Shown piece by piece: positions 1 to 64,000 of a DNA stretch of 64,000 nucleotides. The stretch is from Pseudomonadota bacterium. Lineage in GTDB: Bacteria > Pseudomonadota > Alphaproteobacteria > GCA-2731375. Below the pieces are notes generated by a model that saw nothing but the letters and a program-made list of their open reading frames with translations, was not told where the DNA came from and did no database searches. How positions within the stretch are numbered: position 1 is the first letter of the stretch; every line of letters begins with the position of its first letter. Position numbers and translations under genes: made by a program. The DNA is taken from the NCBI GenBank assembly GCA_027623205.1, contig JAQBYC010000001.1:64121-128120 (forward strand), read 5' to 3'.

Positions 1-787
1 GGCCTAAATGCGGCGCGAAAAGCTGTTCCAGCAGCAGGCGGACCATATCCGGCCGCCGCATGGCTGTCAGGACCGGCTGGCTGGCTTCCTCCCCGCGCCG
101 CAGATGGATCAATGCCCGCACCGGCAGCGCCTCGCCAAAGCCGGCCGCCTGCGCGGGGCCAGGGCGCAATACCGCCATTTCCGGCCAGGTCATCACACTG
201 TGTTCCGCGACGAAGTCTCGATAGCGCGCATCCGCGTTCCGAGGCAGAGGCAGGCGCAGCTTGGGTGCCACGGCCAGTGACATTCCGACAGGTGCGGCGG
301 TGGAGGCGGCGGGGCCCAAATCCAGGATCAGCCGGTCATCGGCGAAGAAACGCAGACCGCGGCTGGCCAGAAGCGTCGCAAACGTACTTTTGCCAGCACC
401 GTTGTCGCCGAGTAAAAGGACCAGGCCATCGCCGATCCGCACGGCGCCGGCGTGGATCGACACCAAGCCATCGCCCTGGGCCACATAGGCGGCGATCAGG
501 GCGCCCACCAGGGTATTGGCGACCATATACCCATCGTCGAGGTCATAGTCCGAAAGCGCCATATGGGCTGATGAAATACGCCAATGCCCGCCTTTATTCT
601 GGACGATGATATCGCCGGGGGCGACCGACCCCTCCGACCCTTGGGCGCCGGCCACCCGGGGCTTCGAAACAGGCCATTGAGGGATCAGTTCAAACAAAAA
701 CGGCGCCACAGCCTGGGCGCCTTCCACGGAAATACCATGGTGCGGGCCAGCCAGGACAATCTGCTCTTTTGCTGCGCGGAAGGCCAT
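1..787 (-). CDS. HprK-like (HPr kinase-related) ATP-binding protein, 3' part cut by window edge
   Basis: The visible 262 N-terminal residues resemble the HPr kinase/phosphorylase fold but are not canonical HprK, which lies at 7288-7737. A P-loop GDNGAGKST is at about residues 127-135, after the strand IHAGAVRIGDGLVLLL. FADDRLIL at about 148-155 matches the VADDQVIL strand of true HprK. HprK paralogues of this kind occur beside small peptide genes and PqqD-like chaperones, and some modify peptides; the substrate here is unknown. The ATG is the first Met after an in-frame TGA that ends the upstream small ORF, leaving 27 bases between them, so the two are probably cotranscribed. The stop codon lies outside the window. 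Confidence 0.75.
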   Translation of the reverse strand, partial: MAFRAAKEQIVLAGPHHGISVEGAQAVAPFLFELIPQWPVSKPRVAGAQGSEGSVAPGDIIVQNKGGHWRISSAHMALSDYDLDDGYMVANTLVGALIAAYVAQGDGLVSIHAGAVRIGDGLVLLLGDNGAGKSTFATLLASRGLRFFADDRLILDLGPAASTAAPVGMSLAVAPKLRLPLPRNADARYRDFVAEHSVMTWPEMAVLRPGPAQAAGFGEALPVRALIHLRRGEEASQPVLTAMRRPDMVRLLLEQLFAPHLG

Positions 788-814
788 CCCCAATGATCGT
801 CGGCCGGCGTTATT

Positions 815-1090
815 TCAGCCTTGGCCGCTACTTACTTTTTTCCTTGGATTTGGATCTGGATTTGGATTTGGATCTGGATTTGGATTTGCTTTTACTGTTG
901 TCATCACAACTACCGCCGGGACAAACGCGGGATGGGCGCGCCTTTTTTTTGCCAGGGCCTGGCCATCGATGTGGGTGATGGTCGGCGCGGCATAGACAAC
1001 GGCAACCGCCAAGCCCAGCCGGCCCAGTGCCCTGCGGCGGCTCAAACCAAGCCTACCCTCATCTTCCGCCAATTTCCCTTGCCTGGGCAT
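815..1090 (-). CDS. Small membrane-anchored or exported protein with Asn-Pro/Asp-Pro repeat tail
   Basis: A 91-residue protein. After a charged N-terminus comes SRRRALGRLGLAVAVVYAAP (about residues 17-36), an arginine-rich motif followed by a hydrophobic segment, resembling a Tat-type or signal-anchor sequence. A basic stretch AKKRRAH follows, then a tail of alternating Asn-Pro and Asp-Pro (about 70-82) and RKKVSSGQG. The tail is encoded by a hexanucleotide repeat. It sits directly upstream of the HprK-like kinase gene, so it could be that kinase's partner or substrate; this is inference. The start is the ATG at 1090; in-frame TTG/GTG codons to 1099 are alternatives. I do not recognise a characterised family. 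Confidence 0.55.
   Translation of the reverse strand: MPRQGKLAEDEGRLGLSRRRALGRLGLAVAVVYAAPTITHIDGQALAKKRRAHPAFVPAVVVMTTVKANPNPDPNPNPDPNPRKKVSSGQG
844..885. repeat. Seven-unit hexanucleotide repeat (TTGGAT/CTGGAT)
   Basis: Seven consecutive 6-base units read TTGGAT or CTGGAT on the plus strand, with the C variant every third unit, giving an 18-base higher-order period. On the minus strand they encode the NP/DP tail of the small protein. Because units are 6 bases, slippage would lengthen or shorten the tail without shifting the frame. Confidence 0.9.
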
Positions 1091-1345
1091 CACCAACAAT
1101 TCCCAATTACATCTATTACAATCTGCTTATAATTTTAATCTGCATCATTTGCGACTGAATCGCTAGAGCATTTTTCAATTAATTGGAGTCGCTGGCGCGA
1201 CTTAAGTAATCGGTTCAATTGCTCTTCCTAAAAGTGTCCGCGCACATTTGGATCAAATGTGCTCTTGCATTTATTACTGTATCGCTCGGCAGACGCGGCA
1301 CCGTCCAAATGTTGTATCTGAAATGAACATTATCAAGGGCGATCC
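1091..1345. other. Intergenic region holding dispersed-repeat copy 1
   Basis: This 255-base AT-richer gap lies between the stop of the CMP-sugar synthetase gene and the start of the small repeat protein, both on the minus strand. Most of it is the dispersed two-hairpin element described separately. The remainder should contain the promoter of the small protein/kinase pair, but I could not identify boxes with confidence. Confidence 0.5.
1171..1265. repeat. Dispersed two-hairpin intergenic element, copy 1
   Basis: Hairpin 1 has arms AGTCGC (1187-1192) and GCGACT (1197-1202) around a 4-base loop, flanked by TTCAATTAATT and TAAGTAAT.GGTTCAAT. Hairpin 2 has 9-base arms GCACATTTG (1242-1250) and CAAATGTGC (1254-1262) around GAT. 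The same architecture recurs near 8266 and 48329. The loop sequence varies while the stem is conserved, suggesting selection for, or descent of, a folded element. Confidence 0.75.
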
Positions 1346-2074
1346 TTAAGAATTCTGTAATTTGGCAAGGCCGGAGGCCAACAGGGCCTGCCCCAGCTTG
1401 ATGTCATCCGGGCCGTGCAGATGAAAGCCCTGGGCAAAAGGAATTTCGATCGGACGCGATGGACTGGCAAAGGGCGTCCGCTGGTCCATCGCCGCCAGGC
1501 TGCGAAAAACCAAAAGATTGCCGAATAGATAATGTTTGGCCTTCCGCTGTCTGTCGCCGGCGGCACCCCGCTCTTCCGGGAAACGGAAGTTGACCTGGCC
1601 ATCCCGAATGATCAGTTGGTCAAAAGCATGGTGGTTATGAGGGCAAAGAACAACGGTCTGGGCCGAGCCGGCGTTAGGCTCCGCCAACAGGGCATCCACA
1701 GTCCACTGGATATGCTCGGCCAGCAAAAATGGCGAGGTCGGCTGCAACAAGGCGACGCATTCCGCCACCGCGCCTTCGCGGGTGTAGAGGTTCTGCAAGA
1801 AATCTTCAATGACCGCCATGTCGGGGGTGTTGTCGGCACCCAGGTGTGCCGGCTGTGGATGCACTTCAACGCCAAGGGCGGCACAACGGTCAGCAATGCC
1901 CTGATGCTCGGTACTGCAAAACAACCGATTCAGGCTGCCGGCGCCTTTCGCTGCGAGAATTTGAAAATCCAGCAACGGCCGGCCAATAAAGGGCGTCAAA
2001 TGCTTCACTGGGATGGATTGAGGGCCACCCCGCGCCGGGATCAGGCCCCAAACGGCGCCGGGGATAATCTTCAT
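1346..2074 (-). CDS. Acylneuraminate cytidylyltransferase-family protein (CMP-sugar synthetase-like)
   Basis: A 242-residue protein of the NeuA/PseF/KdsB-like nucleotidyltransferase group, which activates sialic-acid-type sugars with CTP for surface glycan assembly. The N-terminal strand and P-loop-like motif LIPARGGPQSIPVKHL (residues 11-26) and ALLQPTSPFL mark the family. In canonical members the motif is IPARGGSKGIP; here Ser-Lys is replaced by Pro-Gln, so the usual basic nucleotide-binding residue is missing. The start at 2074 is preferred over an in-frame ATG at 2110 because AAGGA sits 9 bases upstream and family members begin close to the motif. No other glycan genes are in view. Activity is uncertain. 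Confidence 0.8.
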   Translation of the reverse strand: MKIIPGAVWGLIPARGGPQSIPVKHLTPFIGRPLLDFQILAAKGAGSLNRLFCSTEHQGIADRCAALGVEVHPQPAHLGADNTPDMAVIEDFLQNLYTREGAVAECVALLQPTSPFLLAEHIQWTVDALLAEPNAGSAQTVVLCPHNHHAFDQLIIRDGQVNFRFPEERGAAGDRQRKAKHYLFGNLLVFRSLAAMDQRTPFASPSRPIEIPFAQGFHLHGPDDIKLGQALLASGLAKLQNS

Positions 2075-2469
2075 GCCGGCCAATCCTTGAAATACACCAG
2101 GCACGGGCACGGCACATCTGCGCCAGCAGGCCGACGGCCAGCGGTGAAATAGCCCAGTAAGGTCACAGAATACATGCCCCGTCGTACATCAATGCCTGCA
2201 AAAAAAGAATCTTTCCAAAACTCGCCCTAATGCTCTCGTTGCCCAAGCCGCTCACTGCCGGCATCGCGCCAAAGCGAAGCACCGCGCCGGAGACGTTTCA
2301 TGATAACAGAACGGATGCTGCATTGCGCCGCCAAACCCATGGGAAATGAGGCCTATCGCGCCTGGTTCGATCGTCCAACATTCCTTTCGCACCGACAAAA
2401 GATGGTTAAGATGGGCGCCGATGCACAAAACCGGTCTCGCGACAGAGGCGTACAATAGAAGGCGATCGA
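2075..2469. other. 395-base intergenic region between divergent genes
   Basis: It separates the CMP-sugar synthetase gene (minus) from the amidase (plus) and must carry both promoters. I see no tRNA, repeat or clear terminator. It contains one small plus-strand ORF (2300-2458), listed separately. Confidence 0.5.
2300..2458 (+). CDS. Possible 52-residue small protein, unknown
   Basis: ATG-to-TAG ORF starting MITERMLHCAAKPMGNEAYR and ending 11 bases before the amidase start. Composition looks protein-like, with mixed charge and aromatic residues and no long low-complexity run. There is no convincing ribosome site and I recognise no family. It could be a leader peptide for the amidase or a chance ORF. 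Confidence 0.2.
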   Translation: MITERMLHCAAKPMGNEAYRAWFDRPTFLSHRQKMVKMGADAQNRSRDRGVQ

Positions 2470-3639
2470 ATGGCTGACCATCTGGGGGCTTATATTAGGC
2501 ACGATATGATTGCGCTGGCGGCGACAGCGCCGGGGCCGCTATCCGGCTTGAGCTTTGCGGCCAAGGATCTTTTTGACATTGCGGGCCATATCACCGGCGC
2601 CGGCAGCCCGGACTGGCTGGCCAGCCATGGCCCGGCAGCCACCACGGCCTCGTCCATAGCGAGGTTGCTAGCGGCGGGGGGCCATATGGTGGCCAAGGCG
2701 CAAACCGACGAAATGGCTTTTTCCATCACGGGTCAGAACGCTCACTACGGCACCCCGGTCAACGTCAATGCGCCGGGGCGGATTCCCGGCGGCTCGTCCT
2801 CGGGCTCGGCCGCGGCGGTAGCCGGGGGCCTGGTCGATTTCGCCCTGGGCTCCGATACCGGCGGATCGGTGCGCATGCCGGCCGGTTTCTGCGGCATTCA
2901 CGGCATCCGCACGACTCAGGACCGGATCCCGGTGGATGGCGTGCATCCCCTGGCCCCCTGCTTCGACACGGTGGGCTGGTTCGCGCGCGGCGGCGAACTG
3001 ATGCGTCGGGTGGGGCGGATCCTGCTGCCGGACTATTCGGACCATCCAGCGGCAACCCGTTTGCTTGTGGCCCAGGATTGTTTTGATCTGCTGCCAAAAG
3101 ATGCGGCTGCGGTCTTGGCCCCTGCCGTTGACCGGATCGCCGATAATTTTTCAGGACGGGAAGACGTGCGGGTGAGCGAGGACGGGCCCGAAAACTGGAT
3201 GCCCCATTTCCGCATCCTGCAGATGGCGGACATCTGGCGTGTCCACGGCGACTGGATCAAACAGACAAGACCAAGTTTCGGCCCCGGCGTGGCGCAACGG
3301 TTCGCGACTTGCGCCACCATTACCCCCGAGGCGGTAGTTGCAAGCCGTCGGGTGCAGGACGCCGTTCGACGGCGCTTGGCGGACCTGTTGGCCGGCAACG
3401 GCGTGCTGTGCCTTCCCACCACTCCCGGTATCGCGCCGTTGTGCCTGACGCCGGAGACCGAATTGGACGATTTCCGCTGGCGCAGCATGGGCCTGACCTG
3501 TATTGCCGGCTTGTCGGGATGCCCGCAGATCAACCTACCCCTGGCCAGCCTGGATGATTGTCCCCTGGGCCTGGGCCTGATGGCGGCTCCGGGTGGCGAC
3601 GAAGTCCTTTTGCAATTGGCTGCGGCGATTGCACCATAA
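2470..3639 (+). CDS. Amidase-signature family amidase
   Basis: A 389-residue amidase hydrolysing a small carboxamide to acid and ammonia; length and layout resemble the compact AMI1-like (indole-3-acetamide) amidases rather than GatA. The Ser-cisSer-Lys triad is visible: Lys in FAAKDLFDIAG (about residue 32), the Gly/Ser-rich GGSSSGSAAAVAGG (about 107-120), and the nucleophile region LGSDTGGSVRMPAG (about 126-139). AAGG lies 8 bases before the ATG. It is followed 66 bases later by regB on the same strand. The substrate cannot be read from sequence. Confidence 0.88.
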   Translation: MADHLGAYIRHDMIALAATAPGPLSGLSFAAKDLFDIAGHITGAGSPDWLASHGPAATTASSIARLLAAGGHMVAKAQTDEMAFSITGQNAHYGTPVNVNAPGRIPGGSSSGSAAAVAGGLVDFALGSDTGGSVRMPAGFCGIHGIRTTQDRIPVDGVHPLAPCFDTVGWFARGGELMRRVGRILLPDYSDHPAATRLLVAQDCFDLLPKDAAAVLAPAVDRIADNFSGREDVRVSEDGPENWMPHFRILQMADIWRVHGDWIKQTRPSFGPGVAQRFATCATITPEAVVASRRVQDAVRRRLADLLAGNGVLCLPTTPGIAPLCLTPETELDDFRWRSMGLTCIAGLSGCPQINLPLASLDDCPLGLGLMAAPGGDEVLLQLAAAIAP

Positions 3640-3705
3640 ACCCATCAGAATTCACCGACCCGTCGGGCTGCCCGGCGGCACTATTTTGTCCTATGATGGG
3701 ACATC

Positions 3706-5064
3706 ATGATGACCACAAGCCGCATTGCCTCCATCGGTTCGGCCCGCCCGGCCATGGGTCAGGTGCGGGTGCGGACCTTGTTGTTGATCAGATGGCTGGC
3801 GATCTTCGGCCAAATGGCGGCGCTGCTGGTGGTCGACAAATTCTTCGACTTTGCCCTGCCCTTGATCCCGGCCATAGCAACCATTGGCACTTCCGTCGCC
3901 GTCAACCTCTGGATCATCGCCCGTTACAATCGGAACCAATGGCATCATAACCGCGCCGCTGCCGGCTATCTGGCATTCGATATCTTACAATTGGCCACTT
4001 TGCTGTATCTGACCGGCGGTCTGGACAATCCTTTCGCGCTGTTATTCCTGGTGCCGGTCACCATATCGGCCACGATTCTAAGTCTGCGCAGCGCCGTCTA
4101 TCTGGGTCTGCTGGCGGTATTTTGTGTCAGTTTGCTGGCGCTTTTCCACCGGCCTTTGCCCTGGCCCGAGCCCGGCTTCCAATTGCCGCAAATTTACGCC
4201 GCCGCGGTGTGGATATCGCTGGTTTTAGGTACGGTCTTCCTCATGTTTTATGCCTGGCGGGTGGCGGAAGAAGCCCGGCGGATGTCGGACGCCCTGGCAG
4301 CGACCCAAACCGCGCTGTCGAAAGAACGGGAATTATCGGCATTGGGCGGCCTGGCGGCGGCAGCGGCCCATGCACTGGGCACGCCGCTGGGCACCATTGC
4401 GTTGATTGCGAAAGAACTGCTGCACGAGCAAACCGCGAACGCGGAGACGCAAACAGACCTGGAGCTATTGGATGGGGAGGTTGACCGTTGCCGGACGATT
4501 TTGGCCAGCCTGGCCCAAAATCCATCCGCTGGCGCCGACCCAGCCGTATCGCAAATGAACTTTGGCGTGCTGGTGGCCGACGCGGCGGCGCGCCATGAGA
4601 GAGATGACATAGCGATTATGGTTGTAGCCGGCACAACAACCAATCCGCCCCTGGTCGAGCGCAGCCCGGAACTGGTGCAAGGCCTGGGCAATTTGGTGGA
4701 AAATGCCATGGAGTTCGCCAGCAGCCAGGTAAATCTGGAATATGCCTGGAATGATGAGCAGGTGGAACTGTCGATCAGCGACGACGGCCCCGGTTTCGCC
4801 CCGAATATTCTCGATCTTTTGGGTGACCCCTATATCAGCACCCGGCCTGGCAGCGGGCGCATGGGACTAGGCGTTTTCATTTCGAAAACCTTGCTGGAGC
4901 GGACCGGAGCGGCGCTGCATTTCTTCAACCGGCGGCAAGGTTCGGGCGCGACAGTTATCATCCGCTGGCCAAGACACATAATAGACCTTAAAAGCGATGA
5001 CCAGACCAGTACCAGTTCTGCAAATCCGGGGCATTACAATCGGCTCGGTCAGGGGGAGCGTTGA
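3706..5064 (+). CDS. regB: RegB/PrrB/ActS-type redox sensor histidine kinase
   Basis: A 452-residue membrane kinase that senses redox state through quinone and a reactive Cys and phosphorylates RegA. The N-terminal half has about six membrane helices including the RegB signature LTGGLDNPFALLFLVPVTIS (about 102-121). The H-box LAAAAAHALGTPLGTIALIA contains the phospho-acceptor His222, and Cys262 in DRCRTIL corresponds to the redox-active Cys of RegB. N and G boxes follow (NLVENAMEFA, DDGPGFAP, MGLGVFISK). The residue after the His is Ala, where RegB proteins normally have Glu. The stop overlaps the TTG just upstream of the regA start, so translation is probably coupled. Confidence 0.9.
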   Translation: MMTTSRIASIGSARPAMGQVRVRTLLLIRWLAIFGQMAALLVVDKFFDFALPLIPAIATIGTSVAVNLWIIARYNRNQWHHNRAAAGYLAFDILQLATLLYLTGGLDNPFALLFLVPVTISATILSLRSAVYLGLLAVFCVSLLALFHRPLPWPEPGFQLPQIYAAAVWISLVLGTVFLMFYAWRVAEEARRMSDALAATQTALSKERELSALGGLAAAAAHALGTPLGTIALIAKELLHEQTANAETQTDLELLDGEVDRCRTILASLAQNPSAGADPAVSQMNFGVLVADAAARHERDDIAIMVVAGTTTNPPLVERSPELVQGLGNLVENAMEFASSQVNLEYAWNDEQVELSISDDGPGFAPNILDLLGDPYISTRPGSGRMGLGVFISKTLLERTGAALHFFNRRQGSGATVIIRWPRHIIDLKSDDQTSTSSANPGHYNRLGQGER

Positions 5065-5066
5065 CA

Positions 5067-5624
5067 ATGACGGGGGACGAAATCGGCGAGACCGAGATAA
5101 CGCGATCGCTGCTTTTGGTCGATGACGATGACGTATGGTTGCAGCGGCTGGCCACGGCCATGGGCCGGCGCGGCTTTACGGTGATCACTGCCCGCTCGGT
5201 CAAGGACGGTGTCGGTAAGGCCAGGGAATTTGCGCCCGCGTACGCGGTAATCGATCTGCGGCTGGAAGATGGCAACGGTCTGGACGTCGTCAGCGCCCTG
5301 CGCGAGGTGCGCCCCGATGGCCGCATCATCATGCTAACCGGTTATGGAAATATTGCCACGGCGGTGGCCGCGGTAAAAATGGGAGCGGTGGATTATCTTT
5401 CCAAACCAGCGGACGCGGACGCCATTGAAGCCGCGCTTTTGGCTGGCGATACCGAAACGCCGCCGCTGCCTGAACGGCCCATGTCTGCTGACCGCGTTCG
5501 TTGGGAACATATCCAGCGGGTCTACGAGTTGTGTAACCGTAACGTATCGGAGACGGCCCGCCGCCTGAGCATGCACCGCCGCACCCTGCAACGCATCCTG
5601 GCCAAACACTCGCCCAGGGAATAA
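5067..5624 (+). CDS. regA: RegA/PrrA/ActR-type response regulator
   Basis: A 185-residue two-domain regulator of redox-controlled genes (respiration, nitrogen and carbon assimilation in relatives). The receiver has the acidic pocket LLVDDDDVW, phospho-acceptor Asp in AVIDLRLEDG, and the switch and Lys in MLTGYG and YLSKPAD. The C-terminal Fis-type helix-turn-helix, HIQRVYELCNRNVSETARRL then SMHRRTLQRIL, is nearly the invariant RegA form. The ATG at 5067 is chosen over the TTG at 5061 because AGGGGGAG lies 8 bases upstream of it. Here it adjoins an amidase gene, with no senC in view. Confidence 0.93.
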   Translation: MTGDEIGETEITRSLLLVDDDDVWLQRLATAMGRRGFTVITARSVKDGVGKAREFAPAYAVIDLRLEDGNGLDVVSALREVRPDGRIIMLTGYGNIATAVAAVKMGAVDYLSKPADADAIEAALLAGDTETPPLPERPMSADRVRWEHIQRVYELCNRNVSETARRLSMHRRTLQRILAKHSPRE

Positions 5625-5648
5625 AATCTGTTCCGATTTCGAAATAAA

Positions 5649-5927
5649 TCAATCTTCGTCGAATTTATTCTCTGTCAGGGCGGCGAGGGCGGCCACGGCC
5701 GCCGCTGCATCGGCGCCAACGGCCCGCACCTCTATCTCGGTGCCGGGCGCGGCTGCCAGCATCATCAGGCCCATAATAGAACGGCCGGGCACCTCAACGC
5801 CGAGACGGGTGACGAAAATCTCCGCCTGGTAGCGTTCCGCGCAATTGACAAACTTAGCTGCGGCGCGGGCATGCAGGCCGCGGCGGTTGATAATCTGGAT
5901 GGTTCGACGGACCGTGGGCTCGCTCAC
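5649..5927 (-). CDS. HPr-family phosphocarrier protein (nitrogen/regulatory PTS)
   Basis: A 92-residue cytoplasmic phosphocarrier. His19 in NRRGLHARAA is the PEP-derived phosphorylation site, and Ser50 in PGRSIMGLMM is the site phosphorylated by HprK in alphaproteobacteria. It is the last gene of hprK-rapZ-EIIA-HPr on the minus strand and overlaps the EIIA stop by 4 bases. No sugar permease accompanies it, so the chain is regulatory: it relays PEP and nitrogen status to EIIA-type proteins and, in relatives, to ChvG. Confidence 0.95.
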   Translation of the reverse strand: MSEPTVRRTIQIINRRGLHARAAAKFVNCAERYQAEIFVTRLGVEVPGRSIMGLMMLAAAPGTEIEVRAVGADAAAAVAALAALTENKFDED

Positions 5928-6328
5928 TCGTCACCTTGCAACAGGATCGAGGCGACATTAATATATTTACGGCCCGATTCCTGCGCCTTGGCCACGGCAT
6001 CCTGCAAATTGTCGGCTTTGCGGACCTTGACCAGCTTGATCAACATCGGCAGGTTCATGCCCGCGATGACTTCGACATTGGCTCGATCCAACAGCGAGAT
6101 GGCCAGATTGGATGGCGTACCACCGAACATATCGGTCAGCAGGATGACGCCGCTGCCGGTATCGACCTCTTCCACGGCCTGAACGATTTCCTTGCGCCGC
6201 TGTTCCATATCGTCATCCGGGCCAATGCTGACCGCGCGGATGGCCTCTTGCGGTCCCACTACGTGCTCGGTCGCAGCGATAAATTCATCCGCCAGGCGAC
6301 CGTGAGTCACCAAAACCATACCAATCAT
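5924..6328 (-). CDS. PTS mannose/fructose-type EIIA component
   Basis: A 134-residue EIIA-Man fold protein. The N-terminal GMVLVTHGRLADEF carries the phospho-accepting His8, and DMFGGTPSNLA is the conserved substrate-loop motif. It lacks fused IIB and membrane components, typical of the alphaproteobacterial regulatory PTS. The start at 6328 is chosen because AGGGG lies 6 bases upstream and the phospho-His lies near the N-terminus in this family; an in-frame ATG at 6355 would add nine residues. It follows rapZ closely and overlaps the HPr gene. Confidence 0.93.
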   Translation of the reverse strand: MIGMVLVTHGRLADEFIAATEHVVGPQEAIRAVSIGPDDDMEQRRKEIVQAVEEVDTGSGVILLTDMFGGTPSNLAISLLDRANVEVIAGMNLPMLIKLVKVRKADNLQDAVAKAQESGRKYINVASILLQGDE

Positions 6329-6361
6329 ATATCGCCCCTGGACATCAGCTACCAAACCATT

Positions 6362-7291
6362 TCATGTCTTACCGGCATCGCGATGGCGCACTTGCACTTC
6401 TTGGCCAACCGCCGCTAAACGCTTCGTTAACGCTTCGGCCGTGTAGACCGACCTGTGACGGCCACCTGTACAACCGATTGCCACTGTCAAATAGCTTTTT
6501 CCTTCGCGTTGATAAAGCGGCAATAGAGTCTTCAGCATATTAGTCAAGGATGCCAGGAATGGCTCGCAGGCAGGATCCGCGGCAATATATGCGCCAACGG
6601 CCGATTCCTGGCCCGTCAGCGGCCGCAATTCATCAACATAATGGGGATTCGCCAAAAATCGCACATCGAATACCAGGTCGGCTTCCCGGGGCAGTCCCTG
6701 ACGATAGGAAAAGGACAAAACCAAAACCGATAGACGGGGACCATCAGACAGGCGAAAATGGCCGGCGATGAGGGCCCGCAGTTCGCCCACCGTGAGATTG
6801 GAGGTGTCGACCAGCAAATCAGCCCGGTCTTTAATCGGCGCTAATAATTGCCGCTCCCGCACAATGCCGTCCATCACGGGGCGATCTTCCGCCAAGGGAT
6901 GGCGGCGCCTGGTTTCGGTGAAGCGACGAGCCAGAACCTGATTATCACAATTCAGAAAAACGACCTTCAAATCGATATCATCCCGCGCGGCCAGAGGCGC
7001 CGTGGCCCGATCAAAGGCCTTGGTACTGAAATCCCGTTGCCTAAAATCTACGGTGATGGCGATGGCGTGATCGCCACCGCCCGGTCTCGTCAACGGATAT
7101 AACAGACGGTTGATCAAAGACAGGGGCAGATTATCAATGGCCTCATAACCGACGTCTTCCAGCGCCTTGAGCGCCAATGTACGCCCCGCGCCGGATAGCC
7201 CGGTGATCAGCAGCAAGCGTACCCGTGGCTTTGTGGGCGGCGCCCGGTCTTTCCGGTGGGTTTTTTTTTGATTTGGGTTTTTTGCCATCAT
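6362..7291 (-). CDS. rapZ: RNase adapter protein RapZ (YvcJ family nucleotide-binding protein)
   Basis: A 309-residue P-loop protein; in E. coli RapZ targets sRNA GlmZ to RNase E, controlling glucosamine-6-phosphate synthesis. The N-terminal GLSGAGRTLALKALEDVGYE (31-50) and AIDNLP, a central SFSYRQGLPREADLVFDVRF, and a C-terminal IGCTGGRHRSV are all family hallmarks. The Walker A Lys is Arg (GAGRT), a variant I believe also occurs in related bacteria. The first ATG of ATGATG at 7291 overlaps the hprK stop as ATGA; longer in-frame starts inside hprK are less likely. Its place in the PTS cluster is conserved. Confidence 0.93.
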   Translation of the reverse strand: MMAKNPNQKKTHRKDRAPPTKPRVRLLLITGLSGAGRTLALKALEDVGYEAIDNLPLSLINRLLYPLTRPGGGDHAIAITVDFRQRDFSTKAFDRATAPLAARDDIDLKVVFLNCDNQVLARRFTETRRRHPLAEDRPVMDGIVRERQLLAPIKDRADLLVDTSNLTVGELRALIAGHFRLSDGPRLSVLVLSFSYRQGLPREADLVFDVRFLANPHYVDELRPLTGQESAVGAYIAADPACEPFLASLTNMLKTLLPLYQREGKSYLTVAIGCTGGRHRSVYTAEALTKRLAAVGQEVQVRHRDAGKT

Positions 7292-7737
7292 GAACGCAAA
7301 ATATCCTCGTTCAGGGACCGCAACAGAAGAACAACTTTGTCCGGCGCCGAAGCTTCGAACGGGACACATGGGTATAGCGGCAGACTGACGCCGTCAATCG
7401 TACAATGGTCTGCCTCGGGCATGCGCGGTACAGCGCCTTGCGCGCCTGGGGCGCACAAATCCAATATCAAACCCACGCGAGCTTCGGCCAGCGTCGTCAT
7501 TTCAAGCACGCCGACGCCCCGAACTTCCAGCAACCCGGCGATCCGCGCCGGCGCCTGGGCCCACAGTTCATTCGATCGCCGCGTCAATATAACCTGATCG
7601 TCGGCCACAAGCTGCACGCCCAAATGGGTCCGGCCAAGCAGGCGCAGGGCCAGGTCCGATTTGCCCGACCCTGGCGCCCCACGCAGTAATACGGCCGTGG
7701 CGCCGATCGCTATGCAAGTTCCGTGCACTAAACTCAT
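7288..7737 (-). CDS. hprK: HPr kinase/phosphorylase (short alphaproteobacterial form)
   Basis: A 149-residue protein with only the C-terminal catalytic domain of HprK, as usual in alphaproteobacteria. It phosphorylates and dephosphorylates the regulatory Ser of HPr. Motifs are VHGTCIAIG, the P-loop RGAPGSGKSDLALRL, VADDQVILTRR and the HprK signature GLLEVRGVGVLEM. The start MSLVHGTCIAIG at 7737 fits family length; an ATG at 7806 would add 23 residues. It is first in the operon; chvI-chvG, often directly upstream in Rhizobiales, is about 11 kb away here. Confidence 0.93.
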   Translation of the reverse strand: MSLVHGTCIAIGATAVLLRGAPGSGKSDLALRLLGRTHLGVQLVADDQVILTRRSNELWAQAPARIAGLLEVRGVGVLEMTTLAEARVGLILDLCAPGAQGAVPRMPEADHCTIDGVSLPLYPCVPFEASAPDKVVLLLRSLNEDILRS

Positions 7738-7827
7738 GATGCCGGCAAGACTGCGCCGATAGGGCCGTGAAGGCAACACCATTGCAGCCGCGCCGGTGAT
7801 CCTCACAACAAAGAAAAAGCGGGTTTG

Positions 7828-8205
7828 CTAGACGGCCCCGTCAGCCTCGTATTCGGTTTCGGTCATAAAAATGGGGGAATTCTCTAAATCAATAAAATTC
7901 AGCTCATCCTTGTACATTTCACGGCCCGCCGCGCGGCCGTCGTCGCTGCCGGTGGCAGCTATAAAATGCGGCAGATCATCCCACCAGACCACGGCGACGC
8001 CATCATAATCTTCCGGTCCGCCGCGTGATCGGTTGATCCGCGCTGCCTCGGGACCTGTTTTAGAATGCCATTGCTGATATTTACGCGCCCCGAATGCCTT
8101 CATATTGCGGGTCATCAGCGGACCGTGATTCTCGCGCCAATAGCGCTGAAATTCTTCCCGACTCAATTCTGGACGGCGCCGCAGACAGAAAACCAAGGTC
8201 AGCAT
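7828..8205 (-). CDS. EthD-domain protein
   Basis: A 125-residue small dimeric alpha/beta-barrel protein. The opening LTLVFCLRRRPELSREEF with YWRENHGPL is the EthD signature. The family includes accessory proteins and isomerase- or monooxygenase-like enzymes in degradation pathways; the role here is unknown. The start at 8205 gives MLTLVFCLRRRP, the usual N-terminus; the ORF extends to 8226. It is separated from hprK by 90 bases and is likely its own unit. Confidence 0.78.
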   Translation of the reverse strand: MLTLVFCLRRRPELSREEFQRYWRENHGPLMTRNMKAFGARKYQQWHSKTGPEAARINRSRGGPEDYDGVAVVWWDDLPHFIAATGSDDGRAAGREMYKDELNFIDLENSPIFMTETEYEADGAV

Positions 8206-8584
8206 GATGCCAATTGTCCTTTCCAATGAACAGTTTCAAGACCGAGTGCCGCTACAGAGAGCAAATTTCAATTAATCGGGGTCGCTCTCGCGACTTAAGT
8301 AATTGGTTCAATCGCTCCAGTCTTAAAGGGTCCGGGCATATTTTAAGGAAACAGGCCCCGGGGCCGAAGTGTTCTTATTGCCAGCGCTGTCCCATACCGC
8401 CTGAAGCGGGCCCAGCCACGACCAAGCGTATGCCTATTTGGCAGTGGGAATTATCATAGTGCGGCGGGTCAATATCAAGGGCCATTGGTATAAACGGCCC
8501 TCAGCTTTGCAGGTTTGCCGCCGCCATGATAGAGGATCAGCGGCAATGCACATTGCAATTTGGCTGACCGGGCAGGAGGTAGGC
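8206..8584. other. 379-base intergenic region holding dispersed-repeat copy 2
   Basis: It lies between the divergent EthD and MaoC genes. The left third is the dispersed repeat; the rest should hold the promoter of the MaoC pair. An AGGAGGT ribosome site ends a few bases before the ATG at 8585. I see no additional gene. Confidence 0.5.
8266..8340. repeat. Dispersed two-hairpin intergenic element, copy 2 (lacks hairpin 2)
   Basis: Shares TTCAATTAAT, the stem GTCGC (8281-8285)/GCGAC (8290-8294) with loop TCTC, and CTTAAGTAATTGGTTCAAT with copy 1. The downstream CAAATGTGC palindrome is not preserved; sequence diverges after the TCCGGGCAT segment. Confidence 0.7.
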
Positions 8585-9067
8585 ATGAAGTATTTTGAAG
8601 ATATTGAATTGGGCGAGGTATGGGACCTTGGCAGTCGCGCGGTTAGCGAAGCCGAAATCATTGAATTTGCAACGCAGTATGACCCGCAGCCGTTTCACAT
8701 TGACGCCGCCCTTGCCGAACAGGGTTTTTTTGGCGGTTTGATCGCCTCCGGCTGGCATACGTGCGCCATCTTCATGGGCCTTTTGGCCGATTTCATCAAG
8801 GCTCGGAAATTGGCTAGCATGGGCGCGCCCGGGATTGAGCATTGTCGTTGGTTGGTGCCGGTGCGGCCCGGCGATGTGCTGCATGGACGTACCACGGTGC
8901 TGGCGTTGCGGCCCTCGCGCAGCAAGCCAATGGGCCTGGTGACCTGCCGTACCGAGCTTGTCAATCAGCGCGGTGCGAAAGTCGCTCAATTGCAAGGCGT
9001 CGGCATGTATAGTTGTCGCCCGGCGGCAGACGCCCGAGCGACTGCGGCGGTAGGCGGTTTGATATGA
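8585..9067 (+). CDS. MaoC-type hot-dog dehydratase/hydratase (first of tandem pair)
   Basis: A 160-residue single hot-dog domain protein of the MaoC/(R)-hydratase group, which typically hydrates or dehydrates acyl-CoA thioesters. KYFEDIELGE opens the fold; the active-site region YDPQPFHID (Asp and His) is followed by GGLIASGWHTCAIFM and RWLVPVRPGD. The start at 8585 is set by the strong AGGAGGT five to six bases upstream. It overlaps the next gene, a close paralogue, by 4 bases (ATGA), so the two may form a heteromer. Confidence 0.88.
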   Translation: MKYFEDIELGEVWDLGSRAVSEAEIIEFATQYDPQPFHIDAALAEQGFFGGLIASGWHTCAIFMGLLADFIKARKLASMGAPGIEHCRWLVPVRPGDVLHGRTTVLALRPSRSKPMGLVTCRTELVNQRGAKVAQLQGVGMYSCRPAADARATAAVGGLI

Positions 9068-9525
9068 TTTATCTGGAGGATATCGTTGTCGGTCAGGAAC
9101 GTGAATTCGGCTGTTATGAAGTGACAGAAGAAGAAGTCATGGATTTTGCCAGACGTTATGACGATCAACCTTTCCATATTGACAAGGAAGCCGCCAAGGA
9201 CAGCATTTATGGCGGCTTGATCGCCTCCGGTTGGCATACGTGCGCCATGTTCATGCGGATGGCCTGTGATGCCCAGTCTGGACAGCATCAAATGGCGATG
9301 ATGGGGTCGCCTGGCTTTGACGATCTGAAATGGCTGCGGCCGGTCCGTCCTGGCGATGTCCTATCCGCACGCAGCAAAATACTGTCCGCCAGGCCGTCCG
9401 ACAACAAGCCCGATCGTGGTACGGTGCGGATACAAATATGGGTCCTTAACCAGAACGGCGAAGTTGTGATGGAGATGACCAGCATGGGCCGTTATCTCCG
9501 CCGGCCCGATAATTTCGACGCGTAA
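9064..9525 (+). CDS. MaoC-type hot-dog dehydratase/hydratase (second of tandem pair)
   Basis: A 153-residue paralogue of the preceding protein, with the same landmarks: IYLEDIVVGQ, RYDDQPFHID with the catalytic Asp and His, GGLIASGWHTCAMFM and KWLRPVRPGD. Both copies keep the catalytic pair, unlike one-active-subunit pairs. The start ATG at 9064 overlaps the upstream TGA, indicating translational coupling. Substrate unknown. Confidence 0.88.
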   Translation: MIYLEDIVVGQEREFGCYEVTEEEVMDFARRYDDQPFHIDKEAAKDSIYGGLIASGWHTCAMFMRMACDAQSGQHQMAMMGSPGFDDLKWLRPVRPGDVLSARSKILSARPSDNKPDRGTVRIQIWVLNQNGEVVMEMTSMGRYLRRPDNFDA

Positions 9526-9614
9526 GGTGGAATTGAAGACGCCCCGCATGGGACGTGGCATACTATGTGAAATGAAACTGCGAAAATCGCACGGCAACTG
9601 GGGGACAATTGAAT

Positions 9615-10286
9615 ATGGGAACGGACATCACATTGACCGCCGAAGATGGTCATACTTTAGGTGCCTATCGGGCCGATCCGGAGGGTAAGGCCCGTGGCGG
9701 CATTATCGTCATTCAAGAGATTTTTGGCGTTAACGGCCATATTCGCGAAACCTGCGATCGTTTCGCCGGCGAAGGCTATCTTGCCATTGCTCCGGCTCTG
9801 TACGACCGCACTGACACTAGGAATTGCTCGCTTGGCTACACGCCCGATGATATTGCCATTGGCCGCGATTTGAAGGATACCTTTTCCTGGGATCTTTCGA
9901 TACTGGATTTGAAAGCCGCGCTTGAAGTGATGCAGGGCGAAGGCCTCAAGGTCGGTACCGTGGGCTATTGCTGGGGTGGCACGATTTCCTATCTTGCCGG
10001 CACACGCCTGCCGGTAGCTGCGTCGGTTGTCTATTACGGCGGTCAGATCATGCCTTATGTGGATGAAAAGGAAGGCTGTCCACTGTTGCTGCATTTCGGC
10101 GAGCATGACAAGGGCATTCCCTTGGACGACGTGGCGGCGATTGGCAAGGCCCATCCCGATGCCGCGGTGCATATCTACGACGCCGATCATGGTTTCAACT
10201 GCGACCATCGAGGCTCTTACAACCAAGCAGCGGCCGATCTGGCCCGTCAGCGCACCATGGAATTGTTCGCACGACAGCTGGGTTAG
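9615..10286 (+). CDS. Dienelactone hydrolase family protein
   Basis: A 223-residue alpha/beta hydrolase. The Cys nucleophile lies in VGYCWGGTISY, the acid near LHFGEHDKGIP, and the His in YDADHGFNCDHR, giving the Cys-Asp-His triad of dienelactone hydrolases. The family acts on lactones and esters from aromatic degradation but is often broadly annotated. GGGGGA nine bases upstream supports the ATG at 9615 over TTG at 9609. A second family member is at 49045-49707. Confidence 0.88.
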   Translation: MGTDITLTAEDGHTLGAYRADPEGKARGGIIVIQEIFGVNGHIRETCDRFAGEGYLAIAPALYDRTDTRNCSLGYTPDDIAIGRDLKDTFSWDLSILDLKAALEVMQGEGLKVGTVGYCWGGTISYLAGTRLPVAASVVYYGGQIMPYVDEKEGCPLLLHFGEHDKGIPLDDVAAIGKAHPDAAVHIYDADHGFNCDHRGSYNQAAADLARQRTMELFARQLG

Positions 10287-10446
10287 ACTATTTTCAACGC
10301 AGCTTGAAGCTTTGCCGGCCCAGACCGACACGGCGGCTTGAGAATTGCTGGGAACACATCGCTTCACGTCTGGGTGAGCGGCCGCCACAAAGTCATACCT
10401 ATTCCCTATGATGGCCACCAAAGCCACTAATCAGGGAGTGTTTACC

Positions 10447-10932
10447 GTGCCATTGCTTCGAAATTGCGCCCGAATTCTGGGATTACTAGCCGCTCTCGTT
10501 CTGTTTCCGCTAGCGGGGCATGCCGATCAGGGCTTTCCCTATGCCGGCATTCAGGTGATCAATTGCCAGAAAAATTTTAAGGCGTTGTTTAATGACCTGG
10601 AGGCGGCGGTGCGTAAACATCGCATGGGCGTCGTGGGCCGCGCCTCCGCCTCCATGGGCGCCGCCCAACGGGGGATTGAGATACCAGGCAATGCTGTCTT
10701 TGGCGTCTTCCGCAATGACTTTGCCGTGCGCATGTTGCGGGCCAGCGTGCCAGCAGGGATCGAAGCGCCGTTGCGCTTCTATGTCACCCAAAATAGTGAT
10801 GACACCGCGCAGCTCAGTTACCGCCGCCCCTCCGACGTGTTCAAGCCGTACGGCAACGCCGAACTCGACGCCATGGCGACTGAACTGGACATTATTTTTA
10901 GCAAAATCGCCAAAGATGCGGTCGCCAATTAG
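10447..10932 (+). CDS. Secreted DUF302-domain protein
   Basis: About 161 residues, starting with a signal peptide: LLRNCAR, then the hydrophobic ILGLLAALVLFPLAGHA with a likely cleavage after GHA. The mature part fits the DUF302 fold (FKALFNDLEAAVRKHRMGVV ... LRFYVTQNSDDTAQLSYRRP). The function of DUF302 is not established. The start is uncertain: CAGGGAG lies 8 bases before the GTG at 10447, giving a compact signal peptide; ATG codons at 10408/10411 lack a ribosome site. Monocistronic in appearance. Confidence 0.75.
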   Translation: MPLLRNCARILGLLAALVLFPLAGHADQGFPYAGIQVINCQKNFKALFNDLEAAVRKHRMGVVGRASASMGAAQRGIEIPGNAVFGVFRNDFAVRMLRASVPAGIEAPLRFYVTQNSDDTAQLSYRRPSDVFKPYGNAELDAMATELDIIFSKIAKDAVAN

Positions 10933-11020
10933 AGCAATTTCGAAGTTAACTGAAGTGGCCGCTCGCCTGGCCATTATGGGCGATGAACCAGAACGATACC
11001 GCTACGCTGGCAACCGACGA

Positions 11021-12652
11021 TTATAGCTGTTCTTTCGCCCGTGCCAGTTCAGCCGCCGCCGCATGGATGGCCGCAAGCAAGGTTGGCGCGATATGTTCGG
11101 CGGGAAGTTGATCAAGTGCCCCCAGGGATCTTAAGGTGGATTCCGCGGTACCGGACAATCCGGCCAGAAAACAGGCGACACCATTGGATGTCGTGCGGGT
11201 CAAAATTTCCTCGATCGCCAAGGCCGCGCTGGTATCAACATGCGCGGCGTCGGTAAAATCATAGATCATCGCCTCGTGCCCCAATACAGCCGTGCCAACC
11301 CGCTGACTTAATTCGCGGGCCGAAGCGTACGAGAATCTGCCCCGCAGAAATACCAGGCCGATCTTTCCGTCCAATTTCTCCAATGCCTTTCGCTCCGCAG
11401 TCCCCAGGTGATGGTCGTTCTCGGGAATGGCGAGCGCGGTTACGCCCTTCATTTCTTCCGTTTCCATCCATCTTGCGGTGGCGAAGCCGGCAAGAATCAG
11501 ACCTACGGCGACGGCCGTGATGAGGTCAACAAACACCGTGAGCCCCAGGGTCGCCAACATTACAAGAACCTTGTCGCGCGGCGCACGGTGGCATCGTCGG
11601 ATATAACCCCAATCGATAATATCCCAGCCCACTTTCATTAAAATACCGGCCAGGACTGCGTGCGGCACTTTTTCCGCCAGGGGGCCAAGGCCAAGGGCCA
11701 AGGCCAACAGGATGAGCGCGTGCAGGGCGCCGGAAAGCGGTGTCCTCCCTCCGGCGCGGACGTTGACGACGGTGCGCATGGTCGCGCCGGCGCCCGGCAG
11801 ACCGCCAATCAGTCCCGCCACCATGTTGCCGATGCCTTGACCGATCAATTCACGATTCGAATTGTGCCGCGTGCGCGTGATGGAATCAGCTACCAGCGAG
11901 GTCAAAAGACTGTCGATCGATCCGAGCAATGCCAACACGAAAGCCGGCTGGACGATAGACGGCAAATCGATAATGGCGAACAATGGGAGGTGCAGGTCCG
12001 GCAGCCCGGTCGGGACATTGCCGATGACGGGTGCTCCGTCGAACACAAACAGGCCCAACATCGTGCCGACGGCCAGGGCCACAAGAGGTGGCGGCACGAC
12101 GGTCCGCAGCCGCGCCGGCCAAAGGACCATCATGGCCAGGGCAAAGCATGCGATGATCAACGCGTCACTGTTGATATGGCTGGCCAGATTGGCCCATTCC
12201 TTGATCGCGCCGACCGGACCGCCCGTCACCGCCGGCATACCCACAAAAGGCAGGGTCTGGATCAGGATAATGATCACGCCAATCCCGGACATGAAGCCGG
12301 AAACCACGGAATAGGGTGTATAGGATACAAACCGGCCGACACGCAAAAACCCGAACGTCATCTGTAAAAAGCCGCCTAGAAAGACGATTGCGAACGCGTC
12401 GGCCAGGTTTCCTCCATGTTCGGCCACCACCGCGCCCATGACCACGGTCATCGGACCCGTCGGACCCGATACCTGAGCCGGGGTGCCGCCGAACACGGCG
12501 GCGAAAAAGCCCACGGCGATGGCCCCGTAAAGTCCTGCGATGGCGCCAACACCAGAGGCCACGCCGAAGGCCAAGGCCAGCGGCAGCGCGACCACGGCGG
12601 CTGTAACACCGCCGAAAACATCGCCGCGAAGCGTGTTGAAGGAATAAGACAC
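11021..12652 (-). CDS. SulP-family anion transporter with STAS domain
   Basis: A 543-residue inner-membrane carrier. About ten to fourteen hydrophobic helices include the SulP signature region VVALPLALAFGVASGVGAIA and VSGPTGPMTVV. A cytoplasmic STAS domain occupies roughly 420-540 (MIYDFTDAAHVDTSAALAIE). SulP proteins move sulfate, bicarbonate or related anions; the substrate cannot be assigned. It lies 105 bases downstream of the Pit gene on the same strand. Confidence 0.9.
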   Translation of the reverse strand: MSYSFNTLRGDVFGGVTAAVVALPLALAFGVASGVGAIAGLYGAIAVGFFAAVFGGTPAQVSGPTGPMTVVMGAVVAEHGGNLADAFAIVFLGGFLQMTFGFLRVGRFVSYTPYSVVSGFMSGIGVIIILIQTLPFVGMPAVTGGPVGAIKEWANLASHINSDALIIACFALAMMVLWPARLRTVVPPPLVALAVGTMLGLFVFDGAPVIGNVPTGLPDLHLPLFAIIDLPSIVQPAFVLALLGSIDSLLTSLVADSITRTRHNSNRELIGQGIGNMVAGLIGGLPGAGATMRTVVNVRAGGRTPLSGALHALILLALALGLGPLAEKVPHAVLAGILMKVGWDIIDWGYIRRCHRAPRDKVLVMLATLGLTVFVDLITAVAVGLILAGFATARWMETEEMKGVTALAIPENDHHLGTAERKALEKLDGKIGLVFLRGRFSYASARELSQRVGTAVLGHEAMIYDFTDAAHVDTSAALAIEEILTRTTSNGVACFLAGLSGTAESTLRSLGALDQLPAEHIAPTLLAAIHAAAAELARAKEQL

Positions 12653-12757
12653 CGGCCCGCTCCTTACAAACCAGCAGGAAATCTAGATTATGCCATACCG
12701 TTTCCCAAATACAGGATTACCGGGACGGGTCGGTCCCCAATACCAAACAACCACTGC

Positions 12758-14236
12758 TTAAAAGCCCTGGATGGTCTGTAAAATCCAGAAGATGGTTCCA
12801 GCAAGGGCGGCTGAAGCGGGCACGGTGATTACCCAGGCGGCCGCGATGGTGGCCAAGTGCGCGCGCCGGACCAGCTTGCGCCGCTGTGCGCGCGCCGTCT
12901 GATCTTCGCCGCCGTTTTTTTCGCCCGCGCCATCAAATCGGCCATGATTTATGTGGGTGCGCCGCGCGGTATGCCATTCCCGGTAAAAACCCACGCCGAA
13001 CACCGCCCCGACGGCGATATGGGTGGAACTGACAGGCAAACCCAGGGCCGACGCGATGATGACGGTGATCGCCGCCGACAAGGCCACGCAATAGGCCCGC
13101 ATGGGATTCATTCGGGTAATTTGCTGGCCGACCATACGTATCAGCTTGGGCCCGAACAAAAGCAGACCGGCCGATATGCCGGCGGCGCCGATGAACATGA
13201 CCCAGGCAGGAATTTCCACTATTGCCGCCACCTGTCCGGATTCCGCAGCTCCAACAATGGCCGCCAGGGGACCGACGGCGTTCGCCACATCGTTGGAACC
13301 ATGCGCGAAGGACAGCAGTGCGGCGGAACAGATCAAAGGTATGGTGAACAAGGAGCGCAGGGATTTATTTCGATTTTCCATGCCTTGGGCTTGCTTGCGG
13401 ATGAGCGGATTGACAATGACATAGGCTGCGGCGAAAACCGCCACGCCGATTGCAGCGATAACCCAGGCATCGGGTTGCCAGATCCGCTTCAGACCCTTCA
13501 TCACCAGATAGGCGGAAAACACGCCGGCCATCAAAGCCACCAGGACCGGCACCCAGCGCTTGGCGCCGGCAATCTTGTCGTCGCGATAGATGATGTTAGC
13601 CTTAATGAAGGCCAGAAAGGCCGCGGCTATGACCCCGCCCAGGACAGGTGAGATCACCCATGAGGCCGCGATCATGCCCATCTTCGGCCAATTTATCACG
13701 CTGAAGCCGACTGCAACGATACCCGCACCGACCACACCGCCAACAATGGAATGGGTGGTCGAAACCGGCGCATTCAACATGGTCGCGATATTGACCCACA
13801 GGGCTGCCGCCAGCAGGGCGGACAGCATGCTCCAGATGAACATATCGGAACTGGGAAAATCAGACGGGGCGATAATGCCTTTGGCAATGGTCTTGACCAC
13901 GTCGCCGCCCGCGACAATGGCGCCCATGGTCTCGAATATGGAGGCGATGATTAGCGCGCCCAGCATGGTCAAGGCACGGGAGCCGACCGCCGCGCCCACA
14001 TTGTTGGCGACGTCATTGGCGCCAATATTCAGCGCCATATAACCACCGATGATGCCGGCCACGATCACAACGGTACGCTGTTCTCCGCCGGCGCTGGCAA
14101 TCGTTACGCCAACCCATACGATCAACAAAAATAACAGCGCCAAGCCCAATTTTGTTACTGGTCGGGCCTGTTCCAGCATAGCGGCACCGATCCGGTCAAA
14201 CTTGGCCAGATCCTTGCTCAGTGTCTCTTTATACAT
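12758..14236 (-). CDS. Inorganic phosphate transporter, Pit/Pho4 family
   Basis: A 492-residue low-affinity phosphate symporter. The two inverted halves each carry the family motif: MALNIGANDVANNVGAAVGS in the N-terminal half and FAHGSNDVANAVGP in the C-terminal half, with PVSTTHSIVG and PVSSTHIAVG as paired repeats. Two blocks of helices flank a central hydrophilic loop, and a long charged loop precedes the last helix. The start MYKETLSKD at 14236 is preferred to 14281, which would add a Cys/Gly-rich extension. Confidence 0.92.
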   Translation of the reverse strand: MYKETLSKDLAKFDRIGAAMLEQARPVTKLGLALLFLLIVWVGVTIASAGGEQRTVVIVAGIIGGYMALNIGANDVANNVGAAVGSRALTMLGALIIASIFETMGAIVAGGDVVKTIAKGIIAPSDFPSSDMFIWSMLSALLAAALWVNIATMLNAPVSTTHSIVGGVVGAGIVAVGFSVINWPKMGMIAASWVISPVLGGVIAAAFLAFIKANIIYRDDKIAGAKRWVPVLVALMAGVFSAYLVMKGLKRIWQPDAWVIAAIGVAVFAAAYVIVNPLIRKQAQGMENRNKSLRSLFTIPLICSAALLSFAHGSNDVANAVGPLAAIVGAAESGQVAAIVEIPAWVMFIGAAGISAGLLLFGPKLIRMVGQQITRMNPMRAYCVALSAAITVIIASALGLPVSSTHIAVGAVFGVGFYREWHTARRTHINHGRFDGAGEKNGGEDQTARAQRRKLVRRAHLATIAAAWVITVPASAALAGTIFWILQTIQGF

Positions 14237-14371
14237 AACGCCTGCGCCCCCGCGCCCGCATCCCCAAAACAGCGCCTGCACGAAACAAGCGGCCGCTTTT
14301 CAATGAGCGAAATCTATATGCAGGCGCCCGAACCGCCCATGCGGCAGATGGCCACACCTCGCTTGCCGACG

Positions 14372-15979
14372 TCAGGCCGCCTTGGGCGCCGCACGCCTGA
14401 CGCTGTCATCCACATGATCGTCGTATTGGGCAAAGTTCTCGCGGAAGCGGGCAACCAGGTCCTGGGCTTGTGCATCGTAGGCGGCGCCATCCGCCCAGGT
14501 GCCGCGCGGATCAAGAATTTCGGTGGGTACGCCGGGGCAGGCTTCGGGTACCATCAGGCCAAAATTCTCGTCTTCGCGGAATGACCCGCTGGCCAATTGA
14601 CCTTCCAGCGCCGCGCTTAACAAAGCCCGGGTATACTGGATCGGCATGCGATAGCCGGTACCATAAATGCCCCCGGTCCAACCGGTATTGACCAGCCAGC
14701 AATTGACGCCGTGCTGGGCGATACGGTCGCGCAGCATGTTGCCATAGACGCTTGGATGGCGCGGCATGAAGGGGGCGCCGAAACAGGTGGAGAAGGTCGC
14801 CTGTGGCTCGCTACCCACGCCTTTTTCAGTGCCAGCGACCTTTGCCGTATAGCCCGAGAGGAAGTGGTACATGGCCTGTTCCGGCGTCAACCGCGACAAG
14901 GGCGGCAAGACGCCAAAGGCATCCGCCGTCAACATCACCACGTTGCGTGGATGTCCGGCGGTACCGCTGGCCGAGATATTGGGAATAAAGTCCAGGGGAT
15001 AGGAGGCCCGGGTGTTTTCCGTCAAGCTGCCGTCGTTGAGATCCAGGTAGCGCGTGTCCGGATCCATCACGACATTTTCCAGAACCGTGCCAAAACGCCG
15101 GGTGGTGGCGAAAATCTCAGGCTCCGCCTCTGCCGACAAATTGATCACTTTGGCGTAGCAGCCGCCTTCGAAATTGAACAGGCCGTTGGTGCTCCAACCA
15201 TGTTCATCATCCCCGACCAGTTGCCGGTTGGGATCCGCCGACAGGGTGGTTTTACCCGTGCCGGACAGGCCAAAAAATATCGCCGATCCGCCATCCGCGC
15301 CGACATTGACGGAACAATGCATGGGCAAGACATCCTGGGCCGGCAACAGGTAATTCAGAATTGAGAACACGGACTTCTTGATTTCGCCAGCGTAGGACGT
15401 ACCGCCAATGAGGACCATCCTCCGTGCGAACGAAGCCAGAATATAGGTGCCCGAACGCAGGCCCGGTGTGCCCGGTGGCGCCTCCAACCCGGGCGCTTGC
15501 AGAATGGTGAACTGCGGTTGAAAATGAGCCAGTTCGTCCGCCGTCGGCTGGATGAACATGTTGCGGGCGAACAAGGTATGCCATGCCTGTTCCGTGACGA
15601 TGCGCACGCCCAGGCGATGGCGTTTGTCAGCACCGGCCCAGACGTCCTGCACATGCAGGTCCCGGCCCTCGTAATGTGCGAGATGCGCCTTCAGGACGGC
15701 GTCGAATTCGGCAGGCTCGATCGGTTTGTTGACCGGGCCCCAATCGATATTTGCCTCGCTGACGGCTTCGCGTACGATGAACTTGTCATTGGCGGAACGG
15801 CCTGTATGGACACCTGTGTGGCAGACGAGGGCGCCACCTTGGCTTAATTCAGCCTCGCCACCGAGCAGCGCCATCTGGCAAAGCGCCGGCGTCTCCAAAT
15901 TCCAATACTGCTTGCCAGAATTGACTATACCCTGCGTATCAAGCCCGTGGCGGCTGACATTAGTTCCAATTTGCCTCAC
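14372..15979 (-). CDS. pckA: Phosphoenolpyruvate carboxykinase (ATP)
   Basis: Converts oxaloacetate and ATP to PEP, the entry to gluconeogenesis, and feeds PEP to the PTS. Clear ATP-type motifs: [14 protein letters not shown], the kinase-1a P-loop [15 protein letters not shown], and the kinase-2/metal region VGDDEHGW. The start is a GTG at 15979 with TTGGGAG six bases upstream, giving 535 residues, the normal family length; longer ATG starts add an unrelated basic extension. In Rhizobiales pckA lies next to chvI-chvG; here a HugZ-like gene and a MATE gene lie between. Confidence 0.96.
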
Positions 15980-16251
15980 TGCATTCTCCCAAGAGACGAC
16001 AAAATGTCCACCGACGCAAAACCGACAGACCCAAGTGTTGAACCGATTTCGAAACCGGCGCCAATGCGCCCGCCTTTTTGAAGACTGCCCCATTTGCAAG
16101 ATAGGCGGCAATGGCTGGTGTGGCAACAATGGGGATGTGCAAAATGTGGCAATACATGCACTTTATGCGCTAATTTAGCGCGGAATGATGCCTGACGCCA
16201 TGCATCTGGCGGCCTGCCTGCGACTATGGCCCTTACCTGCGGCTATAGCCC
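15980..16251. other. pckA upstream region with palindrome and 19-base tandem duplication
   Basis: This 272-base gap holds a 15-base near-perfect palindrome, GCGCTAA-T-TTAGCGC (16167-16181), about 190 bases before the pckA start. It also holds two GTGGCAA direct repeats 26 bases apart (16120 and 16146). Any of these could be operator sequence for pckA; no regulator is assigned. Confidence 0.45.
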
Positions 16252-16261
16252 TTACCTGCGG
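16224..16261. repeat. 19-base tandem duplication at the HugZ-like gene stop
   Basis: CTATGGCCCTTACCTGCGG (16224-16242) is followed at once by the same sequence with one change (16243-16261). The second copy contains the TAA stop of the minus-strand HugZ-like gene. Confidence 0.85.
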
Positions 16262-16971
16262 GCGGCCTGAGTCAGGGCGGCAAATTGTTGTCGTAGCGAA
16301 TCGGCATCGCTTACCGGGGCAGGGAAATCCAACCGCAGCACCTCGCCCTCCCGGCGCAAATCGCAACCTTCCGGATCACAACCCGTCAAGACCCAGCCGG
16401 TTTCCTTCGCCCCCCGCAAAACTTGCGCATAAAGTTGGACGGCGTCGCGATGATCTCCGTTCATCTGGCTGACGGCACTGGCCTCCCAGTATTTCATCTC
16501 GTGCACGCCGGGTTCCAGATATAGCAATGTGCTCTTGTCGATCCATTCAATCCTGCCGAACCCGGCCACCAGATGGCCGCGTGTCACCGCGAGGCGATAA
16601 AAGGCAAAATCAGCAAAATCCACATAACCGGCGGCATCCCTGTGCCGGGCCAAAAAACGTTGCCGGAGATGGCCGTCATTGCTGCGTACGGCACGTCCCG
16701 CGACGCTGACCCGCGCGCCCGCCAAGGGAGAGGCCAAGCCCCGGGTACCATCGAATAACAGGGAAACCCGGTTGTCGGCGGCAATATTGCGCGCATGTTC
16801 AGCCAGATCGGAAAGCAGCAGGATAGGCGAAGCGTCGTAGTCCGCCGCCACCAATACCAACGAGGTCAGCGGATAGCCATCATCGGGCATGATGGTGCCC
16901 AGCGCGGCCCAATCGTGGCGCCGCATCAGATTTCGGGCCAGGGCGGCGGCCGGCTGATTTGGTTCAGTCAT
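16252..16971 (-). CDS. HugZ-like pyridoxamine 5'-phosphate oxidase-fold protein
   Basis: A 239-residue protein with an N-terminal split-barrel flavin or heme-binding domain (ALARNLMRRHDWAALGTIMP ... PILLLSDLAEHARNIAADNR) and a C-terminal DUF2470-type domain (QMNGDHRDAVQLYAQ). HugZ proteins bind and degrade heme; annotation as heme oxygenase is not secure without the C-terminal heme His being tested. Convergent with nothing; divergent from the MATE gene with a 61-base gap. Confidence 0.82.
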   Translation of the reverse strand: MTEPNQPAAALARNLMRRHDWAALGTIMPDDGYPLTSLVLVAADYDASPILLLSDLAEHARNIAADNRVSLLFDGTRGLASPLAGARVSVAGRAVRSNDGHLRQRFLARHRDAAGYVDFADFAFYRLAVTRGHLVAGFGRIEWIDKSTLLYLEPGVHEMKYWEASAVSQMNGDHRDAVQLYAQVLRGAKETGWVLTGCDPEGCDLRREGEVLRLDFPAPVSDADSLRQQFAALTQAARR

Positions 16972-17032
16972 AGGATTGTTCCATGGCTATTCCGATGAAA
17001 GCCGAATATAGAGCAATTTCCGCGTCATTCCG

Positions 17033-18442
17033 ATGCAAAGCGTTCCGGCGATCCCTGAAATACATGGCGAGGCAATGAATACCCCAGGAACCATCATGCC
17101 GAGCCGGGGCCTTGCCGCTGAATTCGTTGGCCGTGTGCGCGTCATTGCCAAACTGGCCGTGCCGATAACGATGGCGCGGGCCGGCATGCTGGTCCTGATC
17201 ATGGTCGATACGGCCATGACTGGCCATGCCAGCAGTACCGAACTGGCATTTTATGGTCTGGGCCATGCGGTGCACATGGTCTGTCTATTGATCGGCATCG
17301 GCATGCTGGTGGGAACGGCGGTGCTATGCGCCCAGGCGGTTGGCGCCGGAGCGCTGGCGGAATGCGGCGTGATTTGGCGGGTCGCGACGTTGCAGGCGCT
17401 GGCGCTGGGCGTCTTGTTCGCGCTTTTGGCCCTGGCTGGGACGCGGATTTACCTGGGCCTGGGACAGGATCGCGCCTTGGCCGAGGGCGCCGGCGGAGTC
17501 TTGATCATTCTTAATTTGGGTTTACCTGGTCAATTGGTCTTTGCCGCCGCGATCCTGTTCCTGGAGTCCGTGGGCCGCCCTGGGCCTGGCCTGATCATCA
17601 TGATCGCCGCCAATCTGCTGAATATCGGCTTGAATTGGCTGTTGATCGGGGGACAATTTGGCCTGGGGGCCGAAGGTGCGGCCTGGGCCACCACCCTGGT
17701 GCGTTGGCTAATCGCCGCGGCTGCCGTTATCTACATCTTCGCCATGTCCGACGCCGCCCGGTACAACGTTGCCGGCCCCATGCACGAGGGCTGGCCCATT
17801 GGGCGTAAACTGCGCCGCCTGGGGTATCCGCTGGGCCTGGCGCAGGGTCTCGAATCAGGGGCCTTTTCCACCCTGACCTTGCTCGCCGGATACTTGGGTA
17901 TCCATGCCGTCGGCGCCTTCCAGATTGTCATGAACCTGGTCGCCTTTTGCTATATGGGGGCCATTGGCGTGGGCACGGCGACGGCGGTGCATGTCGGCAT
18001 TGCCATCGGCCGGCAGGATCCGCGGCAAATGGCTCTCTCCGGCTGGGCCGGGCTGTTTACCATCGCCTTGCTGATGGCCGCCCTGGCGGTGATCATGGCA
18101 ATCTTTCCAGGTTACCTGGGCCGCGCTTTCACCCGGGATCCGGCTTTGCTGGCCATTGTTGTGCCGACTTTGCTGGTGGCGGCCGCGACGCTGATTAGCG
18201 ACGGCGCCCAGGGCGTGTTGATGGGAGCCTTGCGGGGCGCCGGCGATGTCTGGGTTCCCTCGGCCTTGCATCTTTGCGCTTTCCTTCTGGTCATGGTGCC
18301 GGCCGCGGGCGGACTCGCCATTTCGGCCGGCCTGGGTACGCCAGGGCTGATGCTGGGCACCTTTTGCGGCGTCACCCTGGCGGCGATTCTATTGGCGAGC
18401 CGCTTTCACATGATCGCGAAACGGCCTATTAAGCGCCTTTAG
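17033..18442 (+). CDS. MATE-family efflux transporter (NorM-like)
   Basis: A 469-residue inner-membrane antiporter with about twelve helices in two MatE halves: ITMARAGMLVLIMVDTAMTG and FYGLGHAVHMV near the N-terminus, and the second half from QGLESGAFSTLTLLAGYLG. Family members export cationic drugs or dyes using Na+ or H+. ATG at 17033 is annotated; ATG at 17075 is an equally possible start. It stands alone between divergent and co-directional neighbours. Confidence 0.9.
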   Translation: MQSVPAIPEIHGEAMNTPGTIMPSRGLAAEFVGRVRVIAKLAVPITMARAGMLVLIMVDTAMTGHASSTELAFYGLGHAVHMVCLLIGIGMLVGTAVLCAQAVGAGALAECGVIWRVATLQALALGVLFALLALAGTRIYLGLGQDRALAEGAGGVLIILNLGLPGQLVFAAAILFLESVGRPGPGLIIMIAANLLNIGLNWLLIGGQFGLGAEGAAWATTLVRWLIAAAAVIYIFAMSDAARYNVAGPMHEGWPIGRKLRRLGYPLGLAQGLESGAFSTLTLLAGYLGIHAVGAFQIVMNLVAFCYMGAIGVGTATAVHVGIAIGRQDPRQMALSGWAGLFTIALLMAALAVIMAIFPGYLGRAFTRDPALLAIVVPTLLVAAATLISDGAQGVLMGALRGAGDVWVPSALHLCAFLLVMVPAAGGLAISAGLGTPGLMLGTFCGVTLAAILLASRFHMIAKRPIKRL

Positions 18443-18541
18443 CTCTGCCCTGATTTGGCCACAATGCGGCCGCAATGGCGGCTATCCTTGGCACTAATTA
18501 TAAAAGCCGCCGACGCGAGGAGCTGGACGAAAGGATACGCC

Positions 18542-19237
18542 ATGCCCGCGACCATTACATTGGTTGATGATGACCGGAATATCTTGACTTCCGTTTCCAT
18601 TGCCCTGGAAGCCGAAGGCTACAAGGTCTCGACCCATACCGATGGCGCGCAGGCGCTGGAGGCGATGACGGCCAAGCAGCCGGATTTGGCCGTGTTGGAT
18701 ATCAAGATGCCCGGCATGGATGGCATGGAATTGTTGAACCGGTTGCGCCGGGTATCTTCGCTGCCGGTGATATTCCTGACCTCGAAGGACGAAGAAATCG
18801 ACGAAATGCTGGGCCTGAAAATGGGCGCGGACGATTACATCCGAAAGCCATTTTCCCAACGCTTGTTGATTGAACGTATTCGTGCGGTCCTGCGCCGGGC
18901 CGACGCGGGCGGACGGGCGGGTAAAAGCGACGACAGCGAGTTATTGATCCGAGGCGAACTGCGGCTGGATCCGATCCGCCATGAATGCAGGTGGCGTGGC
19001 GATCAGGTGCAATTGACGGTAACCGAGTTTTTGTTGCTGCAGGCTCTCGTCAAGCACCCCGGCCATGTAAAAAGCCGGGATCAGTTGATGGATGCGGCGT
19101 ATGGCGACAATATTTATGTCGATGACCGCACCATTGATTCACACATCAAACGCCTGCGCCGGAAGCTTAAGTCGGTGGACGCGGAATTTTCCGGTATCGA
19201 AACCCTGTACGGCCTGGGTTATCGTTTCCAGGATTAG
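18542..19237 (+). CDS. chvI: Response regulator ChvI
   Basis: A 231-residue OmpR/PhoB-type regulator. Receiver: LVDDDRN, phospho-acceptor Asp in [19 protein letters not shown] and DDYIRKPFS. The C-terminal winged helix, [19 protein letters not shown] ... [16 protein letters not shown], matches ChvI/ExoR-system regulators controlling envelope, acid and host-interaction genes in relatives. AAAGGA six bases upstream sets the ATG at 18542. Followed by chvG after 66 bases. Confidence 0.92.
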
Positions 19238-19303
19238 CGCATTTTCGAATTTGGCCAGGCCGCCTGATGCTTATCGAATCGGCCATGGGGCGGGAGGAAT
19301 ACG

Positions 19304-20974
19304 GTGGTAAGTCGACTAGGCCAGCCCGGCCCGCGTCCCGCCGAGCCATCGCAGATGCGTCTTTCGGGTATCGGCGGTCCGGCACCCGAAAGGCACCGGC
19401 GTTTTTCCACCCTTACCTTGCGCATTCTGGCGCCGAATGTACTGGCGCTTGGCGTTCTGGTCGGCGGCATTTTCTATCTCGATCAATACCGCGACGGCTT
19501 GTTGGATGCCAAAATCGCGGCCATGCAAAGCCAGGCGGAAGTGATCGCTGGCGCCTTGGGGGAAAGCGCCCTGGCGGGCCCCGAGGACAGCCGCCGTCTG
19601 GCGCAGGCGGTTTCCGCCCGTATTATCCGCCGCTTGGTGGTGCCGACCCGGACGCGGGCCCGATTGTATATGCCCGACGGCAACATTCTGGCCGACTCGC
19701 GGGAACTGGTCGCCGCTGGTCGGCAAGTACAGTTGCGCTATCTGCCCCCGGCCGATCCCTCGGACCGCGTGATGTCTTTTTTCAACCGTGCCTACGACTG
19801 GCTGCTGCCACGTCTGCCCAGGGGCCCTGCCTTTCCTCCCTACCATGAACGCCCGGGCAATGGCCTGGTGGATTACCCTGAGTTATCTGTCGCGCTGAGC
19901 GGCGAGGTTGGCGGTGCCATTCGGATGTTCAAGGATGAAACCTTGATCCTGACCGTGGCGGTGCCGGTGCAGCAATTGCGCCGGGTCGTCGGCGCCCTGC
20001 TGCTCTCCGCTGATAGTGCCGAGATCGAGGAGGGTGTGCGCAATGCCCGGTTGGCCATACTGCAAGCCTCCGCACTGGCTTTGACGGTTACGGTACTGAT
20101 GTCGTTTTTTCTGGCCGGCACGATCGCCGGACCAGTGCGCCGCCTGGCCGAGGCCGCGGACCGGGTGCGGCGCTGGCGGGGCCGGCGGGTTGGGATTCCG
20201 GATCTTAGCCACCGCCGCGATGAAATTGGCGATCTGAGCGGTGCGCTGCATGGCATGACAGAGGCACTGTACGGCCGCCTGGATGCCATCGAGGTATTCG
20301 CGGCGGATGTGGCTCACGAAATCAAGAATCCCCTGACATCGTTACGCAGTGCCCTCGAATCCATAGACCGCACCGATGACCCGGCACAAAAGAAACGCCT
20401 CATGGCGGTCATGACCCAGGACGTCCGCCGCATGGACCGTTTGATCAGCGATATCTCCAACGCCAGCCGGGTTGATGCGGAATTGGCGCGCGAGGAATCG
20501 GTACCTGTCAATCTGGTGATCCTGCTGCAGACCTTGTTGTCGGTGCGGCAATCCGCCGCCGAGGCGCCGGGACCTGCATTCGAACTGCAGCTTGACCCCG
20601 GCGCTGCGATCATGATCGATGGCCTGCCCAGCCGTCTGGGCCAAGTGGTCGACAATATAGTCGGTAATGCCCTATCGTTTTCTCCAGCCAACGGAATAAT
20701 TAAATTGTCGCTGGAGCGGCAGGGGGAGATGGCGCAATTGGTGGTTGAAGACGATGGTCCCGGTATTCCGCCCGGTCAGGAAGAAGCAATCTTTCGTCGC
20801 TTTTATAGCCAACGCCCGGCTGGCGAGGCTTTTGGCCAGCATTCCGGCCTGGGCCTGTCCATCTGCCGGCAAATCGTCGAGGCCCACGGCGGCACCATCA
20901 ACGCGGAGAACCGCATTGGCCCCGACGGCGCCATTCGCGGCGCCCGCTTTGTCGTCCGCCTGCCCCTGCCATAG
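19304..20974 (+). CDS. chvG: Sensor histidine kinase ChvG (ExoS-like)
   Basis: A 556-residue membrane kinase pairing with ChvI. Order: cytoplasmic N-tail, first transmembrane helix (about 33-55), periplasmic sensing domain rich in Arg/Pro (about 56-245), second helix (LALTVTVLMSFFLAGTIAGP), HAMP linker, H-box DVAHEIKNPLTSLRSALESI, and ATPase boxes DNIVGNALSFSPANG, EDDGPGIPPG and GLGLSICRQIVEAHGG. The start is a GTG at 19304 with GGGAGGA five bases upstream. In Rhizobiales hprK follows chvG; here the chvG gene is followed by unrelated genes. Confidence 0.9.
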   Translation: MVSRLGQPGPRPAEPSQMRLSGIGGPAPERHRRFSTLTLRILAPNVLALGVLVGGIFYLDQYRDGLLDAKIAAMQSQAEVIAGALGESALAGPEDSRRLAQAVSARIIRRLVVPTRTRARLYMPDGNILADSRELVAAGRQVQLRYLPPADPSDRVMSFFNRAYDWLLPRLPRGPAFPPYHERPGNGLVDYPELSVALSGEVGGAIRMFKDETLILTVAVPVQQLRRVVGALLLSADSAEIEEGVRNARLAILQASALALTVTVLMSFFLAGTIAGPVRRLAEAADRVRRWRGRRVGIPDLSHRRDEIGDLSGALHGMTEALYGRLDAIEVFAADVAHEIKNPLTSLRSALESIDRTDDPAQKKRLMAVMTQDVRRMDRLISDISNASRVDAELAREESVPVNLVILLQTLLSVRQSAAEAPGPAFELQLDPGAAIMIDGLPSRLGQVVDNIVGNALSFSPANGIIKLSLERQGEMAQLVVEDDGPGIPPGQEEAIFRRFYSQRPAGEAFGQHSGLGLSICRQIVEAHGGTINAENRIGPDGAIRGARFVVRLPLP

Positions 20975-21093
20975 GCCATGGCGCCGGGGATCGCGGCCAC
21001 CACGTCAAGCAACCGCAAAGGCGAAGCCGCCGGTGGCGAAACCCATGGCTGCTGGTCGCGCAATTCCCTGGTGCGCGATCAAGGCACATTGGT

Positions 21094-21417
21094 TTATCCG
21101 CCCGGTGGCCGATAGCTCAATTGGTTCGCGATTTTCATTGCTTCGACCGCGTCGTCCATGGAATGCAGGACCGTGATTTTACTATTGCCAACCCCGGTCG
21201 CGCCGTCGATCATGGCAGCGGCAAGGGCCTGGACATCGCTTTCGAGGTCAAAAATCAGCACCGCATCCCAGTCACCGAAAGTGAAATAATAGTCAACCAG
21301 CCGTCCGCCCATCTGCTTGATGGCCTTGCGGGCTTCCGGCTTGCGGTTCTGCGGTTTGGCCACCAGCGCTTTGACCGCCGCGGCGCTGAATTTCAATTGC
21401 AGCATGTATCTTCGCAT
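21094..21417 (-). CDS. GYD-domain protein
   Basis: A 107-residue protein, MRRYMLQLKFSAAAVKALV, with DYYFTFGDWDAVLIFDL matching the GYD domain, named for its Gly-Tyr-Asp-type motif. The family has a ferredoxin-like fold and no established function. It is the likely last gene on the minus strand downstream of the HAD and acyl-CoA dehydrogenase genes. Confidence 0.82.
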   Translation of the reverse strand: MRRYMLQLKFSAAAVKALVAKPQNRKPEARKAIKQMGGRLVDYYFTFGDWDAVLIFDLESDVQALAAAMIDGATGVGNSKITVLHSMDDAVEAMKIANQLSYRPPGG

Positions 21418-21464
21418 AGGAGCCTTCCCGTCTTTACATTTGCTTCGGATCGTTCACGCCGCAT

Positions 21465-22178
21465 TCAAACCTCAAGGCCCAATTGGCGTGCGAGGTGAGG
21501 AAAATCGTCGGCGATGAAGTCGTGATGCGGCGCCGGGGTCGGATCGGGCGGGCCGGCGGCGCCCCATTCATCGGGGCGGCGCACGAAGGCGGATTTGAAG
21601 CCAACCTGGCGCGCCGCATTCAGGTCAACATTATGGCAGGCAACCATCAGAATTTCAGCGGGTTCCAACGCCAGCCACTGTGCCGCCCGCTCATAGGCCT
21701 CGGGCAGAATTTTGTACTTGCCAATCATTTCGCAGGAAATGACCGCATCCCAGGAAAGGCCGTTGCGCCTGGCGGTATCGACGACTAGCGAAACGCTCAG
21801 AATTGTGAACGAGGCGACGACGAATTTCTCGCGTAGTTTGGCCAGGATCGCCGGAAAACCGGGCCAGCAATCCAATTCATGCCAGGCGCGCCAGATCGCC
21901 GTGCGGTCGCGGTCCGCAAAGGCGTTCAGACCATATTCGTCGATCACCTCGTCCAGCATGCATCGATGCACGTCATCGATGTTGAACGTCGGGGCGGTAT
22001 TGGCGCCACTGTTCACCATCGCCTTTAGCGATCGGGCCCGATAGTCGTTGGCGATGGCCGGCCAGTCCCGCTCCAGCCCATGGCGGTTGCCGGCTGCCGT
22101 CAAGGCACCGCTGATACCCGTATGCCAATCCAGAATGGTGCCGCCCGTATCGAATGTCAGTGCCTTGATCCTTGGCAT
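21465..22178 (-). CDS. HAD-superfamily hydrolase, haloacid dehalogenase type II-like
   Basis: A 237-residue HAD protein. Motif I, TFDTGGTILDWHTG, has the nucleophile Asp but Gly at the +2 position where phosphatases have a general-acid Asp, as in L-2-haloacid dehalogenases. Motif III Lys is in IGKYKILPEAY, and VACHNVDLNAARQVGF is motif IV. GGGAGGA upstream supports the ATG at 22178. It lies 31 bases after the acyl-CoA dehydrogenase gene, probably in one operon. Substrate unknown. Confidence 0.85.
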   Translation of the reverse strand: MPRIKALTFDTGGTILDWHTGISGALTAAGNRHGLERDWPAIANDYRARSLKAMVNSGANTAPTFNIDDVHRCMLDEVIDEYGLNAFADRDRTAIWRAWHELDCWPGFPAILAKLREKFVVASFTILSVSLVVDTARRNGLSWDAVISCEMIGKYKILPEAYERAAQWLALEPAEILMVACHNVDLNAARQVGFKSAFVRRPDEWGAAGPPDPTPAPHHDFIADDFPHLARQLGLEV

Positions 22179-22209
22179 CGCATCCTCCCTATCATTTGCT
22201 GTACAGGAA

Positions 22210-23355
22210 TTAGGTGGCGGGCCGCAACAGATCGCGGCTAATGACGACATTCTGAATTTCCGTGGTGCCGTCGATGTAATGGGCCATCTTGGCGCAGGCT
22301 AGGTGGCGGGCCAGGGGGAAGTCGTGCTTGTAGCCATCCGCCCCCATGACCTGCATGCAATCCGCGATACCCTTCAGCGCGGCGCGGGTAGCGAATTTTT
22401 TGGCATGCGCGGCGGCTATTGCCGCCCGCTGCCCGGCATCGATCGCCCGCGTCGCCGCGTAGGCCATCAGGCGGGCGGCGTGCAGGTCCGTGGCTACATC
22501 GGCCAATTGCCATTGCAGACCCTGAAAATCCAGCACCCGTTGTCCGAACGCCCGCCGGTCGCCGGCATGGACCAGAGTAACATCCAGGCTGTTGGCCATC
22601 ATCCCGCAGCACATGGCGGCAACGTTGGCGCGCGCCAGATCGATGCCCGCCATGGCGCCTTTGAAACCTTCGCCGGGTGGAAACAGCATCGCGTCGTCAG
22701 AGAGCCTGCAATCCTCAAATCGAAAACCCCCGGCGCCCATGACATGGGCGCCCATGGTGCTATAGGGGGCCTCGCGGAATACGCCAGGGTGATCGGCCTC
22801 GACGATGAACGCCGCGATGCCACGCCAGCCTTGCGAGGCATCGGTCTGGGCATAAACGCTGAGCAGATCGGCGCTGGCGGCGGAGGTGATCCAGGCCTTG
22901 GCGCCATTCAGGATCCAACCGCCATCCCTGCGCCGCGCTGTGGTCGTCACATTGGCGGCGTCGGAGCCGCTTTGCGGCTCGGTCAGCAAGAATGCGCCCA
23001 GATATTTGCCGGACAGCATACCGGGCAGATAGCGTTCCCGCTGTGCCGGACTGCCGGCCTGGGCGATCGCATTCATGAAATTGTTATGCACCACCAGGAC
23101 AAAGGCATAGGCCATATCGGCCTTGGATAACTCCTCCATCACCCGCGCCATGGCGGTCTTTGACAGGCCGCGTCCACCCTGTGCTTCCGCCAGCAGCAGG
23201 CCGGTCAGGCCGGCGTTGGCCGCGGGTCCGATCCGCTCGGGCGGCAAACAGCGTTGCTGCTCCCAGACGGCGGCATTGGGGGCGATGACGCTGCTGGCAA
23301 AATCAATTGCCGCCTCGATCGTCCGTTGTTCAAAAGGCTGAAGCGCGGTATCCAT
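22210..23355 (-). CDS. Acyl-CoA dehydrogenase
   Basis: A 381-residue flavoprotein of the acyl-CoA dehydrogenase family. FAD/substrate loops LTEPQSGSDAANVTTTA and WITSAASADL are present. The C-terminal HYIDGTTEIQNVVISRDLL carries the catalytic Glu in the usual GTTE position, so it is a true dehydrogenase in type. The ATG at 23355 has GGAG six bases upstream and is chosen over GTG at 23367. Divergent from the thymidylate kinase gene. Confidence 0.92.
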   Translation of the reverse strand: MDTALQPFEQRTIEAAIDFASSVIAPNAAVWEQQRCLPPERIGPAANAGLTGLLLAEAQGGRGLSKTAMARVMEELSKADMAYAFVLVVHNNFMNAIAQAGSPAQRERYLPGMLSGKYLGAFLLTEPQSGSDAANVTTTARRRDGGWILNGAKAWITSAASADLLSVYAQTDASQGWRGIAAFIVEADHPGVFREAPYSTMGAHVMGAGGFRFEDCRLSDDAMLFPPGEGFKGAMAGIDLARANVAAMCCGMMANSLDVTLVHAGDRRAFGQRVLDFQGLQWQLADVATDLHAARLMAYAATRAIDAGQRAAIAAAHAKKFATRAALKGIADCMQVMGADGYKHDFPLARHLACAKMAHYIDGTTEIQNVVISRDLLRPAT

Positions 23356-23421
23356 GCTGGACTCCACTAATGATGATGCAAATGCACATAGTTAACCAAG
23401 GAACGGGGACAGACAAGCAGC

Positions 23422-24102
23422 ATGCTACTCGCCATTGAAGGCATTGATGGAGCGGGCAAGGGAACCCTGTGCCGGGAGCTGCTGGCCCTGGCGGAAGGCG
23501 CCGGCGTTCGGGCCGCGGCGCTGTCCTTTCCACGCTACGAGCAGACCCAGTTCGCCGACCTGATCGGGCGCTATCTGCGCGGTGAAATGGGCACCATGGA
23601 CCAGGTGCCCGTGCGCTATGCGGCGCTGCTGTACGGTGGCGACCGCTTTGAAAGCCGGGACCACCTAATGGCCTTGATGGCGGGCTACGATCTGGTGATC
23701 CTGGACCGCTATGTCGCTTCCAACATCGCCTACAACGCGGCCAAACTGCCCAGCGCCGAACGGGTCGAATTAATCAGCTGGATCGAGCAGTTGGAGTACG
23801 GGCTGTTTGACTTGCCCCGTCCGGATCTGACTCTGTTGCTGGCGACCTCCACCGCGCTCGCCGACCGCCTGGTCGCTGAAAAGGCTGCACGCAGTTACAC
23901 CCAGGCGATCCGGGACCTGCATGAGGCGGACCGCGATTACCTGACCGTTGTGGCGGCGGTCTATGGCGAGTTGGCGAAGGCGGGCAAGGAGAGTTGGTTC
24001 CGGGTAGAGCCGACCGATGCCGCTGGCGATCTGCGCCCACCGTCCGACATCGCGGCAATGGTTTGGCAACACCCGGGCCTGTCGGCCTTAATCTCCCGGT
24101 AG
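23422..24102 (+). CDS. tmk: Thymidylate kinase, divergent type
   Basis: Phosphorylates dTMP to dTDP for DNA synthesis. A 226-residue P-loop kinase with LLAIEGIDGAGKGTLCREL (P-loop), LSFPRYEQTQFADLIGRYL, RYAALLYGGDRFES and the LDRYVASNIAYNAAK substrate motif. The SFPRY and LLYGGDRFE segments resemble the eukaryotic/Gram-positive-like branch more than the proteobacterial Tmk normally found between dacA and holB, which is absent there in this window. Isolated gene between divergent and convergent neighbours; the 3' end overlaps the Lin0512 gene end by 15 bases. Confidence 0.88.
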   Translation: MLLAIEGIDGAGKGTLCRELLALAEGAGVRAAALSFPRYEQTQFADLIGRYLRGEMGTMDQVPVRYAALLYGGDRFESRDHLMALMAGYDLVILDRYVASNIAYNAAKLPSAERVELISWIEQLEYGLFDLPRPDLTLLLATSTALADRLVAEKAARSYTQAIRDLHEADRDYLTVVAAVYGELAKAGKESWFRVEPTDAAGDLRPPSDIAAMVWQHPGLSALISR

Positions 24103-24438
24103 GTCCAGGTATACGATGACGGCGGCCGAGGCTATGACGGCGACATCGCCCAGGGCTTCATCGGGCACATCCAAACCACCCCTAACCACATTCACGGTGA
24201 CGGTGCCATAGGGTAAGGCGGCCTGTACGGCGGCTTGATCCACCTCGTCAGGCTGTTGTACGCCGATGGTGACGTCCACGTACATGGCGGTGGACGGATC
24301 GACGCCAAGGGTGCGGATCATGGTTAGGGAAGAATGGTGGAGGGCATCGTCGACGGCCCGCAAGGCGGCCTTGGTGTAATTGCCGCCGTGCAGGTCGTTA
24401 CCAGTGCCCATTTCCAATATGACGCGTTTTTTACTCAC
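24088..24438 (-). CDS. Lin0512-family protein (second of tandem pair)
   Basis: A 116-residue protein of the small conserved Lin0512 family, unknown function. MSKKRVILEMGTGNDLHGGN and YTKAALRAVDDALHHSSL are typical, with TIGVQQPDEVDQAAV in the middle. It is a paralogue of the gene just upstream (24451-24792), 12 bases away; the two probably act together, perhaps as subunits of one complex. Confidence 0.8.
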   Translation of the reverse strand: MSKKRVILEMGTGNDLHGGNYTKAALRAVDDALHHSSLTMIRTLGVDPSTAMYVDVTIGVQQPDEVDQAAVQAALPYGTVTVNVVRGGLDVPDEALGDVAVIASAAVIVYLDLPGD

Positions 24439-24450
24439 GATTATTTTCCT

Positions 24451-24792
24451 TTACGCCACGTCCAGATAAACGACGGCGGCGGCATGGGCCATGACGGTCG
24501 CATCCGTGCCCTGGTCATTCGGGATTTCCAGGCCGCCTTGCACCACCTCAACGGTGCCGGTGCCATGGGGCAATACCGCCAACACCGCTGCCTTGTCCAC
24601 CTGGTCCGGCTGAGGCACGCCGATGGTGACCGACACGTGCATGGACTCTACATCCAGACCCAGGGCGCCGGCTACGGTAAGCGAATTATGCCAGAGCGCA
24701 TCCCGCAGCGCCCGCACCGCCGCCTTGGTATGGTCGGTGCCGCGAATATCAGTTCCCATACCGATTTCCAGCACCATTCGCTTCATCGTCAT
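24451..24792 (-). CDS. Lin0512-family protein (first of tandem pair)
   Basis: A 113-residue protein. MKRMVLEIGMGTDIRGTDHT, KAAVRALRDALWHNSL and TIGVPQPDQVDKAAV align with the neighbouring paralogue throughout. GGGAGG about 10 bases upstream fits the ATG at 24792; an ATG at 24810 overlaps that site. Function of the family is not established. Confidence 0.78.
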   Translation of the reverse strand: MTMKRMVLEIGMGTDIRGTDHTKAAVRALRDALWHNSLTVAGALGLDVESMHVSVTIGVPQPDQVDKAAVLAVLPHGTGTVEVVQGGLEIPNDQGTDATVMAHAAAVVYLDVA

Positions 24793-24873
24793 ATCGACAT
24801 CGCCTCCCATGATTCATTACTGTGGCTGGCGCCCGCATACCGGACCGGCCAACATAGAGCGGATAAGGTAACT

Positions 24874-24993
24874 ATGGCTGATTTACGGATTTTTTCCTAT
24901 ATGCCCAATCCGCATCCGTTTCGCACCGTACCGGCGGCATGCATAAAAAAATTCGACCAACGACGGCGCCGGGCCGCGGCAGGGCAGGCCTAG
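24874..24993 (+). pseudogene. 39-codon ORF resembling the N-terminus of a glutathione S-transferase-like protein
   Basis: AAGG six bases before the ATG and the start MADLRIFSYMPNP recall the N-terminal strand of a GST subgroup that begins MAD-RIFSYLPNPR. After PHPFRTVPAAC similarity fades into a basic tail and a TAG stop. It overlaps the convergent small gene's 3' end by 4 bases. It may be a decayed gene remnant or a real small protein; resemblance is from memory of the family. Confidence 0.3.
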
Positions 24994-25265
24994 TGCCTGG
25001 ATTGCGACGGCGGCGATTCGCTTTCCAGATCCATGTCTTCCTCGGCCGACAATGCACCCGCCGACGTGGCGGAGAGAATTTCACCGGCCGTGGAACCGGC
25101 GGTGGTCGCGGCATAGGCGGCAAATTCCAAAATGGTTAGCGCCATGCATTTGGGGCAGATGTTCTGGCGTGTCATGGCCTGCATCAAATTGCCACCGACC
25201 GTTTCATCGATCAGATTACGAATTTCATCTTCGTATTCATCGGCGTGCTTGAGGTCGTCATCCAT
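24990..25265 (-). CDS. Small CxxC protein, unknown function
   Basis: A 91-residue protein: acidic N-terminus (MDDDLKHADEYEDEIRNLID), a central NICPKCMALTILEFAAYAA with one CxxC pair, an Ala/Thr-rich segment and an acidic Ser-rich tail. The single CPKC could bind metal as a dimer or be redox-active. No family is recognised. It is not obviously in an operon. Confidence 0.5.
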   Translation of the reverse strand: MDDDLKHADEYEDEIRNLIDETVGGNLMQAMTRQNICPKCMALTILEFAAYAATTAGSTAGEILSATSAGALSAEEDMDLESESPPSQSRH

Positions 25266-25542
25266 TTCTGCCTCACTGCAGTTTAGTTAGGCTGCCGCAA
25301 ACCATATCAGGACGCTCGGGTCAACGCGAGCCAATCCTCGTCCGGACAGGTCATGATAGGTTTCCGCCGCTTTGCATTAATGCCTTACAATTCAGTTATA
25401 TAGACAGAGTTTGGTGTGGCGGGCGAGGGTGACGGTGTACCGCCAATTGACGATAATTTTTTAAATCCGCCGCAGGTGCCCGGTGGGTAAGTCAAACTGG
25501 AAAATGGTCTAGTGATTCCAATTAATTGAAAATATCTCTCAC
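25266..25542. other. 277-base intergenic region
   Basis: Lies downstream of hslU and upstream of the CxxC protein gene, so it holds the hslU terminator area and the latter's promoter. A small inverted repeat GCTCG..CGAGC occurs near 25315-25332. CCAATTAATTG near 25519 resembles the first arm of the dispersed element but no GTCGC/GCGAC stem follows. Confidence 0.4.
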
Positions 25543-26856
25543 TCAAAGAATAAATTTGGACAGATCGGCGTTCTTCGCCAGATCGCCCATATGCTCTTGA
25601 ACATAAGCTGCGTCGACATTGACGGTTTCGCCGTGACGATCGGTGGCACTAAAGCTGATGTCGTCCAGAATCCGCTCCAGAATGGTGTGCAGACGCCGCG
25701 CACCGATGTTTTCAACGTTCTGGTTGACCTCAGCCGCCACGGCGGCGATTTCGTCGATGGCATCGTCGGTAAATGCCAAGGTTACGCCTTCCGTATTCAA
25801 CAAAGCCACATATTGTTTGATCAGGGAGGCTTCCGGTTCCAGCAAGATGCGCTTGAAATCAGCCGCCCCCAGGGCGGACAACTCCACCCGAATGGGTAAC
25901 CGGCCCTGCAATTCGGGCAATAGGTCCGAAGGCTTGGCCAGATGAAAGGCGCCCGACGCAATAAATAGCACATGGTCGGTTTTCACGGCGCCATACTTGG
26001 TGGCGACCGTGGTGCCTTCCAACAGGGGTAGTAGATCCCGTTGCACGCCTTCGCGGCTGACATCTGCGCCCGAGCGTTCCGAACGGGCGGTTACCTTGTC
26101 GATCTCGTCCAGGAAGACGATACCGTTTTCCTCCACCGCAGCGAGGGCGTCGCGCACCAGGGCTTCCTCGTCCAGCAGCTTGTCGGATTCCTCCGCCACC
26201 AGAACCTCGTATGACTCCGCTACCGTCAACCGCCGGCGCCTGGTGCGGTTGCCGCCCAGGGCCTTTCCCAGCATATCGTTTAGATTGAGCATACCCATCT
26301 GGGCGCCGGGCATGCCCGGCACTTCGAAAGTAGGCAGACCCCCGCCGCCCGTATCGGCGACGTCCAATTCGATCTCCTTTTCCGCCAATTCGCCGTCGCG
26401 CAGTTTGCGCCGAAAGGCATCCCGTGTGCCGGCCGAGGCTTTATCGCCAACCAGGGCGTCCAGTACCCGTTCTTCCGCCGCCAATTCCGCCTTGGCCTGC
26501 ACCGCCTCGCGACGTTTCTCGCGCACCATGGTCAGGGCGATTTCCACCAGATCGCGGATGATCTGTTCCACATCCCGGCCGACGTAGCCAACCTCGGTAA
26601 ATTTCGTGGCTTCTACCTTGACGAACGGCGCCCCGGCCAGACGGGCCAGACGGCGGGCAATTTCCGTCTTGCCGACGCCGGTAGGGCCAATCATCAGAAT
26701 ATTTTTCGGCATGACTTCTTCGCGCATGTTGCCTTCCAGTTGCATCCGCCGCCAGCGGTTGCGCAGGGCGATGGCGACGGCGCGTTTGGCATCGTTCTGG
26801 CCGACGATGAAACGGTCCAGCTCGGAAACAATCTCCCGGGGGCTAAATTCGGTCAT
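25543..26856 (-). CDS. hslU: ATP-dependent protease ATPase subunit HslU
   Basis: A 437-residue AAA+ unfoldase for HslV. Opening [20 protein letters not shown], Walker [18 protein letters not shown], Walker [12 protein letters not shown] and sensor-2 [15 protein letters not shown] are all present, with an intermediate domain between the Walker motifs. The C-terminal ADLSKFIL ends in the conserved HslV-docking tail. The ATG overlaps the hslV stop (ATGA). Part of the conserved hslVU unit divergent from hisB. Confidence 0.97.
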
Positions 26857-27437
26857 GGTTGTAAGGTTTCCACGGTAACGTTTTCATTGGTATAGACGCA
26901 GATGCCGGCGGCGATCCGCATGGCGCGTCGGGCGATATCCTCGGCCGCCAAATTCTCCAGGTCCATCAAGGCCCGGGCCGCCGCCAGGGCGTAGTTGCCG
27001 CCAGAGCCGATGCCAATCAGGCCATCCTCGGGCTCCAGCACATCGCCGGTGCCGGTCAGGACCAGACTGGTATCCACGTCCGCCACCGCCATCATCGCTT
27101 CCAACCGGCGCAGATAGCGGTCGGTGCGCCAGTCCTTGGCCATTTCCACTGCCGCCCGCGTCAGATTGCCTGGATGTTGTTCCAGTTTGCCTTCCAGCCG
27201 TTCGAACAAAGTAAAAGCGTCCGCCGTGGCGCCGGCAAAGCCGGCGATAATCTTGCCGCCCGTGCCCAGACGCCGCACTTTGCGCGCATTGGACTTGATC
27301 ACGGTCTGACCCAGGCTGACCTGACCGTCGCCAGCCATGACCACCGTGCCGCCCTTGCGGACGCATAGAATTGTGGTGCCATGCCACGTTTCACTGTTCG
27401 AATTGTTCACAAGCTTTGTATCCTTTGCCACAAGCAC
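26853..27437 (-). CDS. hslV: ATP-dependent protease peptidase subunit HslV
   Basis: A 194-residue threonine peptidase. The catalytic Thr follows a roughly 20-residue propeptide ending WHG, at the start of [20 protein letters not shown]; this longer propeptide is usual in alphaproteobacteria. [15 protein letters not shown] and [16 protein letters not shown] are family landmarks. It forms the double-hexamer core with HslU and is cotranscribed with it. Confidence 0.96.
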
Positions 27438-27579
27438 ATCATGTATGGCGAAACGCCGCTCTATTCAAGCTTCGCGAACGCCGTGCTGGCGATTGCCGCG
27501 CCGGCCTGTTATACCGCGCTCTGCCAATACCGATAGACCGCCGTGGGCGGGAATCCCTCGGATTTGAAGGAGCGCGGCC
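27438..27579. promoter_or_regulatory. Divergent hslV/hisB promoter region
   Basis: A 142-base gap between the two divergent starts. It must contain both promoters. AAGGAG lies 8 bases before the hisB ATG. I see no attenuator-like His-codon leader peptide. Confidence 0.4.
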
Positions 27580-28179
27580 ATGCGTAAGGCCAAAATAGAA
27601 CGCAATACCAAGGAAACCCAGATTTCGGTTACTGTAAACCTGGATGGGACCGGCAGCTATGACGTGAATACAGGCCTTGGTTTCCTGGATCATATGCTGG
27701 AGCAACTATCGCGTCACAGCCTGATTGACCTGGCGGTCCAGGCCAAAGGTGACTTGCACATCGACGGCCACCACACCACCGAGGATACCGGCCTGGCCAT
27801 CGGGGAAGCAATCCGCCAGGCTCTGGGCGCGCGCACGGGTATCGTCCGTTATGGCAACGCTTTGGTGCCCATGGACGAAACCCTGACGCGGGTTGCGCTG
27901 GACCTATCGGACCGGCCCTATTTGATCTGGAAGGTCGCGTTCAACCGGCCGAAGCTGGGGCAGATGGATACGGAACTGTTCAGGGAATGGTTTCAGGCCC
28001 TGTCGCAAGCGGCAGGCATCACCCTGCATGTGGAAGTGTTATATGGCCAAAACAACCATCACATGATTGAAAGCTGTTTCAAGGCCCTCGCCCGCAGTCT
28101 GCGGCAGGCGGTCGAGATTGATCCACGCCGGGCCGATGCGGTGCCCTCTACCAAGGGCGTTCTGGGCGGTAGTTTGTAA
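27580..28179 (+). CDS. hisB: Imidazoleglycerol-phosphate dehydratase
   Basis: Catalyses the sixth step of histidine synthesis. A 199-residue single-function HisB with metal-binding His clusters [28 protein letters not shown] and [15 protein letters not shown], plus the C-terminal [10 protein letters not shown]. First gene of hisB-DUF2628-hisH-hisA-hisF-sixA-hisE. Confidence 0.97.
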
Positions 28180-28203
28180 CGATAGCTTGTTAAGGGGGGG
28201 CGG

Positions 28204-28692
28204 ATGCGCCTCTATACGGTTCACCATCGGCCCGGTTCTGCCGGGCGCCGAACAGTCGGCGGGGCGGCCCTGGACCCGGACGTGGTCTTTGTCAAGGAAG
28301 GCTTTTGCTGGCCGGCCTTGTTCATACCTTTGTTATGGCTGCTCTATCGTGGGCAATTCTGGGGCCTTTTGGCCTATCTGGGTCTGTCGGGCATTCTGTC
28401 GGCCTTAAGCTTTGGTGCCGGCATGGATAATATCGCCACGCTGTTGCTGTCTTTGGTGCTGTCGTTTTTGGTGGCGGCACAGGCGAATGACTGGCGCCGT
28501 TGGCGGTTGGGCGCCAAAGGCTATGCATTTGCGTCTGTGGTCGCTGCCGGCAGTCTGCGGCAGGCGGAGGCGATCTATTTCCATACCCGATGGCAGGACC
28601 CGGAAACCGCGCCGGCCCCTCCCGCGCCGCCTTTCGCGCACTTCCCGGCCAGCGGCCTGACGCCGTTTGCCACGCCGTTTGATCCAGTTTGA
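28204..28692 (+). CDS. DUF2628 membrane protein in the his operon
   Basis: A 162-residue protein with two to three hydrophobic segments (ALFIPLLWLLYRGQFWGLLA, then ILSALSFGAGM and IATLLLSLVLSFLVAAQ), followed by WRRWRLGAKGYAFASVVAA, a DUF2628 landmark. A Pro-rich tail ends 17 bases before hisH. This family often sits between hisB and hisH in alphaproteobacteria; no role in histidine synthesis is known. Confidence 0.8.
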   Translation: MRLYTVHHRPGSAGRRTVGGAALDPDVVFVKEGFCWPALFIPLLWLLYRGQFWGLLAYLGLSGILSALSFGAGMDNIATLLLSLVLSFLVAAQANDWRRWRLGAKGYAFASVVAAGSLRQAEAIYFHTRWQDPETAPAPPAPPFAHFPASGLTPFATPFDPV

Positions 28693-28708
28693 AGCCGGGG
28701 CAACGCGC

Positions 28709-29353
28709 ATGCGTATCGCAATCGTCGACTATGGTTCCGGCAACCTCTGCTCCGCCGCCAAGGCGTTTGAACGCGCCGGCCGGGACCGCCGGGAAGTGGT
28801 CGAGGTTCAGGTTACCTCCCAGGCCGAGATCGTCGCTGGCGCCGACCGGGTGGTGCTGCCGGGGGTGGGCGCTTTTGCTGATTGTCGGGCCGGGCTGGAA
28901 GCCGTGGATGGCATGATCGAGGCATTGACCGAGTTTGCCGTGCGACGTGGCCGGCCCTTCCTCGGCATTTGCGTGGGCATGCAGCTGCTGGCGGACCGCG
29001 GTCTGGAACACGGCGCGCACGATGGTCTGGGCTGGATCGGGGGCGAGGTCCGCGCCATTGAACCTGGTGATCCGCGTCTGAAAGTGCCCCATATGGGTTG
29101 GAATGCCTTGCGCATCGAGGAGACCCCGGCCGCCTTGTTCACCGGCATGGACGCGGGCGCCCATGTCTATTTTGTGCATTCTTATGGCCTTGTTCCCAAC
29201 GATGATGCCTGTATCCTGGCGACGGTGGATTATGGCCCGCCCATCGTCGCCGCCGTGGGCAAGGGCAATATCGCCGGCACCCAGTTTCATCCGGAGAAAA
29301 GCCAGGCCGTGGGTCTGCGCTTTATCGCCAATTTCCTCTCCTGGTCGCCGTAA
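28709..29353 (+). CDS. hisH: Imidazole glycerol phosphate synthase, glutaminase subunit
   Basis: Supplies ammonia to HisF. A 214-residue class I glutamine amidotransferase: IAIVDYGSGNL at the N-terminus, nucleophile Cys in GICVGMQLL, and the His/Glu pair in TQFHPEKSQ. The ATG at 28709 fits the family N-terminus; an in-frame start at 28667 lies within the previous gene. Confidence 0.97.
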   Translation: MRIAIVDYGSGNLCSAAKAFERAGRDRREVVEVQVTSQAEIVAGADRVVLPGVGAFADCRAGLEAVDGMIEALTEFAVRRGRPFLGICVGMQLLADRGLEHGAHDGLGWIGGEVRAIEPGDPRLKVPHMGWNALRIEETPAALFTGMDAGAHVYFVHSYGLVPNDDACILATVDYGPPIVAAVGKGNIAGTQFHPEKSQAVGLRFIANFLSWSP

Positions 29354-29368
29354 AGGGGAACTTGGACC

Positions 29369-30112
29369 ATGAACCTGTATCCCGCCATCGATCTGAAGGA
29401 CGGCAATTGCGTCCGTCTGTTGCGCGGTGAAATGAACGCCGCGACTGTTTTCAACAGCGATCCAGCCGCCCAGGCGCGGTCTTTTCAGGATGCCGGTTGT
29501 CGATGGCTGCACCTGGTTGATTTGAATGGCGCTATCGAGGGGCGGCCGGTCAACGGCGAGGCTGTGGCGGCAATCCTGGCGGCGCTATCCATCCCTGTGC
29601 AACTGGGCGGCGGCATCCGGGACGAGACGACGGCCCTGGCCTGGCTGGAAGCCGGCGTCAAGCGGGTCATCATCGGCACGCTGGCGTTGCGGCAGCCCGA
29701 CCTGGTGGCGGATCTATGCCGCCGTCATCCCGGCCGTATCGCCATCGGCATCGACGGCCGTGCCGGGCGGGTTGCCGTGGAAGGCTGGGTGGAGCAATCG
29801 GAACGGCCGGTCATCGATCTGGCGCGGCATTTCGAAGGCGCGGGTGCCGGCGCGATTATCTATACGGATATTGATCGGGACGGGGCCATGCAGGGCCATA
29901 ATGTAGCGGCCACCGCGGCCCTGGCGGAGGTGTTGAGCACGCCGGTGATCGCCTCCGGCGGCGTGACGGACCTGGGTGACCTGCGCGCCCTGCTGGCCGC
30001 ATCCGCATGCGGTATCGAAGGCGTCATTGTTGGCCGGGCCCTGTACGATGGCGCCATCGACGTGGGCGCGGCCTTGGCCCTGCTGGCGGGCGGGGAAGCG
30101 CAGCCATGCTGA
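29369..30112 (+). CDS. hisA: ProFAR isomerase HisA
   Basis: 1-(5-phosphoribosyl)-5-[(5-phosphoribosylamino)methylideneamino]imidazole-4-carboxamide isomerase, a 247-residue TIM barrel. Catalytic Asp8 in PAIDLKDG and the second Asp in [12 protein letters not shown]; phosphate loops LGGGIRD and ASGGVTDL. The 3' end overlaps hisF by 7 bases. Confidence 0.97.
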
Positions 30113-30870
30113 CCAAGCGCGTCATACCCTGTCTGGACGTCAAGGATGGCCGGGTGGTCAAGGGCGTCAACTTCGTGGACCTGGTCGATGCCGGCGATCC
30201 GGTGGAACAGGCCCGGATCTATGACCGGGCCGGGGCGGATGAACTTTGTTTTCTCGACATCACCGCGTCCTCAGACAACCGGGGCATCATCTATGACGTG
30301 GTCCGCGCCACGGCAGAGCATTGCTTCATGCCCCTGACCGTGGGCGGCGGCATACGGGAAGTAGAGGATGTGCGCAAGCTGCTGCTGGCTGGAGCCGACA
30401 AGGTCTCCATCAATACCGCCGCCGTCAGCCGACCCGAATTCGTGGCCGAGGCGGCGCGCAAATTCGGCACCCAATGCATCGTCGTGGCGATCGACGCAAA
30501 ACGGGATGGCAAGGGCGGTTTCGAAGTTTTTACTCATGGCGGCCGCAACCCCACGGGGATTGAGGCGGTCGCCTGGGCCGGGCGCATGACGGAACTGGGT
30601 GCGGGGGAAATTCTGCTCACCTCGATGGACCGGGACGGCACCAAACAAGGCTTTGATGTGGAATTGACCCGCGCGGTGGCCGATGCGGTCAGCGTACCGG
30701 TTATTGCTTCGGGCGGTGTCGGCACTCTCGATCACATGGTCGATGGCATTGTCGGCGGCCATGCGGATGCGGTCCTGGCGGCCTCGATCTTCCACTTCGG
30801 GACCTATTCCATTGCCGATGCCAAGCGGGCCATGCGGGCGGCGGGCCTGCCTGTAAGGTTGGAAGAATAA
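30106..30870 (+). CDS. hisF: Imidazole glycerol phosphate synthase, cyclase subunit
   Basis: A 254-residue TIM barrel forming the HisHF complex. [17 protein letters not shown] carries the catalytic Asp and [14 protein letters not shown] the second; phosphate loops VGGGIR and ASGGVGTL. The ATG at 30106 overlaps the hisA stop region, consistent with coupling. Confidence 0.97.
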
Positions 30871-30871
30871 T

Positions 30872-31384
30872 ATGCCGACCTTGTACCTGTTGCGGCACGG
30901 CAACGCCTGTTTTGGCAGCCCGGAACAGACCGATCATGACCGCGTCCTCAATCAGGCTGGTGAACGGGCAGCCTTGTTGGTGGGCCAATATTTGGCGCAA
31001 TTGTTGGTGCGCCTGGATTTGGTACTGTGTTCCTCTGCCCAGCGCACCCGGCAAACCTGGGAGCTGGTGGCATCGTGTCTGCGCCATCCGCCCGATGCCC
31101 GCTTCGAGCGCGCGCTTTATCTTTGCGGTGCCCGGGCCATGCGGCAGCGTATCCGCGCGCTGCCCAACGAGGCGGAAACAGCCATGATCGTTTCCCATAA
31201 TCCGGACCTGCATGAAGCCGCCCTGTTTTATAGCGGCATTGGTGACAGAGATGCGATGGCCAAATTGCAGCTGGATTACTCACCGGCCGGTTTGGTGGCC
31301 TTGCGGTTCGAACGGCCCTGGGCCGAATTGCGCCATCACATGGGGTGCTTGCAATGCTATGTTGTACCCGGCGATCTGGACTGA
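30872..31384 (+). CDS. SixA-like histidine phosphatase family protein inside the his operon
   Basis: A 170-residue member of the RHG histidine phosphatase superfamily. LYLLRHGNACF holds the catalytic RHG, LCSSAQRTRQTWELV the second Arg, and IVSHNPDLHE the second His. SixA in E. coli dephosphorylates PTS-Ntr or ArcB phospho-histidine. It starts 2 bases after hisF and precedes hisE by 36 bases, so it is cotranscribed with histidine biosynthesis. A direct biosynthetic role is possible but unproved; histidinol-phosphatase of the usual types is not in the window. Confidence 0.85.
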   Translation: MPTLYLLRHGNACFGSPEQTDHDRVLNQAGERAALLVGQYLAQLLVRLDLVLCSSAQRTRQTWELVASCLRHPPDARFERALYLCGARAMRQRIRALPNEAETAMIVSHNPDLHEAALFYSGIGDRDAMAKLQLDYSPAGLVALRFERPWAELRHHMGCLQCYVVPGDLD

Positions 31385-31420
31385 CCCAGCGGCCCTCCAA
31401 CAAAACGAAAGCCTTCGAAT

Positions 31421-31792
31421 ATGTCACAGCAAGAAGCGCCGGACGCGGCGCAAGGTAGCGGAATTCTCGATCAGCTTTACGCGGTTATCGAGCAGCGGCG
31501 CGACGCCGATCCAGCCGAATCCTGGACCGCGCGCTTGCTGCAGAAGGGCCTGCCGAAAATTTGCCAGAAGGTCGGGGAAGAGGCGACCGAGACCATTGTC
31601 GCGGCCCTGGCGGAAAGTCGCGAGGCGTTGTTGGAAGAAAGCGCCGATCTGCTTTACCACCTGTTGGTCCTATGGGCAGCCAAGGGGGTGCAGCCGGATG
31701 AAGTTTACAATGTCCTGTATCAACGGCGCATCGGGGCCGGGGACGTGAAGAAAAAGAAGCGAAAGAAGCAAAAGAAAGACCAGATAAGGTAG
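31421..31792 (+). CDS. hisE: Phosphoribosyl-ATP pyrophosphatase
   Basis: Second step of histidine synthesis. A 123-residue MazG-fold all-alpha protein: TARLLQKGLPKICQKVGEEA and LLEESADLLYHLLVLWAAKG carry the acidic metal-binding helices. The C-terminal 15 residues are very Lys-rich (KKKKRKKQKK), an unusual tail. Last his gene of the operon, followed 13 bases later by the HIT gene. Confidence 0.95.
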   Translation: MSQQEAPDAAQGSGILDQLYAVIEQRRDADPAESWTARLLQKGLPKICQKVGEEATETIVAALAESREALLEESADLLYHLLVLWAAKGVQPDEVYNVLYQRRIGAGDVKKKKRKKQKKDQIR

Positions 31793-31805
31793 AAAGCGAC
31801 GCGCC

Positions 31806-32183
31806 ATGGCCTATGACGAGACGAATATATTCGCCCGCATTCTGCGCGGTGAGCTGCCATGCAAGAGGGTATACGAGGACGACTACGCCTTGGCCTTTCA
31901 TGACATCAACCCTCTGATGCCCGTGCATGTCCTGGTTATTCCCAAGGGCCCTTATGCCAACCTGGAGGCCTTCAATGCCGGCGCCAGCCTGGAGGAGATG
32001 GGCGGCTTCATGAGGGCCGTGGCCGCATGCGCGAAGCTGGCCGGGGTCGAGGCATCCGGCTACCGGTTGGTCGCCAACAACGGCGCCGACGCCCACCAGG
32101 AGGTTCCCCACTTCCACGTCCACATTTTCGGCGGCCGGCCGATTCTGGGCCGGATGATCAAGACCGATACTGCGAGCGTTTAA
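31806..32183 (+). CDS. HIT-family nucleotide-binding protein (HinT-like)
   Basis: A 125-residue Hint-type hydrolase. NIFARILRGELPCKRVYED opens the fold and the histidine triad is HFHVHIFGGR. HinT proteins hydrolyse nucleoside phosphoramidates. Probably cotranscribed with hisE; it converges on the deacetylase gene with only 9 bases between the stops. Confidence 0.93.
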   Translation: MAYDETNIFARILRGELPCKRVYEDDYALAFHDINPLMPVHVLVIPKGPYANLEAFNAGASLEEMGGFMRAVAACAKLAGVEASGYRLVANNGADAHQEVPHFHVHIFGGRPILGRMIKTDTASV

Positions 32184-32192
32184 TAAGTTGAG

Positions 32193-33218
32193 CTAGCCGT
32201 TGCTTTGAAAGCCGCTTAGGAAAGCCAGTAAATTGTCGGCCATTTCGTCGCACAGATAGCCGCCTTCCTGGATGATCACGCTTGGCAGGCCCAGGGCGCC
32301 AATCGCCTTCCCCATCCGGGCAAAGCCATCGGTGGTGATGGATAGAATACCCAGGGGATCATTTTCCTGGGCATCCAGACCCAGGGATACAAGCAGATAG
32401 TCCGGCGCGAACTCTACAATGGACGCAATCGCAGTGGCCAGGGCCCGCAGATAGGCATCGTCGCCGGTGCCGGGCGGCAAGGGCAGGTTGAGATTATAGC
32501 CTTCCCCCGCTGCCGCGCCTCGTTCCTCGCCGTAGCCCGCATAGTAGGGATAGAACACCGACGGATCTCCGTGCAGGGAGCAGAACAGGACATCGTCCCG
32601 GTCATAAAATGTCCCCTGGGTGCCGTTGCCGTGATGTACATCCACATCCAGGATCGCGACGCGGTCTGATTGGGCGCGCATATGTTGGGCCGCGATGGCG
32701 ACATTGTTGAGAAAACAAAATCCGCCCGCCTGATCGCCATAGGCATGGTGGCCAGGCGGACGGCACAGGGCATAGGCTGCGTTCTCGCCCGCCAAGACTA
32801 GATCGGCGGCAGTCAAGGCGACGTGCGCTGCTGCCTCCGCCGCCTGCCAGGTGCCGGGCCCAATGGGGCAGGCGGTATCGGCCATATAATAGCCGGCCCT
32901 GCCGACAATGGACTGGGGCCGTCCGTGCATATGGCGTCCCGGATGCATATTCGGCATTATGGCCGGGCCGGAATTGGGCAGTTTTTGCCACGCGGCCAAG
33001 CCGTTCCGCAGGAAGTCCAGATAGTCGTCGGAATGCACGGCGGCGATCGCGGCCAAACCATGCGCTTGCGGCGGCAGTATCTCGTAGCCGGCTTTCTCCA
33101 CGGCGGCGAACAGACGGTGGGCCCGTTCCGGACATTCCGGCGAGGGCGCCAGACGACCCGCGCTGATAAAATTTTTGGGGTCGTGCGCCTGATGCTTTGC
33201 ACTATGAACAACGCGCAT
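32193..33218 (-). CDS. Histone deacetylase-family (acetylpolyamine amidohydrolase-like) protein
   Basis: A 341-residue zinc deacetylase fold. RPPGHHAYGDQAGGFCFLNN carries the two charge-relay His, [12 protein letters not shown] the zinc Asp and His, and SLGLDAQENDPLG the other zinc Asp. It resembles bacterial acetylpolyamine amidohydrolases. The start MRVVHSAKHQAH at 33218 is set by AGGCG upstream; the ORF extends to 33293 into the SDR gene. Coupled behind the SDR with 8 bases between. A second homologue is at 55461. Confidence 0.9.
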   Translation of the reverse strand: MRVVHSAKHQAHDPKNFISAGRLAPSPECPERAHRLFAAVEKAGYEILPPQAHGLAAIAAVHSDDYLDFLRNGLAAWQKLPNSGPAIMPNMHPGRHMHGRPQSIVGRAGYYMADTACPIGPGTWQAAEAAAHVALTAADLVLAGENAAYALCRPPGHHAYGDQAGGFCFLNNVAIAAQHMRAQSDRVAILDVDVHHGNGTQGTFYDRDDVLFCSLHGDPSVFYPYYAGYGEERGAAAGEGYNLNLPLPPGTGDDAYLRALATAIASIVEFAPDYLLVSLGLDAQENDPLGILSITTDGFARMGKAIGALGLPSVIIQEGGYLCDEMADNLLAFLSGFQSNG

Positions 33219-33226
33219 TATTTCGC

Positions 33227-33979
33227 CTAAACGTGCTGGCCGCCGTTGATATGGATTTCCGCGCCGTTCACATAGCTGGATTGTTCCGTACACAGAAAAT
33301 AGATGGTTTTCGCCACTTCTTCCGGCGTGCCCAGGCGGCGCATGGGGATTGTCGGGGCCAGCATCTTTTCCGTATCCGGGGACAGTATTTCCGTTTTGAT
33401 CTCGCCCGGCGCGATGGCATTGACCCGCACGCCCAGCGGCGCGAAATCCGCCGCCATTTCCCGTGTCAGGGAGGCAAGCGCGGCCTTCGATGTGGCATAG
33501 GCGGTGCCGGCGAACATATGCACCCGGCTGCCTGCGATGGAGGTGACATTCACCACGGAACCCTTGGCGAGGCGCAGCTCATCCAACAAGCCGCGGGCCA
33601 GCATGATCGGGGCATAAAAATTAACCTGGGTAACCTGCTGCCAGGTTTGCAGATCCGTGGTCAGGCTGGATAAACGGCCGCCGTCGTCCGCCTTGGGTGA
33701 GATGCCGGCATTATTGACCAGGGCATTCAATGGCCCACCGCCCAGGCGCACCTTCAATTCGGCAATGCCGGCCTCCAAATCCGCTGGGTCGGCCAGGTCA
33801 ATCTGTAGATGATCCTCGGGTCCGGCCTCCCATGGGCAATCTTCCGGAAAAGGATGCCGGGAACAGGTAATGACCCGCCACCCGGCCGAGGAGAAACGTT
33901 TCACCGTGGCGTGGCCGATACCTCTACTGGCCCCGGTCAGGACCAGGGTGCGGCGGTCGTTCGCTAATGTTGCGCTCAT
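33227..33979 (-). CDS. Short-chain dehydrogenase/reductase
   Basis: A 250-residue classical SDR. The NAD(P)-binding glycine motif is TGASRGIG, NNAG is present, and the catalytic Ser/Tyr/Lys are in VTSIAGS and AYATSKAALA. The C-terminal VNGAEIHINGGQ is typical. A basic residue after the Gly motif hints at NADP(H). Substrate unknown; operon with the deacetylase. Confidence 0.92.
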   Translation of the reverse strand: MSATLANDRRTLVLTGASRGIGHATVKRFSSAGWRVITCSRHPFPEDCPWEAGPEDHLQIDLADPADLEAGIAELKVRLGGGPLNALVNNAGISPKADDGGRLSSLTTDLQTWQQVTQVNFYAPIMLARGLLDELRLAKGSVVNVTSIAGSRVHMFAGTAYATSKAALASLTREMAADFAPLGVRVNAIAPGEIKTEILSPDTEKMLAPTIPMRRLGTPEEVAKTIYFLCTEQSSYVNGAEIHINGGQHV

Positions 33980-34146
33980 AATCCGTATTATCTACCACTT
34001 TTCACCGATAATGCCAGTAAAGCCGTGGCTTGCTCATTTAAGCTTGCCCCGGACAAACTTTCGCGGGCACCCGTATTTGCGCCGCGCGGCGGCAAATCAG
34101 CGCGCAGGCGCAAGCGGCCGGCCGATCCCAGTCGAACGGAAACACC

Positions 34147-34980
34147 TCAATGGGCCATCAACACCGGTATCGGGGCATCCAAAAGGGCTTCGAGAGTGGC
34201 GCCGCCAAAAATCAGTTCTCGAATGCGCTTATGGGTGTAGGCACCCATCACCAACAGATCCGCCCCCTGGTTGAGAGCCGCCAGCAACAGGGCATCGGCG
34301 ACCGGATGATGCCCGCGGGACTGCGACACCGCCTGCGCCCTGCAGCCATGAACGGCCAGATAGTCCACGGCATCCTCGGCCGTCGGAGCGTCGCCGGAGC
34401 CTTCCTCGATATGCAGCAGGGTGATCGCCTCGGCCTCGCGCAGCAAGGGCATGGCGGCGCTGAGGGCGCGCGCCGCCTGGGACGAACCGTTCCAGGCGAC
34501 CATGATTTTTCGGCCCAGGGCCGTCGTCCCGCCTGGCGGGGCGACCAGCACGGGGCGGCCTGTATCCATGATCGCAGCCTGCATGGTTGGGCTTTCGCTC
34601 AGTGCGGTTTTACTTGCGGGCCGCGGCACGATGACCAGATCCGCGAGACGCCCATGCCGGGCCACAATGTCGTCTTCCAGTCCGAGATGCACCGCCAATT
34701 GCCCCGCCACACCACCGAATGCCTTCCGGGCTGCCGCAAAGGCCGCCTGGGCCGCCCTTAAACGGGAGTCCGCCGCGCTATCCAAGGCCGAGATCATCGT
34801 CTCCACCAGGGCGCCGGACATACTTTCGCCCATGTAGGGCAGGATGGAACTGGTTTCCGTCGCGGCATGCAGGCCGATCACTTCGCTACCGAAACGTTTT
34901 CCAAGATCAAACGCCAGACCAAGGGCATGGCCGGCGTCGTCCAAGCCGTTGACGGGCACCATGATACGTCTGTAACTCAC
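34147..34980 (-). CDS. Universal stress protein, tandem Usp domains
   Basis: A 277-residue protein with two Usp domains: the first, RRIMVPVNGLDDAGHALGLA, lacks a clear ATP loop; the second, RKIMVAWNGSSQAARAL, ends with the ATP-binding-like MGAYTHKRIRELIFGGATLE. The start is the GTG at 34980 with GAGGAG 8 bases upstream, giving VSYRRIMVPVNG. Monocistronic. Confidence 0.9.
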   Translation of the reverse strand: MSYRRIMVPVNGLDDAGHALGLAFDLGKRFGSEVIGLHAATETSSILPYMGESMSGALVETMISALDSAADSRLRAAQAAFAAARKAFGGVAGQLAVHLGLEDDIVARHGRLADLVIVPRPASKTALSESPTMQAAIMDTGRPVLVAPPGGTTALGRKIMVAWNGSSQAARALSAAMPLLREAEAITLLHIEEGSGDAPTAEDAVDYLAVHGCRAQAVSQSRGHHPVADALLLAALNQGADLLVMGAYTHKRIRELIFGGATLEALLDAPIPVLMAH

Positions 34981-35096
34981 AATAGATTCTCCTCGACCCC
35001 GCGCGGACAAGCTGCCGCTACTCCGAATATGCGGTCAATCCCGATCCCTGGCAATGCGCCATGGCCGCGGCGAATTGCCCCGCAGCTGAATGCGGA

Positions 35097-36326
35097 TCAG
35101 GCGGGCACGACGCGGGGGCTTATGCGGAGCTGCCGCATATGGAGAAAGCCGATCACGGCAAGGTTCATGATGTTGAAGGCGAGCCCGGTCAGGAAGGCAG
35201 GGGCATAGCTGCCCGTAAGGTCGTAAATGGCGCCGCCCATCCAACCACCCAAGGCCATGCCAAGGCCGGCGAATAGATACTGGCTGGCGATCCGCCAACC
35301 CGCCTGGTTGGCGGGAAACAGCAACCGAATGATAAGGGCATAACAGGGCATGATGCCGGCAAAACCCAGGCCGTATAAAAGCGCGGCAATATAAAGCCCG
35401 GCGAAACTCTCCACCTGTGCGAAAACCAGCAGCATGATCGCCTGGCAGCCCGAACCGATCAGCAGCGTGCGCATGGCGCCGGCACGGTCGGCCAGCATGC
35501 CGAACCCGATGCGGCTGAAAACCGCCGCCGCAAATAGTACGGACAGCAGTTCCGCCGCCCGGGCCGCCGGCAGACCCAGATCGGTCGCATGGCTGAACAG
35601 ATGTACGGTCGGCATGGCCATCGCGGTACAGCAGCCAATCACCGCGGCCCACAACGCCATTTGCACCACCTTGGACGGCAGGCCGAGCACGGCGTTTTCG
35701 CCGCCATTGCCGCCCTGCGCCGTGCCGGCGGGTTGCGCCGGCGGTTTCGGTCTGAGCAGCAGGGCCAGCGGGATCATGGTGACAAGAACGAAGACACCGT
35801 AATACTGATAGACTGTCCGCCAGTCGGCGACATCATTGATATAGCGTACCAGGGGTGGCCAGACGATTCCGGCGACCCCCTGACCAGACGCGATGATCGC
35901 GACCGCAAGGCCGCGCCGGTGGTCGAACCAGCGGGTGGCATTGGCGACCAGCGGCGCGATCATCGCCGCCTTGCCCAGCAGACCCATAAGCACGCCGTTG
36001 GCGAGATACAGGCCCCACTTGCCCTCGGCCTGGCTGGCGACAAAAGATCCCAGACCGATCATCACCGCGCCGAACAGCACGGGCTCCATGACGCCGCGCT
36101 TGTCCAGCCACCAACCCATGCCGATGCCGCCGATTCCGGTCCCGATCATCAGCAGCGCGTACGCCAACGACGGCACCGCCCGCGCGGACGCCAGATCGTT
36201 GGCGATGGGCTTGAGGGTCACGAACAGAATATTGGGCGCGCCAAGACCGATGCTATGGATCAGGAGCGAGGCGAACAGGATCACCCAGCCATAGCTGATC
36301 TCTATACTGGGGCCGCGTTGGGGCAT
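35097..36326 (-). CDS. MFS transporter, OFA/monocarboxylate type
   Basis: A 409-residue carrier with about twelve helices. GWWLDKRGVMEPVLFGAVMI is the loop-2/3 MFS motif and RIGFGMLADRAGAMRTLL the matching one in the second half. Overall pattern matches the oxalate/formate antiporter-like group that moves small organic acids. Lies just downstream of the nap operon on the same strand but 158 bases after napC, so link is uncertain. Confidence 0.87.
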   Translation of the reverse strand: MPQRGPSIEISYGWVILFASLLIHSIGLGAPNILFVTLKPIANDLASARAVPSLAYALLMIGTGIGGIGMGWWLDKRGVMEPVLFGAVMIGLGSFVASQAEGKWGLYLANGVLMGLLGKAAMIAPLVANATRWFDHRRGLAVAIIASGQGVAGIVWPPLVRYINDVADWRTVYQYYGVFVLVTMIPLALLLRPKPPAQPAGTAQGGNGGENAVLGLPSKVVQMALWAAVIGCCTAMAMPTVHLFSHATDLGLPAARAAELLSVLFAAAVFSRIGFGMLADRAGAMRTLLIGSGCQAIMLLVFAQVESFAGLYIAALLYGLGFAGIMPCYALIIRLLFPANQAGWRIASQYLFAGLGMALGGWMGGAIYDLTGSYAPAFLTGLAFNIMNLAVIGFLHMRQLRISPRVVPA

Positions 36327-36484
36327 GAATTGAAGATCGCACTATATCGTTGCAGGGTCCGGGCCCGTGCGGCGCGCCGGCGGGGCCGCCGCCAACCGGG
36401 CGCTGTCCCTTCTCCTATGGCGCCCGGCCCACTGTCAAGCACGGGCGATCATCTGGCCCTGCCCGCGCTCGTCCTGGTCTGGCA

Positions 36485-37081
36485 TCAGTTCCAGCCCTTG
36501 ACCCCTGACATGTCCGGTAATTGATGGGCGATACCCTTGTGACAATCGATGCAGGTCTTCTCGCCGTTGGCCAGCAGCCGCTCGTGCTGATCGGCCGCGC
36601 GCGGGCTTTGCAGGGTAATATCCATGTAGACATATTCGTGGCAATTGCGGCATTCCAGTGAATCGTTGGCCTTGAACCGCGCCCATTCATGCATGGCCAG
36701 ATCAAGGCGTTTGTTCTGGAATTTTTCGCGCGTACTGATGGTGCCGAAAATCTTGCCCCATACCTCTTTCGTGGCCGCCATCTTGCGGGCGATTTTGTCC
36801 GTCCAGTCATGCGGGACATGGCAATCCGGGCAGGTGGCGCGGACGCCGGAGCGGTTTGAATAGTGGATCGTTTCGCGCAGTTCCTGATAGACGTTATTGC
36901 GCATTTCATGACAAGAAATACAAAAGGTTTCGGTATTGGTGAGTTCGAGCGCGGTATTGAAGGCGCCCCAAAACATGATGCCGGCGATGAATCCGCCAAA
37001 GGTCAGAAACGCCAAGCTGAAATGGCCGCTTGGGCGGTTGAGCAGGCGCAGCAAATCCATCGATTTGGTGAAGATGCCCAC
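36485..37081 (-). CDS. napC: Membrane tetraheme cytochrome c NapC
   Basis: Passes electrons from quinol to NapAB. A 198-residue protein with one N-terminal membrane helix ([20 protein letters not shown]) and four CXXCH haem sites: CISCH, CPDCH, CRNCH and CIDCH. The start is GTG at 37081, with AAAGGGA in the end of napB. Last gene of napEDABC. Confidence 0.95.
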
Positions 37082-37084
37082 GCC

Positions 37085-37588
37085 CTAATTTCCCTTTGCC
37101 ATGATCAATGCATCGGCATCGATGAAATCGTTGGCGACCAGGGGCTTCGCGTCCAGTTGCGGCACATGGCACTGATCGCAGAAATAGCGCCGGGGCGTGA
37201 CCGAGGATAGGACCTGACCGTCTCGGTCCATGAAATGGGTCACGCTGACCATCGGCGCCTGCGATCGTTCGACGGCCCGCCGGCTATGGCAGCTCAGGCA
37301 TTTATTGGCCTGCAGGTTGATCGCGTAACCCCGGGTCTGGTGCGTAATGGTGGGGGGTTGTTCCGGGTAATTGCGAACGGTGCGCAGGTCCGTGTTGATT
37401 TCCTTGGCCATCGCGGGGGCGCTTGCCTCTTGATTGATGGCATTGCCGCGAAGAGTTGCCAGGGTATCGGCCGCCGCGGCCGCCGAAATCGTCAGGGCGG
37501 CCAACGCCAGGACGCCAACGAACACCGCGAAGCGGTTTTTCACGGCACCGCTAAACCAGGCTAGACGGGCAGAATTTTGATGGCGCAT
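37085..37588 (-). CDS. napB: Periplasmic nitrate reductase diheme cytochrome NapB
   Basis: A 167-residue periplasmic electron carrier with a signal peptide ([21 protein letters not shown]) and two haem sites, CLSCH and CDQCH. Distal His are in the family positions (HQTRGY, SVTHFMD). The start at 37588 overlaps the napA 3' end by 28 bases; a GTG at 37543 is a shorter possibility. Confidence 0.93.
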
Positions 37589-40074
37589 TTTTTGTAATCC
37601 GTCTGTTTAGAGAGGGGATCGGTGGCATCCAGCGTAACCTTGTTGATCAACTGGCTGGCATCGAACCAGGGCACGAAGACCAGCCCCACGGGCGGCTTGT
37701 TGCGGCCGCGGGTTTCGACACGGGTCTTGATTTCGCCACGCCGGGAAATAACCCGCACCTCGCTGCCGCGTTTGAGGCCCCGCGACGCGGCGTCATCGGG
37801 ATGCATGAAGACAACGGCATCGGGAAAGGCCCTGTACAGTTCGGGCACCCGTTGGGTCATGGAACCCGAATGCCAGTGTTCCAGAACGCGCCCGGTCGAA
37901 AGCCACAAATCATACTCCGCGTCGGGAGACTCGGCGGCAGGTTCATAAGGCAGGGCAAAGATGTTCGCCTTGTTGTCGGTCTTGCCATAGAACTGGAAAT
38001 CCGCGCCAGCCTTGACGTAAGGGTCCGATCCTTCGCGGAAGCGCCAGCGGGTTTCCTTGCCGTCGACCACGGGCCAGCGCAGGCCGCGGACCTGGTGATA
38101 GGTGTCGAACGAGGCCAGATCGTGCGCATGGCCGCGGCCAAATTGGGCGTATTCCTCGAACAGGCCCTTTTGGACGTAGAAGCCAAAATCCTTCGCCTCA
38201 TCATTGTCGTAGTCCGGTGATGCTTCGCTCAACGGAAAACGGTCAACATTGCCGTTCTTGTACAACACCTCAAATAGCGTCTTGCCCTTGTATTCAGGGT
38301 TCTTGTCCAACAGGGCTTTCGGCCAGACTTCATCCGTGGTGAAACGTTTGGAAAATTGCATCAATTGCCACAGATCGGATTTGCTTTCCCCCGGCGCGCT
38401 GACCAGTTGGCGCCAGAACTGGGTGCGCCGTTCGGCATTGCCATAGGCGCCTTCCTTCTCGACCCACATGGCGGTCGGCAGCACCAGATCGGCCGCCTGC
38501 GCCGTGACGGTGGGATAGGCGTCTGAAACAACAATGAAATTGTCCGGGTTACGATAACCCGGCAGGGTCTCCTGGTTCAGATTGGCGGCGGCCTGAACGT
38601 TGTTGTTTACCTGCACCCAATAGGCATTGATCTTGCCATCCTTCAGCATGCGGTTGTGCTGGACGGCATGATAGCCGGGTTTGCCTGGAATGGTGCCTGC
38701 GGGCAGTTTCCAGATCTTCTCGGCCAGGGCCCGGTGTTTGGGGTTCGCCACCACCATATCGGCCGGCAGCCGATGGGAAAATGTGCCGACTTCACGGGCG
38801 GTGCCGCAGGCCGACGGCTGTCCGGTCAACGAAAACGGACTGTTGCCGGGCTGGGAAATCTTGCCGGTCAGCAAATGAATGTTGTAGATCAGGTTATTGG
38901 CCCAGACGCCCCTGGTATGCTGATTGAAACCCATGGTCCAGAATGACGTCACCTTGGTACCCGGATCCGCATACAGCTTCGCCAACGCGATCAGTTTGTC
39001 TTCTGGAACGCCTGATAATTTTGCCGTATATTCAACCGTGTAGGATTGGACGAAGGCGGCATAGTCTTTGAAAGAGATGGCTTTGGAGCCCCCCGCCTTG
39101 TCGGCGTTCGTGGCCTTTTTCTGCAGCGGGTGGTCGGGCCGCAGGCCATAGCCGATGTCCGTATTGCCCAGACGGAAGTTCGTATGCCGCTGCACGAAAT
39201 CATAGTTTACCTGGCCGTTTTCGATGATGTAGTTGGCGATGAAGTTAAGGATCGCCAGGTCGGTTTGCGGCGTGAACACCATGCCGCTGTCGGCCAGATC
39301 GAAACAACGGTTCTCGAAGGTGGATAAGACCGCGACCTTGACATGGGGGTGGCCAAGGCGCCGGTCGGCGACCCGCGACCAGAGTATGGGGTGCATTTCC
39401 GCCATATTGGAACCCCACAGCACAAAGGCGTCGGCGGCTTCGATGTCATCGTAGCAACCCATGGGCTCGTCAATCCCAAAGGTCCGCATGAAGCCGCCCA
39501 CGGCTGATGCCATGCAGTGGCGTGCATTGGGGTCGATATTGTTCGAGCGGAAACCCGCCTTCATCAACTTCGAGGCGGCATAGCCTTCCCAGACCGTCCA
39601 TTGACCGGAACCGAACATGCCCACCGCCGTGGGTCCCTTCTGCTTGATCGCTTGCTTGAATTTGGCGGCCATGATGTCGAATGCCTGCTCCCACGAGATC
39701 GGGACAAAGTCGCCATTCTTGTCATACGTGCCATTGGTCATGCGCAGCAGGGGCGTCGTCAGGCGGTCTTTGCCATACATGATCTTGGACAGAAAATAGC
39801 CTTTGACGCAGTTGAGGCCGCGGTTGACTTCAGATTTCGTGTCCCCGTGGGTGGCGACAACCCGGCCTTCCTTGGTGCCGACCATGACGCTGCAGCCGGT
39901 GCCGCAAAACCGGCAGGGGGCCTTCGACCAGGTGAGCTGGGTTCTCTCCCGATCCGTCACCAGGTTGGCGGCCGCCGCCGGGACCGCCACGCCGGACACG
40001 GCGGCGGCGGCGATGGCGTTGGCCTTGATGTAGTCCCGGCGCGACAGGACCGAAGCGGGTTTTTGCTTGTCCAT
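37561..40074 (-). CDS. napA: Periplasmic nitrate reductase catalytic subunit NapA
   Basis: Reduces nitrate to nitrite in the periplasm. 838 residues: Tat signal with [10 protein letters not shown] (11-20), the 4Fe-4S site Cys54, Cys57, Cys61 and Cys89, and the molybdenum-ligand Cys187 in [10 protein letters not shown]. The C-terminal molybdopterin domain ends [15 protein letters not shown]. The start at 40074 begins the Tat signal; an upstream in-frame extension lies in napD. No nitrite reductase is in the window. Confidence 0.97.
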
Positions 40075-40078
40075 GGGG

Positions 40079-40399
40079 TCAGTCCTCAACCTGGTGATAG
40101 ACGAGCGAGGCCAAGACAACGTTCTCGGTGCCTTCAATGCGCGACAGGATAGCCATGAAATGGCCGTCATTGTCAGCCTCGACCGTCACGATCATGCGAC
40201 CCTGGTCATTGCTGCCGTGCACCTCTACCCCCGGGATGGCGACCAGGACAGGCGTCAATTGCGCCATATGCCGGGGCCGGGCCTGAACCATGAGGCTTGC
40301 GATATGGCCGCCGGATTGCGCGTGACCGGGTTTTGCAAACCGCGCGGTTATCAGGTCGCGGCGCGAGGGATCCTGCGCCACATTTCCATGTGCCTTCAT
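40079..40399 (-). CDS. napD: NapA signal-peptide chaperone NapD
   Basis: A 106-residue cytoplasmic chaperone that binds the NapA Tat signal. [14 protein letters not shown] and [20 protein letters not shown] form the ferredoxin-like fold. An N-terminal extension of about 29 residues precedes the core. AGGAG 10 bases upstream supports the start. Located between napE and napA. Confidence 0.9.
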
Positions 40400-40444
40400 G
40401 TTTACGTCACTCCTGCTTTTGCTGAAATCTTCGTGTGCGGCGCT

Positions 40445-40603
40445 TTACGATCCGCCCGGGGGTCCGGCCAAAATCTGATAGATCCAGATCGCCAAGCCAT
40501 AACCGCCAACCAAAGCGATCGACACGGCCGGCGCCAGAACGACAGTTAAAAACAGGAAACCCTTTAGTTCCTCTTTTTTCCCGAAGGACCGCTGCTTGTT
40601 CAT
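40445..40603 (-). CDS. napE: Nap operon small membrane protein NapE
   Basis: A 52-residue protein, MNKQRSFGKKEELKGFLFLT, with one transmembrane helix (about 17-44) and a PPGGS end. Size, charge pattern and place as first gene of nap match NapE, whose function is unclear. Confidence 0.85.
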   Translation of the reverse strand: MNKQRSFGKKEELKGFLFLTVVLAPAVSIALVGGYGLAIWIYQILAGPPGGS

Positions 40604-40744
40604 GACCCCCATCCGTTGCTTAATGACATCAACATATTGCTCGAAAATTCCGGTTTAAAAATCGTATCAACTTCTGCCCCGGTCAAGTGCCGGAAAGGCC
40701 CATCGCGTCTGGTAAAAAAACCCAGGCAATGAGTAGCGGATCCA

Positions 40745-42295
40745 TCAACATTCGCCAAGCAGGACCTTGATTTGACGTATTTTCTCCGTCTGCGGCAGCG
40801 CGGCATCGATCCGGTGCCAATTGACCGGGCCGGCGCCGGCCGCCACTTGTTCTTGCATCACGGCGGCATCCGCGTCCGAGGCATCGCCATGCCGGGCCGT
40901 GATCCGCTGCGCCATCAGGGCGGGATCGGCGTCCAGCCAGAGCCCGATGAAGGGCACGCCGCTTTGCGCCGCCAACCCGGCCAGGGCATCCCGCGCCCCG
41001 GCGTGGTTATGCACCGCATCGGCGACGACGGCATGACCGGACAAAAGGGCCTGTCCGGCCCGTTGCCGCAATTGCTCATAGACCTGGGCGCTAACGGCGC
41101 TGGTGTAGGCCGATGGTCCAAGCGGGGCTTCGGGATCCTGACCCAGCAGCACTTTGCGCAATTCATCGCTGCGCAGATGCACCGCACCGGGCACCGGGCC
41201 CAATAGGGGCGCGAGGGCCGCCGCCAGATGAGATTTGCCGCTGCCCGAGAAACCGCCGACGGCCAGCAAGACCGGCGGCCGCGGCCGCAGAACGGCAATG
41301 GCCAGATCCAGATAACCGGCGGCTTCCGCCCGCAGGTCCGCGTGCTCCTTGCTGCCGGCGGCCATGGTCGCGGTCACATGCGCCCGTACGCCGGCCCGCA
41401 AAGACAGAAACAGGGGCAGCGCACCAAGGCCGGCCATGTCGCCGGTCCGCAACAGATAGCGGCTAAAGACCCGGTTCGCCGCACCCGCCAGGTCCCGGTG
41501 CCATAGATCCATCAACAGGAAGGCCAGATCATAAAGCACATCGTTCTGCGCCAGCCGATCGTCGAATTCGATGGCATCGAACAGTCGTGGCCGTCCGTCA
41601 TCAAGATAGATGTTGGCCAAATGCAGATCGCCATGGCCGTGGCGCACAAAACCGTTGGCGCGGCGCCATTCCAGCAATTCCCGATGCGCCGCAACCGCCG
41701 CCAACGTCGCCGCGGCCAAATCCTTGGCGCGTTCCGCTTCGAATAGTTGCGGCGTATAGTGGGCGATACGATCCGCGTTGCCCTTGGCAATACGGAGCAG
41801 TTCATCAGCCCCGCCCCAGGCGCTGGATTTTTCCGCCGCCCGGTGAAAATCCGCGATGGTGTCCGCCAGATCACGCATAATCCGCGGCGAAAGAGATCCC
41901 TCGGCGACGATCCGGCTTAGCAGGGCGTCGTCGGGAAAGCGCCGCATCCTGACCAGCCAGTCCACGGTCTCGCCGCCGCCGGCGCCAATGGTCAGCTGGC
42001 CATCCGCCTGGCGCTCAATTGCCACGACGCCGTGATAGAGCGTTGGCGCCGTGCGCCGGTTCAGACGGACTTCGTTCTCGCAGGCCAGCCGGCGTTTTTC
42101 GATGGTGGAAAAATCCAGATACGGCAGGCGGACATCCCGCTTCAATTTGTAGGCATGCTGCCCGGCCAAAAATATCATGGCGCCGTGGGTTTGCACGCAC
42201 CGTACCGCCTCCCGCCTATCCAGCCCATGGCTTTCCGGGCGTTTAAGGAAGGCAACAACATCCTGCTGCGTCAGCTTTGAAAGGGAGGGTGCCAT
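40745..42295 (-). CDS. Fused aminoglycoside-phosphotransferase-like kinase / P-loop ATP-binding protein
   Basis: 516 residues, two domains. The N-terminal half is a protein-kinase-like fold with catalytic loop FVRHGHGDLHLANIYLDD and metal Asp FDAIEFDDR. The C-terminal half is a P-loop kinase with VGGFSGSGKSHLAAALA and later VVADAVHNHAGARDALAG. This fusion is widespread and uncharacterised; true antibiotic modification is not implied. The start at 42295 overlaps the CDF exporter gene end by 25 bases. Confidence 0.85.
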   Translation of the reverse strand: MAPSLSKLTQQDVVAFLKRPESHGLDRREAVRCVQTHGAMIFLAGQHAYKLKRDVRLPYLDFSTIEKRRLACENEVRLNRRTAPTLYHGVVAIERQADGQLTIGAGGGETVDWLVRMRRFPDDALLSRIVAEGSLSPRIMRDLADTIADFHRAAEKSSAWGGADELLRIAKGNADRIAHYTPQLFEAERAKDLAAATLAAVAAHRELLEWRRANGFVRHGHGDLHLANIYLDDGRPRLFDAIEFDDRLAQNDVLYDLAFLLMDLWHRDLAGAANRVFSRYLLRTGDMAGLGALPLFLSLRAGVRAHVTATMAAGSKEHADLRAEAAGYLDLAIAVLRPRPPVLLAVGGFSGSGKSHLAAALAPLLGPVPGAVHLRSDELRKVLLGQDPEAPLGPSAYTSAVSAQVYEQLRQRAGQALLSGHAVVADAVHNHAGARDALAGLAAQSGVPFIGLWLDADPALMAQRITARHGDASDADAAVMQEQVAAGAGPVNWHRIDAALPQTEKIRQIKVLLGEC

Positions 42296-43221
42296 TCTTC
42301 CAGCCCCGTTGGATCCTGATGAATGATGACTTCGGAGCCTGGGAAGGCCGCGCAAATCGAGGCCTCGACCTCGTCGGCGATTTCATGGGCCCGCAGCAGG
42401 GTTAGATCGCCGTCCAGTTCCATATGCAATTGGATGAAGGATTGCAGACCCGAAGAGCGGGTGCGCAGATCGTGAACAGCATCCACGTGCGCATGACCAA
42501 GGGCCAGTTGCCGGATCTGCGCCCGCTGTTCCTCGGGCAGTTCGCGGTCCATCAATTGATCCAGGGCGTTGCGAATAATGCCCCAGGCGCCGAACAGGAT
42601 ATAGGCCGCGACGATCAACGCAATGATGGCATCGGCATAAATCAAGCCGAAACGGCCGGCCAGGACAAGCGCGACAATGACCCCAAGATTGGCCAGGATA
42701 TCTGCCGTGTAATGCATCGAATCGGCTGAAATGGCGACCGAGCGCGTACGCTTGATCACATGGCGCTGGAACACGACCAGGGCGATGGTCAGAACCAGCG
42801 AAAACACCATGACTATGATGCCCACCTCTTCCCGGACGATCGGATGTGGATCAAAAAGGCGTTGGCCGGCCTCGGCCACAAGGAACAGGGCCGATCCGGA
42901 AACAAAGGCCGATTGCGCCAGGCCCGCCAGGGCCTCGGCCTTGCCATGACCGAACCGATGCTCCCGATCAGCGGGCACCAGGGCATGGGCAACGGCGTAC
43001 ATATTTACCAGGGACGCCCCCACATCCAGGACCGAATCCATCAGCGAACTCAGAATGGCGACGGAATCCGTCAGAAACCAGGCAATCAGCTTGGCCAAAA
43101 TCAACAGCGCCGCCACCGCGACCGCGGCATAGGTCGCTAACCGCAATAGCCGGGTATCCGGAATGTTTCCGGCGCCACGCCCGCCATCAGCCAAGCGATG
43201 ACTGTTCATCGCGTTATCCAA
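42271..43221 (-). CDS. Cation diffusion facilitator (FieF-like divalent metal exporter)
   Basis: A 316-residue inner-membrane exporter with six helices. The first metal-site motif is DSVLDVGASLVN and the second HYTADILANLG; HRFGHGKAEALAGL is the family loop. A cytoplasmic metal-binding domain with HAHVDAVHDLRTRSSG follows. Substrates in the family are Fe, Zn, Cd or Mn; not resolvable here. Confidence 0.92.
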   Translation of the reverse strand: MDNAMNSHRLADGGRGAGNIPDTRLLRLATYAAVAVAALLILAKLIAWFLTDSVAILSSLMDSVLDVGASLVNMYAVAHALVPADREHRFGHGKAEALAGLAQSAFVSGSALFLVAEAGQRLFDPHPIVREEVGIIVMVFSLVLTIALVVFQRHVIKRTRSVAISADSMHYTADILANLGVIVALVLAGRFGLIYADAIIALIVAAYILFGAWGIIRNALDQLMDRELPEEQRAQIRQLALGHAHVDAVHDLRTRSSGLQSFIQLHMELDGDLTLLRAHEIADEVEASICAAFPGSEVIIHQDPTGLEEWHPPFQS

Positions 43222-43441
43222 ATTTTATCTCCATATTCAGCGCGCCAAATATTAACATAATGCGCCGGCCAAGGCTGGAATTAGCTCTGGTCGTCCAGCC
43301 TGTGCGCCCTATATATAGACTGCCGACGTGCTGCGCGCATGCGGTGCGGTGTCGCAATATAATGAGCAGTACATTTTGGTCCATCAGTCTTGACCAAGAT
43401 GGGGGAAATTCAGGTGTAAAATAGCAGGCGGATAAAACCTT

Positions 43442-43472
43442 ACGATTCAAGCATTACCTAACGATTCAAGCA
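43442..43472. repeat. 12-base direct repeats upstream of the lipoprotein gene
   Basis: ACGATTCAAGCA occurs at 43442-43453 and again at 43461-43472, a 19-base spacing, ending 25 bases before the downstream start. Perfect copies at nearly two helical turns suggest a tandem regulator-binding site. Confidence 0.6.
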
Positions 43473-43497
43473 CTGTAGCCATCGAATGGGAACGACG

Positions 43498-43974
43498 ATG
43501 ATACGAAACGCACGATATATGGCGATTGGATTGATCGCCCTGTCCGCGGCGGCCTGTCAGGATGCCGGCGAGAAACAGGGCGTGGGCACGCTTCTTGGCG
43601 CTGCCGGTGGCGCCCTATTGGGTTCACAAGTCGGCGGCGGCAGCGGCACGCTGGTTGCGGTGGCCGCGGGTACCTTGTTGGGCGGATTTCTGGGCAGCGA
43701 GGTTGGCAAATCCCTGGATCGCGCCGATCGCCTTGCCATGGAAAAAACCACCCAACGGACATTGGAGACGACGCCGTCCGGCGATCCGGTCAGTTGGCGC
43801 AATCCTGACAGCGGCCATTCCGGCACCGTCACGCCGCAACCCTCGTATCAAAATGCTTCTGGTCAATATTGCCGCGAGTATCAGCAGACGATAACCGTGA
43901 ATGGCAAGACGGAGACGGCCTATGGTACGGCTTGCAGGCAGCCAGACAGCAGTTGGAAAATTGTCAACGGCTAG
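43498..43974 (+). CDS. Glycine-zipper 17 kDa surface-antigen-like lipoprotein
   Basis: A 158-residue outer-membrane lipoprotein candidate. Signal MIRNARYMAIGLIALSAAAC ends in a lipobox with the modified Cys. A Gly-rich zipper, GTLLGAAGGALLGSQVGGGS with a second GGFLGSEVG, precedes a C-terminal RT0821/Lpp0805-like domain with SGQYCREYQQTITVNGKTET. GGGA 6 bases upstream favours the ATG at 43498; 43486 is an alternative. The 3' end overlaps the Sel1 gene. Confidence 0.82.
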   Translation: MIRNARYMAIGLIALSAAACQDAGEKQGVGTLLGAAGGALLGSQVGGGSGTLVAVAAGTLLGGFLGSEVGKSLDRADRLAMEKTTQRTLETTPSGDPVSWRNPDSGHSGTVTPQPSYQNASGQYCREYQQTITVNGKTETAYGTACRQPDSSWKIVNG

Positions 43975-45235
43975 GCTTTTTGCCGCTGGTTTCTTTAGGT
44001 TGGGACTGTCTCGCGCGGTTATTGCCGCTTTGTCCTTGCTGCTGTTTGCCTGGACTCCCCTGGCCGCCTCGGAGGACGAGCGGGATCCAACCGAGATCGC
44101 GCCAAACAGGATGCCGGCCGTGCCTTTCGCGGCGGGCGTGGCCGCCTTTGATCAAGGCGAATTCGGCAAGGCGCACGAGATTTGGCTGCCCTGGGCGCAT
44201 CGGGGTGATCCCGCGGCCCAACGCAACCTGGCCCATCTCTACCGCATGGGCCTGGGCGTTTCGCAGGACTTTACCCAGGCTGCCGCGTGGTATCGTCTGG
44301 CCGCCGATAGCGGGCTGGCGCGGGCCCAGGCGAATTTGGCGTCCATGTATCTGCGCGGCCAGGGGGTTGAAGAAGATGCCCAACAAGCCGCCTATTGGTA
44401 TGCGTCGGCCGCGGTCAATGGCCATGTCCTGGGGCAATATAATCTGGCTTTGCTCTATCTGCGCGGCGAGGGCGTGGAGCGGAACGAGGCGAAGGCGGCG
44501 GGCTGGTTGTATCGGGCGGCCAAGGCCGGGCACAAGCCCGCTATCCAGGCTCTGAGCAATCTGGTGGGGGTCATTTCCGGCCCGGCGGGACCGCCAAATC
44601 CTCCCGACCGGCCGGCCAGCCTACAAGAACCAGTCCATGCTGCCAGCCAATCCTCGGTGACCACGCGGGGCGGTCCTGATCCGATGCAGACACCAGACCT
44701 GCTTGAGACAGAAACAATTGAGTTGGAACAGCCGGCGATGGAGCCGGGCAGGATCGGGCCGGAAAAGGCCGAAGCGGGCGCGGTCCCGCGCAGATTGACG
44801 CAACCGGAGGAAGCGGGCTCCCTGCTTGAAGTGTTGGCCGCCTTTTTCGCTCCCAAACCAACGCCTGATGATCATGGCGATTCTGATGTTGTTGCTGATG
44901 GCAGCCGCGAAGAAACGGCACGGCGCGATTTTGCCGCTGGTTTGGTGGCGCTGCACACCGCCAATTTCGCAGCCGCCAAGGCCCGTTGGCAACCGCTGGC
45001 CGAAGGCGGCCATGCCGAGGCGCAATATCAATTGGGAAAATTATACCTGCACAATGGTTTTGCTGAAGCCAGCAGGCTGCAGGGATTTTTTTGGCTCAAC
45101 CGGGCGGCAGCGCAACAACATCCCGGTGCCGTGGCTAGTCAAAAAACCCTGGATAGCGTAATGAGCCAGGAAGAACGCTTGGCGGCGCGGTTGCTGGTGC
45201 AGGAGGCTGTCCGGGACGAAGGGGCGCAGCAATAG
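43922..45235 (+). CDS. Exported Sel1-repeat (TPR-like) protein
   Basis: About 437 residues. An N-terminal hydrophobic export segment (AVIAALSLLLFAWTPLAASE) is followed by Sel1 repeats (AAQRNLAHLYRMGLGVSQDF, ARAQANLASMYLRGQGVEED, GQYNLALLYLRGEGVERNEA), a low-complexity Pro/Glu-rich linker and a final C-terminal Sel1 pair (AEAQYQLGKLYLHNG). Sel1 proteins scaffold envelope or signalling complexes. The start is uncertain: GGAG 7 bases before the ATG at 43922 favours it, 53 bases into the lipoprotein's 3' end; 43901 and TTG 43961 are alternatives. Confidence 0.8.
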   Translation: MVRLAGSQTAVGKLSTARLFAAGFFRLGLSRAVIAALSLLLFAWTPLAASEDERDPTEIAPNRMPAVPFAAGVAAFDQGEFGKAHEIWLPWAHRGDPAAQRNLAHLYRMGLGVSQDFTQAAAWYRLAADSGLARAQANLASMYLRGQGVEEDAQQAAYWYASAAVNGHVLGQYNLALLYLRGEGVERNEAKAAGWLYRAAKAGHKPAIQALSNLVGVISGPAGPPNPPDRPASLQEPVHAASQSSVTTRGGPDPMQTPDLLETETIELEQPAMEPGRIGPEKAEAGAVPRRLTQPEEAGSLLEVLAAFFAPKPTPDDHGDSDVVADGSREETARRDFAAGLVALHTANFAAAKARWQPLAEGGHAEAQYQLGKLYLHNGFAEASRLQGFFWLNRAAAQQHPGAVASQKTLDSVMSQEERLAARLLVQEAVRDEGAQQ

Positions 45236-45347
45236 TTTATCTCTGTTAACCTTTCCCTATCGTTGCCATATTAAGATCGTTCAGCAGCAGGGGTGAGTTT
45301 GCCTGTGTCTAAAGCAATTCGGAACGTATGCTTGGGAATAGACGATT

Positions 45348-46289
45348 ATGCGTGATCCATACACAGTGTTGGGTGTGGCAGGAAATGCCAGCGAGAGCGA
45401 GATAAAAAAGGCCTATCACCGCCTTGCAAAAGAATTGCATCCGGATGTGAATCCGGACGATACGGTTGTCGCTGATCGCTTCAAGGAAGCGTCGGCGGCC
45501 TATTCCCTGCTGAGCGACCAGACATTGCGTAAGCGTTATGACAATGGCGAGATCGGCGCCGATGGCCAGGAAAAGGCACGCTACCGTTATGAATATGCCG
45601 GCGGCCGCGGTGGGCCGGGTGCCGGACCTGGCGCGGGCGGTTACAACGCAGAGGATATTTTCGGCGAATTCTTTTCCAACATGCGCGGCGGCCGTGCCAG
45701 GCAGGCGACGCCGCAAAAGGGAGCGGATCGTTCCTACAAGATAACCGTGGATTTCCTGGATGCGGCCAAGGGTTCGACCCGCCGCATTACCTTGCCTGAT
45801 GGCAAGATGCTGGACATCCAGATTCCCGCTGGAATGGTTGACGGCAAACAGATCCGTCTGCGCGGCCAAGGCGACCCCGGCCCCGCAGGGCCGGGCGATG
45901 CTCTGGTCGAAGTCAACGTGCGCAGCCATCCGCAGTTTCGCCGCGAGAAAACGGATATCCATTTGGATCTGCCCTTGGCGCTGGCGGACGCCGTCCTGGG
46001 GGCAAAGATACAGGTGCCGACCATCAACGGCCCGGTCACCATGACCATCCCCAAAGGCGCCAATAATGGCCAGGTGTTGCGCCTGAAGGCCAAGGGCATC
46101 AAGCCGCCGAAGGCGAAGGAGGCCGGCAATCAATATATTCATCTACAATTGACGCTGCCCGATCCTCCGGACCCGGAACTGACGGCCCTGCTGGAACAAT
46201 GGGCGGAAAAGCAGATCATGGGGGCAAAGGATCGGACTGGGGATCGGACTGGGGGTCAGAGCGGAGATCAGACCGCTGATTCCGTATAA
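45348..46289 (+). CDS. DnaJ-class (CbpA-like) co-chaperone with repeat tail
   Basis: A 313-residue J-domain protein: DPYTVLGVAGNASESEIKKA and the HPD motif LHPDVNPDD activate DnaK. A Gly-rich linker and a C-terminal substrate domain (VDFLDAAKGSTRRITLPDGK onward) follow, with no zinc-finger domain, so it is CbpA-type. The tail reads DRTGDRTGGQSGDQTADSV, from a 12-base repeat. fabI follows 80 bases on. Confidence 0.93.
   Translation: MRDPYTVLGVAGNASESEIKKAYHRLAKELHPDVNPDDTVVADRFKEASAAYSLLSDQTLRKRYDNGEIGADGQEKARYRYEYAGGRGGPGAGPGAGGYNAEDIFGEFFSNMRGGRARQATPQKGADRSYKITVDFLDAAKGSTRRITLPDGKMLDIQIPAGMVDGKQIRLRGQGDPGPAGPGDALVEVNVRSHPQFRREKTDIHLDLPLALADAVLGAKIQVPTINGPVTMTIPKGANNGQVLRLKAKGIKPPKAKEAGNQYIHLQLTLPDPPDPELTALLEQWAEKQIMGAKDRTGDRTGGQSGDQTADSV
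46230..46277. repeat. Four-unit 12-base repeat in the DnaJ-like gene end
   Basis: GATCGGACTGGG occurs twice perfectly (46230-46241, 46242-46253), then two diverged units (46254-46265, 46266-46277). Each encodes four residues of D/G-R/Q-T/S-G/A type. Confidence 0.85.
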
Positions 46290-46369
46290 TTGAATGATTT
46301 GCCCCATCCTTCAGTTGGTGTAGAATACGCCAAGCAGTTGAGATTTCAGTATTTTTTGCGAGGCAGGGC

Positions 46370-47179
46370 ATGTCAGGAGCAGGTTTGTTGGCGGGCCGGC
46401 GTGGCTTGGTGATGGGTGTGGCGAACGACCGCTCGATCGCGTGGGGCGTGGCCAAGGCGGCCGCTGAACAAGGCGCGGAGCTGGCCTTCACTTTTCAAGG
46501 TGAAGCTTTGCAAAAGCGGGTGCGGCCTTTGGCTTCATCCGTGGGCTCTGATTTCATCATGCCCTGTGATGTTACTGACGATGCCAGCATGGATGCGGTA
46601 TTCGAACGGATCGGGAGCGAATGGGGTAGCCTGGATTTTATGGTCCATGCCATCGCCTATGCCGACAAGGATGAATTGAAAGGCCGTTATGTGGATACGA
46701 CGGTCGGGAACTTCGCCCGGTCTGTGGATATTTCCTGTTTTTCCTTTACCGCACTGTGCCAGCGGGCGGAAAAACTGATGGCCAACGGTGGTTCCATCAT
46801 TACCTTGACCTATTACGGCGCTGAACGGGTGATGCCCCACTACAACGTCATGGGCGTGGCCAAGGCGGCGTTGGAGTCCAGCGTGCGCTATCTGGCGGCC
46901 GACCTGGGCCCTGGCAATATCCGCGTCAACGCCATTTCCGCCGGTCCGATCAAGACTCTGGCCGCCTCGGGCATCGGCGATTTCCGCTATATCCTGAAAT
47001 GGAACGAGTATAACTCACCCCTGCGCCGCAACGTCGGCATCGACGAAGTCGGCAGCGCGGCAATGTATCTGTTAAGCGACCTGGGCAGCGCCGTCACCGG
47101 TGAAACCCATCACGTGGATTGCGGCTACAATATCATCGGCATGAAGGCCGTGGATGCCCCGGATATCTCTACTGTCTAG
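46370..47179 (+). CDS. fabI: Enoyl-ACP reductase FabI
   Basis: NADH-dependent last step of fatty-acid elongation. A 269-residue SDR-type enzyme: GLVMGVANDRSIAWGVAKA (cofactor loop), LTYYGAERVMPHYNVMGVAK (catalytic Tyr and Lys in the Y-x6-K spacing) and NAISAGPIKTLAASGI. Target of triclosan in its family. Confidence 0.96.
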   Translation: MSGAGLLAGRRGLVMGVANDRSIAWGVAKAAAEQGAELAFTFQGEALQKRVRPLASSVGSDFIMPCDVTDDASMDAVFERIGSEWGSLDFMVHAIAYADKDELKGRYVDTTVGNFARSVDISCFSFTALCQRAEKLMANGGSIITLTYYGAERVMPHYNVMGVAKAALESSVRYLAADLGPGNIRVNAISAGPIKTLAASGIGDFRYILKWNEYNSPLRRNVGIDEVGSAAMYLLSDLGSAVTGETHHVDCGYNIIGMKAVDAPDISTV

Positions 47180-47241
47180 ATCGCCGTTGTTAGGACCGAT
47201 ACCATATAGAGGGCGCGGCGCCCAACGGCGTCCATGGAAAT

Positions 47242-48321
47242 ATGTCGCACAATACTTTCGGTCAGCTGTTTCGGGTCACCACCTGGGGCGAAAGCCACGG
47301 ACCGGCGATTGGTTGCGTCGTTGACGGCGTGCCGCCGCTGCTACCCCTGGCCGAAGCAGATATTCAACCGTTGTTGGACCGCCGCCGTCCCGGCACCTCG
47401 CGTTTTGTGACCCAGCGCCAGGAAACCGATCAGGTGCGCATCCTGTCCGGCACCTACGAAGGCCGAACCACGGGGACGCCGATCAGTCTGCTGATCGAGA
47501 ATGTGGATCAACGTTCCAAGGACTACAGCGCCATTGCCGACAGCTTTCGCCCTGGGCATGCGGATTACACCTATCAAGAGAAATACGGCATTCGCGACCC
47601 TCGTGGCGGGGGCCGTGCCTCGGCCCGGGAAACCGCCTGCCGGGTTGCCGCCGGCGCCGTGGCCCGCAAGGTGTTGGGCGACGGCATCGTGATCCGCGGG
47701 GCGCTGCGGCGTATCGGCGCGCACGCCGTGGCGGATACCAACTGGGACTGGGACGCGGTGGCGGGCAATGTTTTCCATTGTCCCGACAGCGCCATGGCAT
47801 TGGTTTGGGAGAATTATCTGGACGGCATCCGCAAGGTTGGGTCCTCCGTCGGGGCGGTGGTCGAGGTCCATGCGTCGGGCGTACCGGTGGGTTGGGGCGC
47901 GCCGGTCTATGGCAAATTGGATGCGGATTTAGCGGCCGCCATGATGAGCATCAACGCGGTCAAGGGCGTGGAAATCGGCAGCGGCTTCGGCGCCGCCCAA
48001 ATGCGGGGCGAGGATGCGGCGGACGAGATGCTGCCCGGCAATGATGGCCCCGGTTTCACCAGCAATCACAACGGCGGCATTCTGGGCGGTATCTCCAGCG
48101 GTCAGGACGTCGTGCTGCGTTTCGCGGTCAAGCCCACCTCGTCCATCCTTATCCCCCGGCGCAGCGTGGATAAGAACGGTGCCGAAACGGAAGTGGTGAC
48201 CAAGGGGCGGCACGATCCCTGTGTCGGCATCCGCGCCGTACCCGTGGGCGAGGCCATGATGGCCTGCGTTCTGGCCGATCATATGTTGCGGCACCGGGCG
48301 CAGATGGGTCAAGCCGGCTAG
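47242..48321 (+). CDS. aroC: Chorismate synthase
   Basis: Converts EPSP to chorismate using reduced FMN. A 359-residue protein with [55 protein letters not shown] and [15 protein letters not shown]. The last is the family signature 2 region. Followed at once by dispersed-repeat copy 3. Confidence 0.97.
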
Positions 48322-48328
48322 CGCAGTG

Positions 48329-48420
48329 TTCAATTAATTGCAGTCGCGGATGCGACATAATAATTGGTTCAATGTCTCTATTCTGAAGATACGGAGCGCA
48401 TTTGGCCAAATGTGCGCTAA
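48329..48420. repeat. Dispersed two-hairpin intergenic element, copy 3
   Basis: TTCAATTAATTG is followed by the stem GTCGC (48343-48347)/GCGAC (48352-48356) with loop GGAT, then TAATTGGTTCAAT and a second palindrome, GCGCATTTGG (48396-48405) pairing with CCAAATGTGC (48406-48415). It lies between aroC and the next small gene. Confidence 0.75.
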
Positions 48421-48435
48421 GCGAAGGCATTACCC

Positions 48436-48600
48436 ATGACACGACAGCAGTTGCATGGACTGGCTGCGTTGCTTTTGATTACGGGCGGCGGCTTGTTCAT
48501 CTTTACCGAAACCGTGCCGCCGGCCGTCGCTGGGCTGGCCTGTACCGTGACTGCCGGCCTGTTGCTGTTGCTGGCCTGGTACCGGGACAAATCAAAATGA
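48436..48600 (+). CDS. Small two-helix membrane protein, unknown function
   Basis: A 54-residue protein MTRQQLHGLAALLLITGGGL with two predicted membrane helices (about 7-24 and 29-48) and a charged C-terminus YRDKSK. The stop TGA overlaps the following thioesterase ATG (ATGA), so it is probably a real, translationally coupled gene. Confidence 0.6.
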   Translation: MTRQQLHGLAALLLITGGGLFIFTETVPPAVAGLACTVTAGLLLLLAWYRDKSK

Positions 48601-49043
48601 CAAAAGAGACAACCGGCAAAATAAATCACCCTGTGGATCTAGCCAATGCCGCCAATTTTGCATTCTGGGCCAGCGAGAATATCCGCATCGCCGATACGGA
48701 TGCCGGCGGCCATATCAACAACACCGCCTATGCGGCCTATGTGGAAACGGGCCGGGTGGCGCGCCTGCGCGCGGCAATGGCACTACGGGGCCCCGAAGAA
48801 CGCTGGGTCATCGCCCATCTGGATATCGACTTTCGGGCCGAAGCAAAACCGCCTGGTCAAATCCGGATCGGGACGCGCCTTTTGGCCTTGGGCACCAAAT
48901 CGGTGACCCTGGGCGCCGGCCTGTTCGAGGGGGAACGCTGCATCGCCACGGCCCGTTCGGTCATGGTGTTCCTGAAAGGCGCAAATACGGCTCCGATCCC
49001 CGATGGCGTGCGGCAAAGCCTGCAAGCTGGCGCCGATCCCTGA
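48597..49043 (+). CDS. Acyl-CoA thioesterase, 4HBT hot-dog family
   Basis: A 148-residue hot-dog thioesterase. NIRIADTDAGGHINNTAYAA carries the catalytic-type Asp in the YbgC/FadM-like position, followed by YVETGRVARLRA and IDFRAEAKPPGQIRIG. The start is the ATG at 48597 overlapping the upstream small gene; a longer in-frame ORF reading through from 48402 is rejected. Confidence 0.85.
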   Translation: MTKETTGKINHPVDLANAANFAFWASENIRIADTDAGGHINNTAYAAYVETGRVARLRAAMALRGPEERWVIAHLDIDFRAEAKPPGQIRIGTRLLALGTKSVTLGAGLFEGERCIATARSVMVFLKGANTAPIPDGVRQSLQAGADP

Positions 49044-49044
49044 G

Positions 49045-49707
49045 CTATAAATTTGCCGCCAGATAATCGCTCATTCTTCGCCAGGCCAGATTGGCGGCGG
49101 CGGCATCATAGGCCGCCTCGCTGGTTTCGTTGAAGAAACCGTGGGCTGCGTCATAGCGGTGGATTTCCGCATTGGCGCCGGCCGCCTTCAGGGTGGCTTC
49201 CAGTTCGTTCACCGCGTCCGGGGTGCACCAATCGTCCTGATTTGCGAAATGACATTGCAGTGGCATGGTAATCTTGGCCGGATCGGCAAAATCTTTCGGC
49301 GGGATGCCATAAAAGCAAACACCCAGCGTCACTTCGGGCACGTGCACGGCGCTGGCGATCGTCAAGGCGCCGCCCATGCAAAATCCCATGATCGCGACAT
49401 TGCCGCCAACGCCACGCAGATGCAGCGCCGCGCCACGCAGATCCTGATGGGTGGCACCGGGGAAATCCAGGCCACTCATCAAATGGTTGGCTTCATCGGG
49501 CGCCTGCGTCACACGGCCCTCATACAAATCAGGCGCCAGGGCGTTGTAGCCGGCGCGGGCAAAGCGGTCGGCAACGCCACAAATCTGGTCGTTAAGGCCC
49601 CACCATTCCTGAATGACCACCACTGAAGGCCGGTCTGCCCCCGCCGCCGCCAGATAACCTTTGGTGGTGCCGCCGTCGGGTCTTGGGTAGTCGATCATCG
49701 TGCCCAT
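49045..49707 (-). CDS. Dienelactone hydrolase family protein (second)
   Basis: A 220-residue alpha/beta hydrolase with nucleophile IMGFCMGGALTI, acid near CHFANQDDWCTP and His in YDAAHGFFNET. The N-terminal PSVVVIQEWWGLNDQI is classical. GGGAGGCAGG upstream supports ATG 49707. It converges on the thioesterase with a 1-base gap, and the PilZ gene ends 65 bases upstream of it. Confidence 0.9.
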   Translation of the reverse strand: MGTMIDYPRPDGGTTKGYLAAAGADRPSVVVIQEWWGLNDQICGVADRFARAGYNALAPDLYEGRVTQAPDEANHLMSGLDFPGATHQDLRGAALHLRGVGGNVAIMGFCMGGALTIASAVHVPEVTLGVCFYGIPPKDFADPAKITMPLQCHFANQDDWCTPDAVNELEATLKAAGANAEIHRYDAAHGFFNETSEAAYDAAAANLAWRRMSDYLAANL

Positions 49708-49772
49708 TTGTCCTGCCTCCCTGGCTTTCGGATTGCTGTCGTTTGCCTTTTGGCCGCCAGCATGGCGGCTCG

Positions 49773-50132
49773 CTATTTGATATTCAAGCCTGCAAGGACC
49801 AGAAAGACGTGGGCATCCAGTTCCAGCCAACGCACACCGATTTCACCGGCCTTGGTAAAACGTACCACTTCGGCCAGGCAATCACCGGAATTGCCCAGTC
49901 CGATGCCGCTAATACGTCCTTCAAAGGTGTCGCCGGTCCGCAAGGGCGGATCCATGGGTGGATCAAAAGGCGGCAATAGACAACCGCCAAGTGACCAATC
50001 CAGGGCGCGTATCTTGCGGCCGGAAATCTGTACGCGCAGTCTTGGCCGGCGCGAACGGGCATGCTTCCGACGGTCCCAGTTCAGGACGCGGCGGATAAAA
50101 TTCGGCAGGGCCATCCGTGCCTTCCCGATCAT
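49773..50132 (-). CDS. PilZ-domain protein (candidate c-di-GMP binder)
   Basis: About 119 residues. RRKHARSRRPRLRV gives the RxxxR-type region and ALDWSLGGCLLPPF the D/NxSxxG motif of PilZ domains; IGVRWLELD closes the barrel. Binds c-di-GMP in family members. The start at 50132 (AAGGA upstream) is preferred to 50153, which has only a one-base spacing to its GGGAG. Confidence 0.78.
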   Translation of the reverse strand: MIGKARMALPNFIRRVLNWDRRKHARSRRPRLRVQISGRKIRALDWSLGGCLLPPFDPPMDPPLRTGDTFEGRISGIGLGNSGDCLAEVVRFTKAGEIGVRWLELDAHVFLVLAGLNIK

Positions 50133-50222
50133 TTTACCGGAATCCTTGAGCATGCTCCCTCAGGCGGCCGCATAAGTCCAGCCGCACCTCAAACCGATCT
50201 TGCATCGCCCTGGACGATGCGT

Positions 50223-51494
50223 TCAGCGCTGAAAATGCGCGACCAGCTCCAAATGCCGGCTCCAGGGGAACTGATCCACTGGCGTGACGGATCGTAGACG
50301 GTAGCCACCCTGTACCAGGGCCAGGGCATCGCGGGCAAAGGTCGCGGGATTGCAGGACACGGCGACCACCGTCGGCACGCCCGATGCAGCCAGGGCCGCA
50401 GCCTGGTGGGGGGCGCCGGCGCGTGGTGGATCGAAGATCACGGCGGCGAAGGATGCCAGTTCGTCCGCCGCCAAGGGGCGGCGTTCCAGGTCACGCACCT
50501 GCGCCTCGATCTTACTTCGCCGGGCGGCGTTGCGCGCGGCGATCAAGGCCTGGGCCTGATCCGCGGCTCCTTCCACCGCCAATACCTCCGCCCCACCGGC
50601 CAGGGCAAAACTGAAGGTACCGACACCGGCGAAAAGATCAGCGACCCTAGCCGCCTGACCGACACCTTGCCGCACCAACCGCACCAGGGCTTGTTCGCCG
50701 GCCAGGGTGGCCTGAAGAAACCCATCGGGCGGCGGTGTCACCGCGACGCCGGTCAAAGTGACCCGTGGTACCCGGCGTTGCATGGCGATTTGCGGCCGGG
50801 TACCGATGGAAAGGCGGGCTAAATCGGCGTTTTGGGCAAACTCGGCCAGGCGCATATCGACCTGGGCCTGGTGGGGGATATCAGTCACCAGCCACAGATC
50901 CAAGCCGGTCTCGGTTTCCGTAACCTGCACGTCGGCCCGCCGGTTCGCGGGCAGCAGATCGAACAGCAAGGCCCGTAAATCGTCCAGCAGATCGACGATG
51001 GCCGGGCGCAGGATGTGACAGGAAGTTAGATCGACGATCTTGTGGCTGCCGGCGGCATTAAAGCCCAGATGAACCCTATCACGGGTGCGCAGCGCCGCAA
51101 AACGGGCGCGGCGGCGGCTGGCCGGAGGCACGGCGATCAAATCCTGTATAGTGCCCACATCCAGGCTTCGGCGCGTCATGGCCTGCCGCAAGACGTCCAG
51201 TTTCCAATTGCCATAGGCGCCGGCATTCAGATGTTGCAGAGCGCAGCCGCCGCAAGCGCCAAAATGGGAACAAGGTGGGGCCGCCCGGTCGGGGCCTGGG
51301 TGCAGCAGATGATCCAGGCGCGCCAAACGCGCCACGCCTCGATGGCCGGTGATGGTCGCTTCAATCTGGTCCCCCGGCACGCTATAGGGGACGTAGAGGA
51401 CCCCGGTGCCATCATGGGCGATACCATCGCCACGGGCGCCCAGACTCTCTATTCTCAGTTTTACCAATGCGTCAGCCGTCTTTGCGTCCGGCAA
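50223..51494 (-). CDS. RNA m5U methyltransferase, RlmD/TrmA family
   Basis: A 423-residue enzyme. An N-terminal TRAM-like domain (LRIESLGARGDGIAHDG), a 4Fe-4S Cys set PPCSHFGACGGCALQHL plus a later Cys, a SAM motif VADLFAGVGTFSFALA, FDPPRAGAPHQA, and the nucleophile AVSCNPATFARD show 5-methyluridine methyltransferase activity on rRNA or tRNA. Overlaps tlyA by 23 bases on the same strand. Confidence 0.92.
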   Translation of the reverse strand: MPDAKTADALVKLRIESLGARGDGIAHDGTGVLYVPYSVPGDQIEATITGHRGVARLARLDHLLHPGPDRAAPPCSHFGACGGCALQHLNAGAYGNWKLDVLRQAMTRRSLDVGTIQDLIAVPPASRRRARFAALRTRDRVHLGFNAAGSHKIVDLTSCHILRPAIVDLLDDLRALLFDLLPANRRADVQVTETETGLDLWLVTDIPHQAQVDMRLAEFAQNADLARLSIGTRPQIAMQRRVPRVTLTGVAVTPPPDGFLQATLAGEQALVRLVRQGVGQAARVADLFAGVGTFSFALAGGAEVLAVEGAADQAQALIAARNAARRSKIEAQVRDLERRPLAADELASFAAVIFDPPRAGAPHQAAALAASGVPTVVAVSCNPATFARDALALVQGGYRLRSVTPVDQFPWSRHLELVAHFQR

Positions 51495-52275
51495 GGAGAA
51501 ACTCTACATTGCCTTGCGGCCCCTTGATAGGACTGGTTGCCGTACCAAGCGTCGACCAGCCCGGTTGTTGGCCCAGCCAGGCGGCGATCTCTGATCTGAC
51601 CTCGTCATGCAAGGCGGGGTCCCTTACCACCCCGCCTTTGCCCACCCGATCCGGTCCAACCTCGAACTGCGGTTTGATCAGGGCAATCAGGGCGGCACCC
51701 GGCGCGGCCAGGGCCATGGGGTTGGGTAACACGGTGCGCAATCCGATGAAGGAAGCGTCGCAGACGACCAAGTCAATTGCATCGGGCACTTCGGCCACGG
51801 TCAGATGGCGGGCGTTGGTGCGCTCCAGAACAACGACACGTTCATCGTTGCGCAAGGACCAGGCCAATTGGCCATGACCGACATCCACCGCATGGACCCG
51901 CGCCGCACCGCCCTGCAACAACACATCCGTAAAACCGCCCGTGGAAGCGCCTATATCCAGGCAAATCAGGCCCGCCGGCGAAATGGCGAATTCCGCCAGG
52001 CCATGGGCGAGCTTGATCCCGCCGCGGGAGACCCAGGGGTGATCCCGGCCGCGCACGGAAATATCCGCATCAAGGGGTAACTCCTGGCCAGCCTTGTCCA
52101 GCCGCCGGTCCGCACCCGGCGTACCTTGATGGACCCGGCCGGCCATGATCAGTGCCTGAGCCCGGTTGCGGCTTTCCGCCAGGCCGCGCGCCACCAACAA
52201 CTGATCCAGCCGCATCCCGGATTTCATTCGGGATTTTTGCCGGGTTGGATGTTTTCCTTTGGCTTGGGACGGCAT
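51472..52275 (-). CDS. tlyA: TlyA-family rRNA 2'-O-methyltransferase
   Basis: A 267-residue protein with an N-terminal S4 RNA-binding domain (RLDQLLVARGLAESRNRAQA) and an FtsJ-like SAM domain (CLDIGASTGGFTDVLLQGGA, LVVCDASFIGLRTVLP). In mycobacteria TlyA methylates 16S and 23S rRNA. It lies 6 bases downstream of dxs. Confidence 0.93.
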   Translation of the reverse strand: MPSQAKGKHPTRQKSRMKSGMRLDQLLVARGLAESRNRAQALIMAGRVHQGTPGADRRLDKAGQELPLDADISVRGRDHPWVSRGGIKLAHGLAEFAISPAGLICLDIGASTGGFTDVLLQGGAARVHAVDVGHGQLAWSLRNDERVVVLERTNARHLTVAEVPDAIDLVVCDASFIGLRTVLPNPMALAAPGAALIALIKPQFEVGPDRVGKGGVVRDPALHDEVRSEIAAWLGQQPGWSTLGTATSPIKGPQGNVEFLLAGRKDG

Positions 52276-52281
52276 ATCCGC

Positions 52282-54204
52282 TTACGCCAGCTTTGGTGTC
52301 TCGATCTCGTGCGCCTGTCCCAGCGCGGCCAGGGCCGTGGCGACGATATCGGGCGCGTTCAGGGCGGCGGCGGCGTACATCGCCATTGGCGAATCATGCT
52401 CGATAAAGCGGTCGGGCAGCATCATGGTGCGGACTTTCAGATCGTCATCCAGTAACTGGTGATGTTCCAGGCAGCGCAGGACATGAGCGGCAAAACCACC
52501 GATAGCGCCTTCCTCGATGGTGATCAGGACTTTGTGGCTACGGGCCAGCCGACAGATCAGATCTTCGTCCAACGGTTTGCAAAAGCGGGCATCGGCGACC
52601 GAGGTCGTAAAACCCTTGGCGGTCAAATCCTCCGCCGCCTTCAGGGATTCGCCCAGGCGCGTACCCAAGGACAGGATGGCGACTGTATGGCCTTCGCGCA
52701 CAATGCGGCCCTTGCCTATTTCCAGCGGTTCGGCCGGCAAGGTGATCTCGACACCCACGCCCTCGCCACGTGGATAGCGAAAGGCCGACGGGCGATCGTC
52801 GATAAGGGCGGCGGTGGCCACCATCCGGGTCAACTCCGACTCGTCGGCTGCCGCCATGACGACAAAATTAGGCAGACTGGCCAGATAGGTCAGATCAAAG
52901 GCGCCCGCATGGGTCGGTCCATCGGCCCCAACCAATCCGGCCCGATCAATGGCAAAGCGCACGGGCAGCTTCTGGATGGCGACGTCATGCACGACCTGGT
53001 CATAGGCGCGCTGTAAAAAAGTAGAATAGATCGCCGCGAAAGGGCGGTAGCCGGCCGCCGCCAGACCGGCGGCGAACGTCACCCCATGCTGTTCCGCGAT
53101 ACCCACATCGAAACAGCGTTCGGGGAAACGTTTTTGAAATTCCGTCAGGCCGGTGCCGGACGGCATGGCCGCGGTAATCGCCACCACTTTGTCATCCCGT
53201 TCTGCCTCGCGTACAAGTTGTGCTGCGAAGACATTGGTATAGCTGGGTGCGTTGGGCTTGGCTTTGGCCTGGGTCCCGGTCACGACGTCAAAGCGCGAGA
53301 CACCGTGAAACTTGTCCTCGGCTTCCTCGGCCGGGGCATAGCCTTTGCCTTTTTGTGTGACCACATGCACCAGGATTGGATTGGTCCGCCGGGCCTCACG
53401 CACGTTCTTCAGCACCGGCAATAGATGATCCAGGTTATGGCCATCGATGGGCCCGACATAAAAAAAGCCCAGTTCTTCAAACAAGGTGCCACCGGTAATC
53501 AGGCCGCGGGCATATTCCTCGGCCCGCCGCGCCGTCCGTTCCATGGGTTCGGGCATCTTTTGCGCCAATTGCTTGGCGAAATAGCGCAGGCCGCGATAGG
53601 GACGCGAGGACAGCAGCCGCGATAGATAGGCGCTCATGGCGCCGACCGGCGGGGCAATGGACATATCGTTGTCGTTCAGGATCACCACCATGCGGGTATC
53701 CGAGGAGCCGGCATTGTTCATCGCCTCGAACGCCATGCCCGCGCTCATGGCGCCATCGCCGATCACCGCCACCACGTTGCTGTCCCGGCCGTCCAGATCG
53801 CGGGCCACGGCAAATCCCAAAGCCGCCGAAATCGAGGTCGAGGAATGCGCCGTGCCGAACGGGTCGTAGGGACTTTCCGTCCGCTTGGTGAAACCGGACA
53901 GGCCGCCGCCCTGCCGTAAGGTCCGAATTGCATCCCGGCGGCCGGTGAGAATTTTGTGGGGGTAGGCCTGATGGCCCACATCCCAGATCAGGATATCGTC
54001 CGGCGTGTCGAAAACGTGATGCAGGGCGACCGTCAGTTCGACCACACCCAGCCCGGCCCCTAAATGACCGCCCGTATGGGCCACCGCATCGATGGTTTCG
54101 ATGCGCAACTCGTCCGCCAGCTGGCGTAGTTGCGCGATGGACAGGCCGCGCGTATCCGCCGGCCCGACAATCGTATCCAATAAGGGTGTTCTGCTTTCCG
54201 ACAC
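52282..54204 (-). CDS. dxs: 1-deoxy-D-xylulose-5-phosphate synthase
   Basis: First step of the non-mevalonate isoprenoid pathway, from pyruvate and GAP. 640 residues: [20 protein letters not shown], ThDP/Mg site [20 protein letters not shown], and the transketolase central domain [15 protein letters not shown]. Cotranscribed with ispA and xseB. Confidence 0.97.
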
Positions 54205-54229
54205 GTCGTTCCCCGCCGCAAAAATGCGA

Positions 54230-55117
54230 TCAATTAGTCCGCGTTATAACGAATTTGCACAAAGCCCGCAAAGCGTTAGCTTTTTCCCCGAAATGATCCA
54301 GGTGCGCCGCCGCCTGACCGGATAGTAAGATAGCCCGGTCGCGGGCGCCTTCAACCCCCAACACCGAGACAATGGTCGACTTGCCCGCCGCGGCATCCTT
54401 GCCCACGGCCTTGCCCACGGCCTTGGCGCAGCCTTCCACATCCAGCAGGTCGTCGGTGATCTGAAAGGCTAGGCCCAGATCGTGGGCGAACATGCGCAAG
54501 GCTTGGCGCTGCTGCGGCCGGGCGCGCGCCAATAGGGCCCCGGCCTCACCGGCAAAGGCAATCATCCCGCCGGTTTTCAATCGCTGCATACGAACCGTGC
54601 CGGCCTCGTCCAAGGGATTATCTTCTGCCCAAAGGTCCAGGATCTGACCACCAACCATGCCATGCCCACCCGCCGCACGGGCCAAGCCGGCAACCAGATC
54701 CGTGCGCACTTCCGGATCGGGCGAGGTCTTGCGGTCAGCCAAAACTTCGAAAGCCAAGGTTAACAGGGCATCGCCGGCCAGCACCGCCGTGGCCTCGTCA
54801 AACTGCATATGCACCGTCGGTCGGCCCCGACGCATGTCGTCATCGTCCATGCAGGGCAGATCGTCATGTACCAGACTGTAGGCATGCACCAATTCCACCG
54901 CCGCGGCAACACGCAGGCATCGGGTCATTTCCAGATCAAAAATTTCGCCGCCGGCGATCACCAAGAACGGGCGCAGGCGCTTGCCGCCGCCCAGCACCGC
55001 ATAGCGCATGGCCTCGAACAGGCGATGCTCCAACTCCGGAACCGTTGGCAGCAGGTTTTCCAGTTCACGGTTAACGGCCTTGGCGGCCTTAGCCAGCCTG
55101 ACCTCGAATTCGATCAT
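54230..55117 (-). CDS. ispA: Farnesyl diphosphate synthase (polyprenyl synthetase)
   Basis: A 295-residue prenyltransferase. First Asp-rich motif [17 protein letters not shown], and second [12 protein letters not shown], with [10 protein letters not shown] for IPP binding. Makes FPP for quinones, hopanoids or undecaprenol. Stop lies 25 bases before dxs. Confidence 0.95.
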
Positions 55118-55148
55118 GGTTGTTTCTTATGCCTTTTATATCGGATGC

Positions 55149-55421
55149 TTACTGAATGTCGGCGGGTTCGGTCGCCTGGGCATTGCCGGCGCTGTCCGTG
55201 ACGATTCTCTCGACCTGTTCACTTGCGGCGTTCAGTTTGGCTTCGCAATGACGTTTCAGCAGGGCGCCACGGCTATAGAGGGCAATGGAGGCATCCAGAT
55301 CAACCTGGCCACCTTCCAGGTCGTGGACAATAGCCTCCAATGCCGCCATGGCAGCTTCAAAACTCATGGCGGTGACCTCCTCGGGGATCACGTCGGTTTC
55401 GGATTTCGTCTGTTTTGCCAT
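55149..55421 (-). CDS. xseB: Exodeoxyribonuclease VII small subunit
   Basis: A 90-residue coiled protein: SFEAAMAALEAIVHDLEGGQ and LDASIALYSRGALLKRHCEA are the XseB signature. The ATG at 55421 has GAGGTG 7 bases upstream; TTG at 55427 is an alternative. First gene of xseB-ispA-dxs-tlyA-rlmD-like. The xseA partner is not in the window. Confidence 0.93.
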   Translation of the reverse strand: MAKQTKSETDVIPEEVTAMSFEAAMAALEAIVHDLEGGQVDLDASIALYSRGALLKRHCEAKLNAASEQVERIVTDSAGNAQATEPADIQ

Positions 55422-55460
55422 CGCCAATCACCTCATGCGGTTTCCCAAATGCGGCGCCCA

Positions 55461-56384
55461 TCATACGGCCATCAGAGCCCGGATATGGGCCGCCACCGCC
55501 GTCGCCAACGCCGTCAGATCATAGCCGCCTTCGAGGCTGGAAACCAGCCGCCCTTGGCAATGCCGCTCCGCCAGGGCCAATAATTCCCGGCTGACCCAGG
55601 CATAATCCTCGGTCTCGAGGCGCAATTGCGCCAGCGGATCGTCCATGTGCGCATCAAAGCCGGCGGACAGCAGCAGGAATTCCGGTTTGAAGGCATCCAG
55701 GGCCGGCAGCAAACCGTCGGTGAAGGCATCGCGAAACGCCATCCCTCCGGCGCCTGGCGGCAATGGGAAATTATGAATATTGCCGACGCCGGTCTCGGAT
55801 CTGGCGCCGCTACCTGGATAAAGCGGCATTTGGTGGGTCGAACCATAAAACAGATCGCCGTCATTCCAAAACGCCGCCTGGGTGCCATTGCCGTGATGGA
55901 CGTCAAAATCCACCACGGCCACCCGTTTCAGACCATGGGACTCCTGCGCGTGCCGGGCTCCAATGGCCACGGAATTGAAAATGCAAAAGCCCATGGAACG
56001 TTCCGGCTCGGCATGATGGCCGGGCGGACGCACGGCACAAAAGGCATTGCTGGCCTGCCCCGCCATAACCGCGTCCACGGCGCCGCAAACAGCGCCCGCC
56101 GCGCGTTGCGCTGCCTCCAGCGTGGCCGGGTTCATGGCGGTATCGGGATCCAGCGGTACCCGGCCCCGCCGGGGCGCCGCCGCAACGATCCTGTCGATAT
56201 GGCTTTGCGGATGCACCAGGGCGATCTGCGGCCAACTGGCCAGGGGCGCGGGGCGCCATTCCAGGGCCGCAAATTCGGCCTCGGCCAGCGCCAGGCGAAT
56301 GGCGCGCAGGCGGTCGGGCCGCTCCGGATGGTTCGATCCCATGTCATGTTCCAGGCAGACGGCGTGTTCGAAAATCAAGGTCAT
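55461..56384 (-). CDS. Histone deacetylase-family protein (second)
   Basis: A 307-residue zinc amidohydrolase. [34 protein letters not shown] and [19 protein letters not shown] supply the charge-relay and zinc residues. [15 protein letters not shown] opens the fold as in class II-like bacterial deacetylases. It is divergent from the NicX-like operon over an 84-base gap and may share its control. Confidence 0.92.
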
Positions 56385-56415
56385 GCTTTATCCTTTGGCA
56401 GCGGCACAATAGTGC

Positions 56416-56439
56416 ACCAATACCAGGGACCATTGGTAT
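56416..56439. promoter_or_regulatory. Interleaved dyad between deacetylase and NicX-like operon (candidate operator)
   Basis: ACCAAT (56416-56421) pairs with ATTGGT (56432-56437), and ATACC (56420-56424) pairs with GGTAT (56435-56439), each with a 10-base gap. The site sits inside the 84-base divergent promoter region, 30-50 bases before the NicX-like ATG. No regulator gene is adjacent. Confidence 0.4.
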
Positions 56440-56468
56440 ATCATCAGGCTGAAAAAAATGGGGTGGAT

Positions 56469-57515
56469 ATGCTGCAGGAACGCATTGAGGGGAAATGGAT
56501 TGATTGCTTTGCGCGCGTCTTCGCGCGCTGCAAGGTCGAACCGGACGAGGTCGTGGCGATCCTGTCGGAAAGCCAGTCTCGGCCCATCAATGTGCAGTTG
56601 GCGGAGTTGGCCCTGCACCAATTGGGGGCAAAACCGTTCCACATCGTCATCCCAACGCCGGCCCAATCGGCCCCGGTGCCGGTGCGTTCCACCGGTGCTT
56701 CCGATGTCATTCAGAATATCCGTCCCGTGGTCGGCGCGCTGGCCAGCACCACAATGGTGGTGGATTGCACCGTCGAAGGCTTGCTGCACGCTCCGGAGTT
56801 ACCGGAAATTCTCAAGGGCGGGGCACGGGTATTGATGGTTTCCAACGAACATCCCGAGGCCCTGGAGCGCTTGGCCCCTGACGACGCCCTGGAAGGCAAG
56901 GTCAAAATCGGCATGAAGATGCTGCGTCAGGCCAGCGCCATGCGCATCACCTCCGCCGCCGGCAGCAATCTGTCCGTTGACCTGTCCGGCGCCGTGGCGG
57001 GCGGCGGCTGGGGTTGGGTCACACGGCCCGGCATCATGTCCCATTGGCCGGGTGGGCTGTGTCTGTGCTTTCCCGCCGCCGGCACCGTGAATGGCACTCT
57101 GGTGCTGGATCGGGGCGATGTGAACCTGACGTTCAAGCGCTATCTGGACGCACCCATCAGCCTGGTGATTGAAGACGACTACGTTACCGCTATCGAAGGC
57201 GACGGCGTGGATGCGGACTTGATGCGCAGCTATTTCGCCGCCTGGGGCGACCGGGACGCCTATGCCACCTCGCATATTGGTTGGGGCATGAACAAGGGCG
57301 CCCGCTGGGACGCCATGACCATGTACGACCGCAAGGATTTCAACGGCACTGAATTGCGCGCCTTTGCCGGCAACGTAGTCTATTCCACCGGCGCGAACGA
57401 GGTGGCCGGCCGGCGGACGCTTGGCCATTTTGATCTGCCCATCCGCAACTGCACGGTCGAACTGGATGGCCAGACCGTGGTGAATAAGGGCGTTTTGCAA
57501 GGAGAACTCGGATGA
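56469..57515 (+). CDS. NicX-like 2,5-dihydroxypyridine 5,6-dioxygenase / M29-fold protein
   Basis: A 348-residue protein of the NicX family, iron(II) extradiol-type dioxygenases with an aminopeptidase-T-like fold. NicX of Pseudomonas putida uses His265, His318 and Asp320; here His269 in SHIGWGMN and His320/Asp322 in LGHFDLPIRN fall at the same spacing. It is followed, with ATGA overlap, by an alpha/beta hydrolase like NicD, which deformylates the ring-cleavage product. The substrate may be another N-heterocycle. The first 278 codons of a longer in-frame ORF upstream lie antisense to the deacetylase and are rejected. Confidence 0.8.
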   Translation: MLQERIEGKWIDCFARVFARCKVEPDEVVAILSESQSRPINVQLAELALHQLGAKPFHIVIPTPAQSAPVPVRSTGASDVIQNIRPVVGALASTTMVVDCTVEGLLHAPELPEILKGGARVLMVSNEHPEALERLAPDDALEGKVKIGMKMLRQASAMRITSAAGSNLSVDLSGAVAGGGWGWVTRPGIMSHWPGGLCLCFPAAGTVNGTLVLDRGDVNLTFKRYLDAPISLVIEDDYVTAIEGDGVDADLMRSYFAAWGDRDAYATSHIGWGMNKGARWDAMTMYDRKDFNGTELRAFAGNVVYSTGANEVAGRRTLGHFDLPIRNCTVELDGQTVVNKGVLQGELG

Positions 57516-58285
57516 CCGCCGTGGCAAGTTTTGAGAGCCTGGGTGCGGGCCCTGTATTACTGTTCTTGCATGGCATTGGTGGTAATCGCCATTCCTTCGA
57601 TGGCCAATTGCCGGCCTTTGCGGATCGCTGGCGCGCCATTTCCTGGGACATGCCCGGCTATGGCGACAGCGCACCTTTGGCCGAGATGACCTATCCCGCC
57701 CTGGCTGACGCCGTGGCCCGGCTGCTCGATCATCTTGACGCGCCCTGGGCCGCCATCGTCGGCCATTCCATGGGCGGCATGGTAGCCCAGGAATTTGTCG
57801 TGCGGCATCCGGGACGGACGTCCGCTCTTGTGCTTTCGGCCACCTCGCCATCGTTCGGCAAGCCTGGCGGCGAATGGCAGGAATGGTTTCTGGGCCAGCG
57901 TCTGGCGCCCTTGGATCGAGGACTTAGCCCTGCCGATTTTGCTCATGAACTGGTGCCCGCCATGATGGGGGACAACCCGCCTGCCGCTGCCGTCGCGGCG
58001 GCCATGGCCTCCATGTCTGCCTTGTCACCGGATACCTATCGCGCCGCCCTGCATTGCCTGGTGCAGTTCAATCGCCGGGATAAGTTGGGCGAAATCAGCT
58101 GTCCAACCTTGGCCCTCGCCGGCGACGCGGACGAAGCGGCGCCGGCGGCGATGATGGAGAAAATGGCCAGTCACATACCCGATGGCCGCTATTGCTGCCT
58201 GAACGGCGTTGGACATCTGGCGAACCTGGAAGACCCGGAACAATTCAATCTGGCCGTGCGCAGCTTCCTGGACGAGGTGACTTAA
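57512..58285 (+). CDS. Alpha/beta hydrolase (NicD-like position)
   Basis: A 257-residue serine hydrolase. Oxyanion region LLFLHGIGGNRHSFDG, nucleophile VGHSMGGMVAQEFV, acid in LAGDADEAAP and His in GVGHLANLEDP. Its start overlaps the NicX-like stop, so the products probably act in sequence; in nicotinate degradation the equivalent step is N-formylmaleamate hydrolysis. Function inferred from context. Confidence 0.82.
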   Translation: MTAVASFESLGAGPVLLFLHGIGGNRHSFDGQLPAFADRWRAISWDMPGYGDSAPLAEMTYPALADAVARLLDHLDAPWAAIVGHSMGGMVAQEFVVRHPGRTSALVLSATSPSFGKPGGEWQEWFLGQRLAPLDRGLSPADFAHELVPAMMGDNPPAAAVAAAMASMSALSPDTYRAALHCLVQFNRRDKLGEISCPTLALAGDADEAAPAAMMEKMASHIPDGRYCCLNGVGHLANLEDPEQFNLAVRSFLDEVT

Positions 58286-58301
58286 GGATGGCTCGATAGG
58301 G

Positions 58302-59513
58302 ATGCCGCGCATGCCGACACAGGAAGATTTGCTCGCGATAGCGCAGCGGCTGGGCCGGGAGAACTTCCTGCCCCGCGCCGCCGGATATGACCGTGAGGGG
58401 CGCTTCCCAACCGAGAATTACGCTGATTTGCGCGCCGCCGGGTTTCTGGGACTGGTGATCCCGGAACGTTACGGCGGTCTGGGGGTGGACTACACCAACT
58501 ACATGGAGATATCGGCTGAATTGGGCCGTTGGTGCGGAGCCACGGCGCTGACTTTCAACATGCATTGCGCCACCATGTTGTGGTCCTCGCAAATGGCCGA
58601 CGATCTGGAGATGACGCCGGCACAGCGGGCAGCGCACGAACAGCGGCGCCGCGGCATCTACCGCAAAGTGATTGAAGACGGCGCCATCTTCGCGCAGCCC
58701 TTTTCCGAACCGAACAGCGCGGCAGCAGCCGGCAAGGCGCCCTTTGGCACTACGGCGCGCAAAGTAGACGGCGGCTGGCTGGTCAATGGCCGCAAGCATT
58801 TCGCCTCGCTGGCCGGATCGGCGGACTACTATGGCGTACTGTGTACCGAAGCCAAGGAGACCGGTGAGGCGGATGTACGAGACACCATCTATCTGGCTGT
58901 TGATGGCCGGGCAAAAGGCTTCGAAATCAGCGGCGATTGGGACGTCCTCGGTATGCGGGCCACCGCGTCGAACAACCTGCAACTCAGCGATGTCTTCGTC
59001 GCCGACGATTGCCAGTTGCTGCCAAGGGGCAAGTACTATCAGGCGGCCCTGAACTGGCCGCATATGTTCATGAGCCTATGTCCGACCTATATGGGCATCG
59101 CCCAGGCGGCGTTTGACTTTACCTGCCAGTATCTGCGGGGCGAGATTGAGGGCGGTCCACCGGCCGGCAACGCGCGGCATAGTCCGGCCAAGCAGATGGC
59201 GGTCGCGGAAATGCGTATCAAACTGGAACAGGCCCGGGCCATGTTCCTGCGCGCCATTGGCGAGGCTGGCGTCAATCCTACCAAGGACGCCCGCCTGCGG
59301 GCCTATGTGGCGCAATATACGGTGATGGAATACGCCAACGATATTTGCCGTCTGGCATTGCGCACCTGCGGCGGCCGGGCGATTTTTCGTACCCTCCGCC
59401 TAGAACAATTGTATCGGGATTCCCGCTGCGGCGCCTTGATGTTGCCCTGGACGCCGGAAATCTGCATCGAGCGTTTGGGCCGGGAAAGCCTGTTCGAGGC
59501 GGGCGAAAGCTAA
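58302..59513 (+). CDS. Acyl-CoA dehydrogenase-family flavoprotein
   Basis: A 403-residue ACAD-fold enzyme. RKVDGGWLVNGRKHFASLAG and MRATASNNLQLSDVFV are family segments. The C-terminal region reads MLPWTPEICIERLGRESLF; Glu in WTPE aligns with the usual catalytic Glu of GTTE, but the surrounding PWT and missing YEG differ from classical enzymes. It may oxidise an acyl-CoA or be a hydroxylase-type relative. Starts 16 bases after the hydrolase. Confidence 0.85.
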   Translation: MPRMPTQEDLLAIAQRLGRENFLPRAAGYDREGRFPTENYADLRAAGFLGLVIPERYGGLGVDYTNYMEISAELGRWCGATALTFNMHCATMLWSSQMADDLEMTPAQRAAHEQRRRGIYRKVIEDGAIFAQPFSEPNSAAAAGKAPFGTTARKVDGGWLVNGRKHFASLAGSADYYGVLCTEAKETGEADVRDTIYLAVDGRAKGFEISGDWDVLGMRATASNNLQLSDVFVADDCQLLPRGKYYQAALNWPHMFMSLCPTYMGIAQAAFDFTCQYLRGEIEGGPPAGNARHSPAKQMAVAEMRIKLEQARAMFLRAIGEAGVNPTKDARLRAYVAQYTVMEYANDICRLALRTCGGRAIFRTLRLEQLYRDSRCGALMLPWTPEICIERLGRESLFEAGES

Positions 59514-59519
59514 CTGCGG

Positions 59520-61043
59520 ATGGATATTTCCCACTGGATCAGCCACTGGGCCGATTGGCAGGGCGCGCGTACGGCGGTGCATTTCGCCGGCCGGGATATC
59601 AGCTATGGCGAAATGGACGGCCGGGTTCGGCGACTGGCTGCCATGTTGCAACAACAATTGGATGTCGGCCATGGCGATCGTTTGGCGCATCTGGGCTATA
59701 ACAGTCCCGAATTGCTGGAATTATTGTTCGCCTGCGCCCATCTGGGCGCCATGCTGGTACCCCTGAACTGGCGCCTGGCGCCCCCGGAACACGCATGGAT
59801 TCTACGGCATTGCGAGCCCAAAGCTATTTTTGTAGAGGCGGATTTTCACCGTCATTTGGATTGCCTGGGGGCTGAAGTGCCGGCGGTACGCAAGATCGCC
59901 TATGGCCCGGCGCCGGGCACGGATTGGCGGTCCTATGGCGAACTGCTGGCCGCCGCCAAAACGGACCGGTTGGTCGCGGCCGGAAGCCTCGCCGACCCAG
60001 TGACCATTGTCTATACCTCGGGCACCACCGGGCGCCCGAAAGGTGCGGTGCTGACCCAGGAAGCGATCTTTTACAATGCCGTCAATGCCATTGCGGCGCA
60101 GGATATCACCGGGCAGGATCATGTCCTCACTGTGCTGCCCATGTTCCACGTGGGCGGTATGAATATTCAGACCACCCCCGCGATCCACGCCGGCGCCCGC
60201 ATTACCATCCTGCCGCGGTTTAATGCCGGCATCACGTTGGCGGCCATTGAACGGCGCAAGCCGACAATCTTTCTGGCTGTGCCCGCCATGGCCATGGCCT
60301 TGACCGCGGATCCCGACTGGGCCGGCGTGGATCTATCCAGCCTGCGGCTGGTGGGCCTGGGCTCGTCGGCCGTGCCGGAGGCCGTCTTGCGCGCCTTTTT
60401 GGACCGAGGGGTACCGGCCACTCAGGTCTATGGCCTGACCGAAAGCGCCCCGGTGGCCATTTGCCTGCCCGTCGCCGATGCGTGGTCCAGGATGGGCTCG
60501 TGCGGCAAATCGGCCCTGCACTGCCAGGCCCGGATCGTGGACGATAACGGTGAACCGGTCGCCGCCGGCATGCGCGGTGAAATTGTTTTGGCCGGACGGA
60601 ATTTGTTCCGCGAATACTGGCGAGACGAGGCCGGCACGGCGGACGCATTCACGGGCGGCTGGTTTCATACGGGGGATATCGGGCATCAGGACGGCGATGG
60701 TTATTATTACGTGGATGAGCGCAAAAAGGATGTCGTGATATCGGGGGGCGAAAATATCTATCCGGCCGAGTTGGAAAACATTCTGGCCGATTGCCCGGAA
60801 CTGGCCGAGGCGGCGGTGGTGGGCCGGCCCGATCCGCGGTGGGGCGAAATTCCCGTGGCCTGCGTGGTGGTCCAACCGGGCAGCGTCATCCAGGGAGCGG
60901 ACATTCTGGCCCTGTTCGAGGGGCGCTTGGCGCATTATAAGCATCCACGCGCGGTGATTTTCATGGCCGCCCTGCCGCGCAATGCCATGGGTAAGGTGGA
61001 AAAGTTTACCTTGCGGGAGCAATGTGCCGTGGCGGACGATTGA
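59520..61043 (+). CDS. AMP-forming acyl-CoA synthetase
   Basis: A 507-residue ANL-superfamily ligase. P-loop IVYTSGTTGRPKGAVLT, QVYGLTESAP, GWFHTGDIG, the hinge YYVDERKKDVVISGGENIYP and the catalytic Lys in NAMGKVEKF. Activates a carboxylic acid to its CoA ester. It starts 6 bases after the ACAD stop, last gene of the operon. Confidence 0.93.
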   Translation: MDISHWISHWADWQGARTAVHFAGRDISYGEMDGRVRRLAAMLQQQLDVGHGDRLAHLGYNSPELLELLFACAHLGAMLVPLNWRLAPPEHAWILRHCEPKAIFVEADFHRHLDCLGAEVPAVRKIAYGPAPGTDWRSYGELLAAAKTDRLVAAGSLADPVTIVYTSGTTGRPKGAVLTQEAIFYNAVNAIAAQDITGQDHVLTVLPMFHVGGMNIQTTPAIHAGARITILPRFNAGITLAAIERRKPTIFLAVPAMAMALTADPDWAGVDLSSLRLVGLGSSAVPEAVLRAFLDRGVPATQVYGLTESAPVAICLPVADAWSRMGSCGKSALHCQARIVDDNGEPVAAGMRGEIVLAGRNLFREYWRDEAGTADAFTGGWFHTGDIGHQDGDGYYYVDERKKDVVISGGENIYPAELENILADCPELAEAAVVGRPDPRWGEIPVACVVVQPGSVIQGADILALFEGRLAHYKHPRAVIFMAALPRNAMGKVEKFTLREQCAVADD

Positions 61044-61146
61044 ACGCGCGAATTAATTTTGTTGCGAGGCCCCCATCCCGCCGCAAATTCGCTATATTTC
61101 AGGATCAAGTTCGTCTGAACATGGGCGGCGGAAGGAAAGTAGCAGC

Positions 61147-62325
61147 ATGAAGACTATAGCCGCCGGCGTATTTGGTCCGGGTTTGCGGGCGTTTTTGCTC
61201 GCCGCCATGATCCTGCCGTTGAGCGGCGCCCAAGGTTGGGCTGCGACGGAAGGCTTGATCGATACTCCGGCAAAGCAGGCTATTCTGATCGATCACGCAA
61301 CCGGGACTGTGTTGTTTGAAAAAAACGCCGGGGAAGCCATGCCGCCGTCATCAATGTCCAAGTTGATGACGTTATACGTCCTGTTCGAACGTCTGGCCGC
61401 CGGCAACTTGAAGCTGGACGATACATTTCCAGTCAGCGAAAAAGCCTGGCGCATGGGCGGCTCGAAAATGTTCGTTCGGGTGAATACCAGGGTTCGGATT
61501 GCCGATTTGATCCGCGGCATCATTATCCAATCGGGCAATGATGCCTGTATCGTAGTGGCGGAAGGCGTTAGCGGCGACGAAGCGACATTTGCCGCACTGA
61601 TGAACCGGACGGCCAGTGAATTGGGCATGGTGGACAGTCATTTCGTAAATGCGTCCGGCTGGCCCGACCCCGATCACGTGACGACGGCGCGGGATTTGTC
61701 CATTCTGGCGCGGCGGTTGATCGACAAGTTTCCCGAACACTATGCTATTTTTGCCGAGCGCAGCTTTACCTACAGCAAGATCCGCCAGGGTAACCGCAAC
61801 CCCCTGCTCTATAAGAACATCGGCGCCGATGGCTTGAAAACCGGCCATACGGAAGCTGCGGGTTATGGTTTAGCTGCCTCCGCCGAACGCAATGGACGGC
61901 GCTTGGATCTCGTCGTCAACGGTCTGCACAGCGTCAATCAAAGAAGCCAGGAATCGCAACGGCTGTTATCCTGGGGCTTTCGGGAATTCGGCAATTATGC
62001 CCTGTTCAAGGCTGGTGAAGAGGTGACGAGCGCGCCGGTTTGGCTGGGTGACGCCGGCGCGGTAGCGCTTTTGATCGAGGACGCCCTGACCATTATCATT
62101 CCGCGCAAGGCCCGCCGCAGCATGAAAGTCAGCGTCAATTATCAAGGTCCCTTGACCACGCCCATCGCCAAGGGTCAGCCCGTGGCCACCCTGCGGATCG
62201 AGGCGCCCAACATGGCGACGATCGAACGGCCCCTGATCGCCGGCGCCGATGTAGCCCGCAAGGGCTTTTTTGGCCGTCTGGGCGCGGCTCTGGAGCATCT
62301 GCTGTTCGGCAGTGTTTCCAACTAG
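61147..62325 (+). CDS. dacA: D-alanyl-D-alanine carboxypeptidase (DacA/PBP5-like)
   Basis: A 392-residue periplasmic penicillin-binding protein trimming peptidoglycan stem peptides. Signal peptide to about residue 32 (AFLLAAMILPLSGAQGWA), SxxK in PSSMSKLMTLY, SxN in IQSGNDAC, KTG in GLKTGHTEAAG, and a C-terminal PBP5-C domain with an amphipathic end (RLGAALEHLLFG). holB follows 9 bases on. Confidence 0.94.
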   Translation: MKTIAAGVFGPGLRAFLLAAMILPLSGAQGWAATEGLIDTPAKQAILIDHATGTVLFEKNAGEAMPPSSMSKLMTLYVLFERLAAGNLKLDDTFPVSEKAWRMGGSKMFVRVNTRVRIADLIRGIIIQSGNDACIVVAEGVSGDEATFAALMNRTASELGMVDSHFVNASGWPDPDHVTTARDLSILARRLIDKFPEHYAIFAERSFTYSKIRQGNRNPLLYKNIGADGLKTGHTEAAGYGLAASAERNGRRLDLVVNGLHSVNQRSQESQRLLSWGFREFGNYALFKAGEEVTSAPVWLGDAGAVALLIEDALTIIIPRKARRSMKVSVNYQGPLTTPIAKGQPVATLRIEAPNMATIERPLIAGADVARKGFFGRLGAALEHLLFGSVSN

Positions 62326-62334
62326 CTTTCAGTC

Positions 62335-63420
62335 ATGGCAGAGCAATCGGTGCAAGCCACGGGGCCCGTCGCCACCGCAACGTTGATCGGCCATGAGGCG
62401 GCCGAGTTAGCATTTTTGGAGACGGCGGCGGCCCACCGCATGCCACACGCCTGGTTGCTGTCCGGTCCTAGGGGTATCGGCAAAATGACCCTCGCCTACC
62501 GCATGGCCCGCTGCCTGCTATCCCGAGGTGTGGCGGGGGGCGATCTGTTCGGCGGCCCCGGCAGTTTACAGATGCCTCCTGAAAGCGATCTGTTTCGCCG
62601 CATCCTGGCCGGTGGCCACGGCGATTTGCGGCTGATCGAGCGGATCGTCAATCCGACGACCAAAAAGCTTCGCACTGAAATCGCGGTCGACCAAATCCGT
62701 GGTCTGAGCCGGTTTTTTTCCTTGACCGGTGCTGAAGGCGGCTGGCGCATCGCCATCATCGACGGGGCCGAGGAAATGAACCCGAACGCCGCCAATGCCC
62801 TGTTGAAGTTGCTGGAGGAACCGCCCGAACATTGCCTGCTGCTGTTGGTCAGCCATGGGCCGGGCCGGCTGCTGCCGACCATCCGCTCGCGCTGCCGTCA
62901 GCTGATCCTCCGCCCCCTGAAGGAAGCGGACGCCATCGCCGTGCTGGCCCAGCAATTGCCGGATCTAGATCAGCACGAATGCCTGGGTCTGGTCCGGCTG
63001 GCGGAAGGCAGCCCCGGCCGGGCCGTAGCGATGGCGGCGGAAGGAGGGCTGCAGACCTATGGCGAATTGCTTGCCCTGGTCGGGGATCTGCCCGAATTGG
63101 ATTATGCGGCGGTGCATGCCTTGGGCGATCGTCTGGCCCGCGCCAATAACGAGGGGGCCTACAGGGTCTGGGTTGACCTATTGCGTCTGTGGCTTTCGCG
63201 GCTGGCCCGCGGTGGCGCCGGCCTGGACCAAATGAGCGATGCCGTAACGGGCGAGGTTGCCCTGGCCAGCCGCCTCACGATGGCGGTTGGCCTTGATCGC
63301 TGGGTCGAGCTATGGGAAAAGATTGGCGCCTTGGCGATGCGGGCCGAGCGGGTCAATCTGGATCGAAAGCAGGTGGTTCTGAACGTCTTCATGGCGTTGC
63401 AGAGTACCGCGCGCCATTAG
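62335..63420 (+). CDS. holB: DNA polymerase III subunit delta'
   Basis: A 361-residue clamp-loader subunit. LLSGPRGIGKMTLAYRMARC is the P-loop-like region, IIDGAEEMNPNAANALLKLL the Walker-B/SRC-linked stretch, and IRSRCRQLILRPL the conserved SRC motif. Directly follows dacA, without the tmk gene usually between them in alphaproteobacteria. Confidence 0.94.
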   Translation: MAEQSVQATGPVATATLIGHEAAELAFLETAAAHRMPHAWLLSGPRGIGKMTLAYRMARCLLSRGVAGGDLFGGPGSLQMPPESDLFRRILAGGHGDLRLIERIVNPTTKKLRTEIAVDQIRGLSRFFSLTGAEGGWRIAIIDGAEEMNPNAANALLKLLEEPPEHCLLLLVSHGPGRLLPTIRSRCRQLILRPLKEADAIAVLAQQLPDLDQHECLGLVRLAEGSPGRAVAMAAEGGLQTYGELLALVGDLPELDYAAVHALGDRLARANNEGAYRVWVDLLRLWLSRLARGGAGLDQMSDAVTGEVALASRLTMAVGLDRWVELWEKIGALAMRAERVNLDRKQVVLNVFMALQSTARH

Positions 63421-63508
63421 TACGTTCAGTACATATTCGAAATTGGCTGGATCGCCCGCTTAATGAAGATCGAATAGAGTCTATTATTAGTTGGAAAAGG
63501 TGACAGCG

Positions 63509-64000
63509 ATGGCCGAGGCCAAAGCCTACTACATCACGACGCCGATTTATTACGTCAATGACAAGCCCCATATCGGCCATGCCTACACCACCCTGGCCTG
63601 TGACGTGATCGCCCGTTTCATGCGCCTGGATGGTTATGACGTGATGTTCATGACCGGCACCGACGAGCATGGCCAGAAAGTGGAGAAATCAGCCCAGGCG
63701 GCGGGCATGGATCCGATAGATTTTTGCGATAACGTCAGCCAGAACTTTCGCGATTTAACGCCGTTGATGAATTTCAGCAACGACGGCTTCATCCGCACGA
63801 CCGAGGCTCGGCACGAAAAAGCGTCTCAGGCAATCTGGCAGGCCATGGCGGACAACGGCGATGTCTATCTGGACAGCTATGCCGGCTGGTATTCCGTGCG
63901 GGACGAGGCCTATTATGCCGAGGACGAATTGCAGGACGGCGCCCACGGCGAAAAACTATCGCCCTTCGGCGCGCCGGTGGAATGGGTGGAAGAGCCCAGC
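63509..64000 (+). CDS. metG: Methionyl-tRNA synthetase, 5' part (cut by window edge)
   Basis: Charges tRNA-Met. The 164 visible residues begin AEAKAYYITTPIYYVNDKPH and IGHAY, giving the class I HIGH motif, then MFMTGTDEHGQKVEKSAQAA and YAGWYSVRDEAYYAEDEL, typical of MetG. Frame is open to 64000. Order dacA-holB-metG is conserved. Confidence 0.95.
   Translation, partial: MAEAKAYYITTPIYYVNDKPHIGHAYTTLACDVIARFMRLDGYDVMFMTGTDEHGQKVEKSAQAAGMDPIDFCDNVSQNFRDLTPLMNFSNDGFIRTTEARHEKASQAIWQAMADNGDVYLDSYAGWYSVRDEAYYAEDELQDGAHGEKLSPFGAPVEWVEEPS

Follow-up and report, generated by a model that had tools for sequence, protein, structure and literature searches.

A candidate RRE-guided peptide phosphorylation cassette with Tat-type leader precursors in uncultured Alphaproteobacteria

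Introduction

The left edge of the stretch of alphaproteobacterial DNA analysed here (the window; 64,000 nucleotides, positions 64121-128120 of its contig in a genome of 5.0 Mb and 228 contigs) carries an HprK-like kinase gene with a small gene directly upstream, raising the question of whether the kinase acts upon the small peptide encoded beside it. The initial annotation proposed such a kinase-substrate pair and placed it on the cell surface or in the membrane. Precedents for phosphorylated peptides are the phosphorylated lasso peptides (PMC10368454, PMC9266682, PMC8498205), the linear polyphosphorylated peptides (LPPs) described in 2026, whose lpp clusters are said to be restricted to Bacillota and to be embedded in capsular loci (PMC13381572), and, as a general precedent only, the di-phosphorylated ocean RiPP product phospeptin (PMC9259500).

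The comparison of the locus with its relatives indicated that the kinase probably phosphorylates the small peptide, helped by a peptide-recognition protein. The best reading is a Tat-exported linear phosphopeptide pathway which, as far as the literature was searched, is unreported in this phylum: the titles and abstract openings among the matches listed named no such alphaproteobacterial system, and searches for literature on HprK-related kinases with PqqD and on PF14907 found none. Nor was an earlier description of the small peptide family found, as far as searched.

Results and Discussion

Gene order of the locus

The whole operon was read from locus L009, which extends the window by 14 kb to the left. 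The order on the minus strand is small ORF, kinase, PqqD-type gene and TPP enzyme. The small gene, as assembled, encodes 91 aa (815-1090). The kinase gene occupies positions 1-793 of the window (ORF 2-793), with its C-terminal part cut at the window edge, and encodes 306 aa at full length (L009 13873-14793), while the 89-aa PqqD-type gene (L009 13607-13876) overlaps it by 4 bases. Upstream of the cassette lies a PseF-related cytidylyltransferase gene of the CMP-nonulosonic-acid type (1346-2110, minus strand), scoring 49.6 bits for PF02348 (cut-off 22.6) and matching TIGR03584 below the cut-off of that model (E=8e-19). The arrangement originally described, a small signal-type ORF directly in front of the kinase gene, was thus confirmed, the ORF having a twin-Arg signal-like start, and two of the partner genes suspected to the left of the window exist: a PqqD-like gene as the next gene after the kinase, and a nucleotidyltransferase gene (PF14907) elsewhere in the genome, on another contig.

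The kinase and its predicted recognition partner

In no model that it matched did the kinase reach the curated cut-off (35.8 of 200 bits for TIGR04352; 23.9 of 33.3 for Pfam Hpr_kinase_C), and its assignment was taken from the predicted fold and the catalytic residues. The AlphaFold2 model (pLDDT 87.4) matched structures of PEPCK (VIA Z 15.4) and HprK (VIA Z 14.2), with the PEPCK entries at the top of the ranking and the HprK entries just behind over a shorter stretch; lasso kinases were not among the entries of the match list, to which no weight was given. His114, Gly134-Lys135-Ser136 and Asp152-Asp153 were invariant in all 12 aligned kinases, the window copy included. Judged by order and spacing and not by direct alignment, these residues appear to correspond to the His-Lys-Asp-Asp motif that lasso kinases carry (PMC9266682). 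The HprK-fold motifs recognized at first reading were therefore borne out. The cassette kinase is also distinct from the genuine hprK, as had been proposed: it shares fold and catalytic residues with HprK, but a separate hprK-type gene is present at 7288-7806 (TIGR00679 E=5.5e-19, itself under the model cut-off), in a row with genes for RapZ, an EIIA-type protein and HPr.

The adjacent PqqD-type protein passed Pfam PF05402 (35.1 bits against a cut-off of 23.4) and belongs to the RiPP recognition elements (RRE) by profile and by predicted fold. The best PDB match of its profile was TbiB1 (E=2.5e-11), a lasso B1 protein whose structure includes the bound leader, followed by 9x8z, a 'PqqD family protein' (2.5e-5), TfuB1 (8.1e-5), another lasso chaperone, 9x90 (0.0093), and PqqD itself (0.017). 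The AlphaFold2 model (pLDDT 91.7) had the TbiB1-leader and TfuB1-leader complexes as its top fold matches (TM 0.77-0.83, rmsd 1.6-2.1 A) and PqqD ranked after them (TM 0.74). Among 42 kinase genes, 29 had a neighbouring PqqD match, four were fused to an RRE and nine had neither. In total, kinase and RRE were found joined in 11 proteins, six of them at five loci and the rest at the five hold-out loci described below; such fusion in one protein ties the two functions together.

Leader family of the small protein

A single-sequence search of 96 genomes recovered a small gene beside the kinase in relatives from the same genus and family; the N-terminal halves were conserved, whereas the tails were unlike one another. 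The conserved part has the form RRxxL..L, followed by YxxPx[ILV] and usually AxA, after which comes a hypervariable tail of Gly, Ser, Pro, Lys and Arg. Positions R17, R18, L21, L24, Y32 and P35 (L062 numbering) were invariant in all 38 aligned members, an alignment from which the window copy was left out. In a larger set of 56 parsed members, YxxPx[ILV] was present in 55, the remaining one having been misparsed at an upstream RR, and in 53 of them it stood 15 residues from the first Arg; AxA followed YxxP in 53 of the 56, the stretch that begins with the Tyr and closes with the final Ala being 13-18 residues long, mostly 14 or 15. Since models of this very leader were used to find the members, some of this conservation is built in, and the informative part is the contrast with other Tat signals: among 30 such signals of relatives, namely the loci fetched out of 91 matches (30 residues from the twin Arg; G000-G004, G015), YxxP was absent from every one.

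The same motif has a known function elsewhere. In lasso leaders the RRE binds at YxxPxL, positions -17 to -12 (PMC10368454), and YxxP is essential for the LppB-LppA complexes (PMC13381572).

The coding constraint of the small ORF, a point on which the initial annotation could have failed, was evident in the leader, where the differences by codon position over 15 pairs of six genus sequences were 66/84/231, falling mostly at third positions. Export through Tat is predicted from the invariant RR in the 38 members, from the frequent AxA and from the presence of TatC in each of the 15 genomes searched. The 38 members matched no Pfam or NCBIfam model specific to a family: the Tat-type models TIGR02811 and TIGR01409 matched six each (best 1.9e-5 and 5.6e-4, respectively), HxsA4 was matched by two, and Pfam gave three weak single-member matches. 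The window copy itself scored 14.8 for TIGR01409, under 16.7.

Frame change in the window copy

The small gene of the window follows the family only as far as its leader. On the minus strand, the part from 1090 to about 951 codes for the conserved Tat-type leader SRRRALGRLGLAVAVVYAAPTITHIDGQALA, after which the listed ORF reads RAHPAFVPAVVVMTTVKANPNPDPNPNPDPNP..., unlike every tail of the relatives that was compared. At or beside a run of eight A (A8; 943-950, minus strand) the frame shifts with respect to the aligned relatives: read in the other frame, from the A8 run to the TAG at 830-828, the DNA gives ARPSRVCPGGSC...SKSKSKSRSKSKSRSKSKEKSK-stop, and the tail-coding stretch (828-942, minus strand) yields the family-type tail ARPSRVCPGGSCDDNSKSKSKSRSKSKSRSKSKEKSK, comparable with the ARPSVICPGGSCGSKSKSKSRGK..., ARPSNVCPGGSC... 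and similar tails of relatives. Past A8, this alternative frame thus codes for ARPSxxCPGGSC with Lys-Ser/Arg-Ser repeats, as is usual in the family. The ARPSRVCPGGSC stretch agreed at 10, 10 and 11 of 12 positions with three tails, one from the relative L062 and two from the relative L064, and its nucleotide differences from those tails by codon position (2/1/6, 1/1/7 and 1/1/7) are mostly third-position, the pattern left by selection on that frame.

The Asn-Pro/Asp-Pro repeat tail, which had been taken as a feature of the small protein, is therefore ruled out as genuine: the alternation results from an AAATCC/AGATCC hexamer array translated out of frame, in place of a serine-rich family tail. 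Likewise, the Ser-rich end noted at first is a property of the family that the ORF as listed does not share. A conserved programmed frameshift was unsupported, the A run not being kept among the relatives.

The precursor of the window is accordingly out of frame after its leader either as a sequencing artefact or as a decayed copy. The lengths of the neighbouring gene products are almost the same as in G010 (own/G010: TPP enzyme 544/543, PqqD 89/89, kinase 306/303, cytidylyltransferase 254/254, amidase 389/389), so that a single local error and a real mutation are both possible. A real mutation in this one copy, possibly an on/off or slippage event at A8, appears somewhat the less probable of the two: A8 is a slippage-prone run and the equal neighbour lengths argue against a generally poor assembly, but the run is not conserved in the relatives read and the reading rests on one assembly without reads.

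Tails of the family

The tails, of which 55 distinct ones were counted with the frameshifted tail of the window left out, consist mainly of Gly (21.7%), Ser (17.7%), Pro (11.6%), Arg (10.3%) and Lys (9.6%). Ser or Thr was present within the first 15 residues of 54 tails. In 44 tails a Pro stood beside Ser/Thr in this region, a count that none of 2000 shuffles reached (mean 24.3, maximum 34). The common form has Pro-Ser a few residues past AxA (ARPS, FPS, KPSPC, VPSPC), and many such tails then continue into repeats, for example KSKSRS, GSKSR, GPSRPS or SKESKPS; other tails are short and Cys-bearing, or consist of Arg/Lys runs. One short tail was without Ser/Thr and some had a single Ser (e.g. 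L089 6264-6485). The Arg/Lys-run tails with few Ser (L089 6264-6485 and L088 5607-5858) are a poorer fit to a phosphorylation model.

In lasso biosynthesis, BsfK phosphorylates Ser3 of a precursor with a YxxPxL leader and its RRE, BsfB1, speeds up the reaction (PMC10368454), while in the LPP pathway LppK likewise phosphorylates Ser3 of its substrate LppA, which requires its YxxP to bind the RRE LppB (PMC13381572). Since both kinases target Ser3 of the core, the predicted first site in the family described here is the Ser of Pro-Ser soon after AxA. Phosphorylation of the tail repeats themselves is a guess.

Co-occurrence and neighbourhood of leader and kinase

Alignment searches of 385 genomes of the class gave 35 genomes with strong leader matches and 35 with strong kinase matches, 33 of which had both. 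The line for strong matches was drawn by eye where the match lists showed gaps (leader E<=1.6e-5, kinase E<=1e-40), which leaves out nine weaker-leader genomes (of 44) and 34 weaker-kinase genomes (of 69); at the looser limits, 36 of the same 385 genomes had both leader (44) and kinase (69). A strong kinase match without a leader was found in G199 and G117, and the opposite in G386 and G127. Related genomes are not independent, so p values for this co-occurrence overstate its strength.

The neighbourhood was less uniform. The leader gene was directly upstream of the kinase gene in 23 of 41 leader-bearing genomes, a count that omits loci L087-L092, among them L091, where a fused kinase follows the leader gene. 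In the other 18 genomes the leader gene was elsewhere, either roughly 25-119 kb off or on another contig; one of these genomes, G006, has both genes at contig ends. A further view was obtained by a hold-out search of 398 genomes of the phylum with the leader only, which returned seven matches. Besides the own genome and G042 these were five new genomes, four of them from one family of another class. None of the five new loci took part in model building, and in all five the leader gene immediately preceded, on its upstream side, a kinase ORF in which the RRE model was matched as well. Their tails were SRPSYSRPSYSRP-like or consisted of Gly/Ser/Arg repeats. The proposal that the two genes are neighbours in other genomes therefore held for 23 of the 41 genomes and for the five hold-out loci, with the genes lying apart in the 18 others.

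One leader gene, L079 5227-5409, is in a genome (G001) for which neither a kinase nor a PF14907 match was obtained, and may be an orphan or relic.

Nucleotidyltransferase and surrounding genes

PF14907 was found in 31 of the 35 strong-kinase genomes of the class, four being without a match, compared to 44 of the 350 others. Its genes adjoin the cassette in several families; in the genus they were located elsewhere in the kinase-bearing genomes. Within the genus, PF14907 was present in G000, G002, G003, G005, G006, G007, G009 and G010, and neither PF14907 nor the kinase was found in G001, G004 and G008. In pseudomycoidin formation, the nucleotidyltransferase PsmN adds hexoses to phosphoserine (PMC9266682).

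The remaining neighbours point to a surface-polysaccharide context. The PseF-like cytidylyltransferase upstream of the cassette is a conserved neighbour in the genus, some members of which also have UDP-GlcNAc 2-epimerase, 2-hydroxyacid dehydrogenase and NeuB-type genes near it. Leader genes of other families stand close to a PfkB-plus-cytidylyltransferase-like (HldE-like) gene. Kinase, PF14907 and leader genes of G311 and G099 are scattered over about 40 kb that also hold glycosyltransferase, nucleotide-sugar, Poly_export and Wzz-type genes. In G311 the stretch between the kinase and leader genes also contains two asparagine-synthase-type genes (PF00733 with a GATase domain; L185 1465-3255 and 6330-8252). 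ABC transporter and HlyD genes occur near the kinases of some other families; inspected by eye, the surroundings of the window cassette showed no MsbA-like exporter.

A calcineurin-like phosphoesterase gene lies beside the PF14907 gene in both G311 and G099 (L184 4716-5474 and L188 10593-11417, respectively); these enzymes are possible phosphorylation antagonists.

Relation to known systems

The cassette is closest in its parts to the lpp clusters and to the phosphorylated lasso clusters, and it would work like the front end of either pathway. In common with the LPP system (PMC13381572), it has a conserved N-terminal YxxP leader with a highly variable C-terminus, a discrete RRE beside an HprK-like kinase, each with its own gene in the window genome, and an association with polysaccharide loci; the PF14907 gene, on another contig in the own genome, is a candidate counterpart of the LPP NTP transferase. 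In contrast, the leader here reads RRxALxRLGL...YxAPxIxxLD..AxA and lacks, beyond YxxPx[ILV], the LPP consensus YxxPxVLxHQxIxFETxxS; the phylum is different, kinase-RRE fusions occur, and the tails have Pro-Ser(-Pro-Cys) and long Ser repeats. The SipW-type SpI peptidase (TIGR02228) was found in none of 10 genus genomes and in none of 15 genomes over the cut-off, with one weak match in G017, using a control that matched 8 of 14 genomes. Membership of the LPPs as their authors define them was thus rejected on the lack of an SpI peptidase match in these genomes, on the other leader consensus and on the described restriction of LPPs to Bacillota.

The phosphorylated lasso peptides (paeninodin with PadeK/ThcoK, SyanK, pseudomycoidin with PsmK/PsmN, and BsfK/BsfB1/BsfN) share the HprK-type kinase with His-Lys-Asp-Asp, the B1-type RRE, the YxxPxL leader motif and, with PF14907 as a candidate counterpart, the nucleotidyltransferase (PMC10368454, PMC9266682, PMC8498205), but differ from the present system in its Tat leader, its long repetitive tails and the lack of a lasso B2 family match: PF13471 was absent from 15 genomes, the own genome included, with a control that matched 2 of 14. 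The cassette was accordingly not assigned to the lasso clusters.

The third comparison concerns HPr-rel-A (TIGR04352/TIGR04353) and SynChlorMet ScmC/ScmD, both of which we take to be pairs of a kinase and a PqqD-type partner. The likeness consists in an HprK-related kinase beside a PqqD-type protein. Membership of HPr-rel-A was rejected, the window proteins being far below both cut-offs (the kinase as given above, the PqqD-type protein 16.1 of 35 bits). A true HPr-rel-A set (TIGR04352 377 bits, TIGR04353 59 bits) was noticed in L034 (G021) at 354-3454, beside PF14907 and Poly_export genes. It is a parallel kinase-RRE-nucleotidyltransferase system, and G021 gave no leader match in the leader search of the class genomes.

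Proposed pathway and alternatives

Taken together, the locus is likely to be a RiPP-type cassette for phosphorylation of a small peptide, in which an RRE-guided kinase would act on a precursor with a Tat-type leader before Tat export, with a possible sugar or nucleotide step by PF14907. The N-terminus of the precursor would double as a twin-arginine export signal (RR...AxA) and as a docking site (YxxPx[ILV]), at which the PqqD-type RRE would bind the YxxP motif and hand the precursor over to the HprK-like kinase. The kinase would then add one or more phosphates to Ser/Thr of the tail, the likeliest first site being the Ser next to Pro, and the PF14907 nucleotidyltransferase may subsequently put a sugar or nucleotide on the phosphate. 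The product would leave by Tat with its leader removed by an ordinary signal peptidase, and the charged tail would then reside in the periplasm or outside the cell, with a probable link to surface polysaccharide. The Tat-type leader may in this way replace a dedicated peptidase and exporter. Of the kinase-substrate pair proposed at the outset, the pairing is well supported by adjacency, co-occurrence and coding constraint, and phosphorylation is its presumed content; modification at the cell surface or in the membrane found no support, since a kinase that uses ATP and is paired with an RRE would be expected to work in the cytoplasm, ahead of export.

The strongest alternative to such a cassette takes the small protein for an ordinary surface peptide that is exported by Tat, and assigns the kinase and PqqD-type protein another target within the shared surface-polysaccharide context, such as a nucleotide sugar or a polysaccharide enzyme. 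It would accommodate the CMP-sugar, heptose-type and polysaccharide export genes near the cassettes, the full Tat-like leader motif, mostly with AxA, and the separation of leader and kinase genes in a substantial part of the genomes. It is nevertheless unlikely, because it would leave aside an invariant YxxP within the signal that other Tat signals do not have, an RRE of the leader-binding lasso type, the near one-to-one co-occurrence of kinase and leader, and the Ser-rich tails. A degenerate or cryptic lasso system, with the kinase, RRE and nucleotidyltransferase as lasso tailoring enzymes and a peptide that is or was a lasso, is highly improbable: the part types (A, B1, K, N) are those of phosphorylated lasso clusters (PMC9266682, PMC10368454), the RRE is closest to lasso B1 and the two PF00733 genes of G311 belong to the family that is the source of lasso cyclases, but the PF13471 searches were negative, the tails are low-complexity repeats and no cyclase-like ORF was seen by eye beside the window cassette.

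More tentatively, the peptide phosphorylation cassette might constitute a new RiPP class in the phylum, combining RRE-guided phosphorylation (perhaps phosphoglycosylation) in the cytosol with Tat export, a signal that is at the same time the RRE dock, and multiply phosphorylated Ser-repeat tails tied to surface polysaccharide. If this were true, the Ser-repeat tails would be bacterial counterparts of SR-repeat phosphoproteins. The linear phosphopeptide pathway proposed above would, for its part, account for small Tat-signal proteins without a family-specific Pfam or NCBIfam model match. Tat is able to carry cargo modified beforehand in the cytosol, which would give the export a simple rationale. 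RRE-guided kinases would then serve a much wider family than the LPPs, described as Bacillota-only (PMC13381572). The reach of the system extends over uncultured Alphaproteobacteria and one family of another class in the phylum, and the loci supply concrete precursors, kinases and RRE fusions for expression.

Other features of the window

An Rfam scan of window positions 1-2600 gave no match at the gathering cut-off. A short dispersed repeat (TAGAGCATTTTTCAATTAATTGGAGTCGC-like) is present at 1155-1200, and the own genome has 40 more matches to it (E<=0.001). Genes of a RegB/PrrB-RegA/PrrA two-component system are located near the window cassette (3706-5624), and in another family (loci L150-L152 and L163) the kinase gene comes directly after relatives of RegB/PrrB-RegA/PrrA.
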